From contig JAIOZI010000023.1 of assembly GCA_021740785.1 (NCBI GenBank), positions 1-64,000 of the forward strand: a stretch of DNA of 64,000 nucleotides. Reading direction: 5' to 3'. This document shows, piece by piece, positions 1 to 64,000 of this stretch. A program made the position numbers and the translations under genes. The notes below the pieces were generated by a model. That model had not been told where the DNA came from and ran no database searches. It saw nothing but the letters and a program-made list of their open reading frames with translations. How positions within the stretch are numbered: position 1 is the stretch's first letter; every line of letters starts with the position of its first letter. Source of the stretch: Melioribacteraceae bacterium (lineage in GTDB: Bacteria > Bacteroidota > Ignavibacteria > Ignavibacteriales > Melioribacteraceae).

Positions 1-312
1 TATTTTATTACCGTTGGTAAACCTCATAGAGAAAGGACATATTTGTATAAATCTGAAAACCCTTTATTCCTTTGAAGAACTCGTTCCCCTCTTTTTTTTA
101 AGAGAGGGGAAAAGTTGGGGTGAGTTAATAATTGTCTTTTAATATGTTGTCTTGCCTGACATTCCAGCCTGACAATTGTTCCTAATTGACAAAACCGGAA
201 TCAGAAGAACAACCGAGAATGCGTAATTAGAATACATGAAACGAAAATTTTGCATGCCTGCAATCGGTTGTTAATCTCCTACAGAAAATTATATGTGAAA
301 ATTTTGGGTGAA
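1..312. other. Intergenic stretch, no gene seen
   Basis: I see no convincing coding region here. An imperfect hairpin of CCCCTCTT against AAGAGAGGGG lies at about 86-109 and is followed by a G-rich stretch. It could be a weak terminator for a gene left of the window or a piece of a dispersed intergenic repeat. The rest is AT-rich and featureless to my reading. Confidence 0.4.
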
Positions 313-951
313 TCAATAAAAAAATCTAAACCCGAAACGGAGCATAATTCCACTCATATCAAATCTTCTTTCAAACGTTCTTTTGGTTCCGCTTTGATCA
401 ACAACTTCATACTGCCAGCTAGGCTGCGATGCATGATAAGTGAGTTCTCCCAGTAATTCAGATTTACTGCCTAATTGATATGAAACACCTGCACCGATCC
501 GCCAGTTAAAATCAAAAGCCGCTTCCATCTCACCGTCATCGGTATTCTGAAAATTTTTATAAAAAATCAATAAAACTTCAGCGCCGATTCCGCCGTACCC
601 GTAAACGTATGCTCTTCGTGCGACCGGGTATTCAGCAATTAAATTGATCATAACCGGGATGTCATGCAGATTTGTTTCAGCTCTTATTTCATTAAGTGTC
701 GAACCGGGAACTCCGAAAAGTTGATCAAATTCATTTGCAAGAGTTTTGTCGATATAATTTTTATTGAACCAATCAATACTCCAGCCATAGCTGAAATATT
801 CATCAAGTATTTTGCTCCCCTGGTAACCTATTATGAAACCGCTTTCCGCAACATCGGGACTGTAAAGCCCAAGCTTAAGCGCCGCAGTATTTCTTTGTCC
901 AAACACAATTGTAGAAGAAAAAATTAACGCGATAAAAATTACTTTTTTCAT
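313..951 (-). CDS. Outer membrane beta-barrel family protein
   Basis: A 212-residue exported protein. The first 19 residues (basic MKK, hydrophobic core, ending in VFGQ) are a typical signal peptide. The mature part has alternating aromatic and glycine-rich strands such as YVYGYGGIGAEV and ends in MLRFGFRFFY, whose terminal aromatic suits BAM-dependent barrel insertion. The size fits an eight-stranded OmpW/OmpX-like or PorT-like barrel. The ATG is preceded by a G-rich ribosome-binding site (GGGGGTGAA). It stands alone, about 200 bp downstream of the ccmF terminator. Substrate and role cannot be read from the sequence. Confidence 0.7.
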   Translation of the reverse strand: MKKVIFIALIFSSTIVFGQRNTAALKLGLYSPDVAESGFIIGYQGSKILDEYFSYGWSIDWFNKNYIDKTLANEFDQLFGVPGSTLNEIRAETNLHDIPVMINLIAEYPVARRAYVYGYGGIGAEVLLIFYKNFQNTDDGEMEAAFDFNWRIGAGVSYQLGSKSELLGELTYHASQPSWQYEVVDQSGTKRTFERRFDMSGIMLRFGFRFFY

Positions 952-1100
952 TTCACCCCCAAGTTAATTTCGGATACAGCAGTAAATATGCAAATTTCAG
1001 TCCATTAATCATTTGGATTTATATTCAAAAATAATGAGAATAATAGAAATATGTTCGTCAATATAAACAAACACGAAAAATTAGTGAACATACACGAATA

Positions 1101-1124
1101 AAAAAAGGGGCTAAAAAGCCCCTT
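1101..1124 (-). terminator. Rho-independent terminator of ccmF
   Basis: Stem AAGGGGCT (1105-1112) pairs with AGCCCCTT (1117-1124) across an AAAA loop. Read on the minus strand it is followed by a run of T residues. It lies 25 bp after the ccmF stop and should end the ccm transcript. Confidence 0.85.
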
Positions 1125-1148
1125 CGAAAAATTTATATTAAACCAAAT

Positions 1149-3575
1149 TTAAGCTTGTGATTCCTTAGTTCTACGAACTGCTGAAATAATAAACCCGGCA
1201 ACCATAACAATAACACCGAGCCAAACTAATCCAATGAAAGGTTTAATACTTGCTTCCACTGTAATAACTTCTTTTCCTTTTGCTGTAGTTGTTTCAGCTG
1301 CGTCTTCGGTTTGTTCATCCATTGCTGCAACAATTATATTCACCTTACCTGATGCATCAAGATTTTCAAGTTTAATACTTAGGTTCAATTCTGGAATATC
1401 TTCAGCGGTAAATGATCTTTGACCTTTCTCATTAATCATCCGCGGTTCCACCGAATATGTTTTGCCATTCGCAAGCACGTCAATTTTAGCGCCGATGAAA
1501 AAGGATTCACCAGACTGCATAGCCGACATGAAATCTTCACTCATAACAAACTCGTTGAATCTAATTGTTTTACCATCCAACAGTGTCGATTGACCCTTAG
1601 TAAGTGAAATTATTTCGCCAGCAGTGTCATGATTATGTTCTTCACCGCTTGTTCCGTCGGTGTAACCAAGTGGAGAAATGTAAAAATCGTTTGTGAACCT
1701 GCTTAGTATATCGGGTTCGCGCATTAGACTGTTGTTGAATTCTGCAATATACATGACCGGTGCAATCACTGATGAACTGCCGCCGTCTTTTATTTCAATA
1801 TTAAAAGCGTACTTCTTCCCGTTTTCAATCAGGTCGTAACCCTTAAAAGTCAGATCATGTCCGAGAACGCTTACTGTTTCATTTTTAGGAAGATCAACCT
1901 GCATGTCGCGTGTGTATCCGCCGGTAAAAATAACACCGAGGAAAAATAGTGCAATGCCGACATGTGCAACATAAGCTCCGAGAAATAATTTTCTTCCTCT
2001 GAAAATTTTTATTGCAATTTCAGCGTTAACAAATAAGGCAAATGCCGAGGAGAGAACAAACAGTATGAGAGGAAAATCATAAATGCCTCCTCCAACAACA
2101 ATCAGCGCAGTAAGTATAAACGCGCCAATGAATGAATTTTTGGAGGATTTAAGCAAGTCCTTACCGTTAGTCGATTTCCATTTAAGCAGCAAACTAAAAC
2201 CATTTATTAATCCTATAATTATACCTATCGGTAAGTGCATTTCATCATAGAATCTAATTTCAACGGAAGTGCCGAAAATCGGAGCAGATGTACCGAATAA
2301 AATAATAATTGCTGATGCAATTAAAGTGACTGCACCGGTAAAAAGTGCCAACTCACGAGAAAGAACATTCTCTTCATGCGAAAAATTTTGGGTTAGAAAT
2401 TTCCACCGGTAAGCAACGGCTCCAAATCCAAGCAGAGTAAAAGACATAACAAAAAGCACGAGCAGTAAGTAAACCATCATACCAGGATCAACGAACGAAT
2501 GAACGGATGCATCGCCCAAAATACCGCTTCTTGTTAAAAACGTACTGTAAAGAACCAGTAAGTATGTCATAATACATAATATCAAATTCGTTTTAACAAA
2601 TTTGCCTGCGCCGCCTTTGTTTTGAGTCTTTTTCTGAACCAGCAAAGTATGAATAGAAGCGACTCCGATGATCCACGGAACAAGACTGGAATTTTCAACA
2701 GGATCCCAACCCCAGTAACCGCCCCATCCTAAAACACCGTAAGCCCAGTAACCGCCGAGCATTATCGCCAAACCTAATATCATTGTTCCGGTAAGCACCC
2801 ACGGCAGTGATTGTTTAACCCAATCATCGTACTTGTTTTTCATCAGAGCTGCAAAGGCAAAAGCAAATGGTACCGTAGCCATAGAAAATCCGACAAAAAG
2901 CATCGGCGGATGAATCTGCATCCAGAAATTCTGAAGGAGTGGATTCAATCCTTTTCCATCAATTATAAATTCATTCAGTGAAATTCCGTTCGCTTTAAGC
3001 ACTCCGACAAGTTCCGAACTCACCTTCACGAAATGTGAATCACTATTTGGATCGCTGAAGAAAAAACTTTGAAGAAACGGCATTGATAGAAAAGCTGAGT
3101 TTATACTTTTAACATCAATGAACTGCGGATCAGCCCAAATGTATGTGAATGGACTCTTTAACACAGGGCTTACCATCAGAAGTAAAAATGAGGTTGCCAA
3201 TGTGAAAACCATCATCACACGCGGTTCAAGATCATCTCTCTTCGAAGTATATTCAAGCAATATTAAACCGATTATCGCAGTAAAAAGAAGCCATAACATA
3301 AAGCTTCCTTCCTGACCTGCATAAAAGGTTGACATCAGCAGTCCCATTGGTAACTCAGAATTGCTGTAGCTGTAAACATACTTGAACTGATATTGATGTG
3401 TTAAAATTGCATGAAGCAGCATAGCGCTTGCGGCAATAACGGATACTGCAGTTATATGATAACCAAGGCGGGCTAACTTCAATGTATTTGTATAGCCTTT
3501 ATTAGTATAATAATACATTATGATCGTAAATATACTGGCAATAAATGCCACGGTAATTAAGATATTACCAATCAT
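1149..3575 (-). CDS. ccmF: Cytochrome c maturation heme lyase CcmF
   Basis: Polytopic inner-membrane protein of 808 residues that, in the Ccm (system I) pathway, passes heme from holo-CcmE to apocytochrome c in the periplasm. The tryptophan-rich WWD motif is at about residues 284-300 (WGGYWGWDPVENSS), and the family block NPLLQNFWMQIHPP is at 211-224. Many membrane helices are visible, with a large C-terminal periplasmic section (about 560-770) before a last helix (GLVWLGVIVMVAGFII). It is longer than usual for CcmF, partly because residues 151-210 carry an insertion between the conserved pre-insert region and the NPLLQ block. A strong ribosome-binding site (AGGAAGGAG) precedes the ATG. It is last in the ccmC-D-E-F run, and its substrates may include the octaheme cytochrome encoded at 15-16.4 kb. 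Confidence 0.93.
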   Translation of the reverse strand: MIGNILITVAFIASIFTIIMYYYTNKGYTNTLKLARLGYHITAVSVIAASAMLLHAILTHQYQFKYVYSYSNSELPMGLLMSTFYAGQEGSFMLWLLFTAIIGLILLEYTSKRDDLEPRVMMVFTLATSFLLLMVSPVLKSPFTYIWADPQFIDVKSINSAFLSMPFLQSFFFSDPNSDSHFVKVSSELVGVLKANGISLNEFIIDGKGLNPLLQNFWMQIHPPMLFVGFSMATVPFAFAFAALMKNKYDDWVKQSLPWVLTGTMILGLAIMLGGYWAYGVLGWGGYWGWDPVENSSLVPWIIGVASIHTLLVQKKTQNKGGAGKFVKTNLILCIMTYLLVLYSTFLTRSGILGDASVHSFVDPGMMVYLLLVLFVMSFTLLGFGAVAYRWKFLTQNFSHEENVLSRELALFTGAVTLIASAIIILFGTSAPIFGTSVEIRFYDEMHLPIGIIIGLINGFSLLLKWKSTNGKDLLKSSKNSFIGAFILTALIVVGGGIYDFPLILFVLSSAFALFVNAEIAIKIFRGRKLFLGAYVAHVGIALFFLGVIFTGGYTRDMQVDLPKNETVSVLGHDLTFKGYDLIENGKKYAFNIEIKDGGSSSVIAPVMYIAEFNNSLMREPDILSRFTNDFYISPLGYTDGTSGEEHNHDTAGEIISLTKGQSTLLDGKTIRFNEFVMSEDFMSAMQSGESFFIGAKIDVLANGKTYSVEPRMINEKGQRSFTAEDIPELNLSIKLENLDASGKVNIIVAAMDEQTEDAAETTTAKGKEVITVEASIKPFIGLVWLGVIVMVAGFIISAVRRTKESQA

Positions 3576-3606
3576 TTATTTCTCCTTCCTAAAAGAAATT
3601 AAAACT

Positions 3607-3993
3607 TTAGCTGGCTTCCTGCGGCATCTGCTCTTCATATTTTGAAGGGCATTTTGTCAAAATATCTGATGCTTGAAAATACCCGTTTTGATATTTCCCC
3701 GTTACCACCATGCTAGTGCAGCTTTCGAAATTGTTTGGGATTGATCCATTGTAAACAACTTTAATTTCATTCCCGTTGTTATCACGCAGGAAAAACGTGA
3801 GGATTCTTTTACTTGAATTGAATTGGTAATGTTTCTCCTTAACCCATTCGCCGGTAGCTTTTATGGTTTTATCCACAGTCTTAATTTTTGTGAAATCATT
3901 TTCGTAACTAACATTTGTTTGGGTAAAAAGAAACAACATAAATCCTAGAAACACTACAATTATTCCACCACCGAATATATATTTATTTTTCAT
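3607..3993 (-). CDS. ccmE: Cytochrome c maturation heme chaperone CcmE, CxxxY type
   Basis: Membrane-anchored periplasmic heme chaperone of 128 residues that binds heme covalently and hands it to CcmF. An N-terminal membrane anchor (about 7-25) is followed by an OB-fold-like domain containing the VVTGKYQNGYFQASDILTKC region. The classical heme-binding HxxxY motif is replaced by C115-P-S-K-Y119. CxxxY variants are known from some archaea and Desulfovibrio, where the cysteine is the heme attachment residue. The ATG lies inside the last codons of ccmD (11-bp overlap), so translation is probably coupled. The short tail after the motif (EEQMPQEAS) is normal for the family. Confidence 0.92.
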   Translation of the reverse strand: MKNKYIFGGGIIVVFLGFMLFLFTQTNVSYENDFTKIKTVDKTIKATGEWVKEKHYQFNSSKRILTFFLRDNNGNEIKVVYNGSIPNNFESCTSMVVTGKYQNGYFQASDILTKCPSKYEEQMPQEAS

Positions 3994-4132
3994 CTGATAA
4001 TTCTCCTTTTAGTTCTTTTTCTATATCACTCAACCGGTTATCTGTTTTATAAAGAAACAGAAAAATTCCCGTCCAAACAACTAAAACAATGAACAACACT
4101 ATGTATATTGAATTTTGTTCAAGAAATTCCAT
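3983..4132 (-). CDS. ccmD: CcmD-like small membrane protein
   Basis: A 49-residue open frame between ccmC and ccmE. It starts MEFLEQNSIYIVLF and has one hydrophobic helix (about 9-28, with VVWTGIFLFLY at its end) followed by a charged tail (KTDNRLSDIEKELKGEL). This is the topology and position expected of CcmD, which in other bacteria helps release holo-CcmE from the CcmABC complex. Its stop overlaps the start of ccmE by 11 bp, and it begins 18 bp after ccmC. Identification rests on size, topology and position, because CcmD sequences are poorly conserved. Confidence 0.8.
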   Translation of the reverse strand: MEFLEQNSIYIVLFIVLVVWTGIFLFLYKTDNRLSDIEKELKGELSDEK

Positions 4133-4150
4133 TTTCCCATCCGATCTAAA

Positions 4151-4849
4151 TTAAAGTATTTTTTTAGTCAACTTATCTTTAATGATAATTGACTTATAAC
4201 TGATATTCCACATCCAATAATATAATATAGTGAAAGCAAATAACGAGGTATAAAAAACCACTTGCATGTTAGAGTTCATTTTGAAATCGACAACGGGACC
4301 TGAAGTATCGTCATTTGCTGAACCGGGATGCAAACCTGTCATTATTCTCGGCATAATAAAAATAAAGAACGGAACAGTCAAAAATGCAATCACGGAATAA
4401 ACTGCTGAGAGCCTTGCTCTTTTATCCTCATTTTCAACTGCTGAACGTAAAGCAAAAAGCGAGCCATAAATTAACAATAAAATAAAAATGCTTGTTTCCC
4501 TGGGATCCCAATGCCAAAATGCTCCCCAAGTGAATTTTGCCCAGATCGAACCGGTAACAGTTGCCAGAATACTGAATACCATTCCCAATTGAAGTGCTGC
4601 ATTAGATTTTGCATCATCATCTAAATTCTTATTTTTGAGATATTTTACCCCGTAAATCATCGCCATTAAGAATGCTACCACAGATAACCATGCGGTCGGC
4701 ACATGGAAAAAGATAATCTTTGCTTTCTCCTCTAAACCTGGAATAAATGGGAATTCATACCAGGCTGACGGCTGCTGTACTATAGGAAATGATATGCCTG
4801 CTATTATTACTAAACACATCAACAGAAATAACAATATTTTCCAAATCAT
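4151..4849 (-). CDS. ccmC: Heme exporter/handling protein CcmC
   Basis: Inner-membrane protein of 232 residues that loads heme onto CcmE. About six membrane helices flank the WWD motif at residues 108-119 (WGAFWHWDPRET). The two periplasmic heme-ligand histidines of the family are visible as H49 (FFHVPTAW) and the histidine of MTGLHPG. It is the first gene of this ccm run. No ccmA or ccmB lies upstream, where they are usually found; instead there is a sensor kinase on the same strand, 157 bp away. The gene has its own upstream gap, probably with the promoter, and a purine-rich ribosome-binding site (AGAAGAAA). Confidence 0.93.
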   Translation of the reverse strand: MIWKILLFLLMCLVIIAGISFPIVQQPSAWYEFPFIPGLEEKAKIIFFHVPTAWLSVVAFLMAMIYGVKYLKNKNLDDDAKSNAALQLGMVFSILATVTGSIWAKFTWGAFWHWDPRETSIFILLLIYGSLFALRSAVENEDKRARLSAVYSVIAFLTVPFFIFIMPRIMTGLHPGSANDDTSGPVVDFKMNSNMQVVFYTSLFAFTILYYWMWNISYKSIIIKDKLTKKIL

Positions 4850-5006
4850 TTATTTCTTCTTTCAGTAATTCTTTATTAAAATATATTTTATCCTGAAAAG
4901 ATATTAAATACATAATTGCATTTTATTATCTGGTTAAAAATAAAAAAGCACGAGGTAAATAACAAAGGAAATGGGAATGCACTTTCCGATTATATGATTT
5001 TATTTT

Positions 5007-8000
5007 TCAGCCGACAACAGGCACTATTATCTTGATTTTTGTTCCACTACCTATTTCTGATACTAACTCAAATTTACCGCCGATAAATTCAGCGCGCTGG
5101 TAAATATTTCTCAACCCGAATCCTTTTCCCCTCCCATTTTTGATTGCGTCAAAATCTGCATCAAATCCCTTACCGTTATCTTCTATTTCTACAATCAACT
5201 CATCTTCCGATTCTTCCAGTTTAACAAAAGCTTCTGTACATCCGGAGTGCTTAACAATATTATTAAGCGCTTCTTGTATTATTCTATAAATTGCCAATTC
5301 ATATTTATCGTCGAACTTTTTGTTATAATTTACATTGAAAAATTCTATGTTAATTTTTTTTGTTTTTCTTATCTTACTGCACATTAAATCAATGGCAGTT
5401 ACCATTCCGAATTTATCAATTTCAACCGGCTGCAAATCATAGACTATATTTCTTAACTCATGATGTGCGCGCAGTACCAAATCGAGAGCTTCCGATTTAT
5501 AATTTTCTGATTCCTTTTTTCCCGCACCTGAAATTTCCAATTTAATTTTCGCGCTCGTTAATATTTGCCCTAGATCATCGTGCAAATCCCTCGACATTCT
5601 TTTCCGTTCATTTTCAATTGTTTCCAATATCGCTTCGGATCTTATTCTCTGCTCATGAAACTTCCTATTTATCTCTTCAATTTTCATCAACTGTGTTACA
5701 TCTTCAACAAGATTCACAACTCTATTTACATCCCCGCTTTCACTTTGAATTGAATAAAACCTGAATACGAACCATTTCTTGAATACATTGTCGTACAAAA
5801 TATTATCCGCTTGATTAATAAAAACCGGTTTTGTTGTAAATGATCCGCCGCTTTCAAATACTTTATTAATCTTCGGAAACTCCGGATTTTCAAGAACCAG
5901 GTTATCCCGGAAAAAATTATATGTTGATGACAATTCCCCCAACTCAGAAATATCGAATATGGTTTGAATTGCAGAATTAATTTCAAGCAAATTTCCCGAG
6001 TTGTCATAAACCAATATTCCCAGCGGGGATTGATCAATCAAAGCGCTCAATTCTTTGGTTTTATCTTTAACTCTTTCTTCCAGTTCTATATTAATGTTCT
6101 TTAACGTTTCTTGTGCTTTTTTATATTCCGTAATATCCTTGATGATTACAACAATATTCATCGTCCCGGTTTTATCATCGGTTATAACAGTTGAATTAAT
6201 TTCGGCTGGGAATTCAGAGCCGTCATTCTTTATTAATTGATACTCAATTCCCCGTCCCTTTTTATCTTCAAACCGCTTCTGTAATTCTTCTCCAGCTCTT
6301 TTACGGTCAGCCTCGCTTACAATGTCAAGCGCACTTTTTCCAATCAACCCAGAAAATTTATCAACTCCAAATTGTATTAACGACTGTCGATTACAAAATT
6401 TTATTTTAACGTTTCGGTCAAGTATCAGAATGCTTTCGGGAGATGTTTCAACAACCGTTCTATAGCGCTGTTCCGAATCTCGTAATTCTTCGGTTCTTTT
6501 CTTAACGTCGTTTTCAAGTTTTTTACTGTATCTTTTTTGTGAATAATAATTTTGAACGCCATAGAGTATAAATCCCAAAAGCACCACTGCAATTGAATGA
6601 AACCAAAACTGGTTGTAAAACGGTTCATTGATTACAATCTTAGCGGTCGTAACCTCACTACTCCAGATGCCGGATGCATTCCGGGCGGAAACCACAAATG
6701 TATAATCCCCTTCTTCGAGATTTGTAAAACGAGCTTGAGATTCGGTGGTAATAAATTCATCAACCCACTTACCGCTTTTATCTTTCAGTGCAACTTTATA
6801 ACGAATTGCGTTTTCATCAATGAAGGTTAATGCCCTATAATGAATTGAAATATTATATTGATTATAACCCAAATCCAATGGCTCATCAAGCTTATATCTT
6901 GTGCCTTCAGCATCTTCAAGATAAAGGATTTCAATATTTGGTTTAGGTGGAGTGTATTCCGCATAGTCTTCGTAAAAACATGATAACCCATTATCACATC
7001 CAATCCAAAATCTTTCGTCGCTGTCATAAAATGCTGCCGATCTGTTTGTTTCTATTCCGGCTAATCCATCCTGAACTGTGTAGTGTTCATATTTACCGTT
7101 AAAGTATCTTATCACTCCGTCATCGGTACCGAACCAAATATTTTCTTTATTTCCTTTTATAAAATAGACTGGTCTGTTTATTGAATAACTGCCGTCGAAA
7201 TATTTTTCCAATCTTCCTTTATTTTCGATATACAATCCATCCATTGTACCAACAAAAACCTTGCGATCTGAATGTTGGTAAACTGCAAATACATTATTTC
7301 CGTTTCGTTCTTGTGCAGTTGAAAGTTTGGCATCACTATCACTCATTAAAATTAGACCCTGAAAAGTAGCAGCGGCAACAATACCGTTTTCAAGCTCATA
7401 AAATTTACGTACGAATAATTCTTCCGGGATTTTTAATTGGGGACGGTTTAGACTTTTACCTACTAATAAAAATATTCCTTTATCTGTTCCGACCCATTTT
7501 CGTCCTTTACTATCAATATAAATTCCGTTGAATACAAGTTCGTCATCACTATAAAGCCAGTTGATTTTTCCCTTGGAAGAAATAGTACCGATACCTTGCT
7601 GCTGCGATGTAAAATATATTTTGCTGCCATCATTAAAAACATCCAAGACCCTGGTGGTTAGAGTCGATCGTCCATCAATAGAAACGATAAAAGGAATTAT
7701 GGTAAACTGATCATCTTTGGATAAAGTAAAACCCCGGTTATGTGCGAAAAGAAAAGTGCCGTCATCAAACTGAGATACTGCTGTAACTTCATCTTCCAAC
7801 AGACCGGTTAATTCATAATAATTAATAAATGGAATACTCCGTACTTTGGTTACACCACGAAGAGATGTTACCCACAAATTGTTTTCCCTATCGACAAAGA
7901 CTGATGTAGCGCCGTCCGTAAGATAACTGGTTTTTCTGCCGAGCAAATCATAGTTGCCGGTTTTGCGATTCAAAAAGAAAATCTGCCGACGATTTCCGAA

Positions 8001-8813
8001 ATAAATTCTGTTTACTTTATCTAGCGCAAAATAGAATTCGAGTCCGCTTTTAATTATAGGAGAATCTAAATTATCTGCAACAATTTTAAAATGATCATCT
8101 TTAATAAAACCAATCCAATTACTTCCATAAATCCAAAGCTTATCTTTTCTATCATCAAACCGGCTGCTTAAAATTGTCCGGTCCGGGAAGTCGAATTTGA
8201 GATTTAAATCATTATTAAATAAAAAATTATCAAGTACGGAAATCCCTCTAAGAGTGGACAGATAAAATTTGCTGTCATTCACCGAAACATGGAAAATAGT
8301 ATTATCAGCAAGACCATCCTTTTCCGATAACAAATACCAGATATTTCCATTAAAAATAAATAGCCCGATATTCGAGCCGACAGCAACAACCGGCTTTTGA
8401 TCCTTCTGGTATACTGCAAATGAAGTCGCAGTTTTGTTCGATTTAATGTACTTAATTATTGAAGGGATTTCATTCCATTTGTCCCCATCAAAGTATACAA
8501 TCGATTCACCCAGAAACGATGGGAGAGCCCAAATATTACCATTATTATCCCGAGTAAGCTTAATGTAATGAGTTTCGGGTAAACCATCCTTTTCCGTATA
8601 ATTGGTCCACTCTACACCATCATATTTGCAGATCCCGGTTCTATGTGCGAACCACATATTTCCGATTGAATCTTGTACGGCATCATAAATAAACGGGTTT
8701 GGCAGACCGTCACGGGGTGTGTAAGTTTTAACACTGTAATTCTGTGACAAACAAATATCACTAATGAAAAATAAAACCAAACAAAACAGTATACAGATTC
8801 GTCTAAACTCCAT
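5007..8813 (-). CDS. Hybrid-type sensor histidine kinase with Reg_prop propeller, PAS and HisKA_3 domains
   Basis: Very large membrane sensor (about 1268 residues from the ATG at 8813; a TTG three codons upstream is also possible). Order: signal peptide (FCLVLFFISDICLSQ), a periplasmic propeller of Reg_prop-type repeats (GLPNPFIYDAVQDSIGNMWF and similar) to about residue 640, a Y_Y_Y-type beta-sandwich, one membrane helix near 750 (SIAVVLLGFILYGV), a coiled coil, two PAS domains, and a NarL-type kinase core. The phosphoacceptor histidine lies in RMSRDLHDDLGQ near the C-terminal 200 residues. The ATP-binding N and G boxes are EALNNIVKHS, EDNGKGF and GKGFGLRNI. No receiver domain or LuxR-type response regulator is fused or adjacent, so its partner is elsewhere. 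The ligand is unknown; similar kinases in Bacteroidota often sense polysaccharide fragments. Confidence 0.9.
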   Translation of the reverse strand: MEFRRICILFCLVLFFISDICLSQNYSVKTYTPRDGLPNPFIYDAVQDSIGNMWFAHRTGICKYDGVEWTNYTEKDGLPETHYIKLTRDNNGNIWALPSFLGESIVYFDGDKWNEIPSIIKYIKSNKTATSFAVYQKDQKPVVAVGSNIGLFIFNGNIWYLLSEKDGLADNTIFHVSVNDSKFYLSTLRGISVLDNFLFNNDLNLKFDFPDRTILSSRFDDRKDKLWIYGSNWIGFIKDDHFKIVADNLDSPIIKSGLEFYFALDKVNRIYFGNRRQIFFLNRKTGNYDLLGRKTSYLTDGATSVFVDRENNLWVTSLRGVTKVRSIPFINYYELTGLLEDEVTAVSQFDDGTFLFAHNRGFTLSKDDQFTIIPFIVSIDGRSTLTTRVLDVFNDGSKIYFTSQQQGIGTISSKGKINWLYSDDELVFNGIYIDSKGRKWVGTDKGIFLLVGKSLNRPQLKIPEELFVRKFYELENGIVAAATFQGLILMSDSDAKLSTAQERNGNNVFAVYQHSDRKVFVGTMDGLYIENKGRLEKYFDGSYSINRPVYFIKGNKENIWFGTDDGVIRYFNGKYEHYTVQDGLAGIETNRSAAFYDSDERFWIGCDNGLSCFYEDYAEYTPPKPNIEILYLEDAEGTRYKLDEPLDLGYNQYNISIHYRALTFIDENAIRYKVALKDKSGKWVDEFITTESQARFTNLEEGDYTFVVSARNASGIWSSEVTTAKIVINEPFYNQFWFHSIAVVLLGFILYGVQNYYSQKRYSKKLENDVKKRTEELRDSEQRYRTVVETSPESILILDRNVKIKFCNRQSLIQFGVDKFSGLIGKSALDIVSEADRKRAGEELQKRFEDKKGRGIEYQLIKNDGSEFPAEINSTVITDDKTGTMNIVVIIKDITEYKKAQETLKNINIELEERVKDKTKELSALIDQSPLGILVYDNSGNLLEINSAIQTIFDISELGELSSTYNFFRDNLVLENPEFPKINKVFESGGSFTTKPVFINQADNILYDNVFKKWFVFRFYSIQSESGDVNRVVNLVEDVTQLMKIEEINRKFHEQRIRSEAILETIENERKRMSRDLHDDLGQILTSAKIKLEISGAGKKESENYKSEALDLVLRAHHELRNIVYDLQPVEIDKFGMVTAIDLMCSKIRKTKKINIEFFNVNYNKKFDDKYELAIYRIIQEALNNIVKHSGCTEAFVKLEESEDELIVEIEDNGKGFDADFDAIKNGRGKGFGLRNIYQRAEFIGGKFELVSEIGSGTKIKIIVPVVG

Positions 8814-8952
8814 GAAAGCCAAAATTTATTTAGGAATTTATTAAAAAATATAATGTAATTATATCACTAAAACAGAAACTAATTGCAAATAAAAGAATAC
8901 ATTTCGATTTGAAGTAACAAATAGTTTTCGGCACTGATATTGGCAAGAATAT

Positions 8953-10044
8953 ATGAACAATAGTAATCCTCTCAAAAGAATTTATGATCTGTACACAAGC
9001 GATTTAAAATATGATGAGATCGAAAGATTAATTAAGAGAGAATCCGCCGATGTTTATGAATTCTTTGCTTCCGATATTCCGAAACAGGATCAAACTAAAA
9101 ACAAATTTTTTCGTTCATTAATTTTTATCCGAAGTCTTTTCAATGCTTTTCTCCTCAAAATGAGTGCTGCAAGAAGAATTTTTTACATTGCTGCAATACT
9201 AATTTTCATCATCGGTTATATACAATCATTGGGAAGTTACATAATACTCGCGTTTATATTAATTAACTTGTTACTTGCTTTTGAACTTGCTGATAAATTG
9301 ACAGCCAAGGATGAACTTTCACTCGCACGTAAAATTCAATCAGATTTAATTCCGCAAACTTCACCGCAAAATAAATTTTATGACATTGCCGCTCATTATG
9401 AGTCTGCACACGAAGTAGGCGGCGATTATTATGATTTTATTGAACTCGACGAAGAAAAGAAAGAAGCATTCCTTGTGATTGGAGATATTTCGGGAAAGGG
9501 AATGCCTGCTGCTTTACATATGGTACGTGCTCAAGCTCTGATTCATACGCTCATCAAATATTTCAATACACCGAAAGATGTAATACTAAATCTAAAACAG
9601 AATTTTGCAAAAAGATTAAGGAAGGAATACTTTTTAACAATAATCGGAGCAAAAATTAATAATGACGAAAGTATTTCACTGTGCAGCGCCGGTCACCTGC
9701 CCCTCCTCATGTATTCTTATGAAACCGATTCATTCAATGAGATAAATCCCAAAGGAATTGGAATTGGATTGAATGATAAAGGAATATTTGAAAGCACTCT
9801 TGAGGAAATTAAAATAATGCCCGGGGAAAACGATATACTTTTCATTTATACCGATGGTGTTTCCGAATCAATGAATCGTTATAAAGAGCAGTTCGGACTT
9901 GAGAATATTAAAAATATAATTAAAAGAAATAAGCAGCTATCACCGGAGGAATTAAAAACAAAAATAAGTTCTTCAATATCTAACTTCGTTGGGGATTCAG
10001 GTATAAAGGATGATCTCACAATGATTATTATTAAAAAAAGATAA
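8953..10044 (+). CDS. SpoIIE/RsbU-family PP2C serine phosphatase, membrane-bound
   Basis: A 363-residue protein. Residues 75-112 form two close membrane helices, and about 120-363 is a PP2C-like SpoIIE phosphatase domain. Metal-binding aspartates are visible in GGDYYD (D158), GDISGKG (D178), YTDGVSES (D301) and KDDLTM (D353/D354). Such enzymes dephosphorylate a STAS-domain anti-anti-sigma factor and so free a sigma factor in partner-switching pathways. An RsbW-like kinase is encoded 1.6 kb away on the other strand, but no STAS protein is present in the window. The N-terminal 70 residues match nothing I recognise. Its stop codon directly abuts the stop of the convergent Sel1 gene. Confidence 0.88.
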   Translation: MNNSNPLKRIYDLYTSDLKYDEIERLIKRESADVYEFFASDIPKQDQTKNKFFRSLIFIRSLFNAFLLKMSAARRIFYIAAILIFIIGYIQSLGSYIILAFILINLLLAFELADKLTAKDELSLARKIQSDLIPQTSPQNKFYDIAAHYESAHEVGGDYYDFIELDEEKKEAFLVIGDISGKGMPAALHMVRAQALIHTLIKYFNTPKDVILNLKQNFAKRLRKEYFLTIIGAKINNDESISLCSAGHLPLLMYSYETDSFNEINPKGIGIGLNDKGIFESTLEEIKIMPGENDILFIYTDGVSESMNRYKEQFGLENIKNIIKRNKQLSPEELKTKISSSISNFVGDSGIKDDLTMIIIKKR

Positions 10045-11592
10045 TCATTCGTAAATTGTAAACATCTCTTTTTCGGGACGAATTGCATCATACATTTTTT
10101 TTAAGGAATTATAAGCCGCTTCATTTCCTCTGCTTGCGCTCGACTTATAATAATCAACCGCAAACCCTTTGTTTTGTTTTACTCCTTTCCCGTTTTCATA
10201 ACAATAACCCAATGCAGCTTGAGCTAATACCGACCCGCTTCCTGCCGCAAATTTTAACTCGCGAATTTCATTTTTTAATTTTTCATTTTGATCGGCAAGA
10301 ACTATAGTTGTAAATGCAATTCGTACTTTAGCTTCCGTGCTGCCTAACCTGGAAGCATTCTCCCAATATTCAAATGCTTTGTCGATATCTTTATCAACTA
10401 ATGAACCGGAATAATAACACAGCCCGGTTTCAATAATCGATAGGATGTGATTTTTCTCCACGGCACGAAGAAGAAGCTCAAATGCTTGGTCATCCGTGAT
10501 TTGGTAATCGAGACCGATTGCAGTTAAACCAGCCCAGACATACATTGCATCCGGATTACCGGCATCAATTTCATTCTTTAGAAATTTGAAAAGAGATTCG
10601 TTTTTTGTCATTTCGAATAACCTTTCCCCGGCTTTAAAGGCTCCCAACCTGTAAGCACGAACATAGCTTACCAGCGCATGAAGTAAATTCTTCTTCAATA
10701 CAATTCCTTTATCATAAATTCGCCCCTCAATTAATAATGCTTCAGGGCTCCCTGCTTCAGCCGCATATTTTATTAATTCTATTGAGCTTGTATCCTCTAC
10801 TTCATTGGAATCAACTTTTGTTATACCAAGTTGTTTTTTAAGTTCTTCCGGGTTTTCATTCATCAATTTTTCAATCTGTTTGTCCTTATCTTCATCAGTA
10901 ATTTCATCATCTGCAAAGCTAAAAAAATCAAGCTCCCATTCTTTATCATATAGTGCGCTTGAACCTTTCGCGAGTTCATTCTCCTCGAAATAGTTATTCG
11001 ATATATCTTCCGAGGATGAATCAGCCGCAATAGCCAGCCCGGATTTCTTAAGTTCTTCCAATACTTTTTCTGCCGGTTCAAAATTATTATCAGCAGCTAT
11101 TTTTACCCATTTGTAAACTTTGTTATAATTCCTGCTGACCACTAAGTTATCGGCATACATAAGTCCGTATGCAAACTGACCTTCAGGCATTCCCATCTCG
11201 GCAGCATACTTAAAGTGTTCAAATGCAAGAAACGGATTCCATTTTACACCAATTCCGTTATGAAGCAAAATTGCATAGTTGAATCTTGCCGCAGTCACAT
11301 TTTGTGCAACAGCTTTCAATATCCATTGGATAGCTTTTACGGTGTCGGGTTTGAATCCTTTACCCATTAGGTAACGAAGTCCCAGTTCATGTTGAGCAAA
11401 CGGATCGCCGTCATTCGCATCGTTTACTAAAAGATAACCTGCAACCAGCGGATAGGAAGGATACTTCGATTTAATAAACGGATGGTTATCTCTGGGCTCA
11501 ACATCATGTTTAAATGCCTGACTCTTTGTAGAATCCTGGGCATAGAATGAAAGCGCCGAAAAGAATAAAATAAGTAAAGTTAGGTACCGCAA
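10045..11592 (-). CDS. Secreted Sel1-repeat protein
   Basis: A 515-residue protein with a signal peptide (LTLLILFFSALSFYAQ) and several Sel1/TPR-like repeats, for example HELGLRYLMGKGFKPD, YAILLHNGIGVKWNP and ALGYCYENGKGVKQNKG, each with the A-x-x-x-L-G-x-x-Y pattern. A lower-complexity acidic stretch lies between repeat blocks (about 190-260). Sel1 arrays mediate protein-protein contacts; no catalytic domain is seen. The start is a TTG placed immediately after an in-frame TAA, and no ATG lies before the signal peptide, so TTG is the likely initiator. It lies between the RsbU-like and RsbW-like genes. Its stop abuts the stop of the convergent phosphatase gene with no spacer, leaving no room for a terminator. 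Confidence 0.82.
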   Translation of the reverse strand: MRYLTLLILFFSALSFYAQDSTKSQAFKHDVEPRDNHPFIKSKYPSYPLVAGYLLVNDANDGDPFAQHELGLRYLMGKGFKPDTVKAIQWILKAVAQNVTAARFNYAILLHNGIGVKWNPFLAFEHFKYAAEMGMPEGQFAYGLMYADNLVVSRNYNKVYKWVKIAADNNFEPAEKVLEELKKSGLAIAADSSSEDISNNYFEENELAKGSSALYDKEWELDFFSFADDEITDEDKDKQIEKLMNENPEELKKQLGITKVDSNEVEDTSSIELIKYAAEAGSPEALLIEGRIYDKGIVLKKNLLHALVSYVRAYRLGAFKAGERLFEMTKNESLFKFLKNEIDAGNPDAMYVWAGLTAIGLDYQITDDQAFELLLRAVEKNHILSIIETGLCYYSGSLVDKDIDKAFEYWENASRLGSTEAKVRIAFTTIVLADQNEKLKNEIRELKFAAGSGSVLAQAALGYCYENGKGVKQNKGFAVDYYKSSASRGNEAAYNSLKKMYDAIRPEKEMFTIYE

Positions 11593-11672
11593 TTAAGTTC
11601 TCTTATAAATTAAATCGATAATTAGGATGTCAAATTGAAGAGTAAATTATTATGAAGTTATACACTGGTCTG

Positions 11673-12089
11673 TTACTTTAGTTTCTTGGTCATAATGAAC
11701 GTATTAGATCCGTCAACAGAAAAATACTCGGTTTTATCCATTAATTGCTCAATAATAAAAAGTCCCATACCTCCTTCGGGTAAATTTTCTATATCGGAAG
11801 GATCAAACTCCAGTGAACGTTCTGAAAGGTCGGCTCTTGCAATTCCAGTATCTATAATATGGATATTTACTGTGCTGTCTTCATATGTAACAAGTATATC
11901 AATCTTCTTAGAAGAATCTTCTTTATAGGAATGTTTAATAACATTATTTAACGCTTCGGTGAGACAAATTTCAAACTCGTTACAATGTAAATCCGGGATG
12001 CCGTTTCCTTTACAAAACTCACGCACATCAGTACATGCATTACTGACTGATTCAAATTCACTTATTATTGAAAACATGATTTTTGGCAT
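11673..12089 (-). CDS. RsbW-like anti-sigma factor / serine kinase ATP-binding protein
   Basis: A 138-residue GHKL ATPase-fold protein of the HATPase_c_2 kind. The N box is EICLTEALNNVIKHSY, the G1 box is HIIDTG, and the G2 box is EGGMGLFIIEQLMD. There is no histidine-phosphotransfer domain, so it is an RsbW/SpoIIAB-like serine kinase or a stand-alone ATP-binding switch protein. In partner-switching such proteins bind a sigma factor or another target and phosphorylate a STAS antagonist. It lies upstream of the Sel1 gene on the same strand (80-bp gap), and an RsbU-like phosphatase is close by on the other strand. The ATG at 12089 is chosen over a TTG one codon earlier. Confidence 0.85.
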   Translation of the reverse strand: MPKIMFSIISEFESVSNACTDVREFCKGNGIPDLHCNEFEICLTEALNNVIKHSYKEDSSKKIDILVTYEDSTVNIHIIDTGIARADLSERSLEFDPSDIENLPEGGMGLFIIEQLMDKTEYFSVDGSNTFIMTKKLK

Positions 12090-12289
12090 CAACTATTTAT
12101 TACCGGTATTAAAATTCAAATAATGACTCAAAATATATATTCCATATGAAATATACAATTAGTTTAACGTTGTGCTAATAATATCTTTTCGGCTCAATGT
12201 GAAGGCTTAATTAATATTCCGAGCAAATTGAATAAAATTTTTCACCGGATTGACTCAACATTTAAAATGAAAGCCTGCAATTTAATTCT

Positions 12290-13993
12290 CTAAAAATATT
12301 TTGCCATCTTTAGAATATTGCTCTCGATATTATTTCCGAGATCAATCCTCAGCAATTTACGATTATTATCAATCAGAGCCTGCCTGTCACCCATTGCCTG
12401 CGCATTTATTAATATACCAAACGAAATTGATGAATCAACAGATCCTGCTGAATCCGGGATAGCAACATCTTCCCCACCTTTGCCGACAAGCTGAATAAAT
12501 AATCCATTGCCTGCATCACCTTTATGAAGTTGACCGGTTGAATGGAGAAATCTTGGACTGTACCCAACTGTTACAGCTAATTTATATCTCTTCTGAATTG
12601 ACGTTCTTAACTCGTGGAGTGCATTCCAAACTTTTTCACTTGGTGTGACATAAGCTTGAATCGAAACATAACTTCTACCGAAAATTTCATTCTCGCCTTT
12701 ATCGAATGAATTCAGGAAGTCGATCATTGCATCATTTGCTGTTGTAACTTCAACTTTGCCAAAAAATTTCATTCCTTCATATACTAATTCGGGAGTAAGT
12801 TCAGGTAATTTACCTTTGTCTTGATATTCAGCAACCATTTTACGCGCAACTACTTTTGCCTGTTCCACATTTGGCTGATCAAACGGTTGAACATCTAATG
12901 ACCAGCATGCAATAGCAGTAGCAATTTCCCATTTAAAAAATTCGGCGCCCAAATCATAAACATCATCCAGCACTAATTCAACAACGGGAAAACCCGCATT
13001 AACTAAGGATGATATTTTTTCATTTTTCGAGTTATCATCTTTCATATGCATATAGATAAATATGCGGTCTCTTGAATAATATTCTGGGATCAGCAATTCT
13101 TCCAAATCAACTGGTAAAATTCCTTTGCCGTCTTTTCCTGAACTTTCCGCAATTAATTGTTCAGCCCAAGCGCCGAAATTGGAAATCTTATCCGAAGTTA
13201 CCAAGGTTAACTTATCAACTCCGTGTTTGGCAAATTCACTCATCACAACTCCCAGAACAGCGCCGGTATTTTCTATTGATTCCTTTTTGGATTCCTCACT
13301 AGCCTCGAACGATTTTTCCAATAATAAATTCAGATCAACTCCAACTAAAGCTGCCGGAACCATGCCAAAAAAAGACAGGGCGGAATACCTGCCCCCAATA
13401 TTGGGATCGTTTAAAAATATTTTTCGAAAATTTAATTCACGAGCCATTGATTCCAACCCGCTCCCCGGATCGGTTATGGCGGCAAAATGATCCCCAACAT
13501 TATCACCTAAAATATTTTTAGTATATGTATAGAAATATTTCATGAACGAAATTGTTTCAACAGTTCCACCGGATTTTGTTGACACGATAAACAATGTCTT
13601 TCCCGGATTAAGTTTTTGGGTATAATTTAAAACTGCTTGCGGATCAGTACTGTCAAGTACGTGCAAATCAAGATAACCTTCCTTCACACCGAAAGTTAAT
13701 CGAATGACCTCCGGAGCCAGGCTTGAGCCGCCCATACCGAGTAGTAATGCATGTGTAAATTTTTCATTCCGTATTTCTTCAACAAAACCATTTATTTCGT
13801 TAATGGCTGCTTTAGTGGATTCAGGACTATCAAGCCAGCCGAGTCGATTGGATATTTCATCCGGATCATCCCGCCATATTGTGAAATCCTTTTTCCACAA
13901 ACGGGTTATAATTTTTTCTTCAATCAGCTTATCATATGCAGCGTTAATCTTCTCTTCAAAATTTCCTATCTGCAGCTTAAGTTCTGTTGCCAT
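12290..13993 (-). CDS. pgi: Glucose-6-phosphate isomerase
   Basis: Cytoplasmic glycolytic enzyme of 567 residues interconverting glucose-6-phosphate and fructose-6-phosphate. The sugar-phosphate-binding SIS motifs are plain: LLLGMGGSSLAPE, VSTKSGGTVET, and the family block DPNIGGRYSALSFFG. Near the C-terminus is the region around RFLHSTGQLHKG with the conserved histidine. It resembles the isomerase half of the transaldolase-isomerase fusions found in some phyla, but no transaldolase part precedes it. The ATG at 13993 has AGG at better spacing than the ATG two codons upstream (13999). It appears to be a single-gene unit, with about 200 bp of non-coding sequence on each side. Confidence 0.93.
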   Translation of the reverse strand: MATELKLQIGNFEEKINAAYDKLIEEKIITRLWKKDFTIWRDDPDEISNRLGWLDSPESTKAAINEINGFVEEIRNEKFTHALLLGMGGSSLAPEVIRLTFGVKEGYLDLHVLDSTDPQAVLNYTQKLNPGKTLFIVSTKSGGTVETISFMKYFYTYTKNILGDNVGDHFAAITDPGSGLESMARELNFRKIFLNDPNIGGRYSALSFFGMVPAALVGVDLNLLLEKSFEASEESKKESIENTGAVLGVVMSEFAKHGVDKLTLVTSDKISNFGAWAEQLIAESSGKDGKGILPVDLEELLIPEYYSRDRIFIYMHMKDDNSKNEKISSLVNAGFPVVELVLDDVYDLGAEFFKWEIATAIACWSLDVQPFDQPNVEQAKVVARKMVAEYQDKGKLPELTPELVYEGMKFFGKVEVTTANDAMIDFLNSFDKGENEIFGRSYVSIQAYVTPSEKVWNALHELRTSIQKRYKLAVTVGYSPRFLHSTGQLHKGDAGNGLFIQLVGKGGEDVAIPDSAGSVDSSISFGILINAQAMGDRQALIDNNRKLLRIDLGNNIESNILKMAKYF

Positions 13994-14192
13994 TTTCATC
14001 CTGGTATTTAATTGTAAATTACTAACTGAAATTAGCTTATTAAAACCAATATTTCAAATTGTGTAAAGAATGCCAATTCAAAACTTTTTCTTGACAACTT
14101 AGATCTTCTTCAATATTTTGAAGATATGTGGGAGAGGAAATCATCCCGAAATAAAATCATCTTTATTAAATTAACATACTACGAGGTATAAA

Positions 14193-14594
14193 ATGGAATT
14201 CCAAATAAATTTCCTGGCAGTAATCGCTGCAGCGGTTTCAAGTTTTTTAATCGGTGCTTTATGGTATTCACCTGTTTTATTCGGGAATGCCTGGATGCAG
14301 GAAAATGGGTTTAAAGATGAAGATTTAAAAAATGCTAACATGGCAAAAATTTTCGGCAGCGCATTCATTTTATCGTTCATCATTGCGTTGAATTTGGCTG
14401 CATTTCTTGGAGCTGAAAGCGATGTAATGTTCGGAGTATTTGCCGGAGCCGCAGCAGGTATAGGCTGGGTAGCCGCGTCTTTAGGAATTTTATATCTTTT
14501 TGAAAGGAAATCATTGAAACTATTTTTTATAAATGCAGGTTACCATGCCGTAACATTTACGATTATGGGAGCAATCCTGGGAGCGTGGAAATAA
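14193..14594 (+). CDS. DUF1761-family membrane protein
   Basis: A 133-residue protein with four predicted membrane helices. It opens with the family pattern NFLAVIAAAVSSFLIGALWY followed by SPVLFGNAWM, and continues with FGSAFILSFIIALNL and ends in TFTIMGAILGAWK. This matches DUF1761, a small inner-membrane family of unknown function. An ACGAGGT ribosome-binding site lies just before the ATG. It is transcribed alone and faces the SdpI-like gene, sharing a probable two-way hairpin terminator. Confidence 0.85.
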   Translation: MEFQINFLAVIAAAVSSFLIGALWYSPVLFGNAWMQENGFKDEDLKNANMAKIFGSAFILSFIIALNLAAFLGAESDVMFGVFAGAAAGIGWVAASLGILYLFERKSLKLFFINAGYHAVTFTIMGAILGAWK

Positions 14595-14604
14595 ATGGAA
14601 ATGA

Positions 14605-14635
14605 GGCTGTTTCTAAAGATAATTTAGAGGCAGCC
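14605..14635. terminator. Probable bidirectional terminator between convergent genes
   Basis: GGCTGTTTCTAAA (14605-14617) can pair with TTTAGAGGCAGCC (14623-14635), using two U-G pairs, across a GATAA loop. It sits between the DUF1761 stop and the SdpI-like stop. T-rich sequence follows on the plus side. Confidence 0.6.
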
Positions 14636-14650
14636 TTTACTTTCAATAAT

Positions 14651-15000
14651 TTATAATTTTTTAGCGTATCTGAAGATTTTAATTAATGGGGGAATTAAAA
14701 CTATTACCGGAATAAAAAGCCAAAAATAGAAGAATGAATTATTCTCATCAATATTAGTAAAAAAGGGAATCGCACCTAAAATTATAAGCACGGTTCCCCA
14801 TCTAATTAATTCTCTTGCACAGTATTCATTCAGTTTGTACCAAATCTCATCGGATTCATATGACTTTTTAATTCGAATTCCGTAAAGATCATTCATCTTT
14901 ATTTTTCTTTTCAACAGCGGAATACTCAAACCAACGTAAACAATTCCCGTAAATAAAAATAGATGACGGTAATTATACCAGCCGCAGAATTTTTCATCAT
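14651..15000 (-). pseudogene. SdpI-family membrane protein gene with a one-base frameshift
   Basis: The C-terminal 92 residues read in one frame: SIPLLKRKIKMNDLYGIRI, then DEIWYKLNEYCARELI and two membrane helices. This carries the SdpI signature (N..YGIR, W..N..A). That frame has no ATG, only a TTG at 14929 inside the first helix. In another frame an ATG at 15000 overlaps the stop of the octaheme cytochrome gene (ATGA) and starts MMKNSAAGIITVIYF, but it stops within 24 codons. Adding one T to the T5 run at 14955-14959 joins both frames into a normal first helix (ITVIYFLFTGIVYVGL) and a 116-residue SdpI protein. So this is a recent frameshift, a sequencing or assembly error, or slippage. Intact relatives are membrane proteins linked in Bacillus to SdpC toxin immunity; most homologues have no known role. 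Confidence 0.8.
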
Positions 15001-16382
15001 TTCTTGATTAATTTATTCTTTACGCGACCCCCCTTAGATAGCGGATCGCCTTTGTAACCGAGCGCTTTCCAATCCAAAAGATTTTCACCTCGTACCCCGT
15101 GACAACTGGTACATTTCAGCGATTGGTCTGCCGGTGCAACCATGTGGTTAAGCGGCCAATACATTTCGGTTTCGATAAAATCATAAGAGCCGGAGTACTC
15201 CAAATTGATTGATGCCATACCAATTTCGGAAGCTTTATTCCAATTATAAGTTTTCCAATATCCGTCCTTACCGAACAAATTTGGCACTATTAAGTAATTG
15301 TTTTCATCATCATAAATTTGTTTACCTCTCATAATTTTGAAAGGAGAAATCTTGGAATCAGATTCGCTGATATTTCCTTTGGGATTATTAAGTTTTACAA
15401 TTTCATTCGATTTTACTTTATCGCCGATTACATAAATATCCATTTTTCCATTATGCCATGTATACTCAGGTTGAAGATTCTTCTGCCATTTAAACTCACC
15501 TTTCATTTTTGAATATGTCGCTAGCCCTAAAGAATCCAATTCAGCTTCTCTATCCATTCCGGCTTTTGACCAATCCCACCATGTTTTGGTCGGTATTACT
15601 TTTGCCACATAGGGAATATGACATGTTTCACACGCAACGTGTTCGGTGTGATTGTTAAGAATACTTTTTTCATGAGGTACCGAATCATGGCAGTCGATAC
15701 ACGATATATGATTTGTATCTTCAGCCATCGATGCATGCCCGGCTCCCGCGATTTTATGTTCAGTCGTAACATGACATTCAGTACAGGAAAAATCAAAACC
15801 TCCCATGTGAATATCAACTTCCATATCAGGATCATAAAGACTGTCATCCATATCGCCATGCTTAACGCCTGTACCGCCGCCGCCGTCAAAATGACAAGTT
15901 CCGCAATTAGCGCGCCCCGGCGTTGCTACGCTTTGAGCTGCTGCAACTAAATCTACATCTTCGCCAGGCATTCCTGCTGCGGTTGGAACTTTAACATATT
16001 CCCCGGTTTGTTCGTGACAAACAAGACAATCGATATTAGCCGGATCTGAAAAATCAAACGAATCATCTTTCCAGCCGTAACCGATATGGCAGCTTGTACA
16101 TCTCGGTTCATTAGATGAAACAGCTATACAAAAATTATTAATAATATTTTTCTTACCGAGTGCAAGTAATCGTCCGTCTTCCATTTCAAATTCTTCACCT
16201 ATCCAATTCCAATGTCGAGAATCTAATACTTCTTCTCCGACTCCGTCGTGACACATCAAACAAGTTTCAGTAACTTCCTGCGGTGTTTCAAAAGGACCTT
16301 CGATTAATTCGGAATGATCTTGTGCAATAATAAAATTAAATGATCCTATCAAAAAGAACAGTAGGAATAAATCTTTAAACAT
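14997..16382 (-). CDS. Octaheme cytochrome c, tetrathionate reductase family
   Basis: A periplasmic multiheme protein of 461 residues with a signal peptide (LFLLFFLIGSFNFIIAQ). Eight CxxCH motifs begin at C41, C95, C119, C160, C200, C228, C251 and C424. The C-terminal block, with LNHMVAPADQSLKCTSCHG then LLDWKALGYKGDP, is characteristic of the octaheme tetrathionate reductase (OTR) family. OTR-type proteins reduce tetrathionate, nitrite or hydroxylamine in vitro; the physiological substrate is often uncertain. Heme attachment would need the Ccm system encoded at 1.1-4.8 kb. It is first in a two-gene unit, and its stop overlaps the SdpI-like start. It diverges from the chemoreceptor gene across a 165-bp gap. 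Confidence 0.88.
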   Translation of the reverse strand: MFKDLFLLFFLIGSFNFIIAQDHSELIEGPFETPQEVTETCLMCHDGVGEEVLDSRHWNWIGEEFEMEDGRLLALGKKNIINNFCIAVSSNEPRCTSCHIGYGWKDDSFDFSDPANIDCLVCHEQTGEYVKVPTAAGMPGEDVDLVAAAQSVATPGRANCGTCHFDGGGGTGVKHGDMDDSLYDPDMEVDIHMGGFDFSCTECHVTTEHKIAGAGHASMAEDTNHISCIDCHDSVPHEKSILNNHTEHVACETCHIPYVAKVIPTKTWWDWSKAGMDREAELDSLGLATYSKMKGEFKWQKNLQPEYTWHNGKMDIYVIGDKVKSNEIVKLNNPKGNISESDSKISPFKIMRGKQIYDDENNYLIVPNLFGKDGYWKTYNWNKASEIGMASINLEYSGSYDFIETEMYWPLNHMVAPADQSLKCTSCHGVRGENLLDWKALGYKGDPLSKGGRVKNKLIKK

Positions 16383-16547
16383 TTTCTACTCCAAAAATTA
16401 TACAGATTATTAAATCAGATATACAGATATTTTGTATTACTTTCAAGTTGCTAGATATTTTCTTTTTATTATAACTGTTTTTTCAAAGGGTGATTCAATA
16501 TTAATAAATTTTTATTATGTTTAAAGAAACAATTAATCACCTGCCAT

Positions 16548-18659
16548 ATGAATATGAGAGACATTTTAAAAAAGTCTAATATAAATCATAAATTATTTTT
16601 TTCAAGCACGCTCTTCATTATACCAATTGCGCTGCTTTTATTCTTTATGGTTTCGGAATACAACAATGATATAAATTTTACACAGAAGGAAATTGACGGT
16701 GCAAAGGTTATTGAGGATGCTCACCTTCTTGTAACTTATTTTTCGGAGCATGACAGACTGGTAAAATTAAATTCATTCGGGAATAAAGATGTATTGCCTG
16801 AATTAAACCGGATTGAATCTGTTATTGATAACAGTCTGGCTCAATTAATTGAAACTACGACAAAATTTGATACTGAACTTCAAGTTGATAACGTAACACT
16901 CAATGCTGAAAATCTGTCGGAAATAAATCCAAGTTCTATTAAGTCCTACTGGAATAGTTTAAAAACAAGCTGGCATGAATTAGACCTTTACCAGTGTAGT
17001 ATTGAGCACCAGGTATTAATTGATAGATTGAAATCATTCATAAAGAGAATAGGTGATAAATCCAATCTAATACTCGATCCGGATCTTGATTCATATTATT
17101 TAATGGATGTATCACTAATATTAATGCCCCAATCTCAGAGCAAGATGAGTGAAGCGCTTTGTTATGCACAAAGGATGTTAATTCAGAACTCTCGCACCCC
17201 GGAAGATATTCAGACACTCGGAACTTACTCTGCGATGCTGCAGGAAATTGCAGTTGATAAAATTTTAGCCAGCCTTAATACGGCAATCGGCGAAGATGAA
17301 AATTTCTACGGTATAAGTCAATCTCTTCAAACTGAAATTCCAAATTCCACCGAAGTGTATCAAAAACATTCTTCACAATTCATAAAATACTTAAATGCAT
17401 TAACTCAGACCGCCGATATAAAAATCACAAATGATGAATTCTTGGAGCTGGGACAGAATACTCTATATATGGGAGCTGATCTATGGGCTAGTTCAAATAT
17501 TGAATTAATAAAATTACTTGAGATAAGAAAATCAGATATTGTAAGCAATAGATTTTGGGCACTGTTCCTAAGTTTATCGTCACTGGTTTTGGCGCTTTTT
17601 CTTACAATAATAATTTCGATAAGAATAACCAAACCTCTTAAATTAGCGGCAGTTGTAGCGCAAAAAATTTCAAACGGAAAAGTTAAAGACGCAGCCGAAT
17701 TCCTGAACGAAAACAATATAAATAAATCTCACATACTTGACGATGGTACATTAGATGAAGTAGAAATTCTCCTTCATTCAATTTCGCAAATGACATTCAA
17801 CCTTGATTCACTTTTGACGCAAGTTAGAAAGTCGGGAATTCAAGTAACGTCGTCGACAACCATGATCAACTCATCAATTAAACAGTTGGAATCAACGGTT
17901 TCCGAACAAGCCGCTTCAACAAACGAAGTAACGAGTACAACAAACGAAATTTCTGCAACAGCCGATGACTTGGCTCAGACGATGAATAATCTTTCGAAAA
18001 TGGCAAACGAAGCTACGCAGCTTTCGATCGGCGGAATTAAAAATCTTGCTGAGATGAATATCACAATGCAGAATTTGATGAGCTCGACAAATGAAATATC
18101 GGAAAGGTTGAACTTAATTGAAAATAGCACAGCAAACATCACTAATGTTATTACCACAATAACAAAAATTGCCGACAGAACTAATTTGCTTTCGCTCAAT
18201 GCTGCAATCGAAGCGGAGAAAGCCGGAGAGTTTGGTGCCGGTTTTGCAGTTGTTGCAAAAGAAATTAAACGTCTCGCTGATCAAACCGCTATTTCAACAT
18301 TAGATATAGACAAGATGATTAACGAAGTAAAAAGTGTGGTTCAGACAGGAGTGAAAGAAGTTGAAAATTATACGAGAGAAACTAAAACAAGTTCAGAAAA
18401 AATTACGAAGATAAGCGAGGATTTTGAAACCATTATCGATCATATTAGAGATTTAACTCCTCAGTTTGTGAGCGTGAACGACAGCATGCAGCAGCAATCA
18501 ACAAGCGCACGGCAGATTACCGAGGCAATGGGTCAGCTTAATACAGCGGCTTCTCAAACGAAACAATCTCTCAACGATTTTCAAAATGTAACTCAGCAGC
18601 TGAAAGATGCAGTTGAAGGACTTCAAAAAGAAGTCTCTAATTTTTCAGTAAGCGAATAG
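16548..18659 (+). CDS. Methyl-accepting chemotaxis protein
   Basis: A 703-residue chemoreceptor. Transmembrane helix 1 is at about 17-35, a long, mostly helical periplasmic sensor spans 36-330, helix 2 is at 336-356 ([18 protein letters not shown]), then a HAMP domain and a cytoplasmic coiled coil. The highly conserved signalling tip is present ([19 protein letters not shown] and [16 protein letters not shown]). The C-terminus (NFSVSE) has no NWETF-like CheR tether. The long periplasmic region suggests a helical-bundle sensor of unknown ligand. No other che genes lie nearby. The neighbouring divergent octaheme cytochrome makes a redox-related stimulus conceivable, but nothing in the sequence shows it. 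Confidence 0.92.
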
Positions 18660-18664
18660 TAATT

Positions 18665-19537
18665 TTATTCATCAACAATATTTATTAAAAGAATAACCGA
18701 TAATCCAATTGAGAATAATGCAAATGTTGGGATGATAAAAATTACAGGAATTATACTAAACCCCAGCAATCCCATAGCTATTATTTTTGCAGTTAAAGCC
18801 GTCATTAATAATGAAAGAAAGATGAGATAAACTGGTCCCAGCAAAAATCCCCAATTAGTTTTTTTTATCAAAAGTAAACCGGAAACAAAAGCAAGCGGAA
18901 GCAGCAAACCTAAATCCAAACCTTGAACGACAAGTGTAGTGTAATGATTTAATTCATCCGGATAAATACTCCCTTCAATTAGAGGCGGAACAACAATCCC
19001 AAGCCATAAAATCGCTATTGCTGCAGTGTTGAAAAGTAAAAACCCACCTGCAAGTTTTGCGGGAGTTTTGTCGCTAAATTTTTCATTCAAGGAATCAAGA
19101 TTGAAAGACAACATGGTCAATGAAAATGCGAAAAAAGAAGCTGCTAGTAATAGAGCATATACAAGAAATAATTCATTATACATTCCCATCATCAAATAAA
19201 ATAAATATGTGACAAGAAAGTATCCGAGAATTCCGGAAAGCAAATACCGCCATTTAAGAGATCCATTCTTCGCCGAAAAAATTGAAAGTAATAAGAGCGG
19301 GATGCCGATGAACAACGTAACATAATCCTGGGCAATGCCCTGAGGCGCCACTTCGGCGGACATGTGCTTGTATATGCCCGTTCCGTAAATCTCAATTGTT
19401 TCCCCTCTTATTGTTTCATGAGTGTATTGTCCGGGACCATCATCAGAAACAATTCCCATTAATGCAGCAACGGTTGAAAATATTACAATGACAATTACCA
19501 GTTTACGGACTATCCTATAATTTTTAAATTCACTCAT
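18665..19537 (-). CDS. Polytopic membrane protein, unknown function
   Basis: A 290-residue protein with about seven or eight predicted membrane helices and one larger extracytoplasmic loop after the first helix (about 30-68, with ETIRGETIEIYGTGIYKHMS). I recognise no family motif, catalytic residues or cofactor ligands. It is 33 bp upstream-to-downstream from the DUF6064-like gene on the same strand and is probably co-transcribed with it. Its stop lies 5 bp from the stop of the convergent chemoreceptor gene. The loop sequence and helix spacing might place it among conserved hypothetical proteins of Bacteroidota; transport or sensing would be a guess. Confidence 0.65.
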   Translation of the reverse strand: MSEFKNYRIVRKLVIVIVIFSTVAALMGIVSDDGPGQYTHETIRGETIEIYGTGIYKHMSAEVAPQGIAQDYVTLFIGIPLLLLSIFSAKNGSLKWRYLLSGILGYFLVTYLFYLMMGMYNELFLVYALLLAASFFAFSLTMLSFNLDSLNEKFSDKTPAKLAGGFLLFNTAAIAILWLGIVVPPLIEGSIYPDELNHYTTLVVQGLDLGLLLPLAFVSGLLLIKKTNWGFLLGPVYLIFLSLLMTALTAKIIAMGLLGFSIIPVIFIIPTFALFSIGLSVILLINIVDE

Positions 19538-19570
19538 AATTTTACATACTCAAAAATGTTTTCGTTAAAA

Positions 19571-20221
19571 TTACTCAACAGTAGAAAACTTCTTTTTATT
19601 TTTAAATGCCAGCAAAATTGTTCCGATGATTCCAGCCGCCAGTAAACCGTAATCTTCATAAATTCCCATGTTAAAAGCAGCAAATGCGCCGATTAACGAC
19701 CATATCAACGGTATTAGATAAACTCCTGATTTAATTTTTTTATCAATAAAGAGCAGCATCCCGAATGTAAAAATTGTTGTCGGACATGGCAAACCGAATG
19801 TCGGGGAATATGGATATTCATGACCGAACAGATATCCCAATACCGGGTAGATAATCAGTGCATATAAAAAGAAGATTATACCTGTGTAACTAAATCCATC
19901 TTTTTTAAACTCAAATGTCAGTTCATTTTTTAACAATCCGAAATAAATAAAAATGCCGCCTTGCATAATATTCAAAACACCGAAGCCGTAAGCCGCTTTA
20001 TTTATTTCGGTAAAAAATACTAGATGATATGCAATCCCAATCCATAACCAGAAAAATGCTAGAATTGAACTAATAATTTTACCGGATAATCTGATTCTTT
20101 TAAATATGAGATAGATTGCCGCTATTGCCATTAGATTAAAAATAATTTGGAGAGGGAAAACTGCTTCATTATAAAGCTTGAGGACTTCTAAAAATTGATT
20201 TGTAGTAAATGGCATGTTCAT
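19571..20221 (-). CDS. DUF6064-like membrane protein
   Basis: A 216-residue protein with six or seven membrane helices. Features that resemble the DUF6064 family are the opening MPFTTNQFLEVLKLYNEAVF, the loop YPVLGYLFGHEYPYSPTFGL and the following PCPTTIFTFGMLLF. The function of the family is unknown. The ATG has an AGAGGTG ribosome-binding site. It precedes the 290-residue membrane protein gene on the same strand. Most conserved residues are in the GHEYPYSPTFGLPCPT loop, which may face the periplasm and could bind a ligand; that is inference only. Confidence 0.75.
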   Translation of the reverse strand: MNMPFTTNQFLEVLKLYNEAVFPLQIIFNLMAIAAIYLIFKRIRLSGKIISSILAFFWLWIGIAYHLVFFTEINKAAYGFGVLNIMQGGIFIYFGLLKNELTFEFKKDGFSYTGIIFFLYALIIYPVLGYLFGHEYPYSPTFGLPCPTTIFTFGMLLFIDKKIKSGVYLIPLIWSLIGAFAAFNMGIYEDYGLLAAGIIGTILLAFKNKKKFSTVE

Positions 20222-20255
20222 AATTCACCTCTATCAATTCGTTTTACAAAACGTC

Positions 20256-20909
20256 TTATATATTCAAATCGAATCCCAATACAACCGCAGTGTAAATTCC
20301 TTTACTGTCGAGAAAATCATAATATTTTGAATTAAGGTGACTATTTAATTTGAATGCTAAAACAACACTTAAATTTTCCATCAGTTCATGTGTTAAACCG
20401 ATTCCACCACCGATACCGATTAGATTTTCAGAGATTGAACGCTTAGTGGTTCTGTCTGCTTCATAATCAAGGATTTTACCTGTGTTTGCATCTGTAATTT
20501 TAACAACCTTATAAGTGTTATAGCTCAGGTAAGAATAACCAAGCTCGAATGTAACAAATGATGTAAAAAATTTATTTGTGTGAAAATTAATACGGGTTCC
20601 GATATACAATGGAATCATTTTATGTGCATCGGATGAATATGATTTGAATATTGTCTGATCCTGAACAACCGACCACTCCTCAATGAAACTGACAAAAAAT
20701 TTGTCCCAAAATGAATAACCGGAATAAAGATAGAATTGAGTGCTGCTGTTAAATTGATAATTATACTGAACGGAAGCTGTTACACCTTTTGATGAACTCA
20801 TAGGCATTATCATTCCACCGCTGACTTGAATTGAATTGTTGTTCTGTGCCGGGTTGTTCTCTACAAGAATTATTAAGGTGAGTAATAGTATAACCGAAAA
20901 AAACCTCAT
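20256..20909 (-). CDS. Outer membrane beta-barrel protein
   Basis: A 217-residue exported protein from the ATG at 20909, which opens a signal peptide (MRFFSVILLLTLIILVENN). A start 11 codons earlier would put polar residues before it and is less likely. The mature chain has repeated amphipathic beta-strand patterns (GVTASVQYNYQF, TQFYLYSGYSFWDKFF, VVLAFKLNSHL) and ends in TAVVLGFDLNI, suggesting an OmpA/OmpW-sized barrel. It is probably a single gene, 34 bp upstream of the DUF6064-like gene on the same strand. No substrate can be assigned. Confidence 0.65.
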   Translation of the reverse strand: MRFFSVILLLTLIILVENNPAQNNNSIQVSGGMIMPMSSSKGVTASVQYNYQFNSSTQFYLYSGYSFWDKFFVSFIEEWSVVQDQTIFKSYSSDAHKMIPLYIGTRINFHTNKFFTSFVTFELGYSYLSYNTYKVVKITDANTGKILDYEADRTTKRSISENLIGIGGGIGLTHELMENLSVVLAFKLNSHLNSKYYDFLDSKGIYTAVVLGFDLNI

Positions 20910-21014
20910 TATAGTTTCCCCAAATAAAATAACTTCATGCAAATATAGATTCTCAACATTTATGCGAAGCTAAGATTTATGCGGCAATATATCAACCTAA
21001 TAAATATGATTGTA

Positions 21015-21371
21015 TTACTCAGGTATTGGCAAACCATGCATTTTAAGGAAAGATAATTTATCCCAATAGCCGCGCTGAAATATTATTTTATCATTTTGGA
21101 CTTGAAAAAATCCGCAGCCTCGTAATCCCAACGGATCCTTCCATTCAAGGATAGCCCATTCTCCGTCCTCATAAATATTTTCGATTATACAAGTCATATC
21201 AGCTTTTGCAAATTCTTCTGAAAACATTTTCCTTATTGCATTTTTCCCTTTAACTGGTTTATTCGGTACTTGATGGTTCACCGCGTCTTCGCTATATAGA
21301 TCTACTATTGATTCCGCATCTCCCTTATTAAAGTCTTCCACCCATTTTAAGATAAGGTCTTTCGGTTTCAT
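21015..21371 (-). CDS. SnoaL-like / NTF2-fold protein
   Basis: A small cytoplasmic protein of 118 residues. The pattern LILKWVEDFNKGDAESIVDL, then YSEDAVNHQVP and the later EGEWAILEWKD-like strand is typical of the SnoaL-like branch of the NTF2 superfamily, a cone-shaped fold used by small isomerases, hydrolases and ligand-binding proteins. The exact reaction cannot be inferred. The ATG at 21371 is preferred over the one four codons earlier because GGA lies about 7 nt before it. It sits 76 bp downstream of the CNNM-type gene on the same strand and may or may not be co-transcribed. Confidence 0.75.
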   Translation of the reverse strand: MKPKDLILKWVEDFNKGDAESIVDLYSEDAVNHQVPNKPVKGKNAIRKMFSEEFAKADMTCIIENIYEDGEWAILEWKDPLGLRGCGFFQVQNDKIIFQRGYWDKLSFLKMHGLPIPE

Positions 21372-21458
21372 ATTTATTTCCATTTTAAAATTTTATATTA
21401 ATTATTGACTTGTGAATTGAGTCGGATTATTTAATACAAAATCCCTCATGTTTCCAGT

Positions 21459-22535
21459 TCACCTATCACTTTTATTTTCTTTGTGATCAAAATCGTTCAA
21501 CAAATTATATTTTGCCCGTTTAATTTTCCATCTCTCCCTCGCGTATTTTTGCATATTGGAAATAGTATCCTTCTCATCAATAATTTCAAGACCAAGGATA
21601 GTTTCAATAATATCCTCCATAGTAACTATTCCGTCAACAACTCCATACTCATCAACAACAAGTGCAATATGTTCCTTTTTTTCCAGAAGTTTTTCCCACA
21701 CTTTAAATAATTCCATTGAATCCGGGATAACAACAATTTCTCTCTTTATGTCTTGAAGCCTTAATTGATGCTGATCCTCGGCAAGTTTTTCAAAAACTGT
21801 TTGTCGTAAAACATATCCCGAAATATTGTCCTTATTTTCTGAGAAGGTTGGTATTCGTGAAAAGGTAAGGTAATCTTTACTCTTTAAAAAATCATTGAGT
21901 AACAGATTTTCATCAGCCGCAACTACTACAACTCTCGGCGTTTTAATTTCGGTCACTTTTACATTTTTCAAACGAAGTAAATTTTGAATTATCTTATGTT
22001 CGCTCTCAGAGAAAACTCCCTCATCAGCCCCAATGCTTGTCAGAGCAGCAATTTCTTCTCTGCTGGTTGAGTGCCCCGTTTTATATTTTGAGATTGCATT
22101 TGTAATAATTGCCGACATCCAAACTATCGGATAGGTGATAATTATTGTCCCCCGTATCAAATAGGAAGCGGCTTTAGCTAATCCTCTCCAGTACTGCGCT
22201 CCGATTGTTTTAGGAATTATTTCAGTTATCACAAGAATAAGTATGGTAAGAATCGCCGATACAAGTCCAAAGTATGCATCACCAAAAACTTTAACTGCCT
22301 GCGCACCTACTCCGGCTGCACCAACTGTATGTGCCACCGTATTAAGTGAAAGAATTGCAGATAAAGGTTTATCGATATTATATTTTAAATCAATGAAATT
22401 TTGTGCCCACATATTTCCCTTTTCTTTTTTCGCAATTATGAAAGATTTAGGCGTCGAAAGAAGCACGGCTTCCATAATCGAGCAAAGAAATGAAACGAAT
22501 AACGCCAGGAACAAATAAAATAATAGTAGTACCAT
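21459..22535 (-). CDS. CNNM/CorB-type membrane protein with CBS pair
   Basis: A 358-residue protein with an N-terminal DUF21/CNNM membrane domain (about 1-190; motifs SIMEAVLLS and ITEIIPKTIG) and a cytoplasmic CBS-domain pair (about 205-325, with VVDEYGVVDGIVTMEDIIE). The C-terminal CorC_HlyC domain is absent and replaced by a short basic tail. Bacterial CNNM proteins are linked to Mg2+ or Co2+ export or to Na+-coupled Mg2+ transport, with CBS pairs binding ATP-Mg. 'Hemolysin family' labels for such proteins are misleading. It appears to be the first gene of its transcript, following a 359-bp gap. Confidence 0.88.
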   Translation of the reverse strand: MVLLLFYLFLALFVSFLCSIMEAVLLSTPKSFIIAKKEKGNMWAQNFIDLKYNIDKPLSAILSLNTVAHTVGAAGVGAQAVKVFGDAYFGLVSAILTILILVITEIIPKTIGAQYWRGLAKAASYLIRGTIIITYPIVWMSAIITNAISKYKTGHSTSREEIAALTSIGADEGVFSESEHKIIQNLLRLKNVKVTEIKTPRVVVVAADENLLLNDFLKSKDYLTFSRIPTFSENKDNISGYVLRQTVFEKLAEDQHQLRLQDIKREIVVIPDSMELFKVWEKLLEKKEHIALVVDEYGVVDGIVTMEDIIETILGLEIIDEKDTISNMQKYARERWKIKRAKYNLLNDFDHKENKSDR

Positions 22536-22894
22536 TTTATATAGAATTTATTAAGAACATAGATACGATTTTAATTATAGAAATGGTAAAATAATCGTTT
22601 AACCCAAAAAATTCGTTGGAAATGAATTTTTTACTGCTTGCCGCTCATAAAATGTGTTAATTAAACTCTTATATTGAGTGATTAACCCCGACAATTTTTT
22701 TAGAAAAATATTTTCTTAAATAACAAAATCCAAAATTTCTATATGACTAAGTTTCTGATATTTCACAACTTACAAATTGTCTGCCCGAAGAGCAGTTTTT
22801 CCAATGGAAAATCTGTGATAAATATATTTTGATTCCAAACAAATAAAAAAGGGAACTACTAGATCCGCTTTTTCAAATTATGATGAAATAGATT
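22536..22894. other. Gene-free AT-rich interval
   Basis: This 359-bp gap separates the HEAT-repeat gene end from the CNNM-type gene start, both on the minus strand. I see no coding frame, tRNA-like fold or strong terminator. It should hold the promoter of the CNNM gene. The direct sequence shows only AT-rich DNA. Confidence 0.5.
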
Positions 22895-24700
22895 CTACTT
22901 GTTTCTAATTATATCCAGCAACGCTTTTTTTGCTGCAGGATCATCAATGTAACCAAGGGCAGTAACGGCGGCTTTGCGCACTTCATAATTATCATCTCCT
23001 TTTGCAATTTTTACAAGTACGCCAACAGCTTCCCTGGCTTTTGTATCCCCGATTGCATACACTATAGTTCTTCTTAAACCGGGCTCAGATTCATTTTGAA
23101 GCATACTATCGAGAAAACCTACTATGTTTTTTGCATCTTGAATAACATTCATTATCCCATGAATAGCGGCTTTCTTAATATCATTATTTGTTGTAGCGGA
23201 ATATATTTTTTTTAATGATTCCAGAACTTTCTCATCTTCATAATTGGCAAGCGCGTATACTGCGGCTTTTGCAATATCCGCATCTTTTTCTTTGACCGCT
23301 ATATCGGTTAGAAAAGGAATGATATCGCCAATATCTGAATCGCTTAATGCATATAAGGCTGCTTTGCGAACATCTTTATTTGTTGATGCTTTCAAAATTT
23401 CCTTAATAACTGTTACGGATTCCTCCGATTCAAAATTCCCAAGTGCATACACCGCAGCTTTAGCTAAATCTGCATCTTCAGAATTCAATGCAGATTCTTT
23501 TAACATAGGAATTACGCTGGATATATCGGAATCACCGAGGGAATAAAGAGCTGCTTTTTTTACATCCATGTATTTTGCATTCTTTATTATGTCCTGTGCA
23601 GCCTTAACAGATTCTTCACTTTCATAATTTCCCAAAGCATAAACTGCGGCTTTAGCTAATTCTACATCTGTTTCGTTGATTGCCAAATCCCTTAAATACG
23701 GGATCATTTCAGATAGATCGGAATCAGCAAGTGCATACAATGAGGCTTTTCTTACATCCATTATTTTAGATGCCTTCAACACTTCCTTTATGGCTGCAGC
23801 CGCCTCTTTAGTATCATAATTTCCCAAAGCATAAACTGCGGCTTTTGAAAGCTCGGGGCTGTTCCCGGTTATAGCATACTTTTTTAATAAGGGAATTATT
23901 TCCGGCGCTTCAGTATCACTCAATGCATAAATAATTGCTCGTGCCAACTCATTGTCCTTCACATCAGCTAATGCGTTTTTTAAAGCATCTATTGCTTCGG
24001 GACTCTCGTAATTACCAATTGCGTATACAGCTTTCCTTTTTAACTGTGTGTTCGGTTCCGATTTAATAATTTCGACAAGTTTATTAAATGCCGCCGGTGA
24101 ATCGAAATTTCCAAGTGTATAAATTATTTTCTCCTTGAAATTTTCATTCGTCGTTGATGCATATAAATCCAAAATAGCATCCAAGGCATTTTCATCTCCC
24201 ATCTCTCCCAATGCGTATAATGCCGTAATATTAATCTCTTCGTCCTCTTCCTTTTTCAGTCCGCTTATTATTGCCTGGTACTTTGTATTGCCCTGCTTAA
24301 CAAGTTTCTGACCTAATAATATCATATTCGATCTTGCATCATCAGCCCATCTGCTGCTGTTGTTTTCCTTAATAAAGTCCTGATAACATCGAAACACTAT
24401 TTCAGGATTTTCCCCAGATTTTTCCCTCGAGTAGCATCTCCAAAACATCGCATCATCGCGCCACTTGCTTTCAGGAAATTTTTTCAGAAAGTTATTCAAC
24501 TCATTAATTGCTTCTGTCCATTTTTCATCAAGCACCAGGTTATATGCTTTTTTATATGCTGTGTCATCAGGCTCCTGTTCTTCTTCCGTTACATTGTATG
24601 AATAAGTATATACAGAATTCCGGTTGGTGCTCGAGGCAAAAGTATGGAACGATAAAATGCAGAAATATGATAACAGTAGTATTAAAATTCTTTTGAACAT
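22895..24700 (-). CDS. Exported HEAT-repeat protein
   Basis: A 601-residue protein from the ATG at 24700, which has GGAGAG four bases upstream. A signal peptide (ILILLLSYFCILSFHTFASS) leads into a TPR-like N-terminal part (about 45-130: AYNLVLDEKWTEAINELN, WRCYSREKSG). About 13 to 14 HEAT repeats follow. In the middle they form a super-repeat of about 64 residues (two HEAT units), each starting VYALGN and ending DLAKAA or similar. The array probably makes a periplasmic protein-binding scaffold. It is third in an operon with an ECF sigma factor and its anti-sigma factor, with only 19 bp between, so it is likely under that sigma factor and may take part in its signal chain. Confidence 0.88.
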   Translation of the reverse strand: MFKRILILLLSYFCILSFHTFASSTNRNSVYTYSYNVTEEEQEPDDTAYKKAYNLVLDEKWTEAINELNNFLKKFPESKWRDDAMFWRCYSREKSGENPEIVFRCYQDFIKENNSSRWADDARSNMILLGQKLVKQGNTKYQAIISGLKKEEDEEINITALYALGEMGDENALDAILDLYASTTNENFKEKIIYTLGNFDSPAAFNKLVEIIKSEPNTQLKRKAVYAIGNYESPEAIDALKNALADVKDNELARAIIYALSDTEAPEIIPLLKKYAITGNSPELSKAAVYALGNYDTKEAAAAIKEVLKASKIMDVRKASLYALADSDLSEMIPYLRDLAINETDVELAKAAVYALGNYESEESVKAAQDIIKNAKYMDVKKAALYSLGDSDISSVIPMLKESALNSEDADLAKAAVYALGNFESEESVTVIKEILKASTNKDVRKAALYALSDSDIGDIIPFLTDIAVKEKDADIAKAAVYALANYEDEKVLESLKKIYSATTNNDIKKAAIHGIMNVIQDAKNIVGFLDSMLQNESEPGLRRTIVYAIGDTKAREAVGVLVKIAKGDDNYEVRKAAVTALGYIDDPAAKKALLDIIRNK

Positions 24701-24719
24701 GATTCTCTCCGACAATTAA

Positions 24720-25541
24720 TTAAATATTTTTTCTTTTTACTTCTTGTTTTTTTATTGGAACCGATCCCGGACCGGTTTTCTGCATTTCTTGAATACTTAT
24801 TTTGAGAAAGATTCCCCGCCTATCTACCCCGCTTTTAATAAGATCAATTCCTTCCAGATCATATTCCGTTTCAAGATTTGCTATTTGAAGCAGTATAACT
24901 TCAATATCCGAGATCAATTCCATAAGCTGCTTTTGCGAAGGCTGCTTTAATTCCTTTTTAAGTTCGGCTGCATCGTCTAATAATTTTTCCGATATCTTTT
25001 TTTGATACAGTAAATTTATTGTTTCCACATCACCTGTGGATTGATCGAAATTAGCTAGACCGAGAAGTAAAACTTTTGAGCGCTCAATATAATTTTCAGT
25101 CCGGGATTCAAGTGAAGCAGGTTGAATATTAATTCGTTTTCCGTTCTTCAAATCATTTATAACCGCATCGTTGTTACTGAATAAAAATCTCCCAATTATG
25201 ACACCTATGATAATTAATGTTAACGCGCCTGCAAGCTGATAAGTCCAATTGGAATTTATTGTAATTATTTCTTTAATCCGGTTCCACCATGCATATGAGT
25301 TATTATGTGTAATGATTATTCTCGGTTCAAGTTTCTCCCAAAAAGTATTCATGAATTCTTCATCCGGTTCAACGCTTTCTCTCTGATTGATTACTGTTAA
25401 CATTTCCTCTAATTCAATAAATTCAGTTCTACATTCAGTGCATGTTTCCAAATGCTTATTCAATAGTTTTCTATCATTTTCCGGGAGCTCATTGTATAAT
25501 GCCTTTTGTATTTTTGATTGGTAATTTTTGCAATCACTCAT
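24720..25541 (-). CDS. Membrane anti-sigma factor with zinc-binding domain
   Basis: A 273-residue protein. The N-terminal domain has the ZAS zinc motif C4-x25-H30-x3-C34-x2-C37 (NKHLETCTECR), which binds an ECF sigma factor on the cytoplasmic face. A membrane helix (about 101-121, LAGALTLIIIGVIIGRFLF) leads to a periplasmic helical region of about 150 residues. That region probably senses a signal or is cut to release sigma. It starts 12 bp after the sigma gene and is followed by the HEAT-repeat gene. A good ribosome-binding site (GAGGA) precedes the ATG. The periplasmic part matches no domain I can name. Confidence 0.88.
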   Translation of the reverse strand: MSDCKNYQSKIQKALYNELPENDRKLLNKHLETCTECRTEFIELEEMLTVINQRESVEPDEEFMNTFWEKLEPRIIITHNNSYAWWNRIKEIITINSNWTYQLAGALTLIIIGVIIGRFLFSNNDAVINDLKNGKRINIQPASLESRTENYIERSKVLLLGLANFDQSTGDVETINLLYQKKISEKLLDDAAELKKELKQPSQKQLMELISDIEVILLQIANLETEYDLEGIDLIKSGVDRRGIFLKISIQEMQKTGPGSVPIKKQEVKRKNI

Positions 25542-25553
25542 ACTGTCCTCTTA

Positions 25554-26129
25554 TTAAATTTCTTCTTTATAGAAGGCTAATTCTTGACGAAGTTTTTTCA
25601 ATGCTCTAAAATTTACACTTCGTACTGTGCCGGGACTTAGTTTAAGTATTTCCACAATATCACCGAATGGCAGCCCGTTATAGTTTCTTAATACAAATAC
25701 CGATTTTTCTCTTTGGGACAATTTCTGAACCGCCTTATCTATGTGCTTCATAATAAAAGATGACTCCAAAACTTTAACAGGATTTGAATTCTCAGGATGA
25801 TTTTTCTCAACATTTTCGTTACTGATTACTTCCTCCATGTTTTCTTCTGCGTGCATCTCTTTATATGATTTTTTTCTTCCCATTGAATAACAAGTATTAA
25901 CCGTAATTCTATACAACCATGTGCTGAATTTAGAAGACCCGCGAAATTTATTAATTGATTTAAAAGCTTTGAAAAACACTTCCTGGGAAACATCTTCTGC
26001 ATCCTCCCGCGAGTTGGTTAAATCATATGCTATATGAAAAACCATCCGCTTGTTGGCTTCAACAAGATCCCGGAAGGCAGAAGTATCTCCTTTTTTTATC
26101 CGGTCAATTAGTTTTTTCTCACTATCCAA
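25554..26129 (-). CDS. ECF-type RNA polymerase sigma factor
   Basis: A 191-residue sigma-70 family protein with region 2 (AYDLTNSREDAEDVSQEVFF, then KFSTWLYRITVNTCY) and region 4 (LSQREKSVFVLRNYNGLPFG, then ILKLSPGTVRSVNFRALKKL), separated by a short acidic linker. This is the ECF layout. The start is a TTG with GGAG at good spacing; no in-frame ATG suits. It heads an operon with a ZAS anti-sigma factor and a secreted HEAT protein, a common layout for envelope-stress or surface-signal control. Promoter recognition cannot be read from the sequence, but autoregulation from the 199-bp upstream gap is likely. Confidence 0.92.
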   Translation of the reverse strand: MDSEKKLIDRIKKGDTSAFRDLVEANKRMVFHIAYDLTNSREDAEDVSQEVFFKAFKSINKFRGSSKFSTWLYRITVNTCYSMGRKKSYKEMHAEENMEEVISNENVEKNHPENSNPVKVLESSFIMKHIDKAVQKLSQREKSVFVLRNYNGLPFGDIVEILKLSPGTVRSVNFRALKKLRQELAFYKEEI

Positions 26130-26285
26130 AAAGAATCTCCATATTCTGAACAGTAGGACGCTGCCAGTTTCAAAAATGTTTACCTGAAATTATTTTTTTT
26201 ACAAGAATGTATCCTGTTGTAATTTGTTGATACTGTCGGAAGTTAGACATATTTTGAGTGAAAGGTATGCAATGATGATAAATAA

Positions 26286-26314
26286 GATGCCCTTTACAAT
26301 AAGGAAAGGGCATC
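26286..26314 (-). terminator. Terminator hairpin after the pyrophosphatase gene
   Basis: GATGCCCTTT (26286-26295) and AAAGGGCATC (26305-26314) form a perfect 10-bp stem with a 9-nt loop. On the minus strand it is followed by TTATTTATC. It lies 15 bp after the hppA stop. Confidence 0.75.
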
Positions 26315-26328
26315 ATTTAATATTAATT

Positions 26329-28530
26329 TTATAAGATGCTGAATGCAACCGTCAAACCGCTCATCACGATTGCCACCATACTCATTAACTTAACAAGAAT
26401 GTTCAAGCTGGGACCGGAAGTATCTTTGAAAGGATCGCCCACCGTATCACCAATTATGGTTGCTTTATGGCTTGATGAACCTTTTCCTCCGAGATGACCT
26501 TCTTCAACATATTTTTTTGCATTATCCCATGCTCCACCGGAGTTTGCCATAAATACGGCAAGAACGAAACCTGAACCCAATCCGCCGACAAGCAATCCCA
26601 TTACACCCGATACACCAAATACCACTCCCATTAATATCGGAACGAGAATCGCTAAAATGGATGGTAAAACCATTTCAATCTGTGCACCTTTTGTGGATAT
26701 TTCAACACACCGCGCATAATCGGGATCATTCTTTCCTTCAAGAATTCCCGGTATCTCTTTGAATTGCCGGCGTACTTCATCAACCATCTTTTGTGCAGCT
26801 CTTCCAACTGCATTCATTGTTAAACCGCAAAATACAAATGCCATCATTGCACCGATAAAAATTCCGATTAGAACTTTCGGATTCATAAGATGTACTTCGA
26901 AATACTGCATAAAATCCATAAGCCCAGCTTTCGCCGTTTCAACACTTACACCATTACTTAATACAAGAACATCCTGACCAATCCTTATTAAACCTATTTT
27001 CAATTCTTCAATATATGAAGCAAGTAAAGCCAGTGCAGTTAATGCGGCTGACCCGATTGCAAAACCCTTTCCGGTTGCCGCTGTTGTGTTTCCCAATGAA
27101 TCGAGCGAGTCGGTTCTTTTTCTAACCTCTTCACCTAAACCGCTCATCTCAGCATTACCGCCTGCATTATCGGCTATTGGTCCGTATGCATCAGTTGCAA
27201 GTGTAATTCCTAAAGTCGACAGCATTCCAACAGCCGCAATACCGATGCCGTAAAGCCCCATATTCATTCTTGTTAAATCGAAACCGGAAGCTAATAAATA
27301 TGAGAATACAATTCCGAAAACTACAGCCATTACCGGGATTGCAGTTGAAATCATACCTGTTCCGAGACCCGAAATTATTACTGTTGCAGGACCGGTTTTT
27401 GAACTTTCCGCAATATTCATTGTGGGTTTGTAAGAAGCAGAAGTATAATATTCAGTAGATTTACCAATCACAATTCCTGTAATTAAACCGACAACTATTG
27501 CGCCCCAAATACCGAAAGGATTATCGATTTCAAGAAAGTAAATTATTACCCATGAAAAAATTACAATTAGTATTGAGCTGGCATTGATTCCCTTCGAAAG
27601 AGCTTTTAGCAAATCTTTCTGTGTAGCTCCTTCTTTTGTTCTAACTAAATAGATTCCAATAAGTGACAGGATAATGCCGACTGCCGCAATCAACATCGGG
27701 GCAATCACTGCTTTAAATTGTGTAACGGGATCATGTAAGAATGCCGAAGCTCCAAGCGCTGCAGTCGCTAAAATCGATCCGCAGTAAGATTCATACAGGT
27801 CAGCGCCCATACCTGCAACGTCACCGACATTATCACCGACGTTATCTGCTATTGTTGCGGGATTACGTGGATCGTCTTCTGGAATACCTGCTTCAACCTT
27901 TCCGACTAAATCACCTCCGACATCAGCGGCTTTGGTGAAAATTCCACCGCCTACTCTTGCAAATAACGCCTGTGCCGATGCACCCATTCCGAATGTTAAC
28001 ATCGTTGTTGTAATTACGACAATGTTGTGTCCGTCTGTCAAAGATATTGGATAGAAATAATTTAGCACCAAAAACCATATAGAGATATCAAGTAAACCTA
28101 ATCCAACAACAACTAAACCCATTACCGCGCCGCTGCGGAATGCAATTCTAAGTCCGGCATTTAAGGAAGTCCTTGCGGCATTTGTGGTTCGAGCCGAGGC
28201 ATAAGTTGCGGTTTTCATTCCGAAAAATCCTGCCAGCCCTGAAAAGAATCCACCGGTAATAAAAGCAAACGGAACCCATGGATTTTGAACATTCATTACA
28301 TAGGCTAAAATGGAAAACAGGATAGTCATTAATAAAAAGAAAAATCCAACAATTTTATATTGTTGTCTTAGATAAGCCATTGCACCTTCACGCACATGAG
28401 ATGCAATTTTTTTCATTCTATCAGTGCCTTCACTTTCCTTCATCATTTGTTTGAAAAACATAAAAGCAAATCCCAAAGCAACAATAGAACTAATGGGAAC
28501 AATCCAAAAAAGGCTATTGAACATTTTCAT
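26329..28530 (-). CDS. hppA: Membrane-bound ion-translocating pyrophosphatase
   Basis: A 733-residue integral membrane enzyme that hydrolyses cytoplasmic pyrophosphate to pump Na+ or H+. The substrate-binding motifs are clear: [31 protein letters not shown] and the C-terminal cluster NAKKYVEEG with [16 protein letters not shown]. Two signature sites inform the subtype. Alanine 484 in [10 protein letters not shown] marks the K+-dependent class (K+-independent enzymes have lysine). The glutamate at 247 in ADLYESY is at the position used by Na+ pumps such as the Thermotoga enzyme, whereas H+ pumps have it one turn later. So a K+-dependent Na+- or Na+/H+-pump is the best reading. It is a single gene with a downstream terminator. 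Confidence 0.95.
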
Positions 28531-28565
28531 ACTCCGTAAATATCATATTCATAAAATTCATATAA

Positions 28566-29342
28566 TCAGTGAAATCCGACAATTAATGCCGAACGCCACC
28601 AGTAATAAAACTCTTCTTCAAGTTCTTTAATTTCCGGGAATGGGTAATAAATCAAATTTTCTTGATCACCGACAAAAAAGCCGTTCTTACAAGTTCGGTA
28701 AAGCAAGTCACCGTGAAATTGTCTTATAACGGTTTTAGTTGGTTTCTCTTTGTTTTTCTTTATCCCGATTAAACAATCCCGCAGGTGTTCTAGGTTTGTA
28801 TAAGGCAGATTATTTGTTAACGCTTCCGCGGGATCATTTGCAAGATCTTCTAAAATTAATTCAACGAATATTAGTTTTGGAACCGATATCGGCTGACTTC
28901 TATCGGTTAGGAATTTCATGAATGATCTTGGATTTAAACGGCTTACAACGCGAGGCGAAACCGGGACAATTTGCTGATACATATGCAGTGCATCAACTTC
29001 CTCGAGATGGTATTCTTTTTTCTTTAATTCCAGTACCTTTCCATCATCCGTGACCAAGTATAAATTCTTTAACTGTTCCAGAGGAACATGTTCCAATACA
29101 CGGTAAATCGATAAATATTTCGATCTTTTCGGTGAACCGTCACTGTGCGGAACACATCTTTTTTCGATGTCTTTGAGAGGAAAATAATCGCTTTCAAAAT
29201 TTGGATCGATTTCAAAAAACATCGCCTGCCCGCGTGTTCTTTTTTTCGTTCCAATCGCCAGATAATTTCCAAATTCCTCAGGAGGAAGCATTGATGCAAT
29301 TAAGGCTTCCGGTGTTAACGATAGGTATAAATATTTCTCCAT
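28566..29342 (-). CDS. Conserved hypothetical cytoplasmic protein
   Basis: A 258-residue protein with no signal peptide or membrane helix; it is charged and mixed alpha/beta. Conspicuous segments are the N-terminal LYLSLTPEALIASMLPPEEF with NYLAIGTKKRTRGQAMF, and the later SIYRVLEHVPLEQLKNLYLV. I do not recognise a family or catalytic motif. The FGNYLAIGTKKRTRGQ stretch may be a binding loop. It ends 35 bp from the hppA start region on the same strand but is not obviously functionally linked. Codon use and length look like a real, expressed gene. Confidence 0.7.
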   Translation of the reverse strand: MEKYLYLSLTPEALIASMLPPEEFGNYLAIGTKKRTRGQAMFFEIDPNFESDYFPLKDIEKRCVPHSDGSPKRSKYLSIYRVLEHVPLEQLKNLYLVTDDGKVLELKKKEYHLEEVDALHMYQQIVPVSPRVVSRLNPRSFMKFLTDRSQPISVPKLIFVELILEDLANDPAEALTNNLPYTNLEHLRDCLIGIKKNKEKPTKTVIRQFHGDLLYRTCKNGFFVGDQENLIYYPFPEIKELEEEFYYWWRSALIVGFH

Positions 29343-29500
29343 TGAGTCACCTTATTGTGATAACGAAATGACTTATTTTATATTACTAAAATAAGATATT
29401 TTTACCCTCAATTCAGTGAAATCAATTTATAGTGTATAATAATGTAAATCCGATGAGTGTATTGTGATCAATTAAAAATGAGTAATCAAAAATAATTGTT

Positions 29501-30274
29501 TTATGATGATTTATTGGTGAGAACGGCGATAGGTCCGTATTGAAACAGATTAAAAGATTCCGGGATTTCTTCACTGCTTAATTCAGCTTCCAAAAATATT
29601 TTTTTAATTCTTTTGATTCTATTATTGTCAATTGACTTCAGTAATTTTAATTCACTCCCCTCCGTATCGATTTTTACAACATCAATGAATTCATGTTTTT
29701 CAAGAATACTTCCGATCACATCATTTATTGATTTGGTTTTTACCTTTATTTTTGTCTGTAAGTCCGAGTTCATACCTCCGTATCTCCCGGTACTCTCAAT
29801 CCCAAATTCAACTTCACCGTTTACATCAGATACTGCAGACTCATCTATTTGATATCGATTTTCAAATCCACGTAAATTTATTTTCATCCTCTCAATATTC
29901 ATCGGCACAGGTTCGAATAAATAGCAAAAAGAATCAGCGCTTCTGCTTAAAAAATAGAGTGCACTCAACCCGATATTCGATCCAATATCACATACTATTT
30001 TAGAATCATTACCGGATTTATAATCTTCGCGGCAAAAAATTTCATTAATCGTCAGTAAATCGTGATGAGTAAACAGCATAGGCTGTAAAATTCCAATTGG
30101 GGTTTTTATCTTAGGTTGATAAGGATATTCACCTTTGCCGGTTAAATATCTCCATAGGTTGGGAAAAGGTTTTGTATATATGTTAAAAGACTTTATTAAT
30201 GCTCTTCTATGATTTGAATGAAAAGGCGCTGCAATTATTTTAAAGAAAGAACGATTACCGAGCATAGTCAACAC
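29501..30274 (-). CDS. FkbM-family methyltransferase
   Basis: A 257-residue protein with the SAM-binding motif I IVCDIGSNIGLSALYFLSRS, followed by LFEPVPMNIERMKINL (motif II acidic turn), and the C-terminal block IDVVKIDTEGSELKLLKSID typical of FkbM-type methyltransferases. Substrates in this family include sugars and secondary metabolites; none is indicated here. The GTG start overlaps the stop of the upstream C_GCAxxG_C_C gene by one base, so translation is probably coupled; an ATG three codons later is an alternative. The N-terminal 85 residues are basic and less conserved. Confidence 0.87.
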   Translation of the reverse strand: MLTMLGNRSFFKIIAAPFHSNHRRALIKSFNIYTKPFPNLWRYLTGKGEYPYQPKIKTPIGILQPMLFTHHDLLTINEIFCREDYKSGNDSKIVCDIGSNIGLSALYFLSRSADSFCYLFEPVPMNIERMKINLRGFENRYQIDESAVSDVNGEVEFGIESTGRYGGMNSDLQTKIKVKTKSINDVIGSILEKHEFIDVVKIDTEGSELKLLKSIDNNRIKRIKKIFLEAELSSEEIPESFNLFQYGPIAVLTNKSS

Positions 30275-30714
30275 TAGTTATTAATCAAATATTTTTCTAA
30301 AATTACCACCGCATCTTCAATAAAATGCGGACATTTATTTATAAACACACCTTCGGATTCAGCCATTTCTTTTTCAGCCGGAATATAAAGTCTATAACCG
30401 ATTAGTTCTTTACATAAACAAGAACCATTACGATTTTCAAATTCAGCCATGAATTCACTTGCAATATTAGTCGGCAATGAATTATTAACAGGCTCGGTAT
30501 TTGCACAACCAAAGCGGGCTCCGATTACCATAAGAGCGCCTGTAACTGCTCCGCAAACCTCACCATGCATCGCCATTCCGCCGCCGAAGGGGCTTGCCAT
30601 TCGAATGGCTTTTTCCTTTGCAATCCCTAATTCTTCACCGAACGCTGTTAAAACAGATTGTGCACAGTTATAATTTTTATTAAATAAATATACCGACTCT
30701 TCAGTTTTATTCAT
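30274..30714 (-). CDS. C_GCAxxG_C_C family protein
   Basis: A 146-residue protein with the cysteine pattern of this family: YNCAQSVLTAFGEELG (C17), FGGGMAMHGEVCGAVTGALM, then FGCANTE, CLCKELIGY and CPHF. These cysteines are thought to bind a metal or redox centre. Members often occur near redox or transport genes, but the biochemical role is not established. It lies 22 bp downstream of the BRCT gene and overlaps the FkbM gene by one base, so the three are probably one operon. The cytoplasmic location is inferred from the lack of a signal peptide. Confidence 0.9.
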   Translation of the reverse strand: MNKTEESVYLFNKNYNCAQSVLTAFGEELGIAKEKAIRMASPFGGGMAMHGEVCGAVTGALMVIGARFGCANTEPVNNSLPTNIASEFMAEFENRNGSCLCKELIGYRLYIPAEKEMAESEGVFINKCPHFIEDAVVILEKYLINN

Positions 30715-30736
30715 CTTTGATAATCAATTTTATTTA

Positions 30737-31369
30737 TCAAGAATTAATTCTGTGTTTTTTCAACACGCCATTTACAAAATCAGCTTCCCGAATAATAATA
30801 ATTTGCGCTTTATTTTTATTATTAAGTTGTACAGCCTTTGCCGTTTTAATATCCTTTGTATGGTCGTTATAAACATCCGGCAGCATCATACCGATAACCA
30901 GGTAATCTGTTGATGGTGATATTTTTTCGGAAAAAATTCCATTCAATTTCTTTAAAACTTTTTTTGCTTTTTTTACTGAACCAAATTGTAATTCGCCGGT
31001 AAATACGAATTCCTTATTTTGAAAAACAATTTCGGGATTTTTAGTAAAAAGCCCGTGTAATAAGGTTCCTCTTGAATCTTGTGATGCAATTGCATCAAGA
31101 AAAAGGAGCAGTTTTTCGCGTTCCTTGGTATCGATAATATTATCAGCGTTAATATCTTTAAACAATTTTTTTAACGATGAGAGCGGTTCACCGGTTAAGA
31201 TTTCATCATTTTCATTTACCCACTTCCTAATTATATCCACTTCGTAATCATCAATTTTACCGTCAAATAAAATTGCAGATGCAATTTTTCTCAGTCCGTC
31301 AACCGCCGTTTGAATCAACGGTGAATACTCATAAGAATAGGGAGATTCAATTTTCTCTTTATCACTCAT
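30737..31369 (-). CDS. BRCT-domain protein with helical N-terminal part
   Basis: A 210-residue protein. The N-terminal part (about 18-105) is helical and resembles TerB-like or EF-hand-like folds (AVDGLRKIASAILFDGKIDD, FKDINADNIIDTKE), although the loops do not form a clear calcium site. The C-terminal part (about 112-205) is a BRCT domain: FVFTGELQFGSVKKAKKVLK, then ISPSTDYLVIG. It resembles the BRCT module of NAD-dependent DNA ligases, but no ligase part is present. It probably joins DNA-linked protein contacts; the role is unknown. A GAGGA ribosome-binding site precedes the ATG. It heads the likely three-gene operon with the C_GCAxxG_C_C and FkbM genes. Confidence 0.82.
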   Translation of the reverse strand: MSDKEKIESPYSYEYSPLIQTAVDGLRKIASAILFDGKIDDYEVDIIRKWVNENDEILTGEPLSSLKKLFKDINADNIIDTKEREKLLLFLDAIASQDSRGTLLHGLFTKNPEIVFQNKEFVFTGELQFGSVKKAKKVLKKLNGIFSEKISPSTDYLVIGMMLPDVYNDHTKDIKTAKAVQLNNKNKAQIIIIREADFVNGVLKKHRINS

Positions 31370-31454
31370 AATATCCTCAAATAGATAAATATCTTTTTGC
31401 TGTTCACCATTAATCTAATCAATAAAATGAAAATTTTGAAGCAAAAATTACATT

Positions 31455-31483
31455 AAAAAAGCCGGTCCAAATCGGACCGGCTT
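31455..31483 (-). terminator. Strong terminator of the giant secreted-protein gene
   Basis: AAGCCGGTCC (31459-31468) pairs perfectly with GGACCGGCTT (31474-31483) around AAATC. The minus-strand read-out continues into TTTTTT. It lies 24 bp after the stop of the 2440-residue gene. Confidence 0.92.
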
Positions 31484-31506
31484 ATAAAACGAAACCAACT
31501 GATGAA

Positions 31507-34500
31507 TTATTTCATCAGGATTAATTTCTTCGTATCTACGAAGCTTGTACCGTTAAATCCTTCTGCTCTAATCTGGTAGAGATAAACACCGCTAGACAAA
31601 TTAGAAGCGTTGAATTTAATTCTGTATGTACCGGCTTTATACTCAGCTCCAACCAAGCTAACGACTTCCTGACCAAGGATATCAAATAACTTGAGTGTAA
31701 CTTTTGCATCAGTCGGTAATCCAAAACTAATGGTAGTAGAAGGATTAAATGGATTAGGATAGTTCTGACTCAATCCGTATTCCTTCGGAACCAGTAGTTC
31801 GCCATCAACAGATACGGGTATCAAATCCATAACAACAGGAATCGTGACCATCGGATTTGCAGGATCATTACTGTAAACATAAATGTCTGCAAGATGTTCG
31901 CCTTCTTCCATTCCAGTGGAATTCATCAATAGATTAACTTCCATAGAACTTCCCGGTGCAACAGTACCTTCAAGAATATCAGCACCCATCCAGTGACCAC
32001 CGCCTAGGAATAATATAGAGTTATGAATTAGAGTAATCATATCATTATTGAAGCCTTCATTACCATTAACAGCCAGCAGGTTTAATCCTACAACCGTGCC
32101 ATCTTCATTTACAGCGGCAAGAATTTCACCGTCGTTCCAGTCAACGATACGTGTTGCACCTGAAGCTAGAGCAGGATCCTGATGACCCCAATTATCTTCT
32201 ACTGTTGTAACACCCTGCATAATGTCATGACCTGCATCGTGAACAGTTCCAAGAGTGAAGAACGGATCACCTTCATTCCACCATACATCGGAGGTTGTTC
32301 CGGTAAACGGACCGTAACCGTCATCAATGAATCTACCGGCTAATCCCCAATCATCATAACTATAAGCATAGAGATTAACAACAACCATACCGCCGGCATC
32401 CAAATAATCGGCAAGAACGTCACCAACGACAGTTCTATCTCCGCCCGGTGACGACCATAGTAAGTCATTTTGTACGAGAACCACTGCATATTCCAACAGA
32501 TCATTAACATCAAGATCTGCCAAGTCTTCCGGAACAAATTGATCTACACTAAGATCTTCGTAAGCTGATAATGCGTCCACGAGATCGCCGATATAATCAA
32601 CACCGTCAGGTGATAATACTAATACAGATAATTCGGAATTAGGTATTGTGATTCCGTATTTTAAATCAACATTTCTTTCAGGAACGTTTGCACGAACCGG
32701 ACGTTTTACATTTGGAGATGATTTTGTAGAAGTACGAGACATTAAAACAGTGCTGGCAACTTTATCAGTAACACTATGTTCTTCCATTTCAAGGTAGAAA
32801 TCCAAATCATATCCGCCGTTGTTGGAAATTGTCAATACATCTTCAACAGATTCGTCAACATACATTGTATGCGAAATACTTGTCGGATCTACCGCAATCA
32901 CAGGCGGATCAACAACTTCAGCCATCATATCAACATCGTATGACGGTTCGCCTGGATCATTACTAACGATTGTTAGTGTACCGCTTGCGATTCCGAGTCC
33001 ACTTGCCGTAAATGTAACAGGAACTGTTAGAGTCATTCCTGGTCCCAATGAGAAAGGCACGGTTACATCAACTTCGAAATCAGCATTATCGCTGGTTACG
33101 CCGGTAACATCAAGTACATCAGTACCGGTATTACCAACAATCAAGTCAACAGTTTTTTCATCGCCGTAGAAAACAACTTCGAAATCCAAAGAATCGGATG
33201 ATACTTCAATATTCGGAGCGCCCGTTACGGTAAGGTCGCATGCAACCCGCGCTTCCGGAGTAACTGGATCATTACTTGCAACAACGATATCGGCATAATA
33301 AGTACCGCCTAAAACGCCGGTTGCATCAAAAGTAACTTCAACATCTACGTAAGATCCGGGAGCTACAGTACCCATATCGATATCTGTTGCTAACCAGTCG
33401 CCGCCAAATGAACCTTTAAATGAAAGTCCGTCCATTTCATCACCGGCTCCTAATGAACCGAGTGCAGCTGTAGCGCCGGTTTCGAGATCAACAACTCTCA
33501 ATTCACCGGCACTTGTTGCATTGTTGTAAGCAGCTAAATACATTTCACCGGTTGCATGATTCCAACCCATACCTTGAGCATAATTTGCATCAAAGCCGGT
33601 TGAACCGACAACAGTTCCGGCTGCTGTATTTTTATCGATGTAATAGATCACATCCTGGTCAAGGTCATGACCGTAAAGATTGCCCATATCATCCATACCG
33701 ATAGCGATGATAATTCCGGCGCCTGTAATTTCACCGATATATTCAACGGTTGCGTCTTCCAGGTTAATAGTATATAATTTATTTACTGCTGCAGTTTCGT
33801 TATATGTACTTAAGTACATCGGACCATCGCCTGATTCCATACCGGTGATAAATTCCGAAGTAAAAGATGGAATTACACCTACTTCTGTAAGTGTAAGTGA
33901 TTCCAAATCGAATTTATGAAGCGCTTTTGTGTCATTTACAATTGCGTAATAATATTTATTATCGTTATTGTCAATGTCACCTGCATACATAGTTCCTATT
34001 GATGCAGCAAGATCGTTTAATGTTCCGGGTGTTGATACGTCAAAGTACTGGAACATATTATCAAACAGATTATTTGCATAAGCATTTTCATCTTCTAAAA
34101 TGCTCGGCAGAGGACCGTATGATTTATCAATCCCGGTCTCAGGAGCTTTTCTGAACGATGATGGAGCCGAACCTCTTTCAAAGTTTCCGTCACTTCTAGG
34201 AATATGAACTTTTGAAATTCTAGTTCTTACGGCGCGGTTTGTTCCTTCAGTATCTTCCATATCAATTGTGAAATCAAGATTGTATTCACCATCATTGGAA
34301 ATTCTGAAAGATTGTACATCCGTCTCGCCGCTTAAAAGATCTGCGGAAAGTGAAGTTGGATTAAGACTAATTATAGGAGGATTAACACCTTCGCCAAGAA
34401 GAGTAACGGTTACTGTTGGTTCATCAGGATCATCACTTGATACAGTTAATGTACCGTTGCTTACTTCCTGAGCATCAGGAGCGAAGTAAACAGTTACATC

Positions 34501-37500
34501 CTGTTTTTCAGTTGGAGCTAATGTGAAAGAAGTAACATCAACAGTATAATCCGGGTTATCTGATGCAATATCGCTAATGGTGAGATCATCAGTTCCGGTA
34601 TTGGATACTTCAACCATCATGCTGTCAACACCATTCACAAAAATGATTCCGTAATCTAATGAATCCGTATCGAGAGTAATATCCGGGGCGCCTGTAACAT
34701 CTAAAGTACAAGCTACGCCAAATTCAGGTGTGATCGGATCATTACTTGCTACAACTAAATCTGCCGTATATTGACCGCCGTAAAGACCGGCAGCGTTGAA
34801 ACCAACATCAACAGAAGTATTTTCGCCCGGGGCAACCAATCCTGATGCAGGATCGAATACCAGCCAAGCGCTTCCGCCAACTATTTCAACGTCGTCAACC
34901 TGAACATCCCAGTTCCAGTCACCATCACCGGTATCAAAGTAATGGAAACGGACTTGAACATTGGCTGCAGTCGGGCTGAGATAATCATCCAACAAAACTG
35001 TAACAACTTCGGGTGTAGTATGATCTTCATTCCAACTCATTATAGTCGTCCAGTTTGCACCGCCGTCTTCAGAAATATCAACATTAAAGAAATCAGTGCT
35101 GCCAAGGTTATTATAGTAAGCTTTGAATGTTAAGAAAACATCCTGCCGTCCCATAACGCTGATTGAAGGAGTAATAAGTTCGGTATCGTATTCAATACCT
35201 GAACCGGCTGCGTCTGCATCAACCGTAGCGCTGAGCCCGGTACCGCCTGTTTTATTTTCTGCGCCCCATTCTTCATTGGTTTTCCAGATTACACCGTCGG
35301 TTTCGTTATCAATTACCGTCCAGTCTGCCGGGGGAACGCCGCCTTCGAAATCCTCAAATAATAAAGCGTCTTCTTTTTCTGCCAAAACATATTGTTTAGG
35401 ATAGATACCATTGCCGCGCACTTTATTAAAATCATTCTTCATCTTCTGAAGTTGAGCTGATGTAAATTCTTCAGCTTTCGGTTTTAATAACTTGCCGGGA
35501 TAAACGACAGATACCAAGAACTCAAGGTCTGCCCCTGTAACATCGGCTGTGTTATAAACTGTAATACTTGTATCCTGTGTACCGCCGGTTAATAAATCGG
35601 CATAGAGTGATGTTGGTGTAACATCAACTATCGGAGGTGTTGCTCCGGCGCCGAATAAGTCAACATAAACTGATGGTTCATCAGGATCGTTGCTCTGTAC
35701 CTCGGCAACATCATTGCTTTCACCAGGATCTGAAGGAGCAAAATAAACCATCACTTCTTGAGATTCTCCAGGTGAAACAGTGAAGCTGCTTGAATCTACC
35801 CAATAATCTGTATTTCCAAACACAATATCGGAAACAACTAAATCATCGGTTCCCGTATTTGAAACTGTAACAATTGCAGCAGAAGTATCGCCGACAAATA
35901 CAGTTCCGTAATCCAATGTATCAGGTTCTACAACAATATTTGTTGCTCCTGTTACATCGAGTGAGCAGGCAACTGTAACTTCCGGGTTAACCGGGTCGTT
36001 ACTTGCAATGATGAGATCGCCGTTATATGCGCCGCCGAATAATCCTACAGCGCTGAAAGTTACATCAAGCACATCTTCTTCACCATTATATAACAGACCT
36101 TCGGTAGGACTAACAGCCAGCCATGCGCTTCCGCCGACTATTTCAACATCGTCAATCTGAACATCCCAGTTCCAGTCACCAGTACCGGTATCAAAATAAT
36201 GGAAACGAATTTGGATTGAAGTTGCAGTTTGACTGGTATAATCATCCAATAAAAGTGTAACAACTTCAGGAGTTGTATGATCTTCATTCCAACTCATAAT
36301 AGTTGTCCAATTTGCTCCGCCATCTTCAGTAATGTCTACATTGAAGAAATCGGTGGAGCCTAAGTTATTATAGTAAGCTTTAAAGGACAAGTAAACATCC
36401 TGACGACCCATCACACTAATTTCCGGTGTAATAAGCTCGGTATCGTATTCAATACCAGAACCGGCTGCGTCTGCGTCAACCGTAGCGCTGTATCCGGTAC
36501 CGCCTGTTTTGTTTTCGGCGCCCCAGTCTGTATTAGTTTTCCAGATAACACCGTCGGTTTCATTATCAATTACCGTCCAGTCTGCCGGGGGAACGCCGCC
36601 TTCAAAGTCTTCGAATAAAATTGATTCTTCTTTGCTACCCAGCATATAAAGAGTTGGATAAATACCATTTCCAACAACCGGGTTTTTATCAAGTTTTGTC
36701 TTTTCAATTTGTGCATCTGTTAACGGAGCAGGTTTTGCTAATTTTCCACCGCCGTAACCAATTGACACCATATACTGCATATCACTTGCACCATCACTTG
36801 TATTTCCAACCGTCACGTTTTGAACTTCAGACTGACCTGTCGTAAGATTTGAATACAAAGAGGTTGGATCAACTGATATTACAGGTGCGTCATTTGTTGT
36901 TCCGGATGGTGAGTTTGATACCTCGGACGGATTTCCGAGATTATCAACAGCTTTCACTGCGAAGTAATAGGTTGTTGCAGGGTCTAATCCTTCAACAGTA
37001 TAAGTCTCGGTCTCACCTGAAGCTTGAGGTAGAATTGAATTCGGAACAGAAGTAGCGTCATCCCAATTTACTGCAGTTATTGCTTCGGAATGATATCTTA
37101 TCTGGTAGGAAGCTGCAGTTCCTTCAATTCCGTCATCACCGGTTGCAGTCCATGTTAAACCAATAGTATTAGAAGTAACATTGGTTGTAGCAAGATCGGT
37201 GATAGGATCGGGAGCAACTTCGTCTTGTTCAAATGAGAATGCTGCTACCCGTGTTGACCAGTTGAAACTTCCGTTTGATGCAATATACTGGTTAGTATAC
37301 CAGAAGGTTGCATCGTCAGTGGGATCAACTGTCATCATTGTATAATCACCCCATCTATTGACGCCGGTTTCAACGCCTGTACCTTCGATGATAGTTTCTT
37401 CATTATAAGTCATTTCGCCTAAAGGAGCGCCTGCGGGGCGACCTGTATAGCGAATAGCAGGTTTTGTGCTTGTACTCGAAACTGAGTAGCCAAGCGCAAT

Positions 37501-38829
37501 ATTACCTTGTCCGTCCATAGCAATACTTCCCATCCATCGATGGTCGGAATCGGGTGCATATGTTCCCTGCTGATACATCGACCAGCCTGAACCGTCATTT
37601 CTAAGTTCATACCAACGGATACCGGCATGATCGGAACCATCGGCATCAACTGTGTGATTTGCAACGATTCGTTCATCTCCCGGACCAAAATACCGGTACT
37701 GTAATCTGAACATCAATCTGCTTGAAAGAGCATCAAGATTAACACCGGGACTTGGTTGCGGGATACAATCTCTTGAACCGCCGCACATATTCATATCAAA
37801 AGGTTCTGTAGGTACAGAATAAGGACCTACCATTTGAGTGTTAGCAGGAGCACTCCAATCTGTCTCAAATTCGTAATAATCCAATCTGTCATTTGAACCG
37901 TCATCAACTGCATAAAAAATGTAGTTTGGAGTTCCTTCAGGAGGTGTGAGAGTACCGTCCAAATCACTTGGAAGCGGGCTATAAATATCTGCTGAAGCTC
38001 CGTACTCAATTAAAATCATATCTGCAGGATCACCGGCAAGCATTGCTTCTCTATCTAATACTGCAACACCGGCACCTGCATAGTAACAGTCTGAACTGAA
38101 TGCATTATAGGTCATGTAATAACCATCAGGCCAAACACCGAGTTTCGGATAGTCTGGTAAATATGGTGTTTCATAAGCATAAATATACCATTCACCCAAA
38201 GGATCGGGAGTAGCCGAAACAGCAATTAATTCATACCAGGGACCGTCACAAGTCCAACCTACGTTCGGTAAAAAGAATTGACTTACCAGCCATCTGTCTG
38301 CTAGCTGATCATACAATACAATAGGGTCGCCGTCATTAGAAGTAACGGATGGATCACCTAATTCCGACCAAATAGTTGAATTATCAGCCGGACCGTAAAG
38401 TGAATTTCCTGCTTTATCAAAAATTTCAAATGATAAATTGATCATTTGTAAATAATGATTTGGTCCTACATCGCCCTGGTTATCCGGCGGGGCAACGCCG
38501 TTTTCATTTCCAACACCTTCAAAGTTTACAACTGTTTCAGCGCCGCCCTGCGTGCCGAAAGTCTGCTGTAATACGGGATCAATTCCGTATGACTCATTAT
38601 TCTCGAGTCTATCTTTGAAAGGGTATTCGAAATTATTAACCTGTCGCTTAGTTTCCTTCCAACGCTGATCTCTATCAGTCGGCTGGTTTGGAGTAATGTC
38701 CCTCAAAGCTTTTGTTTTAACAACTTTGAAGGGCTGTAATACTTGCTTAGGTTTAAAAGTGTTTTGTTGAGCCCATGCGAAAGATGAACTCATCACGAGA
38801 ATGAGAATAAAAGAAAGAAGTTTTCTCAT
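31507..38829 (-). CDS. Giant multidomain secreted protein, T9SS cargo
   Basis: A 2440-residue exported protein with a signal peptide (LLSFILILVMSSSFAWAQ) and a type-A T9SS sorting domain (LSQNYPNPFNPSTTISF to KKLILMK). Apparent order: a large N-terminal domain of about 500 residues (VAPPDNQGDVGPNHYLQMIN), a fibronectin-III-like domain (about 537-648), a jelly-roll choice-of-anchor-J module (EDFEGGVPPADWTVIDNETD) at about 739-903, ASPM/Hydin-like choice-of-anchor-D modules (VSNTGTDDL, YFAPSDP), a near-copy of the jelly-roll module at about 1158-1322, more anchor-D modules, a propeller-like stretch (about 1610-1800), further anchor-D modules, and a flavodoxin-like domain near 2060-2275 (SVLVLSPDG, YLDAGGMVVVNLYAY). 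It is probably surface-bound or released, possibly an adhesin or matrix protein; no catalytic site is certain. The GGGAGGT ribosome-binding site is strong. Confidence 0.88.
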   Translation of the reverse strand: MRKLLSFILILVMSSSFAWAQQNTFKPKQVLQPFKVVKTKALRDITPNQPTDRDQRWKETKRQVNNFEYPFKDRLENNESYGIDPVLQQTFGTQGGAETVVNFEGVGNENGVAPPDNQGDVGPNHYLQMINLSFEIFDKAGNSLYGPADNSTIWSELGDPSVTSNDGDPIVLYDQLADRWLVSQFFLPNVGWTCDGPWYELIAVSATPDPLGEWYIYAYETPYLPDYPKLGVWPDGYYMTYNAFSSDCYYAGAGVAVLDREAMLAGDPADMILIEYGASADIYSPLPSDLDGTLTPPEGTPNYIFYAVDDGSNDRLDYYEFETDWSAPANTQMVGPYSVPTEPFDMNMCGGSRDCIPQPSPGVNLDALSSRLMFRLQYRYFGPGDERIVANHTVDADGSDHAGIRWYELRNDGSGWSMYQQGTYAPDSDHRWMGSIAMDGQGNIALGYSVSSTSTKPAIRYTGRPAGAPLGEMTYNEETIIEGTGVETGVNRWGDYTMMTVDPTDDATFWYTNQYIASNGSFNWSTRVAAFSFEQDEVAPDPITDLATTNVTSNTIGLTWTATGDDGIEGTAASYQIRYHSEAITAVNWDDATSVPNSILPQASGETETYTVEGLDPATTYYFAVKAVDNLGNPSEVSNSPSGTTNDAPVISVDPTSLYSNLTTGQSEVQNVTVGNTSDGASDMQYMVSIGYGGGKLAKPAPLTDAQIEKTKLDKNPVVGNGIYPTLYMLGSKEESILFEDFEGGVPPADWTVIDNETDGVIWKTNTDWGAENKTGGTGYSATVDADAAGSGIEYDTELITPEISVMGRQDVYLSFKAYYNNLGSTDFFNVDITEDGGANWTTIMSWNEDHTTPEVVTLLLDDYTSQTATSIQIRFHYFDTGTGDWNWDVQIDDVEIVGGSAWLAVSPTEGLLYNGEEDVLDVTFSAVGLFGGAYNGDLIIASNDPVNPEVTVACSLDVTGATNIVVEPDTLDYGTVFVGDTSAAIVTVSNTGTDDLVVSDIVFGNTDYWVDSSSFTVSPGESQEVMVYFAPSDPGESNDVAEVQSNDPDEPSVYVDLFGAGATPPIVDVTPTSLYADLLTGGTQDTSITVYNTADVTGADLEFLVSVVYPGKLLKPKAEEFTSAQLQKMKNDFNKVRGNGIYPKQYVLAEKEDALLFEDFEGGVPPADWTVIDNETDGVIWKTNEEWGAENKTGGTGLSATVDADAAGSGIEYDTELITPSISVMGRQDVFLTFKAYYNNLGSTDFFNVDISEDGGANWTTIMSWNEDHTTPEVVTVLLDDYLSPTAANVQVRFHYFDTGDGDWNWDVQVDDVEIVGGSAWLVFDPASGLVAPGENTSVDVGFNAAGLYGGQYTADLVVASNDPITPEFGVACTLDVTGAPDITLDTDSLDYGIIFVNGVDSMMVEVSNTGTDDLTISDIASDNPDYTVDVTSFTLAPTEKQDVTVYFAPDAQEVSNGTLTVSSDDPDEPTVTVTLLGEGVNPPIISLNPTSLSADLLSGETDVQSFRISNDGEYNLDFTIDMEDTEGTNRAVRTRISKVHIPRSDGNFERGSAPSSFRKAPETGIDKSYGPLPSILEDENAYANNLFDNMFQYFDVSTPGTLNDLAASIGTMYAGDIDNNDNKYYYAIVNDTKALHKFDLESLTLTEVGVIPSFTSEFITGMESGDGPMYLSTYNETAAVNKLYTINLEDATVEYIGEITGAGIIIAIGMDDMGNLYGHDLDQDVIYYIDKNTAAGTVVGSTGFDANYAQGMGWNHATGEMYLAAYNNATSAGELRVVDLETGATAALGSLGAGDEMDGLSFKGSFGGDWLATDIDMGTVAPGSYVDVEVTFDATGVLGGTYYADIVVASNDPVTPEARVACDLTVTGAPNIEVSSDSLDFEVVFYGDEKTVDLIVGNTGTDVLDVTGVTSDNADFEVDVTVPFSLGPGMTLTVPVTFTASGLGIASGTLTIVSNDPGEPSYDVDMMAEVVDPPVIAVDPTSISHTMYVDESVEDVLTISNNGGYDLDFYLEMEEHSVTDKVASTVLMSRTSTKSSPNVKRPVRANVPERNVDLKYGITIPNSELSVLVLSPDGVDYIGDLVDALSAYEDLSVDQFVPEDLADLDVNDLLEYAVVLVQNDLLWSSPGGDRTVVGDVLADYLDAGGMVVVNLYAYSYDDWGLAGRFIDDGYGPFTGTTSDVWWNEGDPFFTLGTVHDAGHDIMQGVTTVEDNWGHQDPALASGATRIVDWNDGEILAAVNEDGTVVGLNLLAVNGNEGFNNDMITLIHNSILFLGGGHWMGADILEGTVAPGSSMEVNLLMNSTGMEEGEHLADIYVYSNDPANPMVTIPVVMDLIPVSVDGELLVPKEYGLSQNYPNPFNPSTTISFGLPTDAKVTLKLFDILGQEVVSLVGAEYKAGTYRIKFNASNLSSGVYLYQIRAEGFNGTSFVDTKKLILMK
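34862..35356 (-). repeat. Intragenic duplication, copy 2 (jelly-roll module)
   Basis: This segment of the giant gene encodes the module running from EDFEGGVPPADW to DDVEIVGGSAWL. It is a close copy of 36119-36613, with long identical DNA runs, for example around GTCCAGTCTGCCGGGGGAAC. By eye about 16 of 166 aligned residues differ. Confidence 0.88.
36119..36613 (-). repeat. Intragenic duplication, copy 1 (jelly-roll module)
   Basis: Partner of the copy at 34862-35356. Flanking anchor-D modules are also similar, so the duplicated unit may be a whole block of about 1260 bp (the spacing of the two copies). Confidence 0.88.
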
Positions 38830-39405
38830 GAATACCTCCCAATCTGGTTAGTAAATAAGAAATTAAGTAAATATTGATTGTATTACTTTTTTTAAATAAA
38901 TCATCGATCTCAAACAGACATGCGTAATTATCAGTTTAAAAATTATCTTCGATTAAATTAATTTCAGTATTATTACTAATTATTGGATCTAAAAAAATGA
39001 TATACGTAACTGTGGTATGCAGTTGGTCTAGCCCTAAATAGTGATCCGAGTCTATATTTTTATACAAGTAAAGTCCATTATTATATTTTTCGATATAAAC
39101 AAGAAGACAACAAGTCTATAAACTGTTTATCTTCTCCCCCAGGTATTTTCAAAAGAATAAGTGGATTCCATAATAAATACTTTAGAAATGAATTTCAAAT
39201 TAATTCTTAAAAATTATTACAAAAAATTAGATTAGTTTTCTTTAATGACCGGCATTTTCTGCCGTTATAAATGAATTGGCGAGAGTTTTTGTTTATGGAA
39301 ATTTCTGCACAAATTGATCTAAATCACAACCTAGAATTTATGAAGAACAAAAACCCCGAATAAAATCCGGGGTTAATGAACAAGCTGTATCACTTAACAA
39401 AGACA
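38830..39405. other. Gene-free interval upstream of the giant gene
   Basis: A 576-bp AT-rich region between two minus-strand secreted-protein genes. It contains the terminator of the BNR-propeller gene at its right end (39352-39374). It presumably also holds the promoter and leader of the giant gene at its left end. I see no open frame of note and no RNA gene. Confidence 0.5.
39352..39374 (-). terminator. Terminator of the BNR-propeller secreted-protein gene
   Basis: AACCCCG (39352-39358) pairs with CGGGGTT (39368-39374). On the minus strand the hairpin is followed by TTTTT. It lies about 30 bp after the stop at 39406. Confidence 0.85.
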
Positions 39406-41772
39406 TCATTTCATTAAAATCATTTTTTTTGTTAATAAAAAATTATTTGACTGCAGCCTATAAAAATAAATCCCACTGCTTAGCTCCGAAGCATCGAATT
39501 GAACTGAGTAGATATTTGCTTCCATTTCGCGATTTACTAATGTTGATATTTCCTCTCCCAGCAAATTGTAAATTTTCAAAGTAACAAAACCTGGTTCCGG
39601 TATAGAAAATTCAATACTCGTTGAGGGATTAAATGGATTAGGATAGTTCTGGTATAATACGTATTGATCAGCATTAAACTTCGCCCTGTCTTCTCGCAAG
39701 GAAGAAATATCGCCTGCGGCATAATGCCCGTAAAGACCAAGATCGGTTCCAACTAACAATTCATCGTAATATAATACATTGATTCTCGTCCCGACAGGGT
39801 AACTGTAACCGAGAGTCCATGCCGAACTTGATAAATCGTAATAGTAAACTTCATGATCTACGGCACAATAAACAGTATCCACGCCAATTGTAATTGCCGT
39901 TGCTTCTTTCCCTGGTGAAAAAGGAAAACCGCTTGTTGTAAACGGTGTCCACAAACCGGAAGTATCGAGTGGTTTGTAATAAGCTATGGGATGATTAATG
40001 CCTGCATCGGTACCGGCTGCATAAACAGTATCGCCTCCTGCACTGATCTCAACATCCCAAATAGTTGCAACAATAGTTGAACCGGTACTTGTTCCGCCCG
40101 GTCCCATATCTTGAGAAGGTGTCCATGTTGAACCGCTCTTAACTAATCTATATATACTCCTTCCTTGAGGCGCCGATAAATCATACAAGACACTAACATA
40201 CGCAACAGTGTCGCTTCCTTCCATATTAAATTCAATATCCGATACATCAACATCCTGACCTACGGATGAAGCTTCCAGCAGAATTTGATCCCAGTTAGTT
40301 CCGGCGTCAGTTGTATAAAATAATCCTCCTTTGTCAACATCCTGAATTTCAAATCCGGCAAATACAATCTGCGGATCATAATCACACACTTCAATTGCTA
40401 ATGCCTTTGTACCAATTCCGTTAAAATTATAAGGGGCGTTTTCCGGTGAAAAAACTTGCAGCCATGAATTTCCATTATCAGATGATTTATAAATTCTTAC
40501 ATTGCCCACGTATACTACATTAGTATCCGATTGATTCATTTCTGCAGAATAATAGGGAGAGCCGTCTCCATTAGGAAAAATTGCATTAGTCCAACTCGGA
40601 GTTGATTGATAATTTATCACCTTTCTAATACCGGATTTTGATGCAAGCCAAGCAGAGTTTTTATTCGGCAGCATATCAAAGTCATCAACTTGAACGGCTT
40701 CAACACCATCATCAATTTCAAAGATAGTTTCGCCGTCATCATCCGAAGCGCCGATGCCCTGATCGGTAGTCATGTAAACAATACTTGAATTAACCGGATC
40801 AACAAATACGGAACCGTCATTAGGATGAGTTTCATCTCCGCCAACAAACCCAAACGGATACCAATTTCCGTTTGTTCCGTTATTATCATTATAACCTTTT
40901 GCGGTATATACTCTGTAAGAAGACGAATCTCCTGAGAATGCAATATTCTTGCCCGATACGCCTCCGAGACCGGTTGCATAGGAACTCCAAGTATTTTCAT
41001 CATCGGAATAAGCTACATATTTATCCAGCCCATCAGTTCCCACAATAAATAATCTTCCACTTGGAGCAATCCCAAAAGACATCCAAGTTACCGAAGCACT
41101 TAATCCACTCGGAGAAATATCATTATACGATGTTGAACCGGTTAATGAATCAAAAGTATCGGTAAATTTATATAAATTAGGAGATATACCTTCCGTAAAA
41201 ATATACAAGGAATCATCAAGCGGATTTATTGCAATAGTTGCCATGTTCAAAATCGGAATACCGGTTATAGGCGAGCCGCTGCCCGCAATAAATGATGCGT
41301 TGGTATCTAAGTCCCCAAAATGTAATTCCCCTCCCTCTAAGAAAAATAGTTTATCGCCATGAATCAATAAATTATTAAGCGATCCTAAACCGGTGTAAAC
41401 TGTACTGACTGTAGAATCCGACGGGTGACTGCTCAGAAGATTCTCCTCGTGAATGAATAATATTTTTTCTGAATTTTTATGAGCTGCAATATGTTGAATA
41501 CCGCTTCCATATCCGGCTGAAGCATCAACGCCAGGCATCACAAAAAACCTGCCGAATGCAGGCGTGGTTGAATTAGAATGAACATCTGCATAAAAAATTG
41601 AATTGGCGCTTTCTGTTGATATGAAGATTCTGCTTGTATCAATATTTTTTTCATATACCGATATTGCGTTTATTCTGCCCCCGTAAACTGCTTCTACATC
41701 CGGCGCGCTCAACTGCGCTAATATTACAGTGTTTATAAACAAAGCAATAATCACCAGTATTATTCTTTTCAT
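39406..41772 (-). CDS. Secreted BNR/sialidase-type propeller protein, T9SS cargo
   Basis: A 788-residue protein from the ATG at 41772, which opens the signal peptide MKRIILVIIALFINTVILAQ; an upstream start would place a polar leader before it. The body is a beta-propeller with Asp-box/BNR-like motifs such as YKSSDNGNSWLQVF and YTTDAGTNWDQI, seen in sialidase- and VPS10-like propellers. The end is a type-A sorting domain (LYQNYPNPFNPSTSIEFSIP to KKMILMK). Catalytic sialidase residues are not evident, so a binding or structural role is more likely. It is a single gene with its own terminator. Its upstream neighbour is the repeat-containing interval at 41.8-42.5 kb. Confidence 0.83.
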   Translation of the reverse strand: MKRIILVIIALFINTVILAQLSAPDVEAVYGGRINAISVYEKNIDTSRIFISTESANSIFYADVHSNSTTPAFGRFFVMPGVDASAGYGSGIQHIAAHKNSEKILFIHEENLLSSHPSDSTVSTVYTGLGSLNNLLIHGDKLFFLEGGELHFGDLDTNASFIAGSGSPITGIPILNMATIAINPLDDSLYIFTEGISPNLYKFTDTFDSLTGSTSYNDISPSGLSASVTWMSFGIAPSGRLFIVGTDGLDKYVAYSDDENTWSSYATGLGGVSGKNIAFSGDSSSYRVYTAKGYNDNNGTNGNWYPFGFVGGDETHPNDGSVFVDPVNSSIVYMTTDQGIGASDDDGETIFEIDDGVEAVQVDDFDMLPNKNSAWLASKSGIRKVINYQSTPSWTNAIFPNGDGSPYYSAEMNQSDTNVVYVGNVRIYKSSDNGNSWLQVFSPENAPYNFNGIGTKALAIEVCDYDPQIVFAGFEIQDVDKGGLFYTTDAGTNWDQILLEASSVGQDVDVSDIEFNMEGSDTVAYVSVLYDLSAPQGRSIYRLVKSGSTWTPSQDMGPGGTSTGSTIVATIWDVEISAGGDTVYAAGTDAGINHPIAYYKPLDTSGLWTPFTTSGFPFSPGKEATAITIGVDTVYCAVDHEVYYYDLSSSAWTLGYSYPVGTRINVLYYDELLVGTDLGLYGHYAAGDISSLREDRAKFNADQYVLYQNYPNPFNPSTSIEFSIPEPGFVTLKIYNLLGEEISTLVNREMEANIYSVQFDASELSSGIYFYRLQSNNFLLTKKMILMK

Positions 41773-42470
41773 TTTTACTCCTGATTTGTAATTGAAAGCC
41801 GGTGCCAATATAATGCTGACGGTTAAATTTTAATGTTAGCCAGCTCAATATTTCTTATTGCTTTATAGAATTTGGCTTTTATTGTGACCTAGATTACAAA
41901 CTTTCCGGTTTTAATTCTAATGAATCGCAAGGTTATACACAGATTCTGAGAATGATTTCTAATTTGAAAAATCTCAAACAATTCAACGAGGAAGAAAAAT
42001 TTGTTGAGATTGTTATTTCCTATCAATGTTGGCGACTTATATTTAGAAATGATTTCACACAAAATGAAAATAAAAAACTGCCGGGCTTTAGCTTGGCTAC
42101 CGGTGTGTGCAGTCCCTAATATCATTGATCTAATTCTTAAATGAATCGCGGATAAATGCATGGCGCAAATGTGAGTTCTTTTATTGCCGCGAATGCGCGA
42201 ATGTAAAATAGCAAAGACTCACATCTTAATTTCATCAGCAATAATTGGTTTGCAGCAATTATAAAAAGTGAACAAACTCCAAAGAGATTGAATTATTTCT
42301 CTGAATGATTTTATGCAAAAAGAATTTCGTTCGAGTAAATAGCTCCGTCATTTAGAGATTGTGTTAAATGTTAATTGTAGAGCTTGCCTGCCGGTAGGCA
42401 AGCCCAAACATATTTGATCTAATTCTTAATAGATGTTTTTTAAATCTCTTTACTGCCGGATAAAATTTTA
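41773..42470. other. Gene-free interval with repeat remnants
   Basis: About 700 bp with no credible gene. It holds a 16-bp direct repeat (TTGATCTAATTCTTAA at 42125-42140 and 42414-42429), each copy preceded by a GC-richer stretch starting GCTTG. A palindrome and phrases such as GCGAATGCGCGAATG are typical of decayed dispersed repeats. A 90-codon minus frame inside shows no domain or ribosome-binding site. Confidence 0.5.
42382..42403. repeat. Inverted repeat in intergenic region
   Basis: GCTTGCCT (42382-42389) and AGGCAAGC (42396-42403) flank GCCGGT. It has no T-run, so it is more likely a palindromic dispersed repeat than a terminator. Confidence 0.65.
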
Positions 42471-42911
42471 TTAGTAAGGGAATTCCAAATCTTTAATTGA
42501 ATATGCGGTTCCGCTTACTCTTAAAACCGCATCACCCTCATAATGTAATTCTCCGAATGTTCCTTCGGTTTTGGTCCCGGTATAGCTCAGTGTATTTGAT
42601 GTTCCATCTTCGGTAGCTGAGAGCGTGACCTGTTCATCTGTTTTTGTACCGGTAAATTTGAAATTGAATACTTGGTAACTCAAAGAAGCGGAACCGTATC
42701 CGAATGTTCCGGAACCGGTTAACGTGTTTTCGGTTACATTAAAAGATGCTTTTACTTTTATACTATCTGTTAAACCGTTTACAGTCCGCCAATAATTTGA
42801 TTCCCACTCCAATGTGTTAGTATTATTATTGGGCGATGCTGGATCGTCATCTTTACTGCATCCTGTAAAAACTAAAAAAAGTGCGAATAATAGGATTAAA
42901 ACTTTTTTCAT
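42471..42911 (-). CDS. Small lipoprotein
   Basis: A 146-residue protein with a type II signal peptide: MKKVLILLFALFLVFTGC, lipidation at C18, followed by SKDDDPASPNNN, a flexible linker typical of surface or periplasmic lipoproteins in this group. The mature part is beta-rich (SGTFGYGSASLSYQVFNFKF, TEGTFGELHYEG) and may form a small beta-sandwich or lipocalin-like barrel. No family is recognised. AAAGGAAC precedes the ATG. It lies between the BNR-propeller gene and the secreted EEP gene on the same strand, with gaps over 200 bp on each side. Confidence 0.75.
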   Translation of the reverse strand: MKKVLILLFALFLVFTGCSKDDDPASPNNNTNTLEWESNYWRTVNGLTDSIKVKASFNVTENTLTGSGTFGYGSASLSYQVFNFKFTGTKTDEQVTLSATEDGTSNTLSYTGTKTEGTFGELHYEGDAVLRVSGTAYSIKDLEFPY

Positions 42912-43113
42912 ATCAAGTTCCTTTCTTAATAAATTGTAATTATTGTTTTGTTTTAATGTTAGTAATTTTTCGATTACCAGTCGATATTCCGATTGTAAAT
43001 TCGTTTGTAATTATCATTGATTGAAATCATTTCTGATGGTTTGATGTAATAAGGATAGAATATACTATTATGGCATATCTGAAGCAAGCAATGGTTCAGG
43101 AATTCAAAACTAT

Positions 43114-44856
43114 TTATCTCATCAGTATCATTTTTTTTACTTGATGATATTCATCCGCAGAGATTTCATAGAAATAAACGCCGGTCGGCAATTGATTATT
43201 TTTTATTGAATAATGAATATTGTACAAACCGGCTTGCTGAATTTCATCAACAAGTGTTGTTATTTGCCTCCCCAAAACATCAAATATCTTTAGCTCCACT
43301 CTGCTTTCAAAAGGCAACTCATAACTAATAACTGTTTCCGGGTTGAATGGATTCGGATAGTTCTGATACAACTTGAAATCCCCGGGTATTTCTGATTGAT
43401 GGTGTATATTAGTTTGCGGACTCAAATCAAAATCAGCAACCACCGGTAAATGATCGGATGCATTCAACGCATCGGTTTCATATAAGCCGTAATAATCTAA
43501 TGTATCAGCAGGCAAAACAGGAGTAAAGAGAACAAACGAATTTGTCTTCTCCATAACCGACCCGGAATAAACGATATAATCTAAATGACCGGGTACATAC
43601 GAACTGCTTTCACTGTACCATGTGAAAGTAAGGGGCAATTCATTTACAGGTGCGAGCGCATCCTCAAGTGCCGTGCCGTCCCAATCAGGATTGAAATCAT
43701 CACCGTAAACACTGTTGTTAAAAATATCGCCGGTCAACAGTGTATTTAATTGTGACGAGTAACCGACTAAATTCATATCCCCAACTATTATAATAGGTGT
43801 GTTCTCATCAATAGTTAATTCACCACCGGGTTCTTTTGCTTCTCGGATGAACGACATAAACGCATCAATTTCCTGCTGCCTGTATTCGTTATTAGCGCAG
43901 CACGGCGGGTGAGCATTTATGAATAAAATATTCGTTCCGTATTTTTCAGCTGCATCAATTAAAAACGCTCCGTTCCCGTAACTCGATCCGCTGTATGACG
44001 GAATAAACCAGCTTTCCAAAATTGGGAATCTGCTCAACACAATAATATCACCGTTTTCTTTACCGTTATACCATTGCTCTCCATCGTTTAATGGAATCAT
44101 CTCGCCGACAAGCTGTGCAACCTGCTCGGGCGAATGATCATAAATTTCTTGAAAGCCGATAATATCAGGAGATAAAACCGGGAGAATTCTTGCAAAAATT
44201 TCCTGCCGATCGAAAAGTCCGTCGTATAAAACATTATAAGATAATACCCGTAAATAATCCGGATCTTTTTTTGTAATGGAATATTTGGGATACTCGAAAT
44301 ATTTTTCTCTATCTATATAATAAGAGATGTAACCGCTGTCAGGTAATTTATCCCCGGCGCCGAAATTATCATCGAATTTAATTTTTATTGAATCCGACGG
44401 GAAGTAATCAGTGCCGTTACTGAACAGTGAAGTCCGCAGCCGGATCTCAAATATATCCGAAGATACAGTCGGAGCGGAAACTAATTCGATTTTACTGTGA
44501 TTATAATCCGATTGAAATCCGGTTTCATCGGTCAAAGTTAATTTTCTTTCCCCGAAATTGTAAGTAACATATAAATTATCTTCTTCGTTGTTTGATACAA
44601 TTATTAACCGGATCAAATTTTCTTCCTGCAGATTAATTTCGCGACCTACTTCAATGCATAAATATAAGTATAGAGAATCGTTTGTAATCCAAAGAGATTG
44701 AAAATCAATTTCACCCTCAGATTGATCAACCGAATCGATAAAAACAGGTGAATAATTTTCCCACTCATCAAAATGTCCATCAAGAAAAATTGAAGTTGAT
44801 TGAGCAAAAAGTAAGTTTGAAAATAAAACAAGTGCGATAATGAAAAAAATTTTCAT
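43114..44856 (-). CDS. Secreted endonuclease/exonuclease/phosphatase-family protein, T9SS cargo
   Basis: A 580-residue protein: signal peptide (FFIIALVLFSNLLFAQ), an N-terminal CBM9-like beta-sandwich (about 22-190, LDGHFDEWENYSPVFID), an EEP (DNase I-like) domain (about 200-476) and a sorting domain (LYQNYPNPFNPETVISYELP). The EEP active-site set is complete: N208 (LSYNVLYDG), E237 (GFQEIYD), H316 (NAHPPCC), D360/N362 (VGDMNLVG), D426 (HLDYIVY) and D468/H469 (ASDHLPV). Such enzymes cut phosphodiester or phosphomonoester bonds with a divalent metal; DNA, RNA, phospholipid or sugar-phosphate could be the substrate. It diverges from the plus-strand cargo/receptor run across a 263-bp gap. Confidence 0.9.
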   Translation of the reverse strand: MKIFFIIALVLFSNLLFAQSTSIFLDGHFDEWENYSPVFIDSVDQSEGEIDFQSLWITNDSLYLYLCIEVGREINLQEENLIRLIIVSNNEEDNLYVTYNFGERKLTLTDETGFQSDYNHSKIELVSAPTVSSDIFEIRLRTSLFSNGTDYFPSDSIKIKFDDNFGAGDKLPDSGYISYYIDREKYFEYPKYSITKKDPDYLRVLSYNVLYDGLFDRQEIFARILPVLSPDIIGFQEIYDHSPEQVAQLVGEMIPLNDGEQWYNGKENGDIIVLSRFPILESWFIPSYSGSSYGNGAFLIDAAEKYGTNILFINAHPPCCANNEYRQQEIDAFMSFIREAKEPGGELTIDENTPIIIVGDMNLVGYSSQLNTLLTGDIFNNSVYGDDFNPDWDGTALEDALAPVNELPLTFTWYSESSSYVPGHLDYIVYSGSVMEKTNSFVLFTPVLPADTLDYYGLYETDALNASDHLPVVADFDLSPQTNIHHQSEIPGDFKLYQNYPNPFNPETVISYELPFESRVELKIFDVLGRQITTLVDEIQQAGLYNIHYSIKNNQLPTGVYFYEISADEYHQVKKMILMR

Positions 44857-45119
44857 TTTTCCTCAAATAGAATTTACTTTAGAAAGAATAATTATGTTAT
44901 TAAAATAGAAATATTTGCGGTAAGAAATGAAGACTATAAAAAAAACTGGACATTAGGGTAAAATGTTTTTGATTGATTTAGTACTTTATTGCGGTTAACT
45001 TTAGCTGATTAATTAATTGTATGTTAAATTCACATTAAAAGATAGTTCTGCCAATTCATGTCGTTGATAACTATATATTGTATCGCTATTTTTCAAATCC
45101 CAAAAAAATAAAATCTATT

Positions 45120-47201
45120 ATGAAACTAAAGTTATTCATTTTGTTTGCGGTAATCTTTGTCTTCGCTTTTACATCAGTAGGAGACAGGGAGAAAAAATAC
45201 TATTATAAAATCTTTGCCGATGATGATTCGAAGTTCACGAATGTCGGTAATATTGCTCTTACGGTAACGAACTTCGGTACGTATGGTCACGGATTCAGCA
45301 AGTGGCCCGAACAGCCCTCATGTGAATACCCGATCGGCAGCGGAATCGAACATATATTTGACGGCGGATTGTGGGTAGGTGGATTTTTAAGTGATGACTC
45401 GCTCGGATCAAACCGGTTAGGTCCTTATGTTTCTACCGGTGCAGTTGATGCATCATCGGTTTCCAACCGCGGCGGTGGATTTGAATACACAAACAAAAGA
45501 GAAGATGTAATTAAAGAAAGATCATCACTGTTGGAATCAAAATCTTTCAGCCCGGATGCAGTTTCACATCAAGATTTTTTCATGGAATACGTTGATACAA
45601 ACACAGCAATAGGCAGCGAGCCGATAGTTGATCATGATCCGCTCGGCATTGCAGTCCGGCATGAAACATACGCTTGGAATTTTCCCTTTGCGGATTTCTT
45701 TGTGATTATGAATTACTGGATTAAAAACGTAGGGGATAAATACATCGACAGTGTTTATGTAGGTTTGTGGACTGATTCAGTTGTTAGAAACACTAACATC
45801 ACCGGCAGACCTTCCGGCGGTGATTTTTATAACAAAGGCGGCAACGGTTACAACGATTCTCTAAATATGGCATATGAATTTGATGCAACCGGCGATGTTG
45901 GTTTTACCGATAGTTATATCGGCATTCAATTTTTAGGTTCCGATACCGATTTCGAATCCGTGAATTTTGTAAGCTGGCAGTTTAGAAATACAGACGACCC
46001 CAGGTTTTTTGCTCCTACAATTGATGTCGAAAGATATCAAAAGATGCGCGGCTTCTTCGGCAGCAACAGCCGTTATGGTGACGGTGTGACTGCTTCGGAT
46101 TTAAAATCACCAAGCAACAGGTCTATGCTGATCACAATGGGTGATGTAAATTCAATTGCGCCCGGCGATTCTATTAACGTAACATTTGCAATTGTAGCAG
46201 CAAAGAAAACCGGTATTGATTTACCTTCACTCGATACGGAAGAACAAAAATCAGAATTATATACTCACGGTGCATGGGCGCTAAGAGCTTATAACGGGGA
46301 AGACAGAAACGGCGACGGCATCATTGATCCCGATGAAGATCTTGACGGTGACGGTAAAATAACCCGTTACATTCTGCCTGCGCCTCCGAAGCTGCCTAAA
46401 ACAAAGGTTATTCCTGAAAATCAAAGAGTCACGGTTTATTGGGATAAATCATCAGAAAAATCTATTGACCCTATTTCCGGTAAAAAAGATTTTGAAGGAT
46501 ACAGGCTCTACAGAACAAATCCCGGGTATGAATTAGGCGGCAGCATTGATTTGATTTCTTCCCTTGTTAAGATTGCCGAGTTTGACAGTATGGGAAATGA
46601 CATAGGATTCAATACCGGTTTTTCACAGGTTGAAATGATTGAACCGGTAACCTTCCCCGGAGATACAACTAAATATTATTATAAATTCGAAATCGAAGAT
46701 CTGTTGAACGGATGGCAGTACACTTATACTGTTACGTCTTTTGATGAAGGCGACCCGGGAAATAATTTGAGCAGTTTGGAATCAAGCTTGCTTGGAAATT
46801 CGACACGAATAATTCCGGGAACTCTTCCCACATCGGATGCAAATGTTAAAATCGGAGTTTATCCGAATCCTTATTACGGCGGCGCTTACTGGGACGGTTC
46901 ATCTGAGAGATTGAGAAAAATTTATTTTTATAACCTCCCCGAAGAATGCGAAATAACGGTCTATACTTTATCAGGTGATATTGTCAAAAATATTTACCAT
47001 AATCAGATCAGTAATGGATCGGATATTCGTTGGTTCGAAAATTATGCGCGTGATGCATCTCAGAAAATGGCAGGCGGGGAACATGCATGGGACTTGATTA
47101 CAAATGATAATCAGGCAATCGCAACCGGGCTTTATCTTTTTAGTGTTAAAGACATTGCAAACGGAAATATAAAGACAGGTAAATTTTTAGTTATCAAATA
47201 A
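45120..47201 (+). CDS. Secreted protein with EF-hand loop and C-terminal sorting domain
   Basis: A 693-residue exported protein. The ATG at 45120 opens the signal peptide (KLFILFAVIFVFAFTS); an ATG 14 codons earlier would add a polar leader. A canonical calcium loop DRNGDGIIDPDE lies at about 395-406, followed by DLDGDGKI, as in dockerin or thrombospondin-3 type sites. A fibronectin-like part follows (LPKTKVIPENQRVTVYWDKS). The end (VYPNPYYGGAYW to TGKFLVIK) is a variant of the T9SS/FlgD-like Ig sorting domain. The main body is not recognised. It is the first gene of a long plus-strand run and is 14 bp from the next gene, so it is probably in an operon with the OB-fold protein. Confidence 0.82.
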   Translation: MKLKLFILFAVIFVFAFTSVGDREKKYYYKIFADDDSKFTNVGNIALTVTNFGTYGHGFSKWPEQPSCEYPIGSGIEHIFDGGLWVGGFLSDDSLGSNRLGPYVSTGAVDASSVSNRGGGFEYTNKREDVIKERSSLLESKSFSPDAVSHQDFFMEYVDTNTAIGSEPIVDHDPLGIAVRHETYAWNFPFADFFVIMNYWIKNVGDKYIDSVYVGLWTDSVVRNTNITGRPSGGDFYNKGGNGYNDSLNMAYEFDATGDVGFTDSYIGIQFLGSDTDFESVNFVSWQFRNTDDPRFFAPTIDVERYQKMRGFFGSNSRYGDGVTASDLKSPSNRSMLITMGDVNSIAPGDSINVTFAIVAAKKTGIDLPSLDTEEQKSELYTHGAWALRAYNGEDRNGDGIIDPDEDLDGDGKITRYILPAPPKLPKTKVIPENQRVTVYWDKSSEKSIDPISGKKDFEGYRLYRTNPGYELGGSIDLISSLVKIAEFDSMGNDIGFNTGFSQVEMIEPVTFPGDTTKYYYKFEIEDLLNGWQYTYTVTSFDEGDPGNNLSSLESSLLGNSTRIIPGTLPTSDANVKIGVYPNPYYGGAYWDGSSERLRKIYFYNLPEECEITVYTLSGDIVKNIYHNQISNGSDIRWFENYARDASQKMAGGEHAWDLITNDNQAIATGLYLFSVKDIANGNIKTGKFLVIK

Positions 47202-47215
47202 AAAGGAAAAACAAT

Positions 47216-49303
47216 ATGAAGAAAGTAATACTAATCCTGCTATTTACTCTAGCAGGAAGCAGCTTATTTGCTCAAACATATCCTGAAGTAACAATTAATG
47301 ATATACAATATCTCAGCGACGAGGTTCTTTTAGCTCCTCCTCATGATGGTTTATCGGCTTATGAAGGCGATACGGTTGTTGTTCAAGGAATTATATCAGT
47401 TGCGCCTTATTGGGATTCAAATCCTGATAGCGGTACAACTTTAATTGTCGGCGCACCCGGATTCTATCTGCAGGATGAAAACAATCCTGAATTCGGCGGA
47501 CTGTTATGCCGGTTTCCCGGAGGCTCGGGAGCTGCATTTAATGCACTCGATACCGGGATGGTTGTAAAAATCACAGGATTTATTCAAGAGTACTTTACTA
47601 CTACACAGTTCAACTTAATTAAATTCGAAGCCGAAGATGTTGTTGATTTCAGTCAACGCCCGGAACCGGTTCAGTTGACACTTGATTCATTGAGTGAAAC
47701 CGGAACTTCTAATCCTAACTATCTTGCAGAAAAGTGGGAACAAAGATATGTAGAACTAAGAAATGTTACTGTTAGTCATGCATACTCTTATGGATCAGGA
47801 ACCTATGTAATTTTTGATGAAAACGGAACTGAAATTTTAGTCGGTAATGTTTCTTCATATTGGAGAAATCAACCTCTTATTCAGCCGGGTACAAAATTAG
47901 AATACATCAGGGGCTACATAGAAAATAGAACTAATGTAGATGCTTATTGGTTTATTATAAATCCTGTCTATCCAACTGATATTAAGGTTGGTAATGTTAT
48001 ACCGCCGGATATATCAAATGTAGGTAGAGATTTAGGCTTTGTAAGTTTTGGTGATGAAGTTGAGGTTTCAGCAGATGTAATTGATACAGACGGCACATTG
48101 AATGAAGTAAAATTAATGTACCAGGTAAATGACGGAAGTTCGCAGTCAATAGATATGACATTATCAGCAGGTAATACTTATACAGCCACATTACCTTTCT
48201 TTTCAGATTCAACATTAGTTTCATATTATGTTAAAGCAGTAGATAATGAGGGATACGAAGCTTACAGTCCTCAGGATACAACACACGATAAATATTTCTT
48301 CTGGGTATTGGATAGAGATATTACAATCAAAGATATTCAGAGGAGTCCGTTCGGCGGCGGCTGGAGCGCTTATGATGGATTTGAAGTTACGGTTAGCGGT
48401 ATTGTTACCTCTGATACTTCATCGATGATTTTTGCTGCGCAAGTTCATATTCAGGATGGTACCGGTCCGTGGTCAGGTATCTGGTTATTCAGTGATAATA
48501 TTCTCGAATTGCAGGAAGGCGATAATGTAACTATTACAGGAACAGTTGATGAAGATTTCGATTATACGAGAATAGAAAACATTACAGATGTCACAATAAA
48601 TTCAACAGGTAATCCTCTGCCGGATCCAACTCCCGTATCTACCGAAACTATTGGAACTGTTAGTGCCGGAACTCTGCCAGCCGAAGAATATGAAGGTGTT
48701 TTGGTTACATACGGTAGTGTTACTGTAATTGATGAGAACGCTGATGGCGAGGCTGGTCCGGATGAAGGCAGCGGCGGAAGCAGAAATTTTGGCGAAATGT
48801 TAGTTGCCGATGACAGTAATATCGGGACACGAGTTGAGCTTGAACAAGGTAATAATGATTACCATAACTATTGGGATGCTTCGTTGGAACTCGAACCGAT
48901 AAGAATCAAACAAGGCGACACGTTTGAAGAATTAATCGGTATTCAGTACTTCTCATTCAGTAATTATAAATTAGTCCCGAGAACCAACGACGATTTCGTT
49001 GGTCATGTAACCGACGTAAAAGATGAAGCCTTAACCGCAGAGAAATACAGCTTGGCTCAGAATTATCCTAATCCGTTCAATCCAACAACAAATATTCAAT
49101 TTTCAATTCCCGAATCAGGTTTGGTTACATTGAAAATTTATGATGTACTGGGTCAGGAAGTTATGAATTTAATCAACCAAGAAATGAACCGCGGCGTTCA
49201 TAGAATTAAAGTTGATGCTTCACAGTTAAGTTCCGGAATATATTTCTATAGATTAGATACCGGTAATTTTACATCAACAAAGAAGATGCTTTTACTCAAA
49301 TAA
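47216..49303 (+). CDS. Secreted OB-fold protein, T9SS cargo
   Basis: A 695-residue exported protein: signal peptide (LILLFTLAGSSLFAQ), an OB-fold-like domain (about 45-165: DTVVVQGIISVAPYW, GFYLQDENNPEFGG), an Ig-like domain (about 255-370), a second OB-fold-like domain (about 375-480: FEVTVSGIVTSDTSS, VHIQDGTGPWSGIWLF) and a sorting domain (LAQNYPNPFNPTTNIQFSIP). These OB modules resemble those in extracellular nucleases such as YhcR and ExeM, where they accompany catalytic domains; no catalytic domain is present here. A clear AAAAGGAAAA ribosome-binding site precedes the ATG. A stem-loop (49314-49339) follows its stop. Confidence 0.85.
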   Translation: MKKVILILLFTLAGSSLFAQTYPEVTINDIQYLSDEVLLAPPHDGLSAYEGDTVVVQGIISVAPYWDSNPDSGTTLIVGAPGFYLQDENNPEFGGLLCRFPGGSGAAFNALDTGMVVKITGFIQEYFTTTQFNLIKFEAEDVVDFSQRPEPVQLTLDSLSETGTSNPNYLAEKWEQRYVELRNVTVSHAYSYGSGTYVIFDENGTEILVGNVSSYWRNQPLIQPGTKLEYIRGYIENRTNVDAYWFIINPVYPTDIKVGNVIPPDISNVGRDLGFVSFGDEVEVSADVIDTDGTLNEVKLMYQVNDGSSQSIDMTLSAGNTYTATLPFFSDSTLVSYYVKAVDNEGYEAYSPQDTTHDKYFFWVLDRDITIKDIQRSPFGGGWSAYDGFEVTVSGIVTSDTSSMIFAAQVHIQDGTGPWSGIWLFSDNILELQEGDNVTITGTVDEDFDYTRIENITDVTINSTGNPLPDPTPVSTETIGTVSAGTLPAEEYEGVLVTYGSVTVIDENADGEAGPDEGSGGSRNFGEMLVADDSNIGTRVELEQGNNDYHNYWDASLELEPIRIKQGDTFEELIGIQYFSFSNYKLVPRTNDDFVGHVTDVKDEALTAEKYSLAQNYPNPFNPTTNIQFSIPESGLVTLKIYDVLGQEVMNLINQEMNRGVHRIKVDASQLSSGIYFYRLDTGNFTSTKKMLLLK

Positions 49304-49313
49304 AAATTATTAG

Positions 49314-49339
49314 CGCGGCATGAAATATTTCGTGCCGCG
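49314..49339. terminator. GC-rich stem-loop, possible attenuator
   Basis: CGCGGCATGAAA pairs with TTTCGTGCCGCG (one G-U pair) around a TA loop. It lies 11 bp after the stop of the OB-fold gene. A long T-run is missing, so it may be a weak terminator or an mRNA 3'-stabilising hairpin. It contains the ATG at 49320, which argues against that start for the next gene. Confidence 0.55.
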
Positions 49340-49364
49340 TATTTACTTAACATTGATAGTGAAA

Positions 49365-50915
49365 ATGCGAGTTATTACAAAAACATTAGCGATCGTCTTA
49401 ATCATTCTTACAACTCAATTTTGTAATGAATCAATCAACGATAACATTGCAGATAATATCCCACCAAATACTTTTCTATTTCTTTATCCCGACACTGGAA
49501 TCAGCCAGCAGCCAAGCAGACTTCAAGTCCACTGGTGGGGTGATGATCCTGACGGATTAGTGACCGGATATTATTTTAAGTGGGAAGGTTTGAATGATAA
49601 TTGGGTGTTTACTTCAAAAAATGACAGTCTTTTTTCTTTACCGATTGGAACAGTTGATACCAACTTCAGTTTCTTAGTGAAAGCAGTTGATAACGGAGGA
49701 AACGGAGTGTATGATAATTCTATCATTCAAGACGGTATTGACTATGGTCCCGAACCATTTATTGATTCCGATAATAACGGAGTTTATTCCGAAGGCGAAA
49801 CATTTTTTGATATCGGTTTGATTGACCCGACTCCCGCAGGAAGAGATTTTCCGATTAAAAACTCTTCTCCCGAAATTGAATGGAATGAAGCCAGCAGTCT
49901 TCCTCTCGAATCATACCCGGTTGTAACAGTCGGTTGGAATGCAGATGACTTAGACGGAACTGAATCAATTACACAAATTCATCTTGCCCTTAATGATACT
50001 GCAGATTACGTGGTTCTGAAAGGTTCAACAAGATTGGTAACTTTGAGAGTTGTTGATATCGAAGCTGCCGAACCGGTGATGGAAGTGCTGGTTAATGCCT
50101 CCGAAGATAACATTCTTGAGGAACAACTGGTCAATCTTAAGTTGAATGACAACAACAGAATATTTATCCGCGCAAAAGATATTTCAGGCGGGCTTTCGGA
50201 GTTTATCCCGCTGCCGGATACGACAAGAGATTGGTTCGTGCGTAAACCTAAAGGTAATCTCATTATTGTTGATGATTATTTAAACGGTTCTTCAGCCTCT
50301 ACTTTTTATACGGAACAATTTAATAGTCTCAGCTCAGGAATATTGGTCGATAAATATGATGTTTTCGATTTGGAAACAAATGCACTCCCTTATCCAAATA
50401 TTTCCTTTCTCGAAACATTAAAACTTTTCGATTATGTTTACTGGTATTCAAATTCAAGCCCGGACTTATCCTTGGCAAACCTGGTTACACAAAAGTTTGT
50501 TGAGAACGGCGGAAAGATTATGTATTCGTTGACCTTCGAAAACAACTCCGCAGATTTCGCTTTTGATCTCGCAACGATACAGAATTTTTTACCGATCGAT
50601 TCACTCGGTCAAGCTGAACCTATTCCGTTCTTACTTCGAGGAGCCAGTGTGCTTCAATCCACACCCGGTTCAGGATACCCGCAATTAGAAACAAGCAGTA
50701 CGATCGGTTTCGTAAGAACATTTCATCCATCTGTTACAGCAACCGAGATTTATGATATTTCAAGTTCACAGGTAAACGGAAACATAGCATTTATGGATAA
50801 TTCAAAAAGTCTTTTCTTTATCGGTCTGCCCTTACACAGTGCAAATGCAATAGAGGGAAGCGTTAAACAACTACTAGAAAAAATATTCTTTGAAGAATTC
50901 GGACTAAGCTTATGA
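49365..50915 (+). CDS. Exported protein with flavodoxin-like C-terminal region
   Basis: A 516-residue protein from the ATG at 49365. An upstream ATG at 49320 is buried in a stem-loop. The leader MRVITKTLAIVLIILTTQFC may be a signal peptide or an atypical lipoprotein signal (a cysteine sits where lipidation would occur, but the lipobox is poor). The middle has Ig-like repeats (LQVHWWGDDPDGLVTGYYFK, VTVGWNADDLDG). The last 180 residues resemble a glutamine amidotransferase/flavodoxin-like fold (GNLIIVDDYLNGS, FDYVYWYSNS, FVENGGKIMYSLTF) without an evident catalytic triad. It overlaps the TonB-receptor start by 4 bp (ATGA), so the two are coupled; a surface partner of the receptor is plausible. 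Confidence 0.75.
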   Translation: MRVITKTLAIVLIILTTQFCNESINDNIADNIPPNTFLFLYPDTGISQQPSRLQVHWWGDDPDGLVTGYYFKWEGLNDNWVFTSKNDSLFSLPIGTVDTNFSFLVKAVDNGGNGVYDNSIIQDGIDYGPEPFIDSDNNGVYSEGETFFDIGLIDPTPAGRDFPIKNSSPEIEWNEASSLPLESYPVVTVGWNADDLDGTESITQIHLALNDTADYVVLKGSTRLVTLRVVDIEAAEPVMEVLVNASEDNILEEQLVNLKLNDNNRIFIRAKDISGGLSEFIPLPDTTRDWFVRKPKGNLIIVDDYLNGSSASTFYTEQFNSLSSGILVDKYDVFDLETNALPYPNISFLETLKLFDYVYWYSNSSPDLSLANLVTQKFVENGGKIMYSLTFENNSADFAFDLATIQNFLPIDSLGQAEPIPFLLRGASVLQSTPGSGYPQLETSSTIGFVRTFHPSVTATEIYDISSSQVNGNIAFMDNSKSLFFIGLPLHSANAIEGSVKQLLEKIFFEEFGLSL

Positions 50916-53722
50916 AAAAAGTTTTACTTTTTTTCATAATTATTTCCACTCCATTGTTTCTCTTTGCTCAGGCTAAAGGAAAAATCGGAGGGAAGATTAT
51001 TGATGCCGCTACAGGCGAATCGCTGCCCGGTGTAAACGTTTTGGTTAAGGGCACATATTTCGGCGCTGCCAGTGATTTCAACGGTGAATTCGTAATTGAA
51101 AATGTTACGGAAGGATCTTACACTGTTGAAGCGTCGCTCATCGGTTATAGAAGTATGCAGTATACCGGGGTTGAGGTAAAACCGAATAAGACTACATTCC
51201 TTGATATTAAAATGGAAGAATCCGTTCTAACGCTTGAACAGGATGTTATTGTAGTCGGCGATAAACCTCTCGTTGATATTGAAGAAACTCAGAGTAAAAA
51301 AACAATATCAAAAGAGGAAATTGAACTTGCTGTAATTGAAGATATTCAGGATTTGGTAACACAGCAGGCAGGTGTTGTTAAATCGGATAATTCAATTCAC
51401 ATACGCGGCGGAAGAAGTTATGAAAATGCATTTCTACTGGATGGTGTTTCAGTTCAAGATCCACTCTCAGGTACAGGTTTCGGTCTTCAGTTAAGTTCTA
51501 ATGCAATTGAAGAAGTAGAAGTAATTACCGGCGGATTTAATGCCGAATTCGGGCAGGCAACTTCCGGTATCGTTAATGTGAGAACTCGTGAAGGGAGTGA
51601 AAGATTTTCCGGATACATTTCTTATAAAAGAGATAACTTCGGGAATAAAGCTTCACCAAATGTTTTTAATATCGATATTGCCGAAGCTAATTTCAGCGGA
51701 CCCGAACCGTTAACCGGATTTTTATTACCTGCCCTTGGAATTCAGATCCCGGGAAAATTATCTTTCTTTTCGAGTTTTTATGTGGGGCTTTCCGACGGAA
51801 TAACTCAAGGAATGTATAAACCGACTGCAAACCAATTAGTGTCTTCAACCTTTTACGGCAGCAGGTTTGCTCCCCGTGCGGAAAATAGCTGGTTCTTCCT
51901 CGGTAAAATGACTTATAATATTAGTCCTACGATGAAACTCGTTTATTCCTACAATCAATCGGTAAACATTAACCAAAACTCGCAGTCACTGCAGGCTAAT
52001 TTGGAATATGTGGAACCGAGTCCGGGTTATCAATACACATACCAGAATATACTTGATAATGCAAACACTTTTACACATAACAACAAATACAATTCTTTAA
52101 GCTGGACACACACGCTCAACTCGAAAACATTTTATGAATTCAAAATAAATCATTTTTTCTCAAATCTGCGTGCTGATGCAAACGGTATTTCGTGGAATCA
52201 ATACACTGAACCAAAAGATATCGTAACATTCCCGATTGAATATTATAACTCTGACGGGGATACAATAGGTGTAATTCCCGGTGACGGTTTGTGGGATGTC
52301 GGTAATCCTTCAACCTGGCGCGATCATTACATTGAAGAATTATCTTTCAAGGGTGATGTTACAAGTTTCTTCGATGAGAAAAATAAATTTAAAGCCGGTT
52401 TCAATATTGTACTTCAGGAAATGCAGCAAATCGATATTTACCGTCCTTGGATCGGCGAACTCGGATTGAATAATGATATATATAAAGTTTTTCCTGCCCG
52501 CGGATCATTTTATGCACAGGACAATATCAATTTCAGCGGTATGATATTAAACTTCGGATTGAGAATGGATTACTGGTTCCCTGGTAAATATGTTGATGAT
52601 GCGGTCAATAACCCGGATGTTGTAACTATACCGGATGAAATAAGAGAAAGATACAATGAAGATTCATTCGGATGGTTCGGGGATAGAAGATTTAAAGCGC
52701 GTATAAGTCCAAGACTCGGTATCTCCCATCCTGTGACTGACAATCAAATTCTATTTTTCTCATACGGTCATTTCAGCAAATGGCCGCGCCCGCAATTTGT
52801 TTATGCAAAATTAAATCCAACCAGCGCACAATCAACGTTTCAGAAATTCGGCAACCCGAATTTAAACCCGGAAACGACTGTTGCATATGAGTTGGGATTG
52901 AAAACTACTTTTACTCAAAATGATGTTTTGACGGTAACAGCTTATTACAAAGATATTTTCGATTATGTAAGAACCCGTACCGCATTAATTCAATCATCCC
53001 GTTTTGCAAATCAGTCGTTCATTACATATGCTAATCTTGATTATGCGCGTTCCAGGGGATTGGAACTCGAGTACAAAAAACGAATGGGAAAATGGTTCAC
53101 CGGGATGTTCACTTTCTCTTATGCAATTGTTACAGGTAAGAGTTCATCCGCTGAAGAAGGCGTTTTGATATTACGCGGCGATCTTGATGAAACAATTAAA
53201 GAGGAATTTGTTTCTTGGGACAGACCCTTTACCGTTTCGGCAAGTTTGAATTTTTACATCGAGAAAGGGGAACCATTATTTGGGTTTGCACCAGGAATTT
53301 TAGATGATATAAATATTTATACACGGGCATTTTTCCAATCCGGGAAAAGATATACTAAAGCCTTATTCTTGGGATCATACGATCCCGATGGTCGCCCGGA
53401 ATATGATTATGACCGATCGAACCGGTACAGTGAAATCGGTGATAATTGGTTTTGGATTGATATGAATATTGAAAAATATTTTACGTTCGGCGGATTGAAA
53501 ATGTCGGTTTTCGTTGAAGTAAATAATCTGCTTGATATAGAAAATTCGGCGATCATTAATCCGGTTACCGGGGAAGCGTATGAGTACGGAGATCCGACAC
53601 CAAACGGTTGGAATGATCCTTTATACCCGGATTTACAAGCTCCTATTTCTCCTTATCCATTTAATCCGGCTCGTTATTTAACGAATAGAAATGTGAAGTT
53701 TGGTCTGAGTTTAAGATTCTAA
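50912..53722 (+). CDS. TonB-dependent outer membrane receptor
   Basis: A 936-residue receptor. Signal peptide (VLLFFIIISTPLFLFAQ), then a carboxypeptidase-regulatory-like domain (about 24-105: GGKIIDAATGESLPGVNVLV), a plug domain (about 120-230: HIRGGRSYENAFLLDGVSV, TGGFNAEFGQATSGIVNV) and a 22-strand barrel ending in KFGLSLRF. It imports large or scarce substrates using energy from TonB-ExbBD, which are not in the window. The regulatory-like domain resembles SusC-type receptors, but no SusD follows. The upstream gene overlaps it by 4 bp. Downstream, a four-helix-bundle gene and repeats separate it from the PorV gene. The substrate may be a product of the neighbouring secreted phosphodiesterase-like proteins; that is inference. 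Confidence 0.93.
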   Translation: MKKVLLFFIIISTPLFLFAQAKGKIGGKIIDAATGESLPGVNVLVKGTYFGAASDFNGEFVIENVTEGSYTVEASLIGYRSMQYTGVEVKPNKTTFLDIKMEESVLTLEQDVIVVGDKPLVDIEETQSKKTISKEEIELAVIEDIQDLVTQQAGVVKSDNSIHIRGGRSYENAFLLDGVSVQDPLSGTGFGLQLSSNAIEEVEVITGGFNAEFGQATSGIVNVRTREGSERFSGYISYKRDNFGNKASPNVFNIDIAEANFSGPEPLTGFLLPALGIQIPGKLSFFSSFYVGLSDGITQGMYKPTANQLVSSTFYGSRFAPRAENSWFFLGKMTYNISPTMKLVYSYNQSVNINQNSQSLQANLEYVEPSPGYQYTYQNILDNANTFTHNNKYNSLSWTHTLNSKTFYEFKINHFFSNLRADANGISWNQYTEPKDIVTFPIEYYNSDGDTIGVIPGDGLWDVGNPSTWRDHYIEELSFKGDVTSFFDEKNKFKAGFNIVLQEMQQIDIYRPWIGELGLNNDIYKVFPARGSFYAQDNINFSGMILNFGLRMDYWFPGKYVDDAVNNPDVVTIPDEIRERYNEDSFGWFGDRRFKARISPRLGISHPVTDNQILFFSYGHFSKWPRPQFVYAKLNPTSAQSTFQKFGNPNLNPETTVAYELGLKTTFTQNDVLTVTAYYKDIFDYVRTRTALIQSSRFANQSFITYANLDYARSRGLELEYKKRMGKWFTGMFTFSYAIVTGKSSSAEEGVLILRGDLDETIKEEFVSWDRPFTVSASLNFYIEKGEPLFGFAPGILDDINIYTRAFFQSGKRYTKALFLGSYDPDGRPEYDYDRSNRYSEIGDNWFWIDMNIEKYFTFGGLKMSVFVEVNNLLDIENSAIINPVTGEAYEYGDPTPNGWNDPLYPDLQAPISPYPFNPARYLTNRNVKFGLSLRF

Positions 53723-53734
53723 TTTAATAAAAAA

Positions 53735-53900
53735 TAAGTGAGAAGATACAGATAGAAAAAAGCAAGAAACAAGAAGCAAAAAGCAAATAGCAAATAATGA
53801 TCAAAGAGCAAATAGCAAATAGCAAATAGCAAAAAGTAAAAAACAAAAAAAAGCAAATTGAAAAGAAACTAGAAACAAAAAGTAAATGGAATAAATAACG
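53735..53900. repeat. A-rich simple repeat, AGCAAATA-like units
   Basis: A purine-rich low-complexity stretch between the receptor stop and the four-helix-bundle gene. It is made of imperfect AGCAAATA and AGCAAAAA units, clearest at 53773-53837. It includes no terminator and differs strikingly from the flanking coding DNA. Confidence 0.8.
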
Positions 53901-53904
53901 AGAT

Positions 53905-54279
53905 ATGTTAAGAGAAGAAAATTCGAATAATAAAAATCGATATGATCTTGAAGAAAGAACATTTCAATTTGCTAAGAGAGTTAGATTATTTGTTAAAACA
54001 TTACCAAGATCAATTGCAAATACTGAAGATTCCAGGCAATTAATAAAAGCTTCCGGCAGTGTTGGAGCTAATTATATTGAAGCAAATGAATCTCTTGGTA
54101 AAAAAGATTTTATTATGAGAATAAAGATAAGTCTTAAAGAAACAAAAGAATCGAAACATTGGCTAAGATTAATTAATGAGACTAATAATTTGGAAAATAA
54201 AGACGAAGCAATAGCATTAATAAATGAATCTGATGAGTTGAAGAAAATTTTTTCATCAATATTGGTAAAATCAAAATGA
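53905..54279 (+). CDS. Four-helix-bundle protein (23S rRNA-intervening-sequence type)
   Basis: A 124-residue basic helical protein. The pattern FAKRVRLFVKTLPRSIANTE, then IKASGSVGANYIEANESLGK and FIMRIKISLKETKESKHWLR is diagnostic of the four-helix-bundle family first seen encoded in intervening sequences of 23S rRNA genes, which also shares its fold with Avd accessory proteins of retroelements. Function is unknown; nucleic-acid binding is suspected. Here it is not in an rRNA gene. It sits between an A-rich repeat and T-rich tandem repeats inside a receptor/PorV run, so it looks like an insertion. Base composition is more AT-rich than its neighbours. The ATG at 53905 has only a weak ribosome-binding site. 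Confidence 0.9.
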   Translation: MLREENSNNKNRYDLEERTFQFAKRVRLFVKTLPRSIANTEDSRQLIKASGSVGANYIEANESLGKKDFIMRIKISLKETKESKHWLRLINETNNLENKDEAIALINESDELKKIFSSILVKSK

Positions 54280-54324
54280 ATCTCTAAAATGAAATTATTA
54301 CCTGGAATGTATTTGATTTTTTTC

Positions 54325-54705
54325 GTACCAAGTTCAATAATCATCATTTGATTCTTGGTTTTTATGATTTGTGATTTATTTGTCATTTGATTTTTGTTAT
54401 TTGATTTTTTCCGTACCAAGTTCAATAATCATCATTTGATTCTTGGTTTTTGTGATTTGTGATTTATTTGTCATTTGTTTTTTGTTAATTGATTTTTTTC
54501 CGTACCAAGTTCAATAATCATCATTTGATTCTTGGTTTTTGTGATTTGTGATTTATTTGTCATTTGATTTTTGTTATTTGATTTTTTTCGTACCAAGTTC
54601 AATAATCATCATTTGATTCTTGGTTTTTGTGATTTGTGATTTATTTGTCATTTGTTTTTTGTTAATTGATTTTTTTCCGTACCAAGTTCAATAATCATCA
54701 TTTGA
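54325..54705. repeat. 88/89-bp tandem repeat, four units plus a partial fifth
   Basis: Copies of GTACCAAGTTCAATAATCAT start at 54325, 54413, 54502, 54590 and 54679. The unit continues as T-rich DNA with internal TGATTTGTGATTTATTTG. Units 1 and 3 share one tail and units 2 and 4 another, so the true period is a dimer of about 177 bp. The fifth copy stops after about 27 bp. The array is the main content of the 491 bp between the four-helix-bundle gene and the PorV gene. Confidence 0.93.
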
Positions 54706-54770
54706 GAATTATTGAATATTGTTACTTGATATATTATTACGAGTATTGTTAATTAAAAGGAAATGTTTAA

Positions 54771-55754
54771 TTGAAGAAATTAACTATTATAATAACCTTT
54801 ATCGGAGTATTGATAAGTTCTAACTCCTTTGCCCAATTATTTCCCACACTCGGCGGGCAGCGGGCAGGTATATCTACAGCACAATTTCTTAAGATTGGTG
54901 TCGGAGGCAGAGCTTCGGCGATGGGTGATGCATTTGTTGCCATTGCTGATGATGCATCAGCACTTTACTGGAATCCTGCCGGACTGGCACAAACTACAAG
55001 AAACGAATTTATTATTTCGCACAATGAATGGTTGGTTGATATAAGTCATGAATTTATCGGCGGAATTTATCATCTATCAACTAATGATGTAGTCGGTCTT
55101 TCTTTCACTGCTTTGCACATGGAAGATATGCCGGTTACTACCGAAGTACAGCCGTTTGGTACCGGTGAATATTTTTCATTCGGAGATATTGCGATTGCAC
55201 TTACTTATTCACGTAAGATGACTGAGCAGTTTAGTTTTGGTGGAACAATTCGTTATATAGAGGAGACGCTGGATAAATTAAAAATGCGCGGGTTAATGAT
55301 TGATCTCGGTACTTATTATTGGACCGGCTTGGGAACTACTCGTTTTGCTGTGACAATTTCTAACTTTGGAAACGAACTCACTCCCGACGGAGAAGTTGTT
55401 CTTTTCGGTAACCGGAAAAAATCCGGATGGCAGTCATTCTCCCCTCCTACAATTTTTAGAATCGGGATTGCAATGGAACCGTATCAAGATGAAGAGCATC
55501 GTTTAACTACGTCTGTTCAGCTTAATCACCCGAACGATAACAGTGAAAACGTCTCTGCGGGCGCTGAATATGCATGGCGGGAAATTGTTTATCTAAGAGG
55601 CGGCTATAAGTTTAATGTGGAAGGTCAGCATTATAGTTTCGGCGCCGGAGTACACGTTCCGATGAGTGTGGCGGATATCACCTTTGATTATGCTTTTGCC
55701 GATTATTCAAGACTCGGTTCAGCTCATAGATTCTCATTATTATTAGGACTGTAA
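54771..55754 (+). CDS. PorV/PorQ-family outer membrane protein
   Basis: A 327-residue protein: signal peptide (IIITFIGVLISSNSFAQ) and a FadL-like/UPF0164 barrel with the family start GVGGRASAMGDAFVAIADDA and SALYWNPAGLAQ. PorV-type proteins shuttle cargo from the T9SS translocon to the attachment complex by binding the C-terminal sorting domain, so it fits the cargo-rich setting. The start is a TTG at 54771 with AAAAGGAAA upstream; the nearer ATG at 54763 is out of frame. It follows the tandem-repeat array by 65 bp and is 6 bp from the NHL lipoprotein gene. Whether it is the general PorV or a locus-specific paralogue cannot be told. Confidence 0.88.
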   Translation: MKKLTIIITFIGVLISSNSFAQLFPTLGGQRAGISTAQFLKIGVGGRASAMGDAFVAIADDASALYWNPAGLAQTTRNEFIISHNEWLVDISHEFIGGIYHLSTNDVVGLSFTALHMEDMPVTTEVQPFGTGEYFSFGDIAIALTYSRKMTEQFSFGGTIRYIEETLDKLKMRGLMIDLGTYYWTGLGTTRFAVTISNFGNELTPDGEVVLFGNRKKSGWQSFSPPTIFRIGIAMEPYQDEEHRLTTSVQLNHPNDNSENVSAGAEYAWREIVYLRGGYKFNVEGQHYSFGAGVHVPMSVADITFDYAFADYSRLGSAHRFSLLLGL

Positions 55755-55760
55755 CAAAAC

Positions 55761-56846
55761 ATGAAAAAAATTATTCTAATACTTTCGCTTTTGATTATGA
55801 CGGTTTTTTATACATCATGTGCCGATAAATTTGATGTAACACAATTCGATTATGCATACGATAACACTTCAAACATAGGTGATACGGTTTATATTCAGCA
55901 GTTTCCGATATGGGAAGGTTTTAATAAACCTCAGGATATGATTGTTGGAAGAGAAACTTTTCTCTATATCGCTGATACCGAGAACGACAGAGTTGTTATG
56001 ATGAACATTGCCGGTGAATTTCTAGGCGCCATTGAAATAAAAAAACCGGTGGCAATAGCTCAGGATTATCGGCTTAATTTAATTGTCTGTGCCGAGTTCG
56101 ATACAACAATCAACGGGTCGCCTCTTAAGTTAGGCGCAGTCTATAAAATTAATTTGGTTGATGCCGGTCATCAAATAGGAAGCGCAAATATTACACGTAT
56201 TCTTCCTAAATCAAGTTTCGATTATAATAAACCGAATAGGAAATATACCGGGGTTGCCGTTTTTTCAGATAACTCATTTTATGTCTCACGTACCGGTCCC
56301 GAAAATAATAATCCAATCGATCCGGATAATGTAATATTAATTTTCAGAAAGAAAACTTTGACCGACGGAACAAAACGAGACACACTAGTAGGTGCACTCC
56401 CCTCGTTTCAGCCGGTTGGTACGGGATTAATGTCAGCATACAATATTAGTTCACTCACTACATTTAATAATTCATCCCGTGATTTTATTATGACATTAAC
56501 CGGCGATAACAGCTTCAAAACTCAGTGGCTTCGTTATGTAGAGACTCAGGATTTCACAGGTTACCAGAGCAGGCTTTCGGCTTTTTCTTCCGATTTAATG
56601 ATTGTAAATAAATTCATGCAGCCTGAAGATGTAGCATTGGATAACGTGGGTAATATTTTTGTGGCTGATGCCGGGAAAGATTCTGTATTCAAGTTCAGCA
56701 CATTTGGCGATGAATTAACATCATTCGGCGGAAGCGAAATATTCGACAGCCCGCATGCAGTTGCATATTACGATAAAACATTGTATGTATTGGATACAAA
56801 TAACGATAGGATATTAAGGTTTATCCTTTCTACTGAAATTGATTAG
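55761..56846 (+). CDS. NHL-repeat propeller lipoprotein
   Basis: A 361-residue lipoprotein with lipobox VFYTSC (lipidation at C20). The mature chain has NHL-type propeller blades: KPQDMIVGRETFLYIADTEN, DRVVMMN, then QPEDVALDNVGNIFVADAGK and SPHAVAYYDKTLYVLDTNND. These form a six-bladed surface-exposed propeller that typically binds a polymer or protein. It lies 6 bp after the PorV gene and 69 bp before the secreted EEP gene. It could act as the cell-surface binding partner of the receptor or cargo enzymes; the evidence for that is position only. Confidence 0.86.
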   Translation: MKKIILILSLLIMTVFYTSCADKFDVTQFDYAYDNTSNIGDTVYIQQFPIWEGFNKPQDMIVGRETFLYIADTENDRVVMMNIAGEFLGAIEIKKPVAIAQDYRLNLIVCAEFDTTINGSPLKLGAVYKINLVDAGHQIGSANITRILPKSSFDYNKPNRKYTGVAVFSDNSFYVSRTGPENNNPIDPDNVILIFRKKTLTDGTKRDTLVGALPSFQPVGTGLMSAYNISSLTTFNNSSRDFIMTLTGDNSFKTQWLRYVETQDFTGYQSRLSAFSSDLMIVNKFMQPEDVALDNVGNIFVADAGKDSVFKFSTFGDELTSFGGSEIFDSPHAVAYYDKTLYVLDTNNDRILRFILSTEID

Positions 56847-56915
56847 ATAGATTATTGATACGATCTTTACGATATATATTTATTCTTATTTCTCAAAAAA
56901 GTTAGGAAGTGTTTA

Positions 56916-58157
56916 ATGAAAAAATTTTTCTACTTACTTACTCTTCTTTTATTTGTTTCCACATCACTCTATTCACAAGAAATTATAAAAATCGTTTCAT
57001 ACAATATTTTAAACTACCCGAACAATTCATTCTTCCGTAATCCAAAATTCGAACTCATAATGGATGAGATACAGCCGGATATTGTGGTTGTTCAGGAAAT
57101 TTCTAGCCAATCGGGGGCAGATCAATTTCAGTCCGATGTTTTGGGCAGTAAATTTAAAGCGGCAACGTTTATTGAGAGTCCCGACGACGAAAGAGCGCTT
57201 TTTTACAGAGATTCGCTAATTGAGTTTTTAAGCCATACGCCAATTTCAACAACATTAAGGGACATAAATGAATTTAAGCTGGTGCATAAATTTACACTGG
57301 ATACTGTTTTGATTTACGGCGTCCATTTGAAAGCCTCATCCGGCTCTGATAATGAACAACGAAGATTAGATGAAGTTACTGAACTGCGGAATGTTACTGA
57401 CGAATTGACATCAAACAGCTATTTTATAGTTATGGGTGATTTTAATATTTACAATTCATGGGAGCCGGCATATCAAAAGCTGCTTGATCAGACGACTCCA
57501 GGATATTTCCTCGATCCTATCAACAGATCGGGCGGCTGGCATAACAATTCTGCATTTGAAGATATACACACACAGTCAACCAGGACAGATAATTTCGGTG
57601 ACGGCGGTGCGACCGGCGGATTGGATGATCGATTCGATCAGATTTTGATTTCAGCCAGCATTAAAAATACAGGCGGTATAGATTATGTTACTGGCTCCTA
57701 TTATGCGTTCGGTAATGACGGGAATCATTTCAATCAATCCATTAACGAAGGTACAAACTCTGCAGTAAGTACTGATGTTGCCGATGCACTGCACGATGTT
57801 TCCGATCACCTTCCGGTTGTTGCATCATTCGATTTCGGCGAACCGGTTTATGTAAAAGGTGAAAATCTGCAAGCAAATGAATTCAGGTTGATGCAGAACT
57901 TCCCGAACCCGTTTAATCCATCTACGAATATTGTTTACAGCTTACCCTCACAAAGTATTGTGAGTATTAAAGTTTATGATTTACTCGGAAGAGAAATCCA
58001 AAGTTTGGTTAACGGGAAAAAATCAGCCGGGAACTACAAAGTAGAGTGGAATGCTCAAAATGTTGCATCCGGAATTTATTTTTATTCAATAGAAGCCGTG
58101 CCGGTTACAGGCGGAGAAATCTTCAGAGAGACGAAGAAAATGATATTAGTTAGATAG
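56916..58157 (+). CDS. Secreted endonuclease/exonuclease/phosphatase-family enzyme, T9SS cargo
   Basis: A 413-residue protein: signal peptide (FFYLLTLLLFVSTSLYSQ), an EEP domain (about 22-308) and a sorting domain (LMQNFPNPFNPSTNIVYSLP to KKMILVR). The catalytic set is complete: N30 (VSYNILNY), E61 (VVQEISS), H137 (GVHLKAS), D175/N177 (MGDFNIYN), D241 (RFDQILI) and D297/H298 (VSDHLPV). It is compact, without the N-terminal CBM-like domain of the other EEP gene at 43-45 kb. Likely a surface or secreted phosphodiesterase or nuclease; the bond cut is unproven. It directly precedes the lamin-tail/OB-fold protein gene (52-bp gap). Confidence 0.92.
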   Translation: MKKFFYLLTLLLFVSTSLYSQEIIKIVSYNILNYPNNSFFRNPKFELIMDEIQPDIVVVQEISSQSGADQFQSDVLGSKFKAATFIESPDDERALFYRDSLIEFLSHTPISTTLRDINEFKLVHKFTLDTVLIYGVHLKASSGSDNEQRRLDEVTELRNVTDELTSNSYFIVMGDFNIYNSWEPAYQKLLDQTTPGYFLDPINRSGGWHNNSAFEDIHTQSTRTDNFGDGGATGGLDDRFDQILISASIKNTGGIDYVTGSYYAFGNDGNHFNQSINEGTNSAVSTDVADALHDVSDHLPVVASFDFGEPVYVKGENLQANEFRLMQNFPNPFNPSTNIVYSLPSQSIVSIKVYDLLGREIQSLVNGKKSAGNYKVEWNAQNVASGIYFYSIEAVPVTGGEIFRETKKMILVR

Positions 58158-58209
58158 GAGAGGAAAAATAAAAAACATATTAATTCAACAAACAGTACGA
58201 GGAGGTACA

Positions 58210-61200
58210 ATGAAAAAAATCGTAAGACTTTCATTCTTACTTTTTTTGATTGCTGGAGTATTACAAGCGCAAGCAAATCTATTCTTTTCGGAGTATATTG
58301 AAGGAGGCTCAAGTAGAAAAGCCCTTGAGATATACAATGCTTCCGAGACAGCAGTAGATTTAACTGATTATGTAATTATGCAGTCAACTAATGGAAGCGG
58401 CTGGCAATACTATCATAATTTTCCTGCTGAAGCATCAATTGAACCGGGCGACGTTTGGGTTATTATTACGAACGATGATTTTACCGGTTATTTTGATACA
58501 GCTTTAGCGGATGAAATTTTAGCCTACCCGAGTGTCGTTCATCATAACGGTGATGATGCAAGGGCTATCGGTTATATTGGCGCCGGCGATACAACTATAA
58601 TTGATGTTATCGGAATTCCCGATGAAGATCCCGGTTCCGGCTGGGATGTTGCAGGAGTTACTACTGCAACTGCTAACCATACCCTGGTTAGAAAAGAAAC
58701 GGTAACTACCGGAAATATTGATTGGTTAGTTTCGGCAGGTACTACAACAGAAGATTCGGAATGGATCGTTTATGATCAGGATATATTTGATTATCTCGGC
58801 GCACATCCCGGAATGCCGACACCGGCATTGCCAAATGTGTTCTTCTCGGAATACATTGAAGGAAGCAGCAACAACAAGGCGCTGGAAATTTATAACGCCG
58901 GACCTTCAGCAGTGGATTTAACCACATTAAATATTCTCACGAATTACAACGGTAATCCATGGAGCGGCATGCATTCATTCCCCGAAGGCGCAACTCTTGA
59001 ACCCGATAGTGTTTGGGTGATGGCTAATAGCGGGGCAAGCGCTTCAATTCTAACACAAGCTGATGAAATTATGGCTTATGATTCATCGGGATTTTTAATG
59101 GGTTATAACGGCGATGATGTTAGAGCTTTGGTTCAGATTGATGGAGTAGATACAACGATAATTGATATTATTGGGCGTTATGACTTTGTTGATCCGGGCA
59201 ACGGCTGGAGTGTTGGCGATACTTTGGAAGGAACCAAAGATCACACACTGGTAAGAAAAGAATCTGTTACAACCGGTAATTCCGATTGGGATGCATCAGC
59301 AGGCACCACTGATGATAATTCCGAGTGGATTATTTACGGTAAAGACAATTTCGATTATATCGGAATTCATCCCGGAACAACTGCTCCTCCTACAGCAACT
59401 GTATACACAATTGCTGAAATTCAAGAAACAGTAGACGGCGGTGAAGGCGATTCTCCTCATAACGGCGAGTATGTACAGACTACCGGCGTTGTTACAGCTG
59501 CCTCTAGTTCGGCATATTTCTTACAGGACGGAACCGGCGCCTGGAACGGAATCTATGTTTACAGTTCCGGTCACTCAGCAGTCGTCGGCGACTCAGCTAC
59601 TTTAGTAGCTACAGTTAGTGAATATAACGGTTTAACGGAATTAGTTTCGGTTGAAGAATATACCGTTCATGCTTCCGGTGTTGCAATGCCCGCACCTGTT
59701 GAAGTTCCTACTGATTCTGCAAATGCCGAAATGTATGAAAGTGTTCTCTTAACTGTAAAAGGAATGTGTGATGCGGCAGATCTTGGATTCGGCGAATGGT
59801 CTATTGTTGACGATTCCGGAGTTCCATTAAGAGTTGATGATGTGTTCTACGCTTACACACCCACCGAAGGTAACATTTACGTAATTACCGCACCGAATTT
59901 TTACTCCTTCGGAGATTATAAATTAGTACCGAGAGATTCCACAGATATCATGGAAATTGAAAACTTGAGTATATATGATATCCAGTTTACAGAAACTGAT
60001 TCTTCAGCTTATTTCGGACAGGTTGTTGCAACATCCGGCGTTGTTACTGCAACTAGTTCTAGTGCATTCTTCTTACAAGATGGAATGGGAGCATGGAACG
60101 GTATTTATGTTTACAGTAACGGTCACTCGGCTGTTGTTGGTGATTCTGCAATGATAGTTGCCGAGGTCGATGAATATAACGGATTAACTGAATTAACGAA
60201 TGTCCAAGATTATTCAGTGATGGCTGCCGATGTGGTTCTTCCGATGCCGGCGCCGGTTGGAACTAATGATCTTAATGATGAAATGTATGAAAGTGTTTTG
60301 GTAACAACAGTAGGCGTTTGTACCGATGATGATTTAGGATTCGGAGAATGGGCTATTGATGACGGTTCCGGTCAAGTAGTTGTTGATGATATGTTTTACA
60401 CATTTACACCAACTCTTGGAACAAATTATTCTGTTACGGGTCCGCTGACTTATTCATTCGGTGCATTCAAAATTGAACCGCGCGATTCTACTGAGATATC
60501 CGAAGTAATGTATGAAGCCGATCTCTTTATTTCGGAGTACATCGAAGGAAGCGGCAATAACAAAGCATTGGAAATTTACAATCCGAAACTTGCTGCAGTG
60601 GATTTTTCAACCTACAGAATGGTTCGCTGGAATAACGGCGGTACGTCGACATCAAAAGATACATTACAGTTTGTCGGTGAATTGGCTGCAGGCGATGTTT
60701 ACGTTATTGCAAATTCAAGCGCAGTTCAAGAGATTTTAGATCAAGCTGATACAACCCATTCAATGACTTTCTATAACGGTGATGATTATATCGCTTTAGA
60801 GAAATATGATGGTTCTGTTTGGAATTTAATAGATGTATTTGGCGAGGCAACCGGCGTTGATCCCGGAACAGGCTGGGAAGTTGCCGGTGTTACTGATGCA
60901 ACTGCCGAACATACATTAGTACGGAAAGAAGATGTAATGATGGGAACAACCGACTGGGCGGAATCAGCAGGCACAGATTCTGCGAGTTCACAGTGGCTTG
61001 TTTATCCGCAGGATGTATTTATTTATTTAGGCGTTCATCCCGGACCTAGAGAATTACCTGATCCGGAACCAAGTGAATTTCCAACTAACTTCACTGCTGA
61101 AGGAATCGGGACAAGTATTTCATTAACTTGGACTGATGCTGCCGGCGATCAATTACCAGGTGGATATTTAATTCTTGGCAGCGACGAAGATTCATTCACA

Positions 61201-63144
61201 CTTCCTGTTGATGGAACTCCTGTAGATAACGATAACGATTTCTCAGACGGCTCAGGCGCTATCAATGTTCCCTATGGTGTTGAACAAGGCGGATTCAGCG
61301 ATCTAACGCCTAACTCTTTCTATTATTTCCAGATTTATTCTTATACAAATGATGGAACCCAAATTGATTACAAAACCGACGGGGAAGTTCCTGCCGCTTC
61401 TGATTCAACTGGTGAACAGCCTGTTGTTATCGGCAGCGAGAATTTTGAAACAGGCTTAGGTTCGATGACAGAATACAGTGTTGCAGGTCCTCATGTGTGG
61501 ACTGCCCAGCTTGGCGGAGGCGGTGCAAACGGTACCGACGGGTATGCCGAAATGAACGGTTATCCTTATGATGATGAACCGGATAATGATTATCTTATTT
61601 CTCCTGAAGTTGATTTTTCAATCTTTGAAGGTGAGTCAATTTCATTCTGGTTACAATGGACTTATGGTCAAGACGGTGAATTGACACTTGAGTATTCAGA
61701 AGATTATTCCGGTAGCGGTGATCCTACAGTTGCATCATGGACAGCAATTCCATTTACATCTCCCGAAACTTCAGGTGCATGGACAAAAATCAGTGTTGAT
61801 CTTTCATTCCTAAATGGTGAAAGCACATATTTGGCATTCCATTACAGTGAACATCCTCCTGAAATGTCGGCAAGCAGAAGATGGAGAGTCGACGAAATTG
61901 AAATGACCGGCGTTCCTACTATCGAACTTGACTTCCCGCCGAATGTTGAAAGTATGAGCCGATCTCCTAAACTCCCTACTGCTGAAGAAAATACTGTTGT
62001 AACTGCAGAAGTAACCGATGATAACGGCATAACAAGCGTTACTTTATTCTATGTTGCTGACGGCGTAGAAATGGCTGCTGCAATGACCAATACATCCGGT
62101 GATTTCTATGAAGGTACGATCCCTGCTACTATGTACGGCGACGGCAGCTTAGTATCGTATGCAGTGGTTGCTACTGATAATGCCGCCGAGCCCCAATCGG
62201 ATACAAGCGGAGTCGTTTCATTCTTTGCAGGCAATACTGAAATAGCTGTTGCTAAAGCGCTGAACGAAGACGGCTCGCCAACATATAATAATTTGTATGT
62301 TAGGGTTACGGGTACGGTTACTGCCGGAAGCGGTACTTATTCAACCGGAAGATTGGAAGGGTACCTGCAGGATTCTACCGCTGGCGTTTCAATATTCAAT
62401 AATTACTTCTCAACACCTGAATTGGTGAACGGTTTTAATTATACGGTTATCGGAAGAATTGCAAATTATAACGGTCTCATTGAAATAATGCCTGATTCTT
62501 CTGCCGATATTACAGATAACGGTGAAGTCGGCGTTCCCGAACCGGTTGTATTAACTATTCCCGAATTTTACAGTGATCCTGAAATGTATGAAGGAATGTT
62601 AGTTAAAATCGACAACATGACACTCTCAAGTACAACTCCTTGGGATTGCCAGGGCTCAGGATCAAATCTTGAATTTTACGTTGATGGTGATACGGTTGTA
62701 GTTAGAATAGATGCAGATACCGATATATGCGGCGCCGAAGAACCTTCATGGCCGCGTGATATCGTAACGATAGTCGGACAGTACGATAACAGTTCTCCTT
62801 ATTTTGAAGGTTATCAATTGCTTCCAAGATCAACGGAAGATTTTATGATTCCGGATGCAGTTAATGATGATGCAGTGCCGGAAAAATATGCACTGTTCCA
62901 AAATTACCCGAATCCGTTTAATCCAACAACAACTATCAAATTTGCGATTCCGGAAGCAGGATTAGTTACGCTTAAAGTGTATAACATCCTTGGACAGGAA
63001 GTTGCAACTTTGATCAACAAAGAACTTGATGCATCATTCCATGTATTTGAATTTGATGCTACACAGTTAAGCAGCGGTGTTTACTTATACAGTATTCAAG
63101 CCGGCAGCTTCTTTGAAACTAAGAAAATGCTTTTACTTAAGTAA
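58210..63144 (+). CDS. Giant secreted lamin-tail/OB-fold protein, T9SS cargo
   Basis: A 1644-residue exported protein with a strong GAGGAGG ribosome-binding site. Order: signal peptide (SFLLFLIAGVLQAQ), lamin-tail domain 1 (about 23-200, FFSEYIEGGSSRKALEIYN) and 2 (about 208-387), OB-fold-like domains 1 and 2 (about 398-763, close copies sharing GAWNGIYVYS and EYNGLTEL), lamin-tail domain 3 (about 772-950), a fibronectin-III-like domain, a jelly-roll module (about 1074-1234, ENFETGLGSMTEYSVAGPH), an Ig-like domain, OB-fold-like domain 3 (about 1344-1547) and a sorting domain (LFQNYPNPFNPTTTIKFAIP). Lamin-tail plus OB-fold pairs occur in ExeM/NucH-type extracellular nucleases beside an EEP domain; here the EEP is in the preceding gene. 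It is probably a DNA-binding or matrix-binding scaffold. A terminator follows at 63166. Confidence 0.9.
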   Translation: MKKIVRLSFLLFLIAGVLQAQANLFFSEYIEGGSSRKALEIYNASETAVDLTDYVIMQSTNGSGWQYYHNFPAEASIEPGDVWVIITNDDFTGYFDTALADEILAYPSVVHHNGDDARAIGYIGAGDTTIIDVIGIPDEDPGSGWDVAGVTTATANHTLVRKETVTTGNIDWLVSAGTTTEDSEWIVYDQDIFDYLGAHPGMPTPALPNVFFSEYIEGSSNNKALEIYNAGPSAVDLTTLNILTNYNGNPWSGMHSFPEGATLEPDSVWVMANSGASASILTQADEIMAYDSSGFLMGYNGDDVRALVQIDGVDTTIIDIIGRYDFVDPGNGWSVGDTLEGTKDHTLVRKESVTTGNSDWDASAGTTDDNSEWIIYGKDNFDYIGIHPGTTAPPTATVYTIAEIQETVDGGEGDSPHNGEYVQTTGVVTAASSSAYFLQDGTGAWNGIYVYSSGHSAVVGDSATLVATVSEYNGLTELVSVEEYTVHASGVAMPAPVEVPTDSANAEMYESVLLTVKGMCDAADLGFGEWSIVDDSGVPLRVDDVFYAYTPTEGNIYVITAPNFYSFGDYKLVPRDSTDIMEIENLSIYDIQFTETDSSAYFGQVVATSGVVTATSSSAFFLQDGMGAWNGIYVYSNGHSAVVGDSAMIVAEVDEYNGLTELTNVQDYSVMAADVVLPMPAPVGTNDLNDEMYESVLVTTVGVCTDDDLGFGEWAIDDGSGQVVVDDMFYTFTPTLGTNYSVTGPLTYSFGAFKIEPRDSTEISEVMYEADLFISEYIEGSGNNKALEIYNPKLAAVDFSTYRMVRWNNGGTSTSKDTLQFVGELAAGDVYVIANSSAVQEILDQADTTHSMTFYNGDDYIALEKYDGSVWNLIDVFGEATGVDPGTGWEVAGVTDATAEHTLVRKEDVMMGTTDWAESAGTDSASSQWLVYPQDVFIYLGVHPGPRELPDPEPSEFPTNFTAEGIGTSISLTWTDAAGDQLPGGYLILGSDEDSFTLPVDGTPVDNDNDFSDGSGAINVPYGVEQGGFSDLTPNSFYYFQIYSYTNDGTQIDYKTDGEVPAASDSTGEQPVVIGSENFETGLGSMTEYSVAGPHVWTAQLGGGGANGTDGYAEMNGYPYDDEPDNDYLISPEVDFSIFEGESISFWLQWTYGQDGELTLEYSEDYSGSGDPTVASWTAIPFTSPETSGAWTKISVDLSFLNGESTYLAFHYSEHPPEMSASRRWRVDEIEMTGVPTIELDFPPNVESMSRSPKLPTAEENTVVTAEVTDDNGITSVTLFYVADGVEMAAAMTNTSGDFYEGTIPATMYGDGSLVSYAVVATDNAAEPQSDTSGVVSFFAGNTEIAVAKALNEDGSPTYNNLYVRVTGTVTAGSGTYSTGRLEGYLQDSTAGVSIFNNYFSTPELVNGFNYTVIGRIANYNGLIEIMPDSSADITDNGEVGVPEPVVLTIPEFYSDPEMYEGMLVKIDNMTLSSTTPWDCQGSGSNLEFYVDGDTVVVRIDADTDICGAEEPSWPRDIVTIVGQYDNSSPYFEGYQLLPRSTEDFMIPDAVNDDAVPEKYALFQNYPNPFNPTTTIKFAIPEAGLVTLKVYNILGQEVATLINKELDASFHVFEFDATQLSSGVYLYSIQAGSFFETKKMLLLK

Positions 63145-63165
63145 ACAAGTTGTGATTTAAAATTA

Positions 63166-63199
63166 AAAGCCCGGTCTCATTTTGAAGCCGGGCTTTTTT
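63166..63199 (+). terminator. Strong terminator after the lamin-tail gene
   Basis: AAAGCCCGG (63166-63174) pairs with CCGGGCTTT (63188-63196), followed by a T-run. It closes the plus-strand cargo/receptor run. Confidence 0.92.
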
Positions 63200-63312
63200 A
63201 TTATTCCTGTATTGTGAAATGCAGCGCCCATTATACAATTCCTAATTTTATAAATTGTTGGAATGTATAAGGCAGGGAAAATGAATAGTTACAAGTACTT
63301 TTGCCAGGTTGC

Positions 63313-63541
63313 ATATCTTATGATGGGGCTGAAGCCCAGAGTATTATTGTAACTTTATTCCGTTGACTAAAGTCAACGGCAATGGAAAATAAAACAAGTT
63401 CTCTATTGCCGTCCACTTTAGTGGACGGAAGAAGTAATTAAAAATTAAAATGGCTTTAGCCACATTGAATATCTTATGATGGGGCGAAGCCTATTATTTG
63501 ATTTATTTACTTACCGTCGGTTAAAGCCGGGCTTTTTTATT
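63313..63541. repeat. REP/BIME-like palindromic element
   Basis: Contains two 20-bp palindromes with 9-bp arms: CCGTTGACT-AA-AGTCAACGG (63360-63379) and CCGTCCACT-TT-AGTGGACGG (63409-63428), in inverted orientation and joined to CAATGG and CTATTG. A 16-bp direct repeat ATATCTTATGATGGGG (63313-63328, 63469-63484) lies around them, each copy followed by a GAAGCC. A second copy of AAGCCGGGCTTTTTTATT (63524-63541) repeats the half terminator at 63185-63202. Confidence 0.75.
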
Positions 63542-63587
63542 GGGTAAAATTTATCGTCATTATTTATGATAATACTAATCGAATGAA

Positions 63588-64000
63588 CTACAAATTCCTG
63601 CGTGGAATTGTAAACGAGAACATACTTCCCTCCCCTTCATCGCTCCTGAACCAGATTTCCCCGTCATTTTTCTCAATAAATTCTTTGCATAAAATTAATC
63701 CCAAACCGGTTCCTTCTTCATTATTAGTCCCCTGTGTTGAAGTGTTAGTTCCAAGTATGAAAAGTTTATCGATTCTATTTTTTTCAATTCCCACACCGTT
63801 ATCCACGACATTAATAATTATATGGTTTGCATTTGTATCCTCCCAGGATAACCAAATATTTCCGCCTCTCTTTGTATATTTAATTGCATTCGACGTTAAA
63901 TTTCTCAGAACAACTTCCAGCATGTTTTTATCGCAATACACTTCTAAATCAGTAGTAATTTGATTCTCTAATGTTATTCCTTTTTCCCGTGCAATTGGTT
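63588..64000 (-). CDS. Sensor histidine kinase, 3' part (gene continues past the right edge)
   Basis: Only the C-terminal ATP-binding domain is in the window, about 137 residues ending in SFTIPRRNL. The reading frame is open to base 64000, so an internal GTG near 63941 is not the start. The N box is NLTSNAIKYTKRGG, the G1 box is VVDNGVGIEKN, and the G2 box is EGTGLGLILCKEFIEKN. This is the HisKA/HATPase_c type, unlike the NarL-type kinase at 5-8.8 kb. It transcribes towards the REP-like element. Sensor domains and partner lie outside the window. Confidence 0.93.
   Translation of the reverse strand, partial: PIAREKGITLENQITTDLEVYCDKNMLEVVLRNLTSNAIKYTKRGGNIWLSWEDTNANHIIINVVDNGVGIEKNRIDKLFILGTNTSTQGTNNEEGTGLGLILCKEFIEKNDGEIWFRSDEGEGSMFSFTIPRRNL

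Follow-up and report, generated by a model that had tools for sequence, protein, structure and literature searches.

Cysteine-type CcmE is the norm among the CcmE read in the phylum of a Melioribacteraceae bacterium and is accompanied by a proline at the heme site of CcmC

Introduction

A ccmE gene in the genome of a Melioribacteraceae bacterium encodes a cysteine at the position of the heme-binding histidine of the E. coli protein, and it stands beside genes for CcmC and CcmF. It lies in a 64,000-nucleotide stretch (the window, positions 1 to 64,000 of contig JAIOZI010000023.1, assembly GCA_021740785.1). Is this Cys-type CcmE an oddity of one bacterium or the regular heme chaperone of its lineage, and which partners go with it? 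An earlier reading, made from the sequence alone, had held that the partners of Cys-type CcmE are worth mapping, and this was judged right.

Variant Ccm systems have been named 'System I*', and CPSKY is the motif of most variant CcmE (25 of 36 bacterial genomes; PMC3601427). They have been reported from delta-proteobacteria, Chloroflexi and Firmicutes, with CcmH present in about one third. Absence of CcmH, a feature of System I* as first described, was later no longer regarded as characteristic (PMC3601427). A CXXXY CcmE is also ascribed to some bacteria in PMC9084895. Judged from the listings of a literature search, nothing was evident on CcmE in Bacteroidetes or on cytochrome c maturation in Ignavibacter.

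Results

A Cys-type CcmE beside classical CcmC and CcmF

The window contains a ccmC-ccmD-ccmE-ccmF block on the minus strand. The ccmE gene (3607-3993, minus strand) encodes 128 aa and matches PF03100 CcmE with 59.4 bits. In translation its C-terminal heme site reads ...ILTKCPSKY, and the CPSKY motif, Cys115 to Tyr119, is encoded at 3637-3651 (minus strand). Alignment with the CcmE of E. coli and D. vulgaris bore out the replacement of the heme-binding His by Cys, as the sequence-only reading had proposed. The AlphaFold model (pLDDT 87.7) has one N-terminal membrane helix and an OB-type barrel, and its Foldseek matches in the PDB include the CcmE structures 8ce8_E, 1lm0, 1j6q, 2kct and 1sr3, among other OB folds.

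The ccmD gene (3983-4132, minus strand; 49 aa by translation) overlaps ccmE by 11 bases and matches TIGR04391 CcmD_alt_fam with 31.8 bits (cut-off 24). The ccmC gene (4151-4849, minus strand) encodes a 232-aa WWD protein, the one from which CcmE receives its heme. It scores 92.8 bits against PF01578, and 115 bits against TIGR01191, below the cut-off of 186. In alignment with E. coli, CcmC retains the WGxxWxWD loop and both periplasmic His, H49 and H174. The second of these lies in an LHPGS motif (4319-4333, minus strand), where H174 is followed by Pro175; E. coli has H184-Q185.

The ccmF gene (1149-3575, minus strand) encodes an 808-aa heme lyase with PF01578 and PF16327 domains. Aligned with E. 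coli CcmF, it retains the WWD motif and four invariant His (H222, H309, H359 and H538), which we take to be the heme His. Two stretches are inserted relative to the E. coli protein, one of some 50 aa around residues 150-200 and one of some 100 aa ahead of the last helix. The claim that WWD-type CcmC and CcmF of classical kind accompany the Cys-type CcmE was thus confirmed. A terminator-like stem-loop (1104-1125, minus strand), found by consensus scan only, lies 3' of ccmF. Upstream of ccmC, a large sensor histidine kinase is encoded on the same strand (5007-8822). No ccmG and no ccmH were found within the ccmC-ccmD-ccmE-ccmF block. A protein with eight CXXCH motifs, counted by eye in the ORF translation, is encoded at 14997-16382 (minus strand); this multiheme cytochrome c is a likely substrate of the Ccm system.

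Every CcmE read from the home phylum is of the Cys-type

CcmE was found in 253 of 395 sampled genomes of the home phylum, delimited as in the genome tool. All 94 CcmE read from these 253 genomes were of the Cys-type (93 CPSKY and 1 CPSRY); they comprise the window, 30 loci, 33 further regions and another 30 loci. The 33 remained from 40 regions after removal of six repeats and of one region that held a CcmH, and the whole set amounted to 102 entries with repeats. Because Cys-Pro-Ser-[KR]-Tyr is found in every one of the 94, the Cys at this site is not due to chance. The fetched regions have the gene order ccm(AB)CDE(F), in which only genes matching the supplied queries are named. The Cys-type CcmE is therefore the norm for the home phylum among the CcmE read, and no oddity of one bacterium. 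This uniformity corrects the view of Cys-type CcmE as a rare exception.

A scan of named genomes found Cys-type CcmE in records titled Deltaproteobacteria, Deferribacteraceae, Seleniivibrio, Calditrichaeota, Chloroflexi, Myxococcota, Latescibacterota, Bathyarchaeota, Bacillus, Actinobacteria and Abditibacterium. The scan pattern required KCP, so these records are no measure of frequency. The sequence-only reading had described CxxxY CcmE as known from some archaea and Desulfovibrio. It was right that the variant is known, but this range is too narrow, since the type also occurs in many other phyla and in every CcmE read in the home phylum.

One residue of CcmC separates the two CcmE types

We compared the CcmC sequences that accompany the two CcmE types. 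The position that follows the second periplasmic His, Q185 in E. coli and P175 in the window, was Pro in all 136 Cys-type rows and Gln in all 47 His-type rows. Among the Cys-type rows, 134 read HP and 2 read SP, and the HP/HQ marker separates all 183 rows with letters; nine identical rows were set aside in this count, and two rows (one of each type) are gapped. The Cys-type rows come mostly from the home phylum (83) and from genomes of the named scan (49), with only 2 from Myxococcota.

Among 213 comparable columns of CcmC, this is the sole one without overlap between the His- and Cys-types. The column preceding the first periplasmic His is F in 121 Cys-type rows and V, A or I in most His-type rows, and one column near the WWD loop leans the same way as the residue-185 column. 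CcmF offers a weaker marker; at the column of E. coli T276, 19 of 22 His-type rows have T and 53 of 54 Cys-type rows have N.

H60 and H184 of E. coli CcmC are essential for holo-CcmE, and G186 and S187 have been mutated (PMC9616876). Q185 is not mentioned in the excerpts of that paper, and our literature search found no paper on CcmC Q185. A model places H60 and H184 close to H130 of CcmE (PMC10457321), whereas CcmCD is described as lacking axial ligands in PMC13141917.

These alignments point to CcmC residue 185 (Gln or Pro) as a marker of the CcmE version in use. Pro in place of Gln beside the second periplasmic His may help CcmC to fit the Cys-type CcmE. A bolder proposal, which we hold tentatively and consider improbable, is that residue 185 would act as a specificity switch of the loading site, with His-Gln loading His and His-Pro loading Cys. 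If it were true, the His- and Cys-types would be two ancient, non-interchangeable modules of CcmC, CcmE and CcmF, each with its own CcmH types, and the textbook chemistry of E. coli would be only one of two branches.

The CcmE of a Halobacterium noricense plasmid (L425:6950-7375) ends in VRAHEGEE... and has neither CxxxY nor HxxxY. It is a possible independent test case for the CcmC marker.

The His/Cys label changes once on each tree

In CcmE trees built without the motif, the label changed once between His and Cys, with an SH-aLRT support of 97 for 162 rows and 91 for 175 typed rows from many phyla; loci of the named-genome scan were half-sampled, and 12 home-phylum CcmE were included. The CcmF tree also had one change (76 rows, Cys-type rows halved), with a support of only 62. 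One change was likewise found on the CcmC tree (74 rows, support 98, with long-branch warnings), from which rows outside 140-270 aa had been dropped. Because the label changes only once on each tree, the two chemistries have the appearance of a pair of old modules, each passed as a block from one phylum to another. For the same reason, the correlations with CcmC and with CcmH are not independent replicates.

Since His and Cys form one split, shared ancestry alone could explain the CcmC correlation. We lean slightly towards this explanation, according to which the CcmE residue, the HQ or HP of CcmC and the CcmH type would co-vary because two old lineages were inherited in blocks, and the residues would not be functionally coupled. 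The three trees agree with it. On the other side, the only non-overlapping CcmC column is invariant within both types and lies directly next to an essential heme-site His, and the two further columns that lean the same way also speak for coupling.

The CcmH type differs between His- and Cys-type genomes

Outside the home phylum, by record title, CcmH was found above the cut-off in 28 of 50 genomes with Cys-type CcmE. A Cys-type CcmE thus does not require CcmH loss, and loss as its strict correlate was rejected. In 10 of the 28 genomes, CcmH lay near ccmE, inside the surrounding region of up to 14 kb that was retrieved. The same was found at L177, a second locus in the genome of L164, and both Bacillota plasmid operons with Cys-type CcmE also include CcmH.

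The two types were then compared within one sample, a set around G428 from a phylum that has both types, taken as Myxococcota by the title of L180 (188 genomes, later widened to 235). CcmE was found in 171 and CcmH in 142 of the 188 genomes. Among the 110 of 171 CcmE that were read, 36 were His-type and 74 Cys-type. CcmH lay less than 6 kb from ccmE in 34 of the 36 His-type genomes versus 5 of the 74 Cys-type genomes. It was elsewhere in the genome in 2 of 36 versus 54 of 74, and absent in 0 of 36 versus 15 of 74.

The CcmH motif was classified in the 72 Myxococcota genomes in which both proteins were read, 36 of each type. His-type genomes had CxxCQ in 35 cases and CPICAG in one. In the Cys-type genomes we found SP[FY]CPG, in which the first Cys is gone (24), CxCG (7, with the CMCGGCQ of G510 grouped here and not under CxxCQ), CxGCAGK (3), one other motif and one LRCVVCQ. 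One His-type genome, G646, has a CcmH match at 1.8e-6 that lies outside this count. The LRCVVCQ protein belongs to G567, whose sole CcmE match reads CPSKF; this canonical CcmH (L262, contig C54) is alphaproteobacterial in look. The contig is possibly foreign, otherwise this CcmH is a true exception. Fused frames of 868-949 aa, with CcmF followed by a CcmH domain in one chain, were observed in Myxococcota at L268, L287, L302, L309, L318, L376, L384 and L385, all in Cys-type genomes.

The named controls that read His (nine Pseudomonadota records, Caballeronia, Deinococcus and two Pseudonocardia) have LRCxxCQ where their CcmH was read, with LRCPVCT in Pseudonocardia. Metabacillus and Cytobacillus have a CPSKY CcmE and a CcmH with PPGC. 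A strict absence of CxxC from Cys-type CcmH was rejected, as genomes titled Chloroflexi retain CPVCP. Overall, a CcmH with LRCxxC[Q/T] accompanies the His-type, and Cys-type genomes have no such CcmH or one with other motifs.

A divergent CcmH-like protein is encoded far from the ccm block

The genome of the window (4.85 Mb, 115 contigs, 99.88% complete) has one CcmB with an adjoining ABC ATPase, apart from the ccmCDEF block. We take this ATPase to be CcmA by its position and ABC family; it scores 90.8 against TIGR01189, under the cut-off of 131.6. Four proteins match PF01578. Two are the CcmC and CcmF of the window, the third is a second CcmF, encoded on contig C48, and the fourth, which is encoded in a cluster of heme-synthesis genes, we take to be HemX-like from its position.

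The sole PF03918 (CcmH) match in the genome, at 25-26 bits, is a 255-aa protein on contig C48. It combines two CcmH-like domains, in which CxCGxC...CxC motifs occur, with a zinc ribbon and a membrane helix, and it lacks LRCxxCQ. The second CcmF, 46% identical to that of the window, is encoded five genes away. The cluster (L008:10456-17456) also encodes an FtrD-like protein, an FtsX-type permease, an ABC ATPase, DUF2231, a CusA-like pump and heavy-metal-binding (HMBD/YHS) proteins. The pair of CcmH-like and FtrD-like proteins was found again in L042, L044-L047 and L049. The sequence-only reading had expected CxxxY types to lack some partners. This stood for the surroundings of the window ccmE, which no ccmH adjoins, but a divergent CcmH-like gene is present at a distant locus.

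The divergent protein could still work with the window system. A stronger version, which we find doubtful, is that this protein and the second CcmF form a working or second synthase fed by the window CcmE. The PF03918 match, the two CcmH-like domains and the nearby CcmF favour it. However, the cluster includes metal-handling genes, and across the phylum PF03918 matches were found in 11 of 395 genomes (4 above the cut-off, all in the window's own family). Two of the 11 match another part of the profile, and only 9 resemble the window type, versus 253 genomes with CcmE. The phylum as a whole therefore does not need this protein.

Discussion

Beside the observed gene content, CPSKY motif, conservation, single His/Cys split and uniformity of all CcmE read from the phylum, we set the following reading. 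The window CcmE is very probably the heme chaperone of a System I* type of cytochrome c maturation and the normal form in its phylum, with a chemistry that we infer. On the periplasmic side, heme would be offered by CcmAB and CcmCD and then taken up by Cys115 of CcmE, most likely as a thioether to a heme vinyl by analogy with Desulfovibrio and Methanosarcina, and Tyr119 would be a ligand of the heme iron. Finally, CcmF would move the heme onto the CXXCH motifs of apocytochromes, such as the eight-CXXCH protein, with no canonical CcmH involved.

In E. coli, the D. desulfuricans System I* needs no CcmG/H to produce cytochrome c, and the Cys-type CcmE of this system binds heme covalently (PMC3601427, PMC9084895). 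The CcmE of D. vulgaris (2KCT) binds ferric heme via its Cys without a covalent bond (PMC3884852), so covalency may not be general. Cys115 might then act only as a thiolate ligand of the heme iron, as in Cys-Pro heme motifs, with no covalent step in this lineage; the Cys-Pro in all 94 home-phylum CcmE would suit this. We regard it as unlikely, because a heme-stained band of M. acetivorans CcmE depends on C120 (PMC3601427, PMC9084895), which is required for heme attachment, and the C120A variant gave no heme-stained CcmE (PMC9084895).

That a His-type second CcmE does the work and the window copy is a relic can practically be dismissed, as a search for a second copy with HxxxY found one PF03100 match in the whole 99.88% complete assembly, the window gene itself, as the claim of a single CcmE implied, and this gene has an intact frame and a strictly conserved motif.

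The chaperone reading bears on how the bond between CcmE and heme is made and then broken, and on why the H130C variant of E. coli CcmE accepts heme but fails to pass it on (PMC9084895). With two deeply separated modules and a fully separating residue at the heme site of CcmC, the question of His versus Cys becomes testable by single-residue swaps.

Compared with classical System I (E. coli CcmABCDEFGH), the window has the same gene order C-D-E-F, the WWD motifs and the conserved His of CcmC and CcmF. In contrast, it has Cys for His130 of CcmE, Pro for Gln185 of CcmC, and no ccmG or ccmH in the block. Of the two marks of the classical system, HxxxY in CcmE and LRCxxC in CcmH, the genome has neither. 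The archaeal Ccm, as excerpted for Methanosarcina acetivorans (CcmABCEF; PMC9084895), shares the CXXXY CcmE with no CcmH/CcmI beside it, but the window has a CcmD (3983-4132) and a one-chain CcmF, whereas the archaeal CcmF is split. The Desulfovibrio-type System I* shares the CPSKY CcmE, the presence of CcmABCDF and the lack of a canonical CcmH; here the phylum is another one, ccmAB is unlinked from ccmCDEF, and a divergent CcmH-like gene lies at a remote locus. The window CcmE is thus an ordinary member of the published System I* variant, and the phylum-wide uniformity and the CcmC marker lift the finding beyond it.
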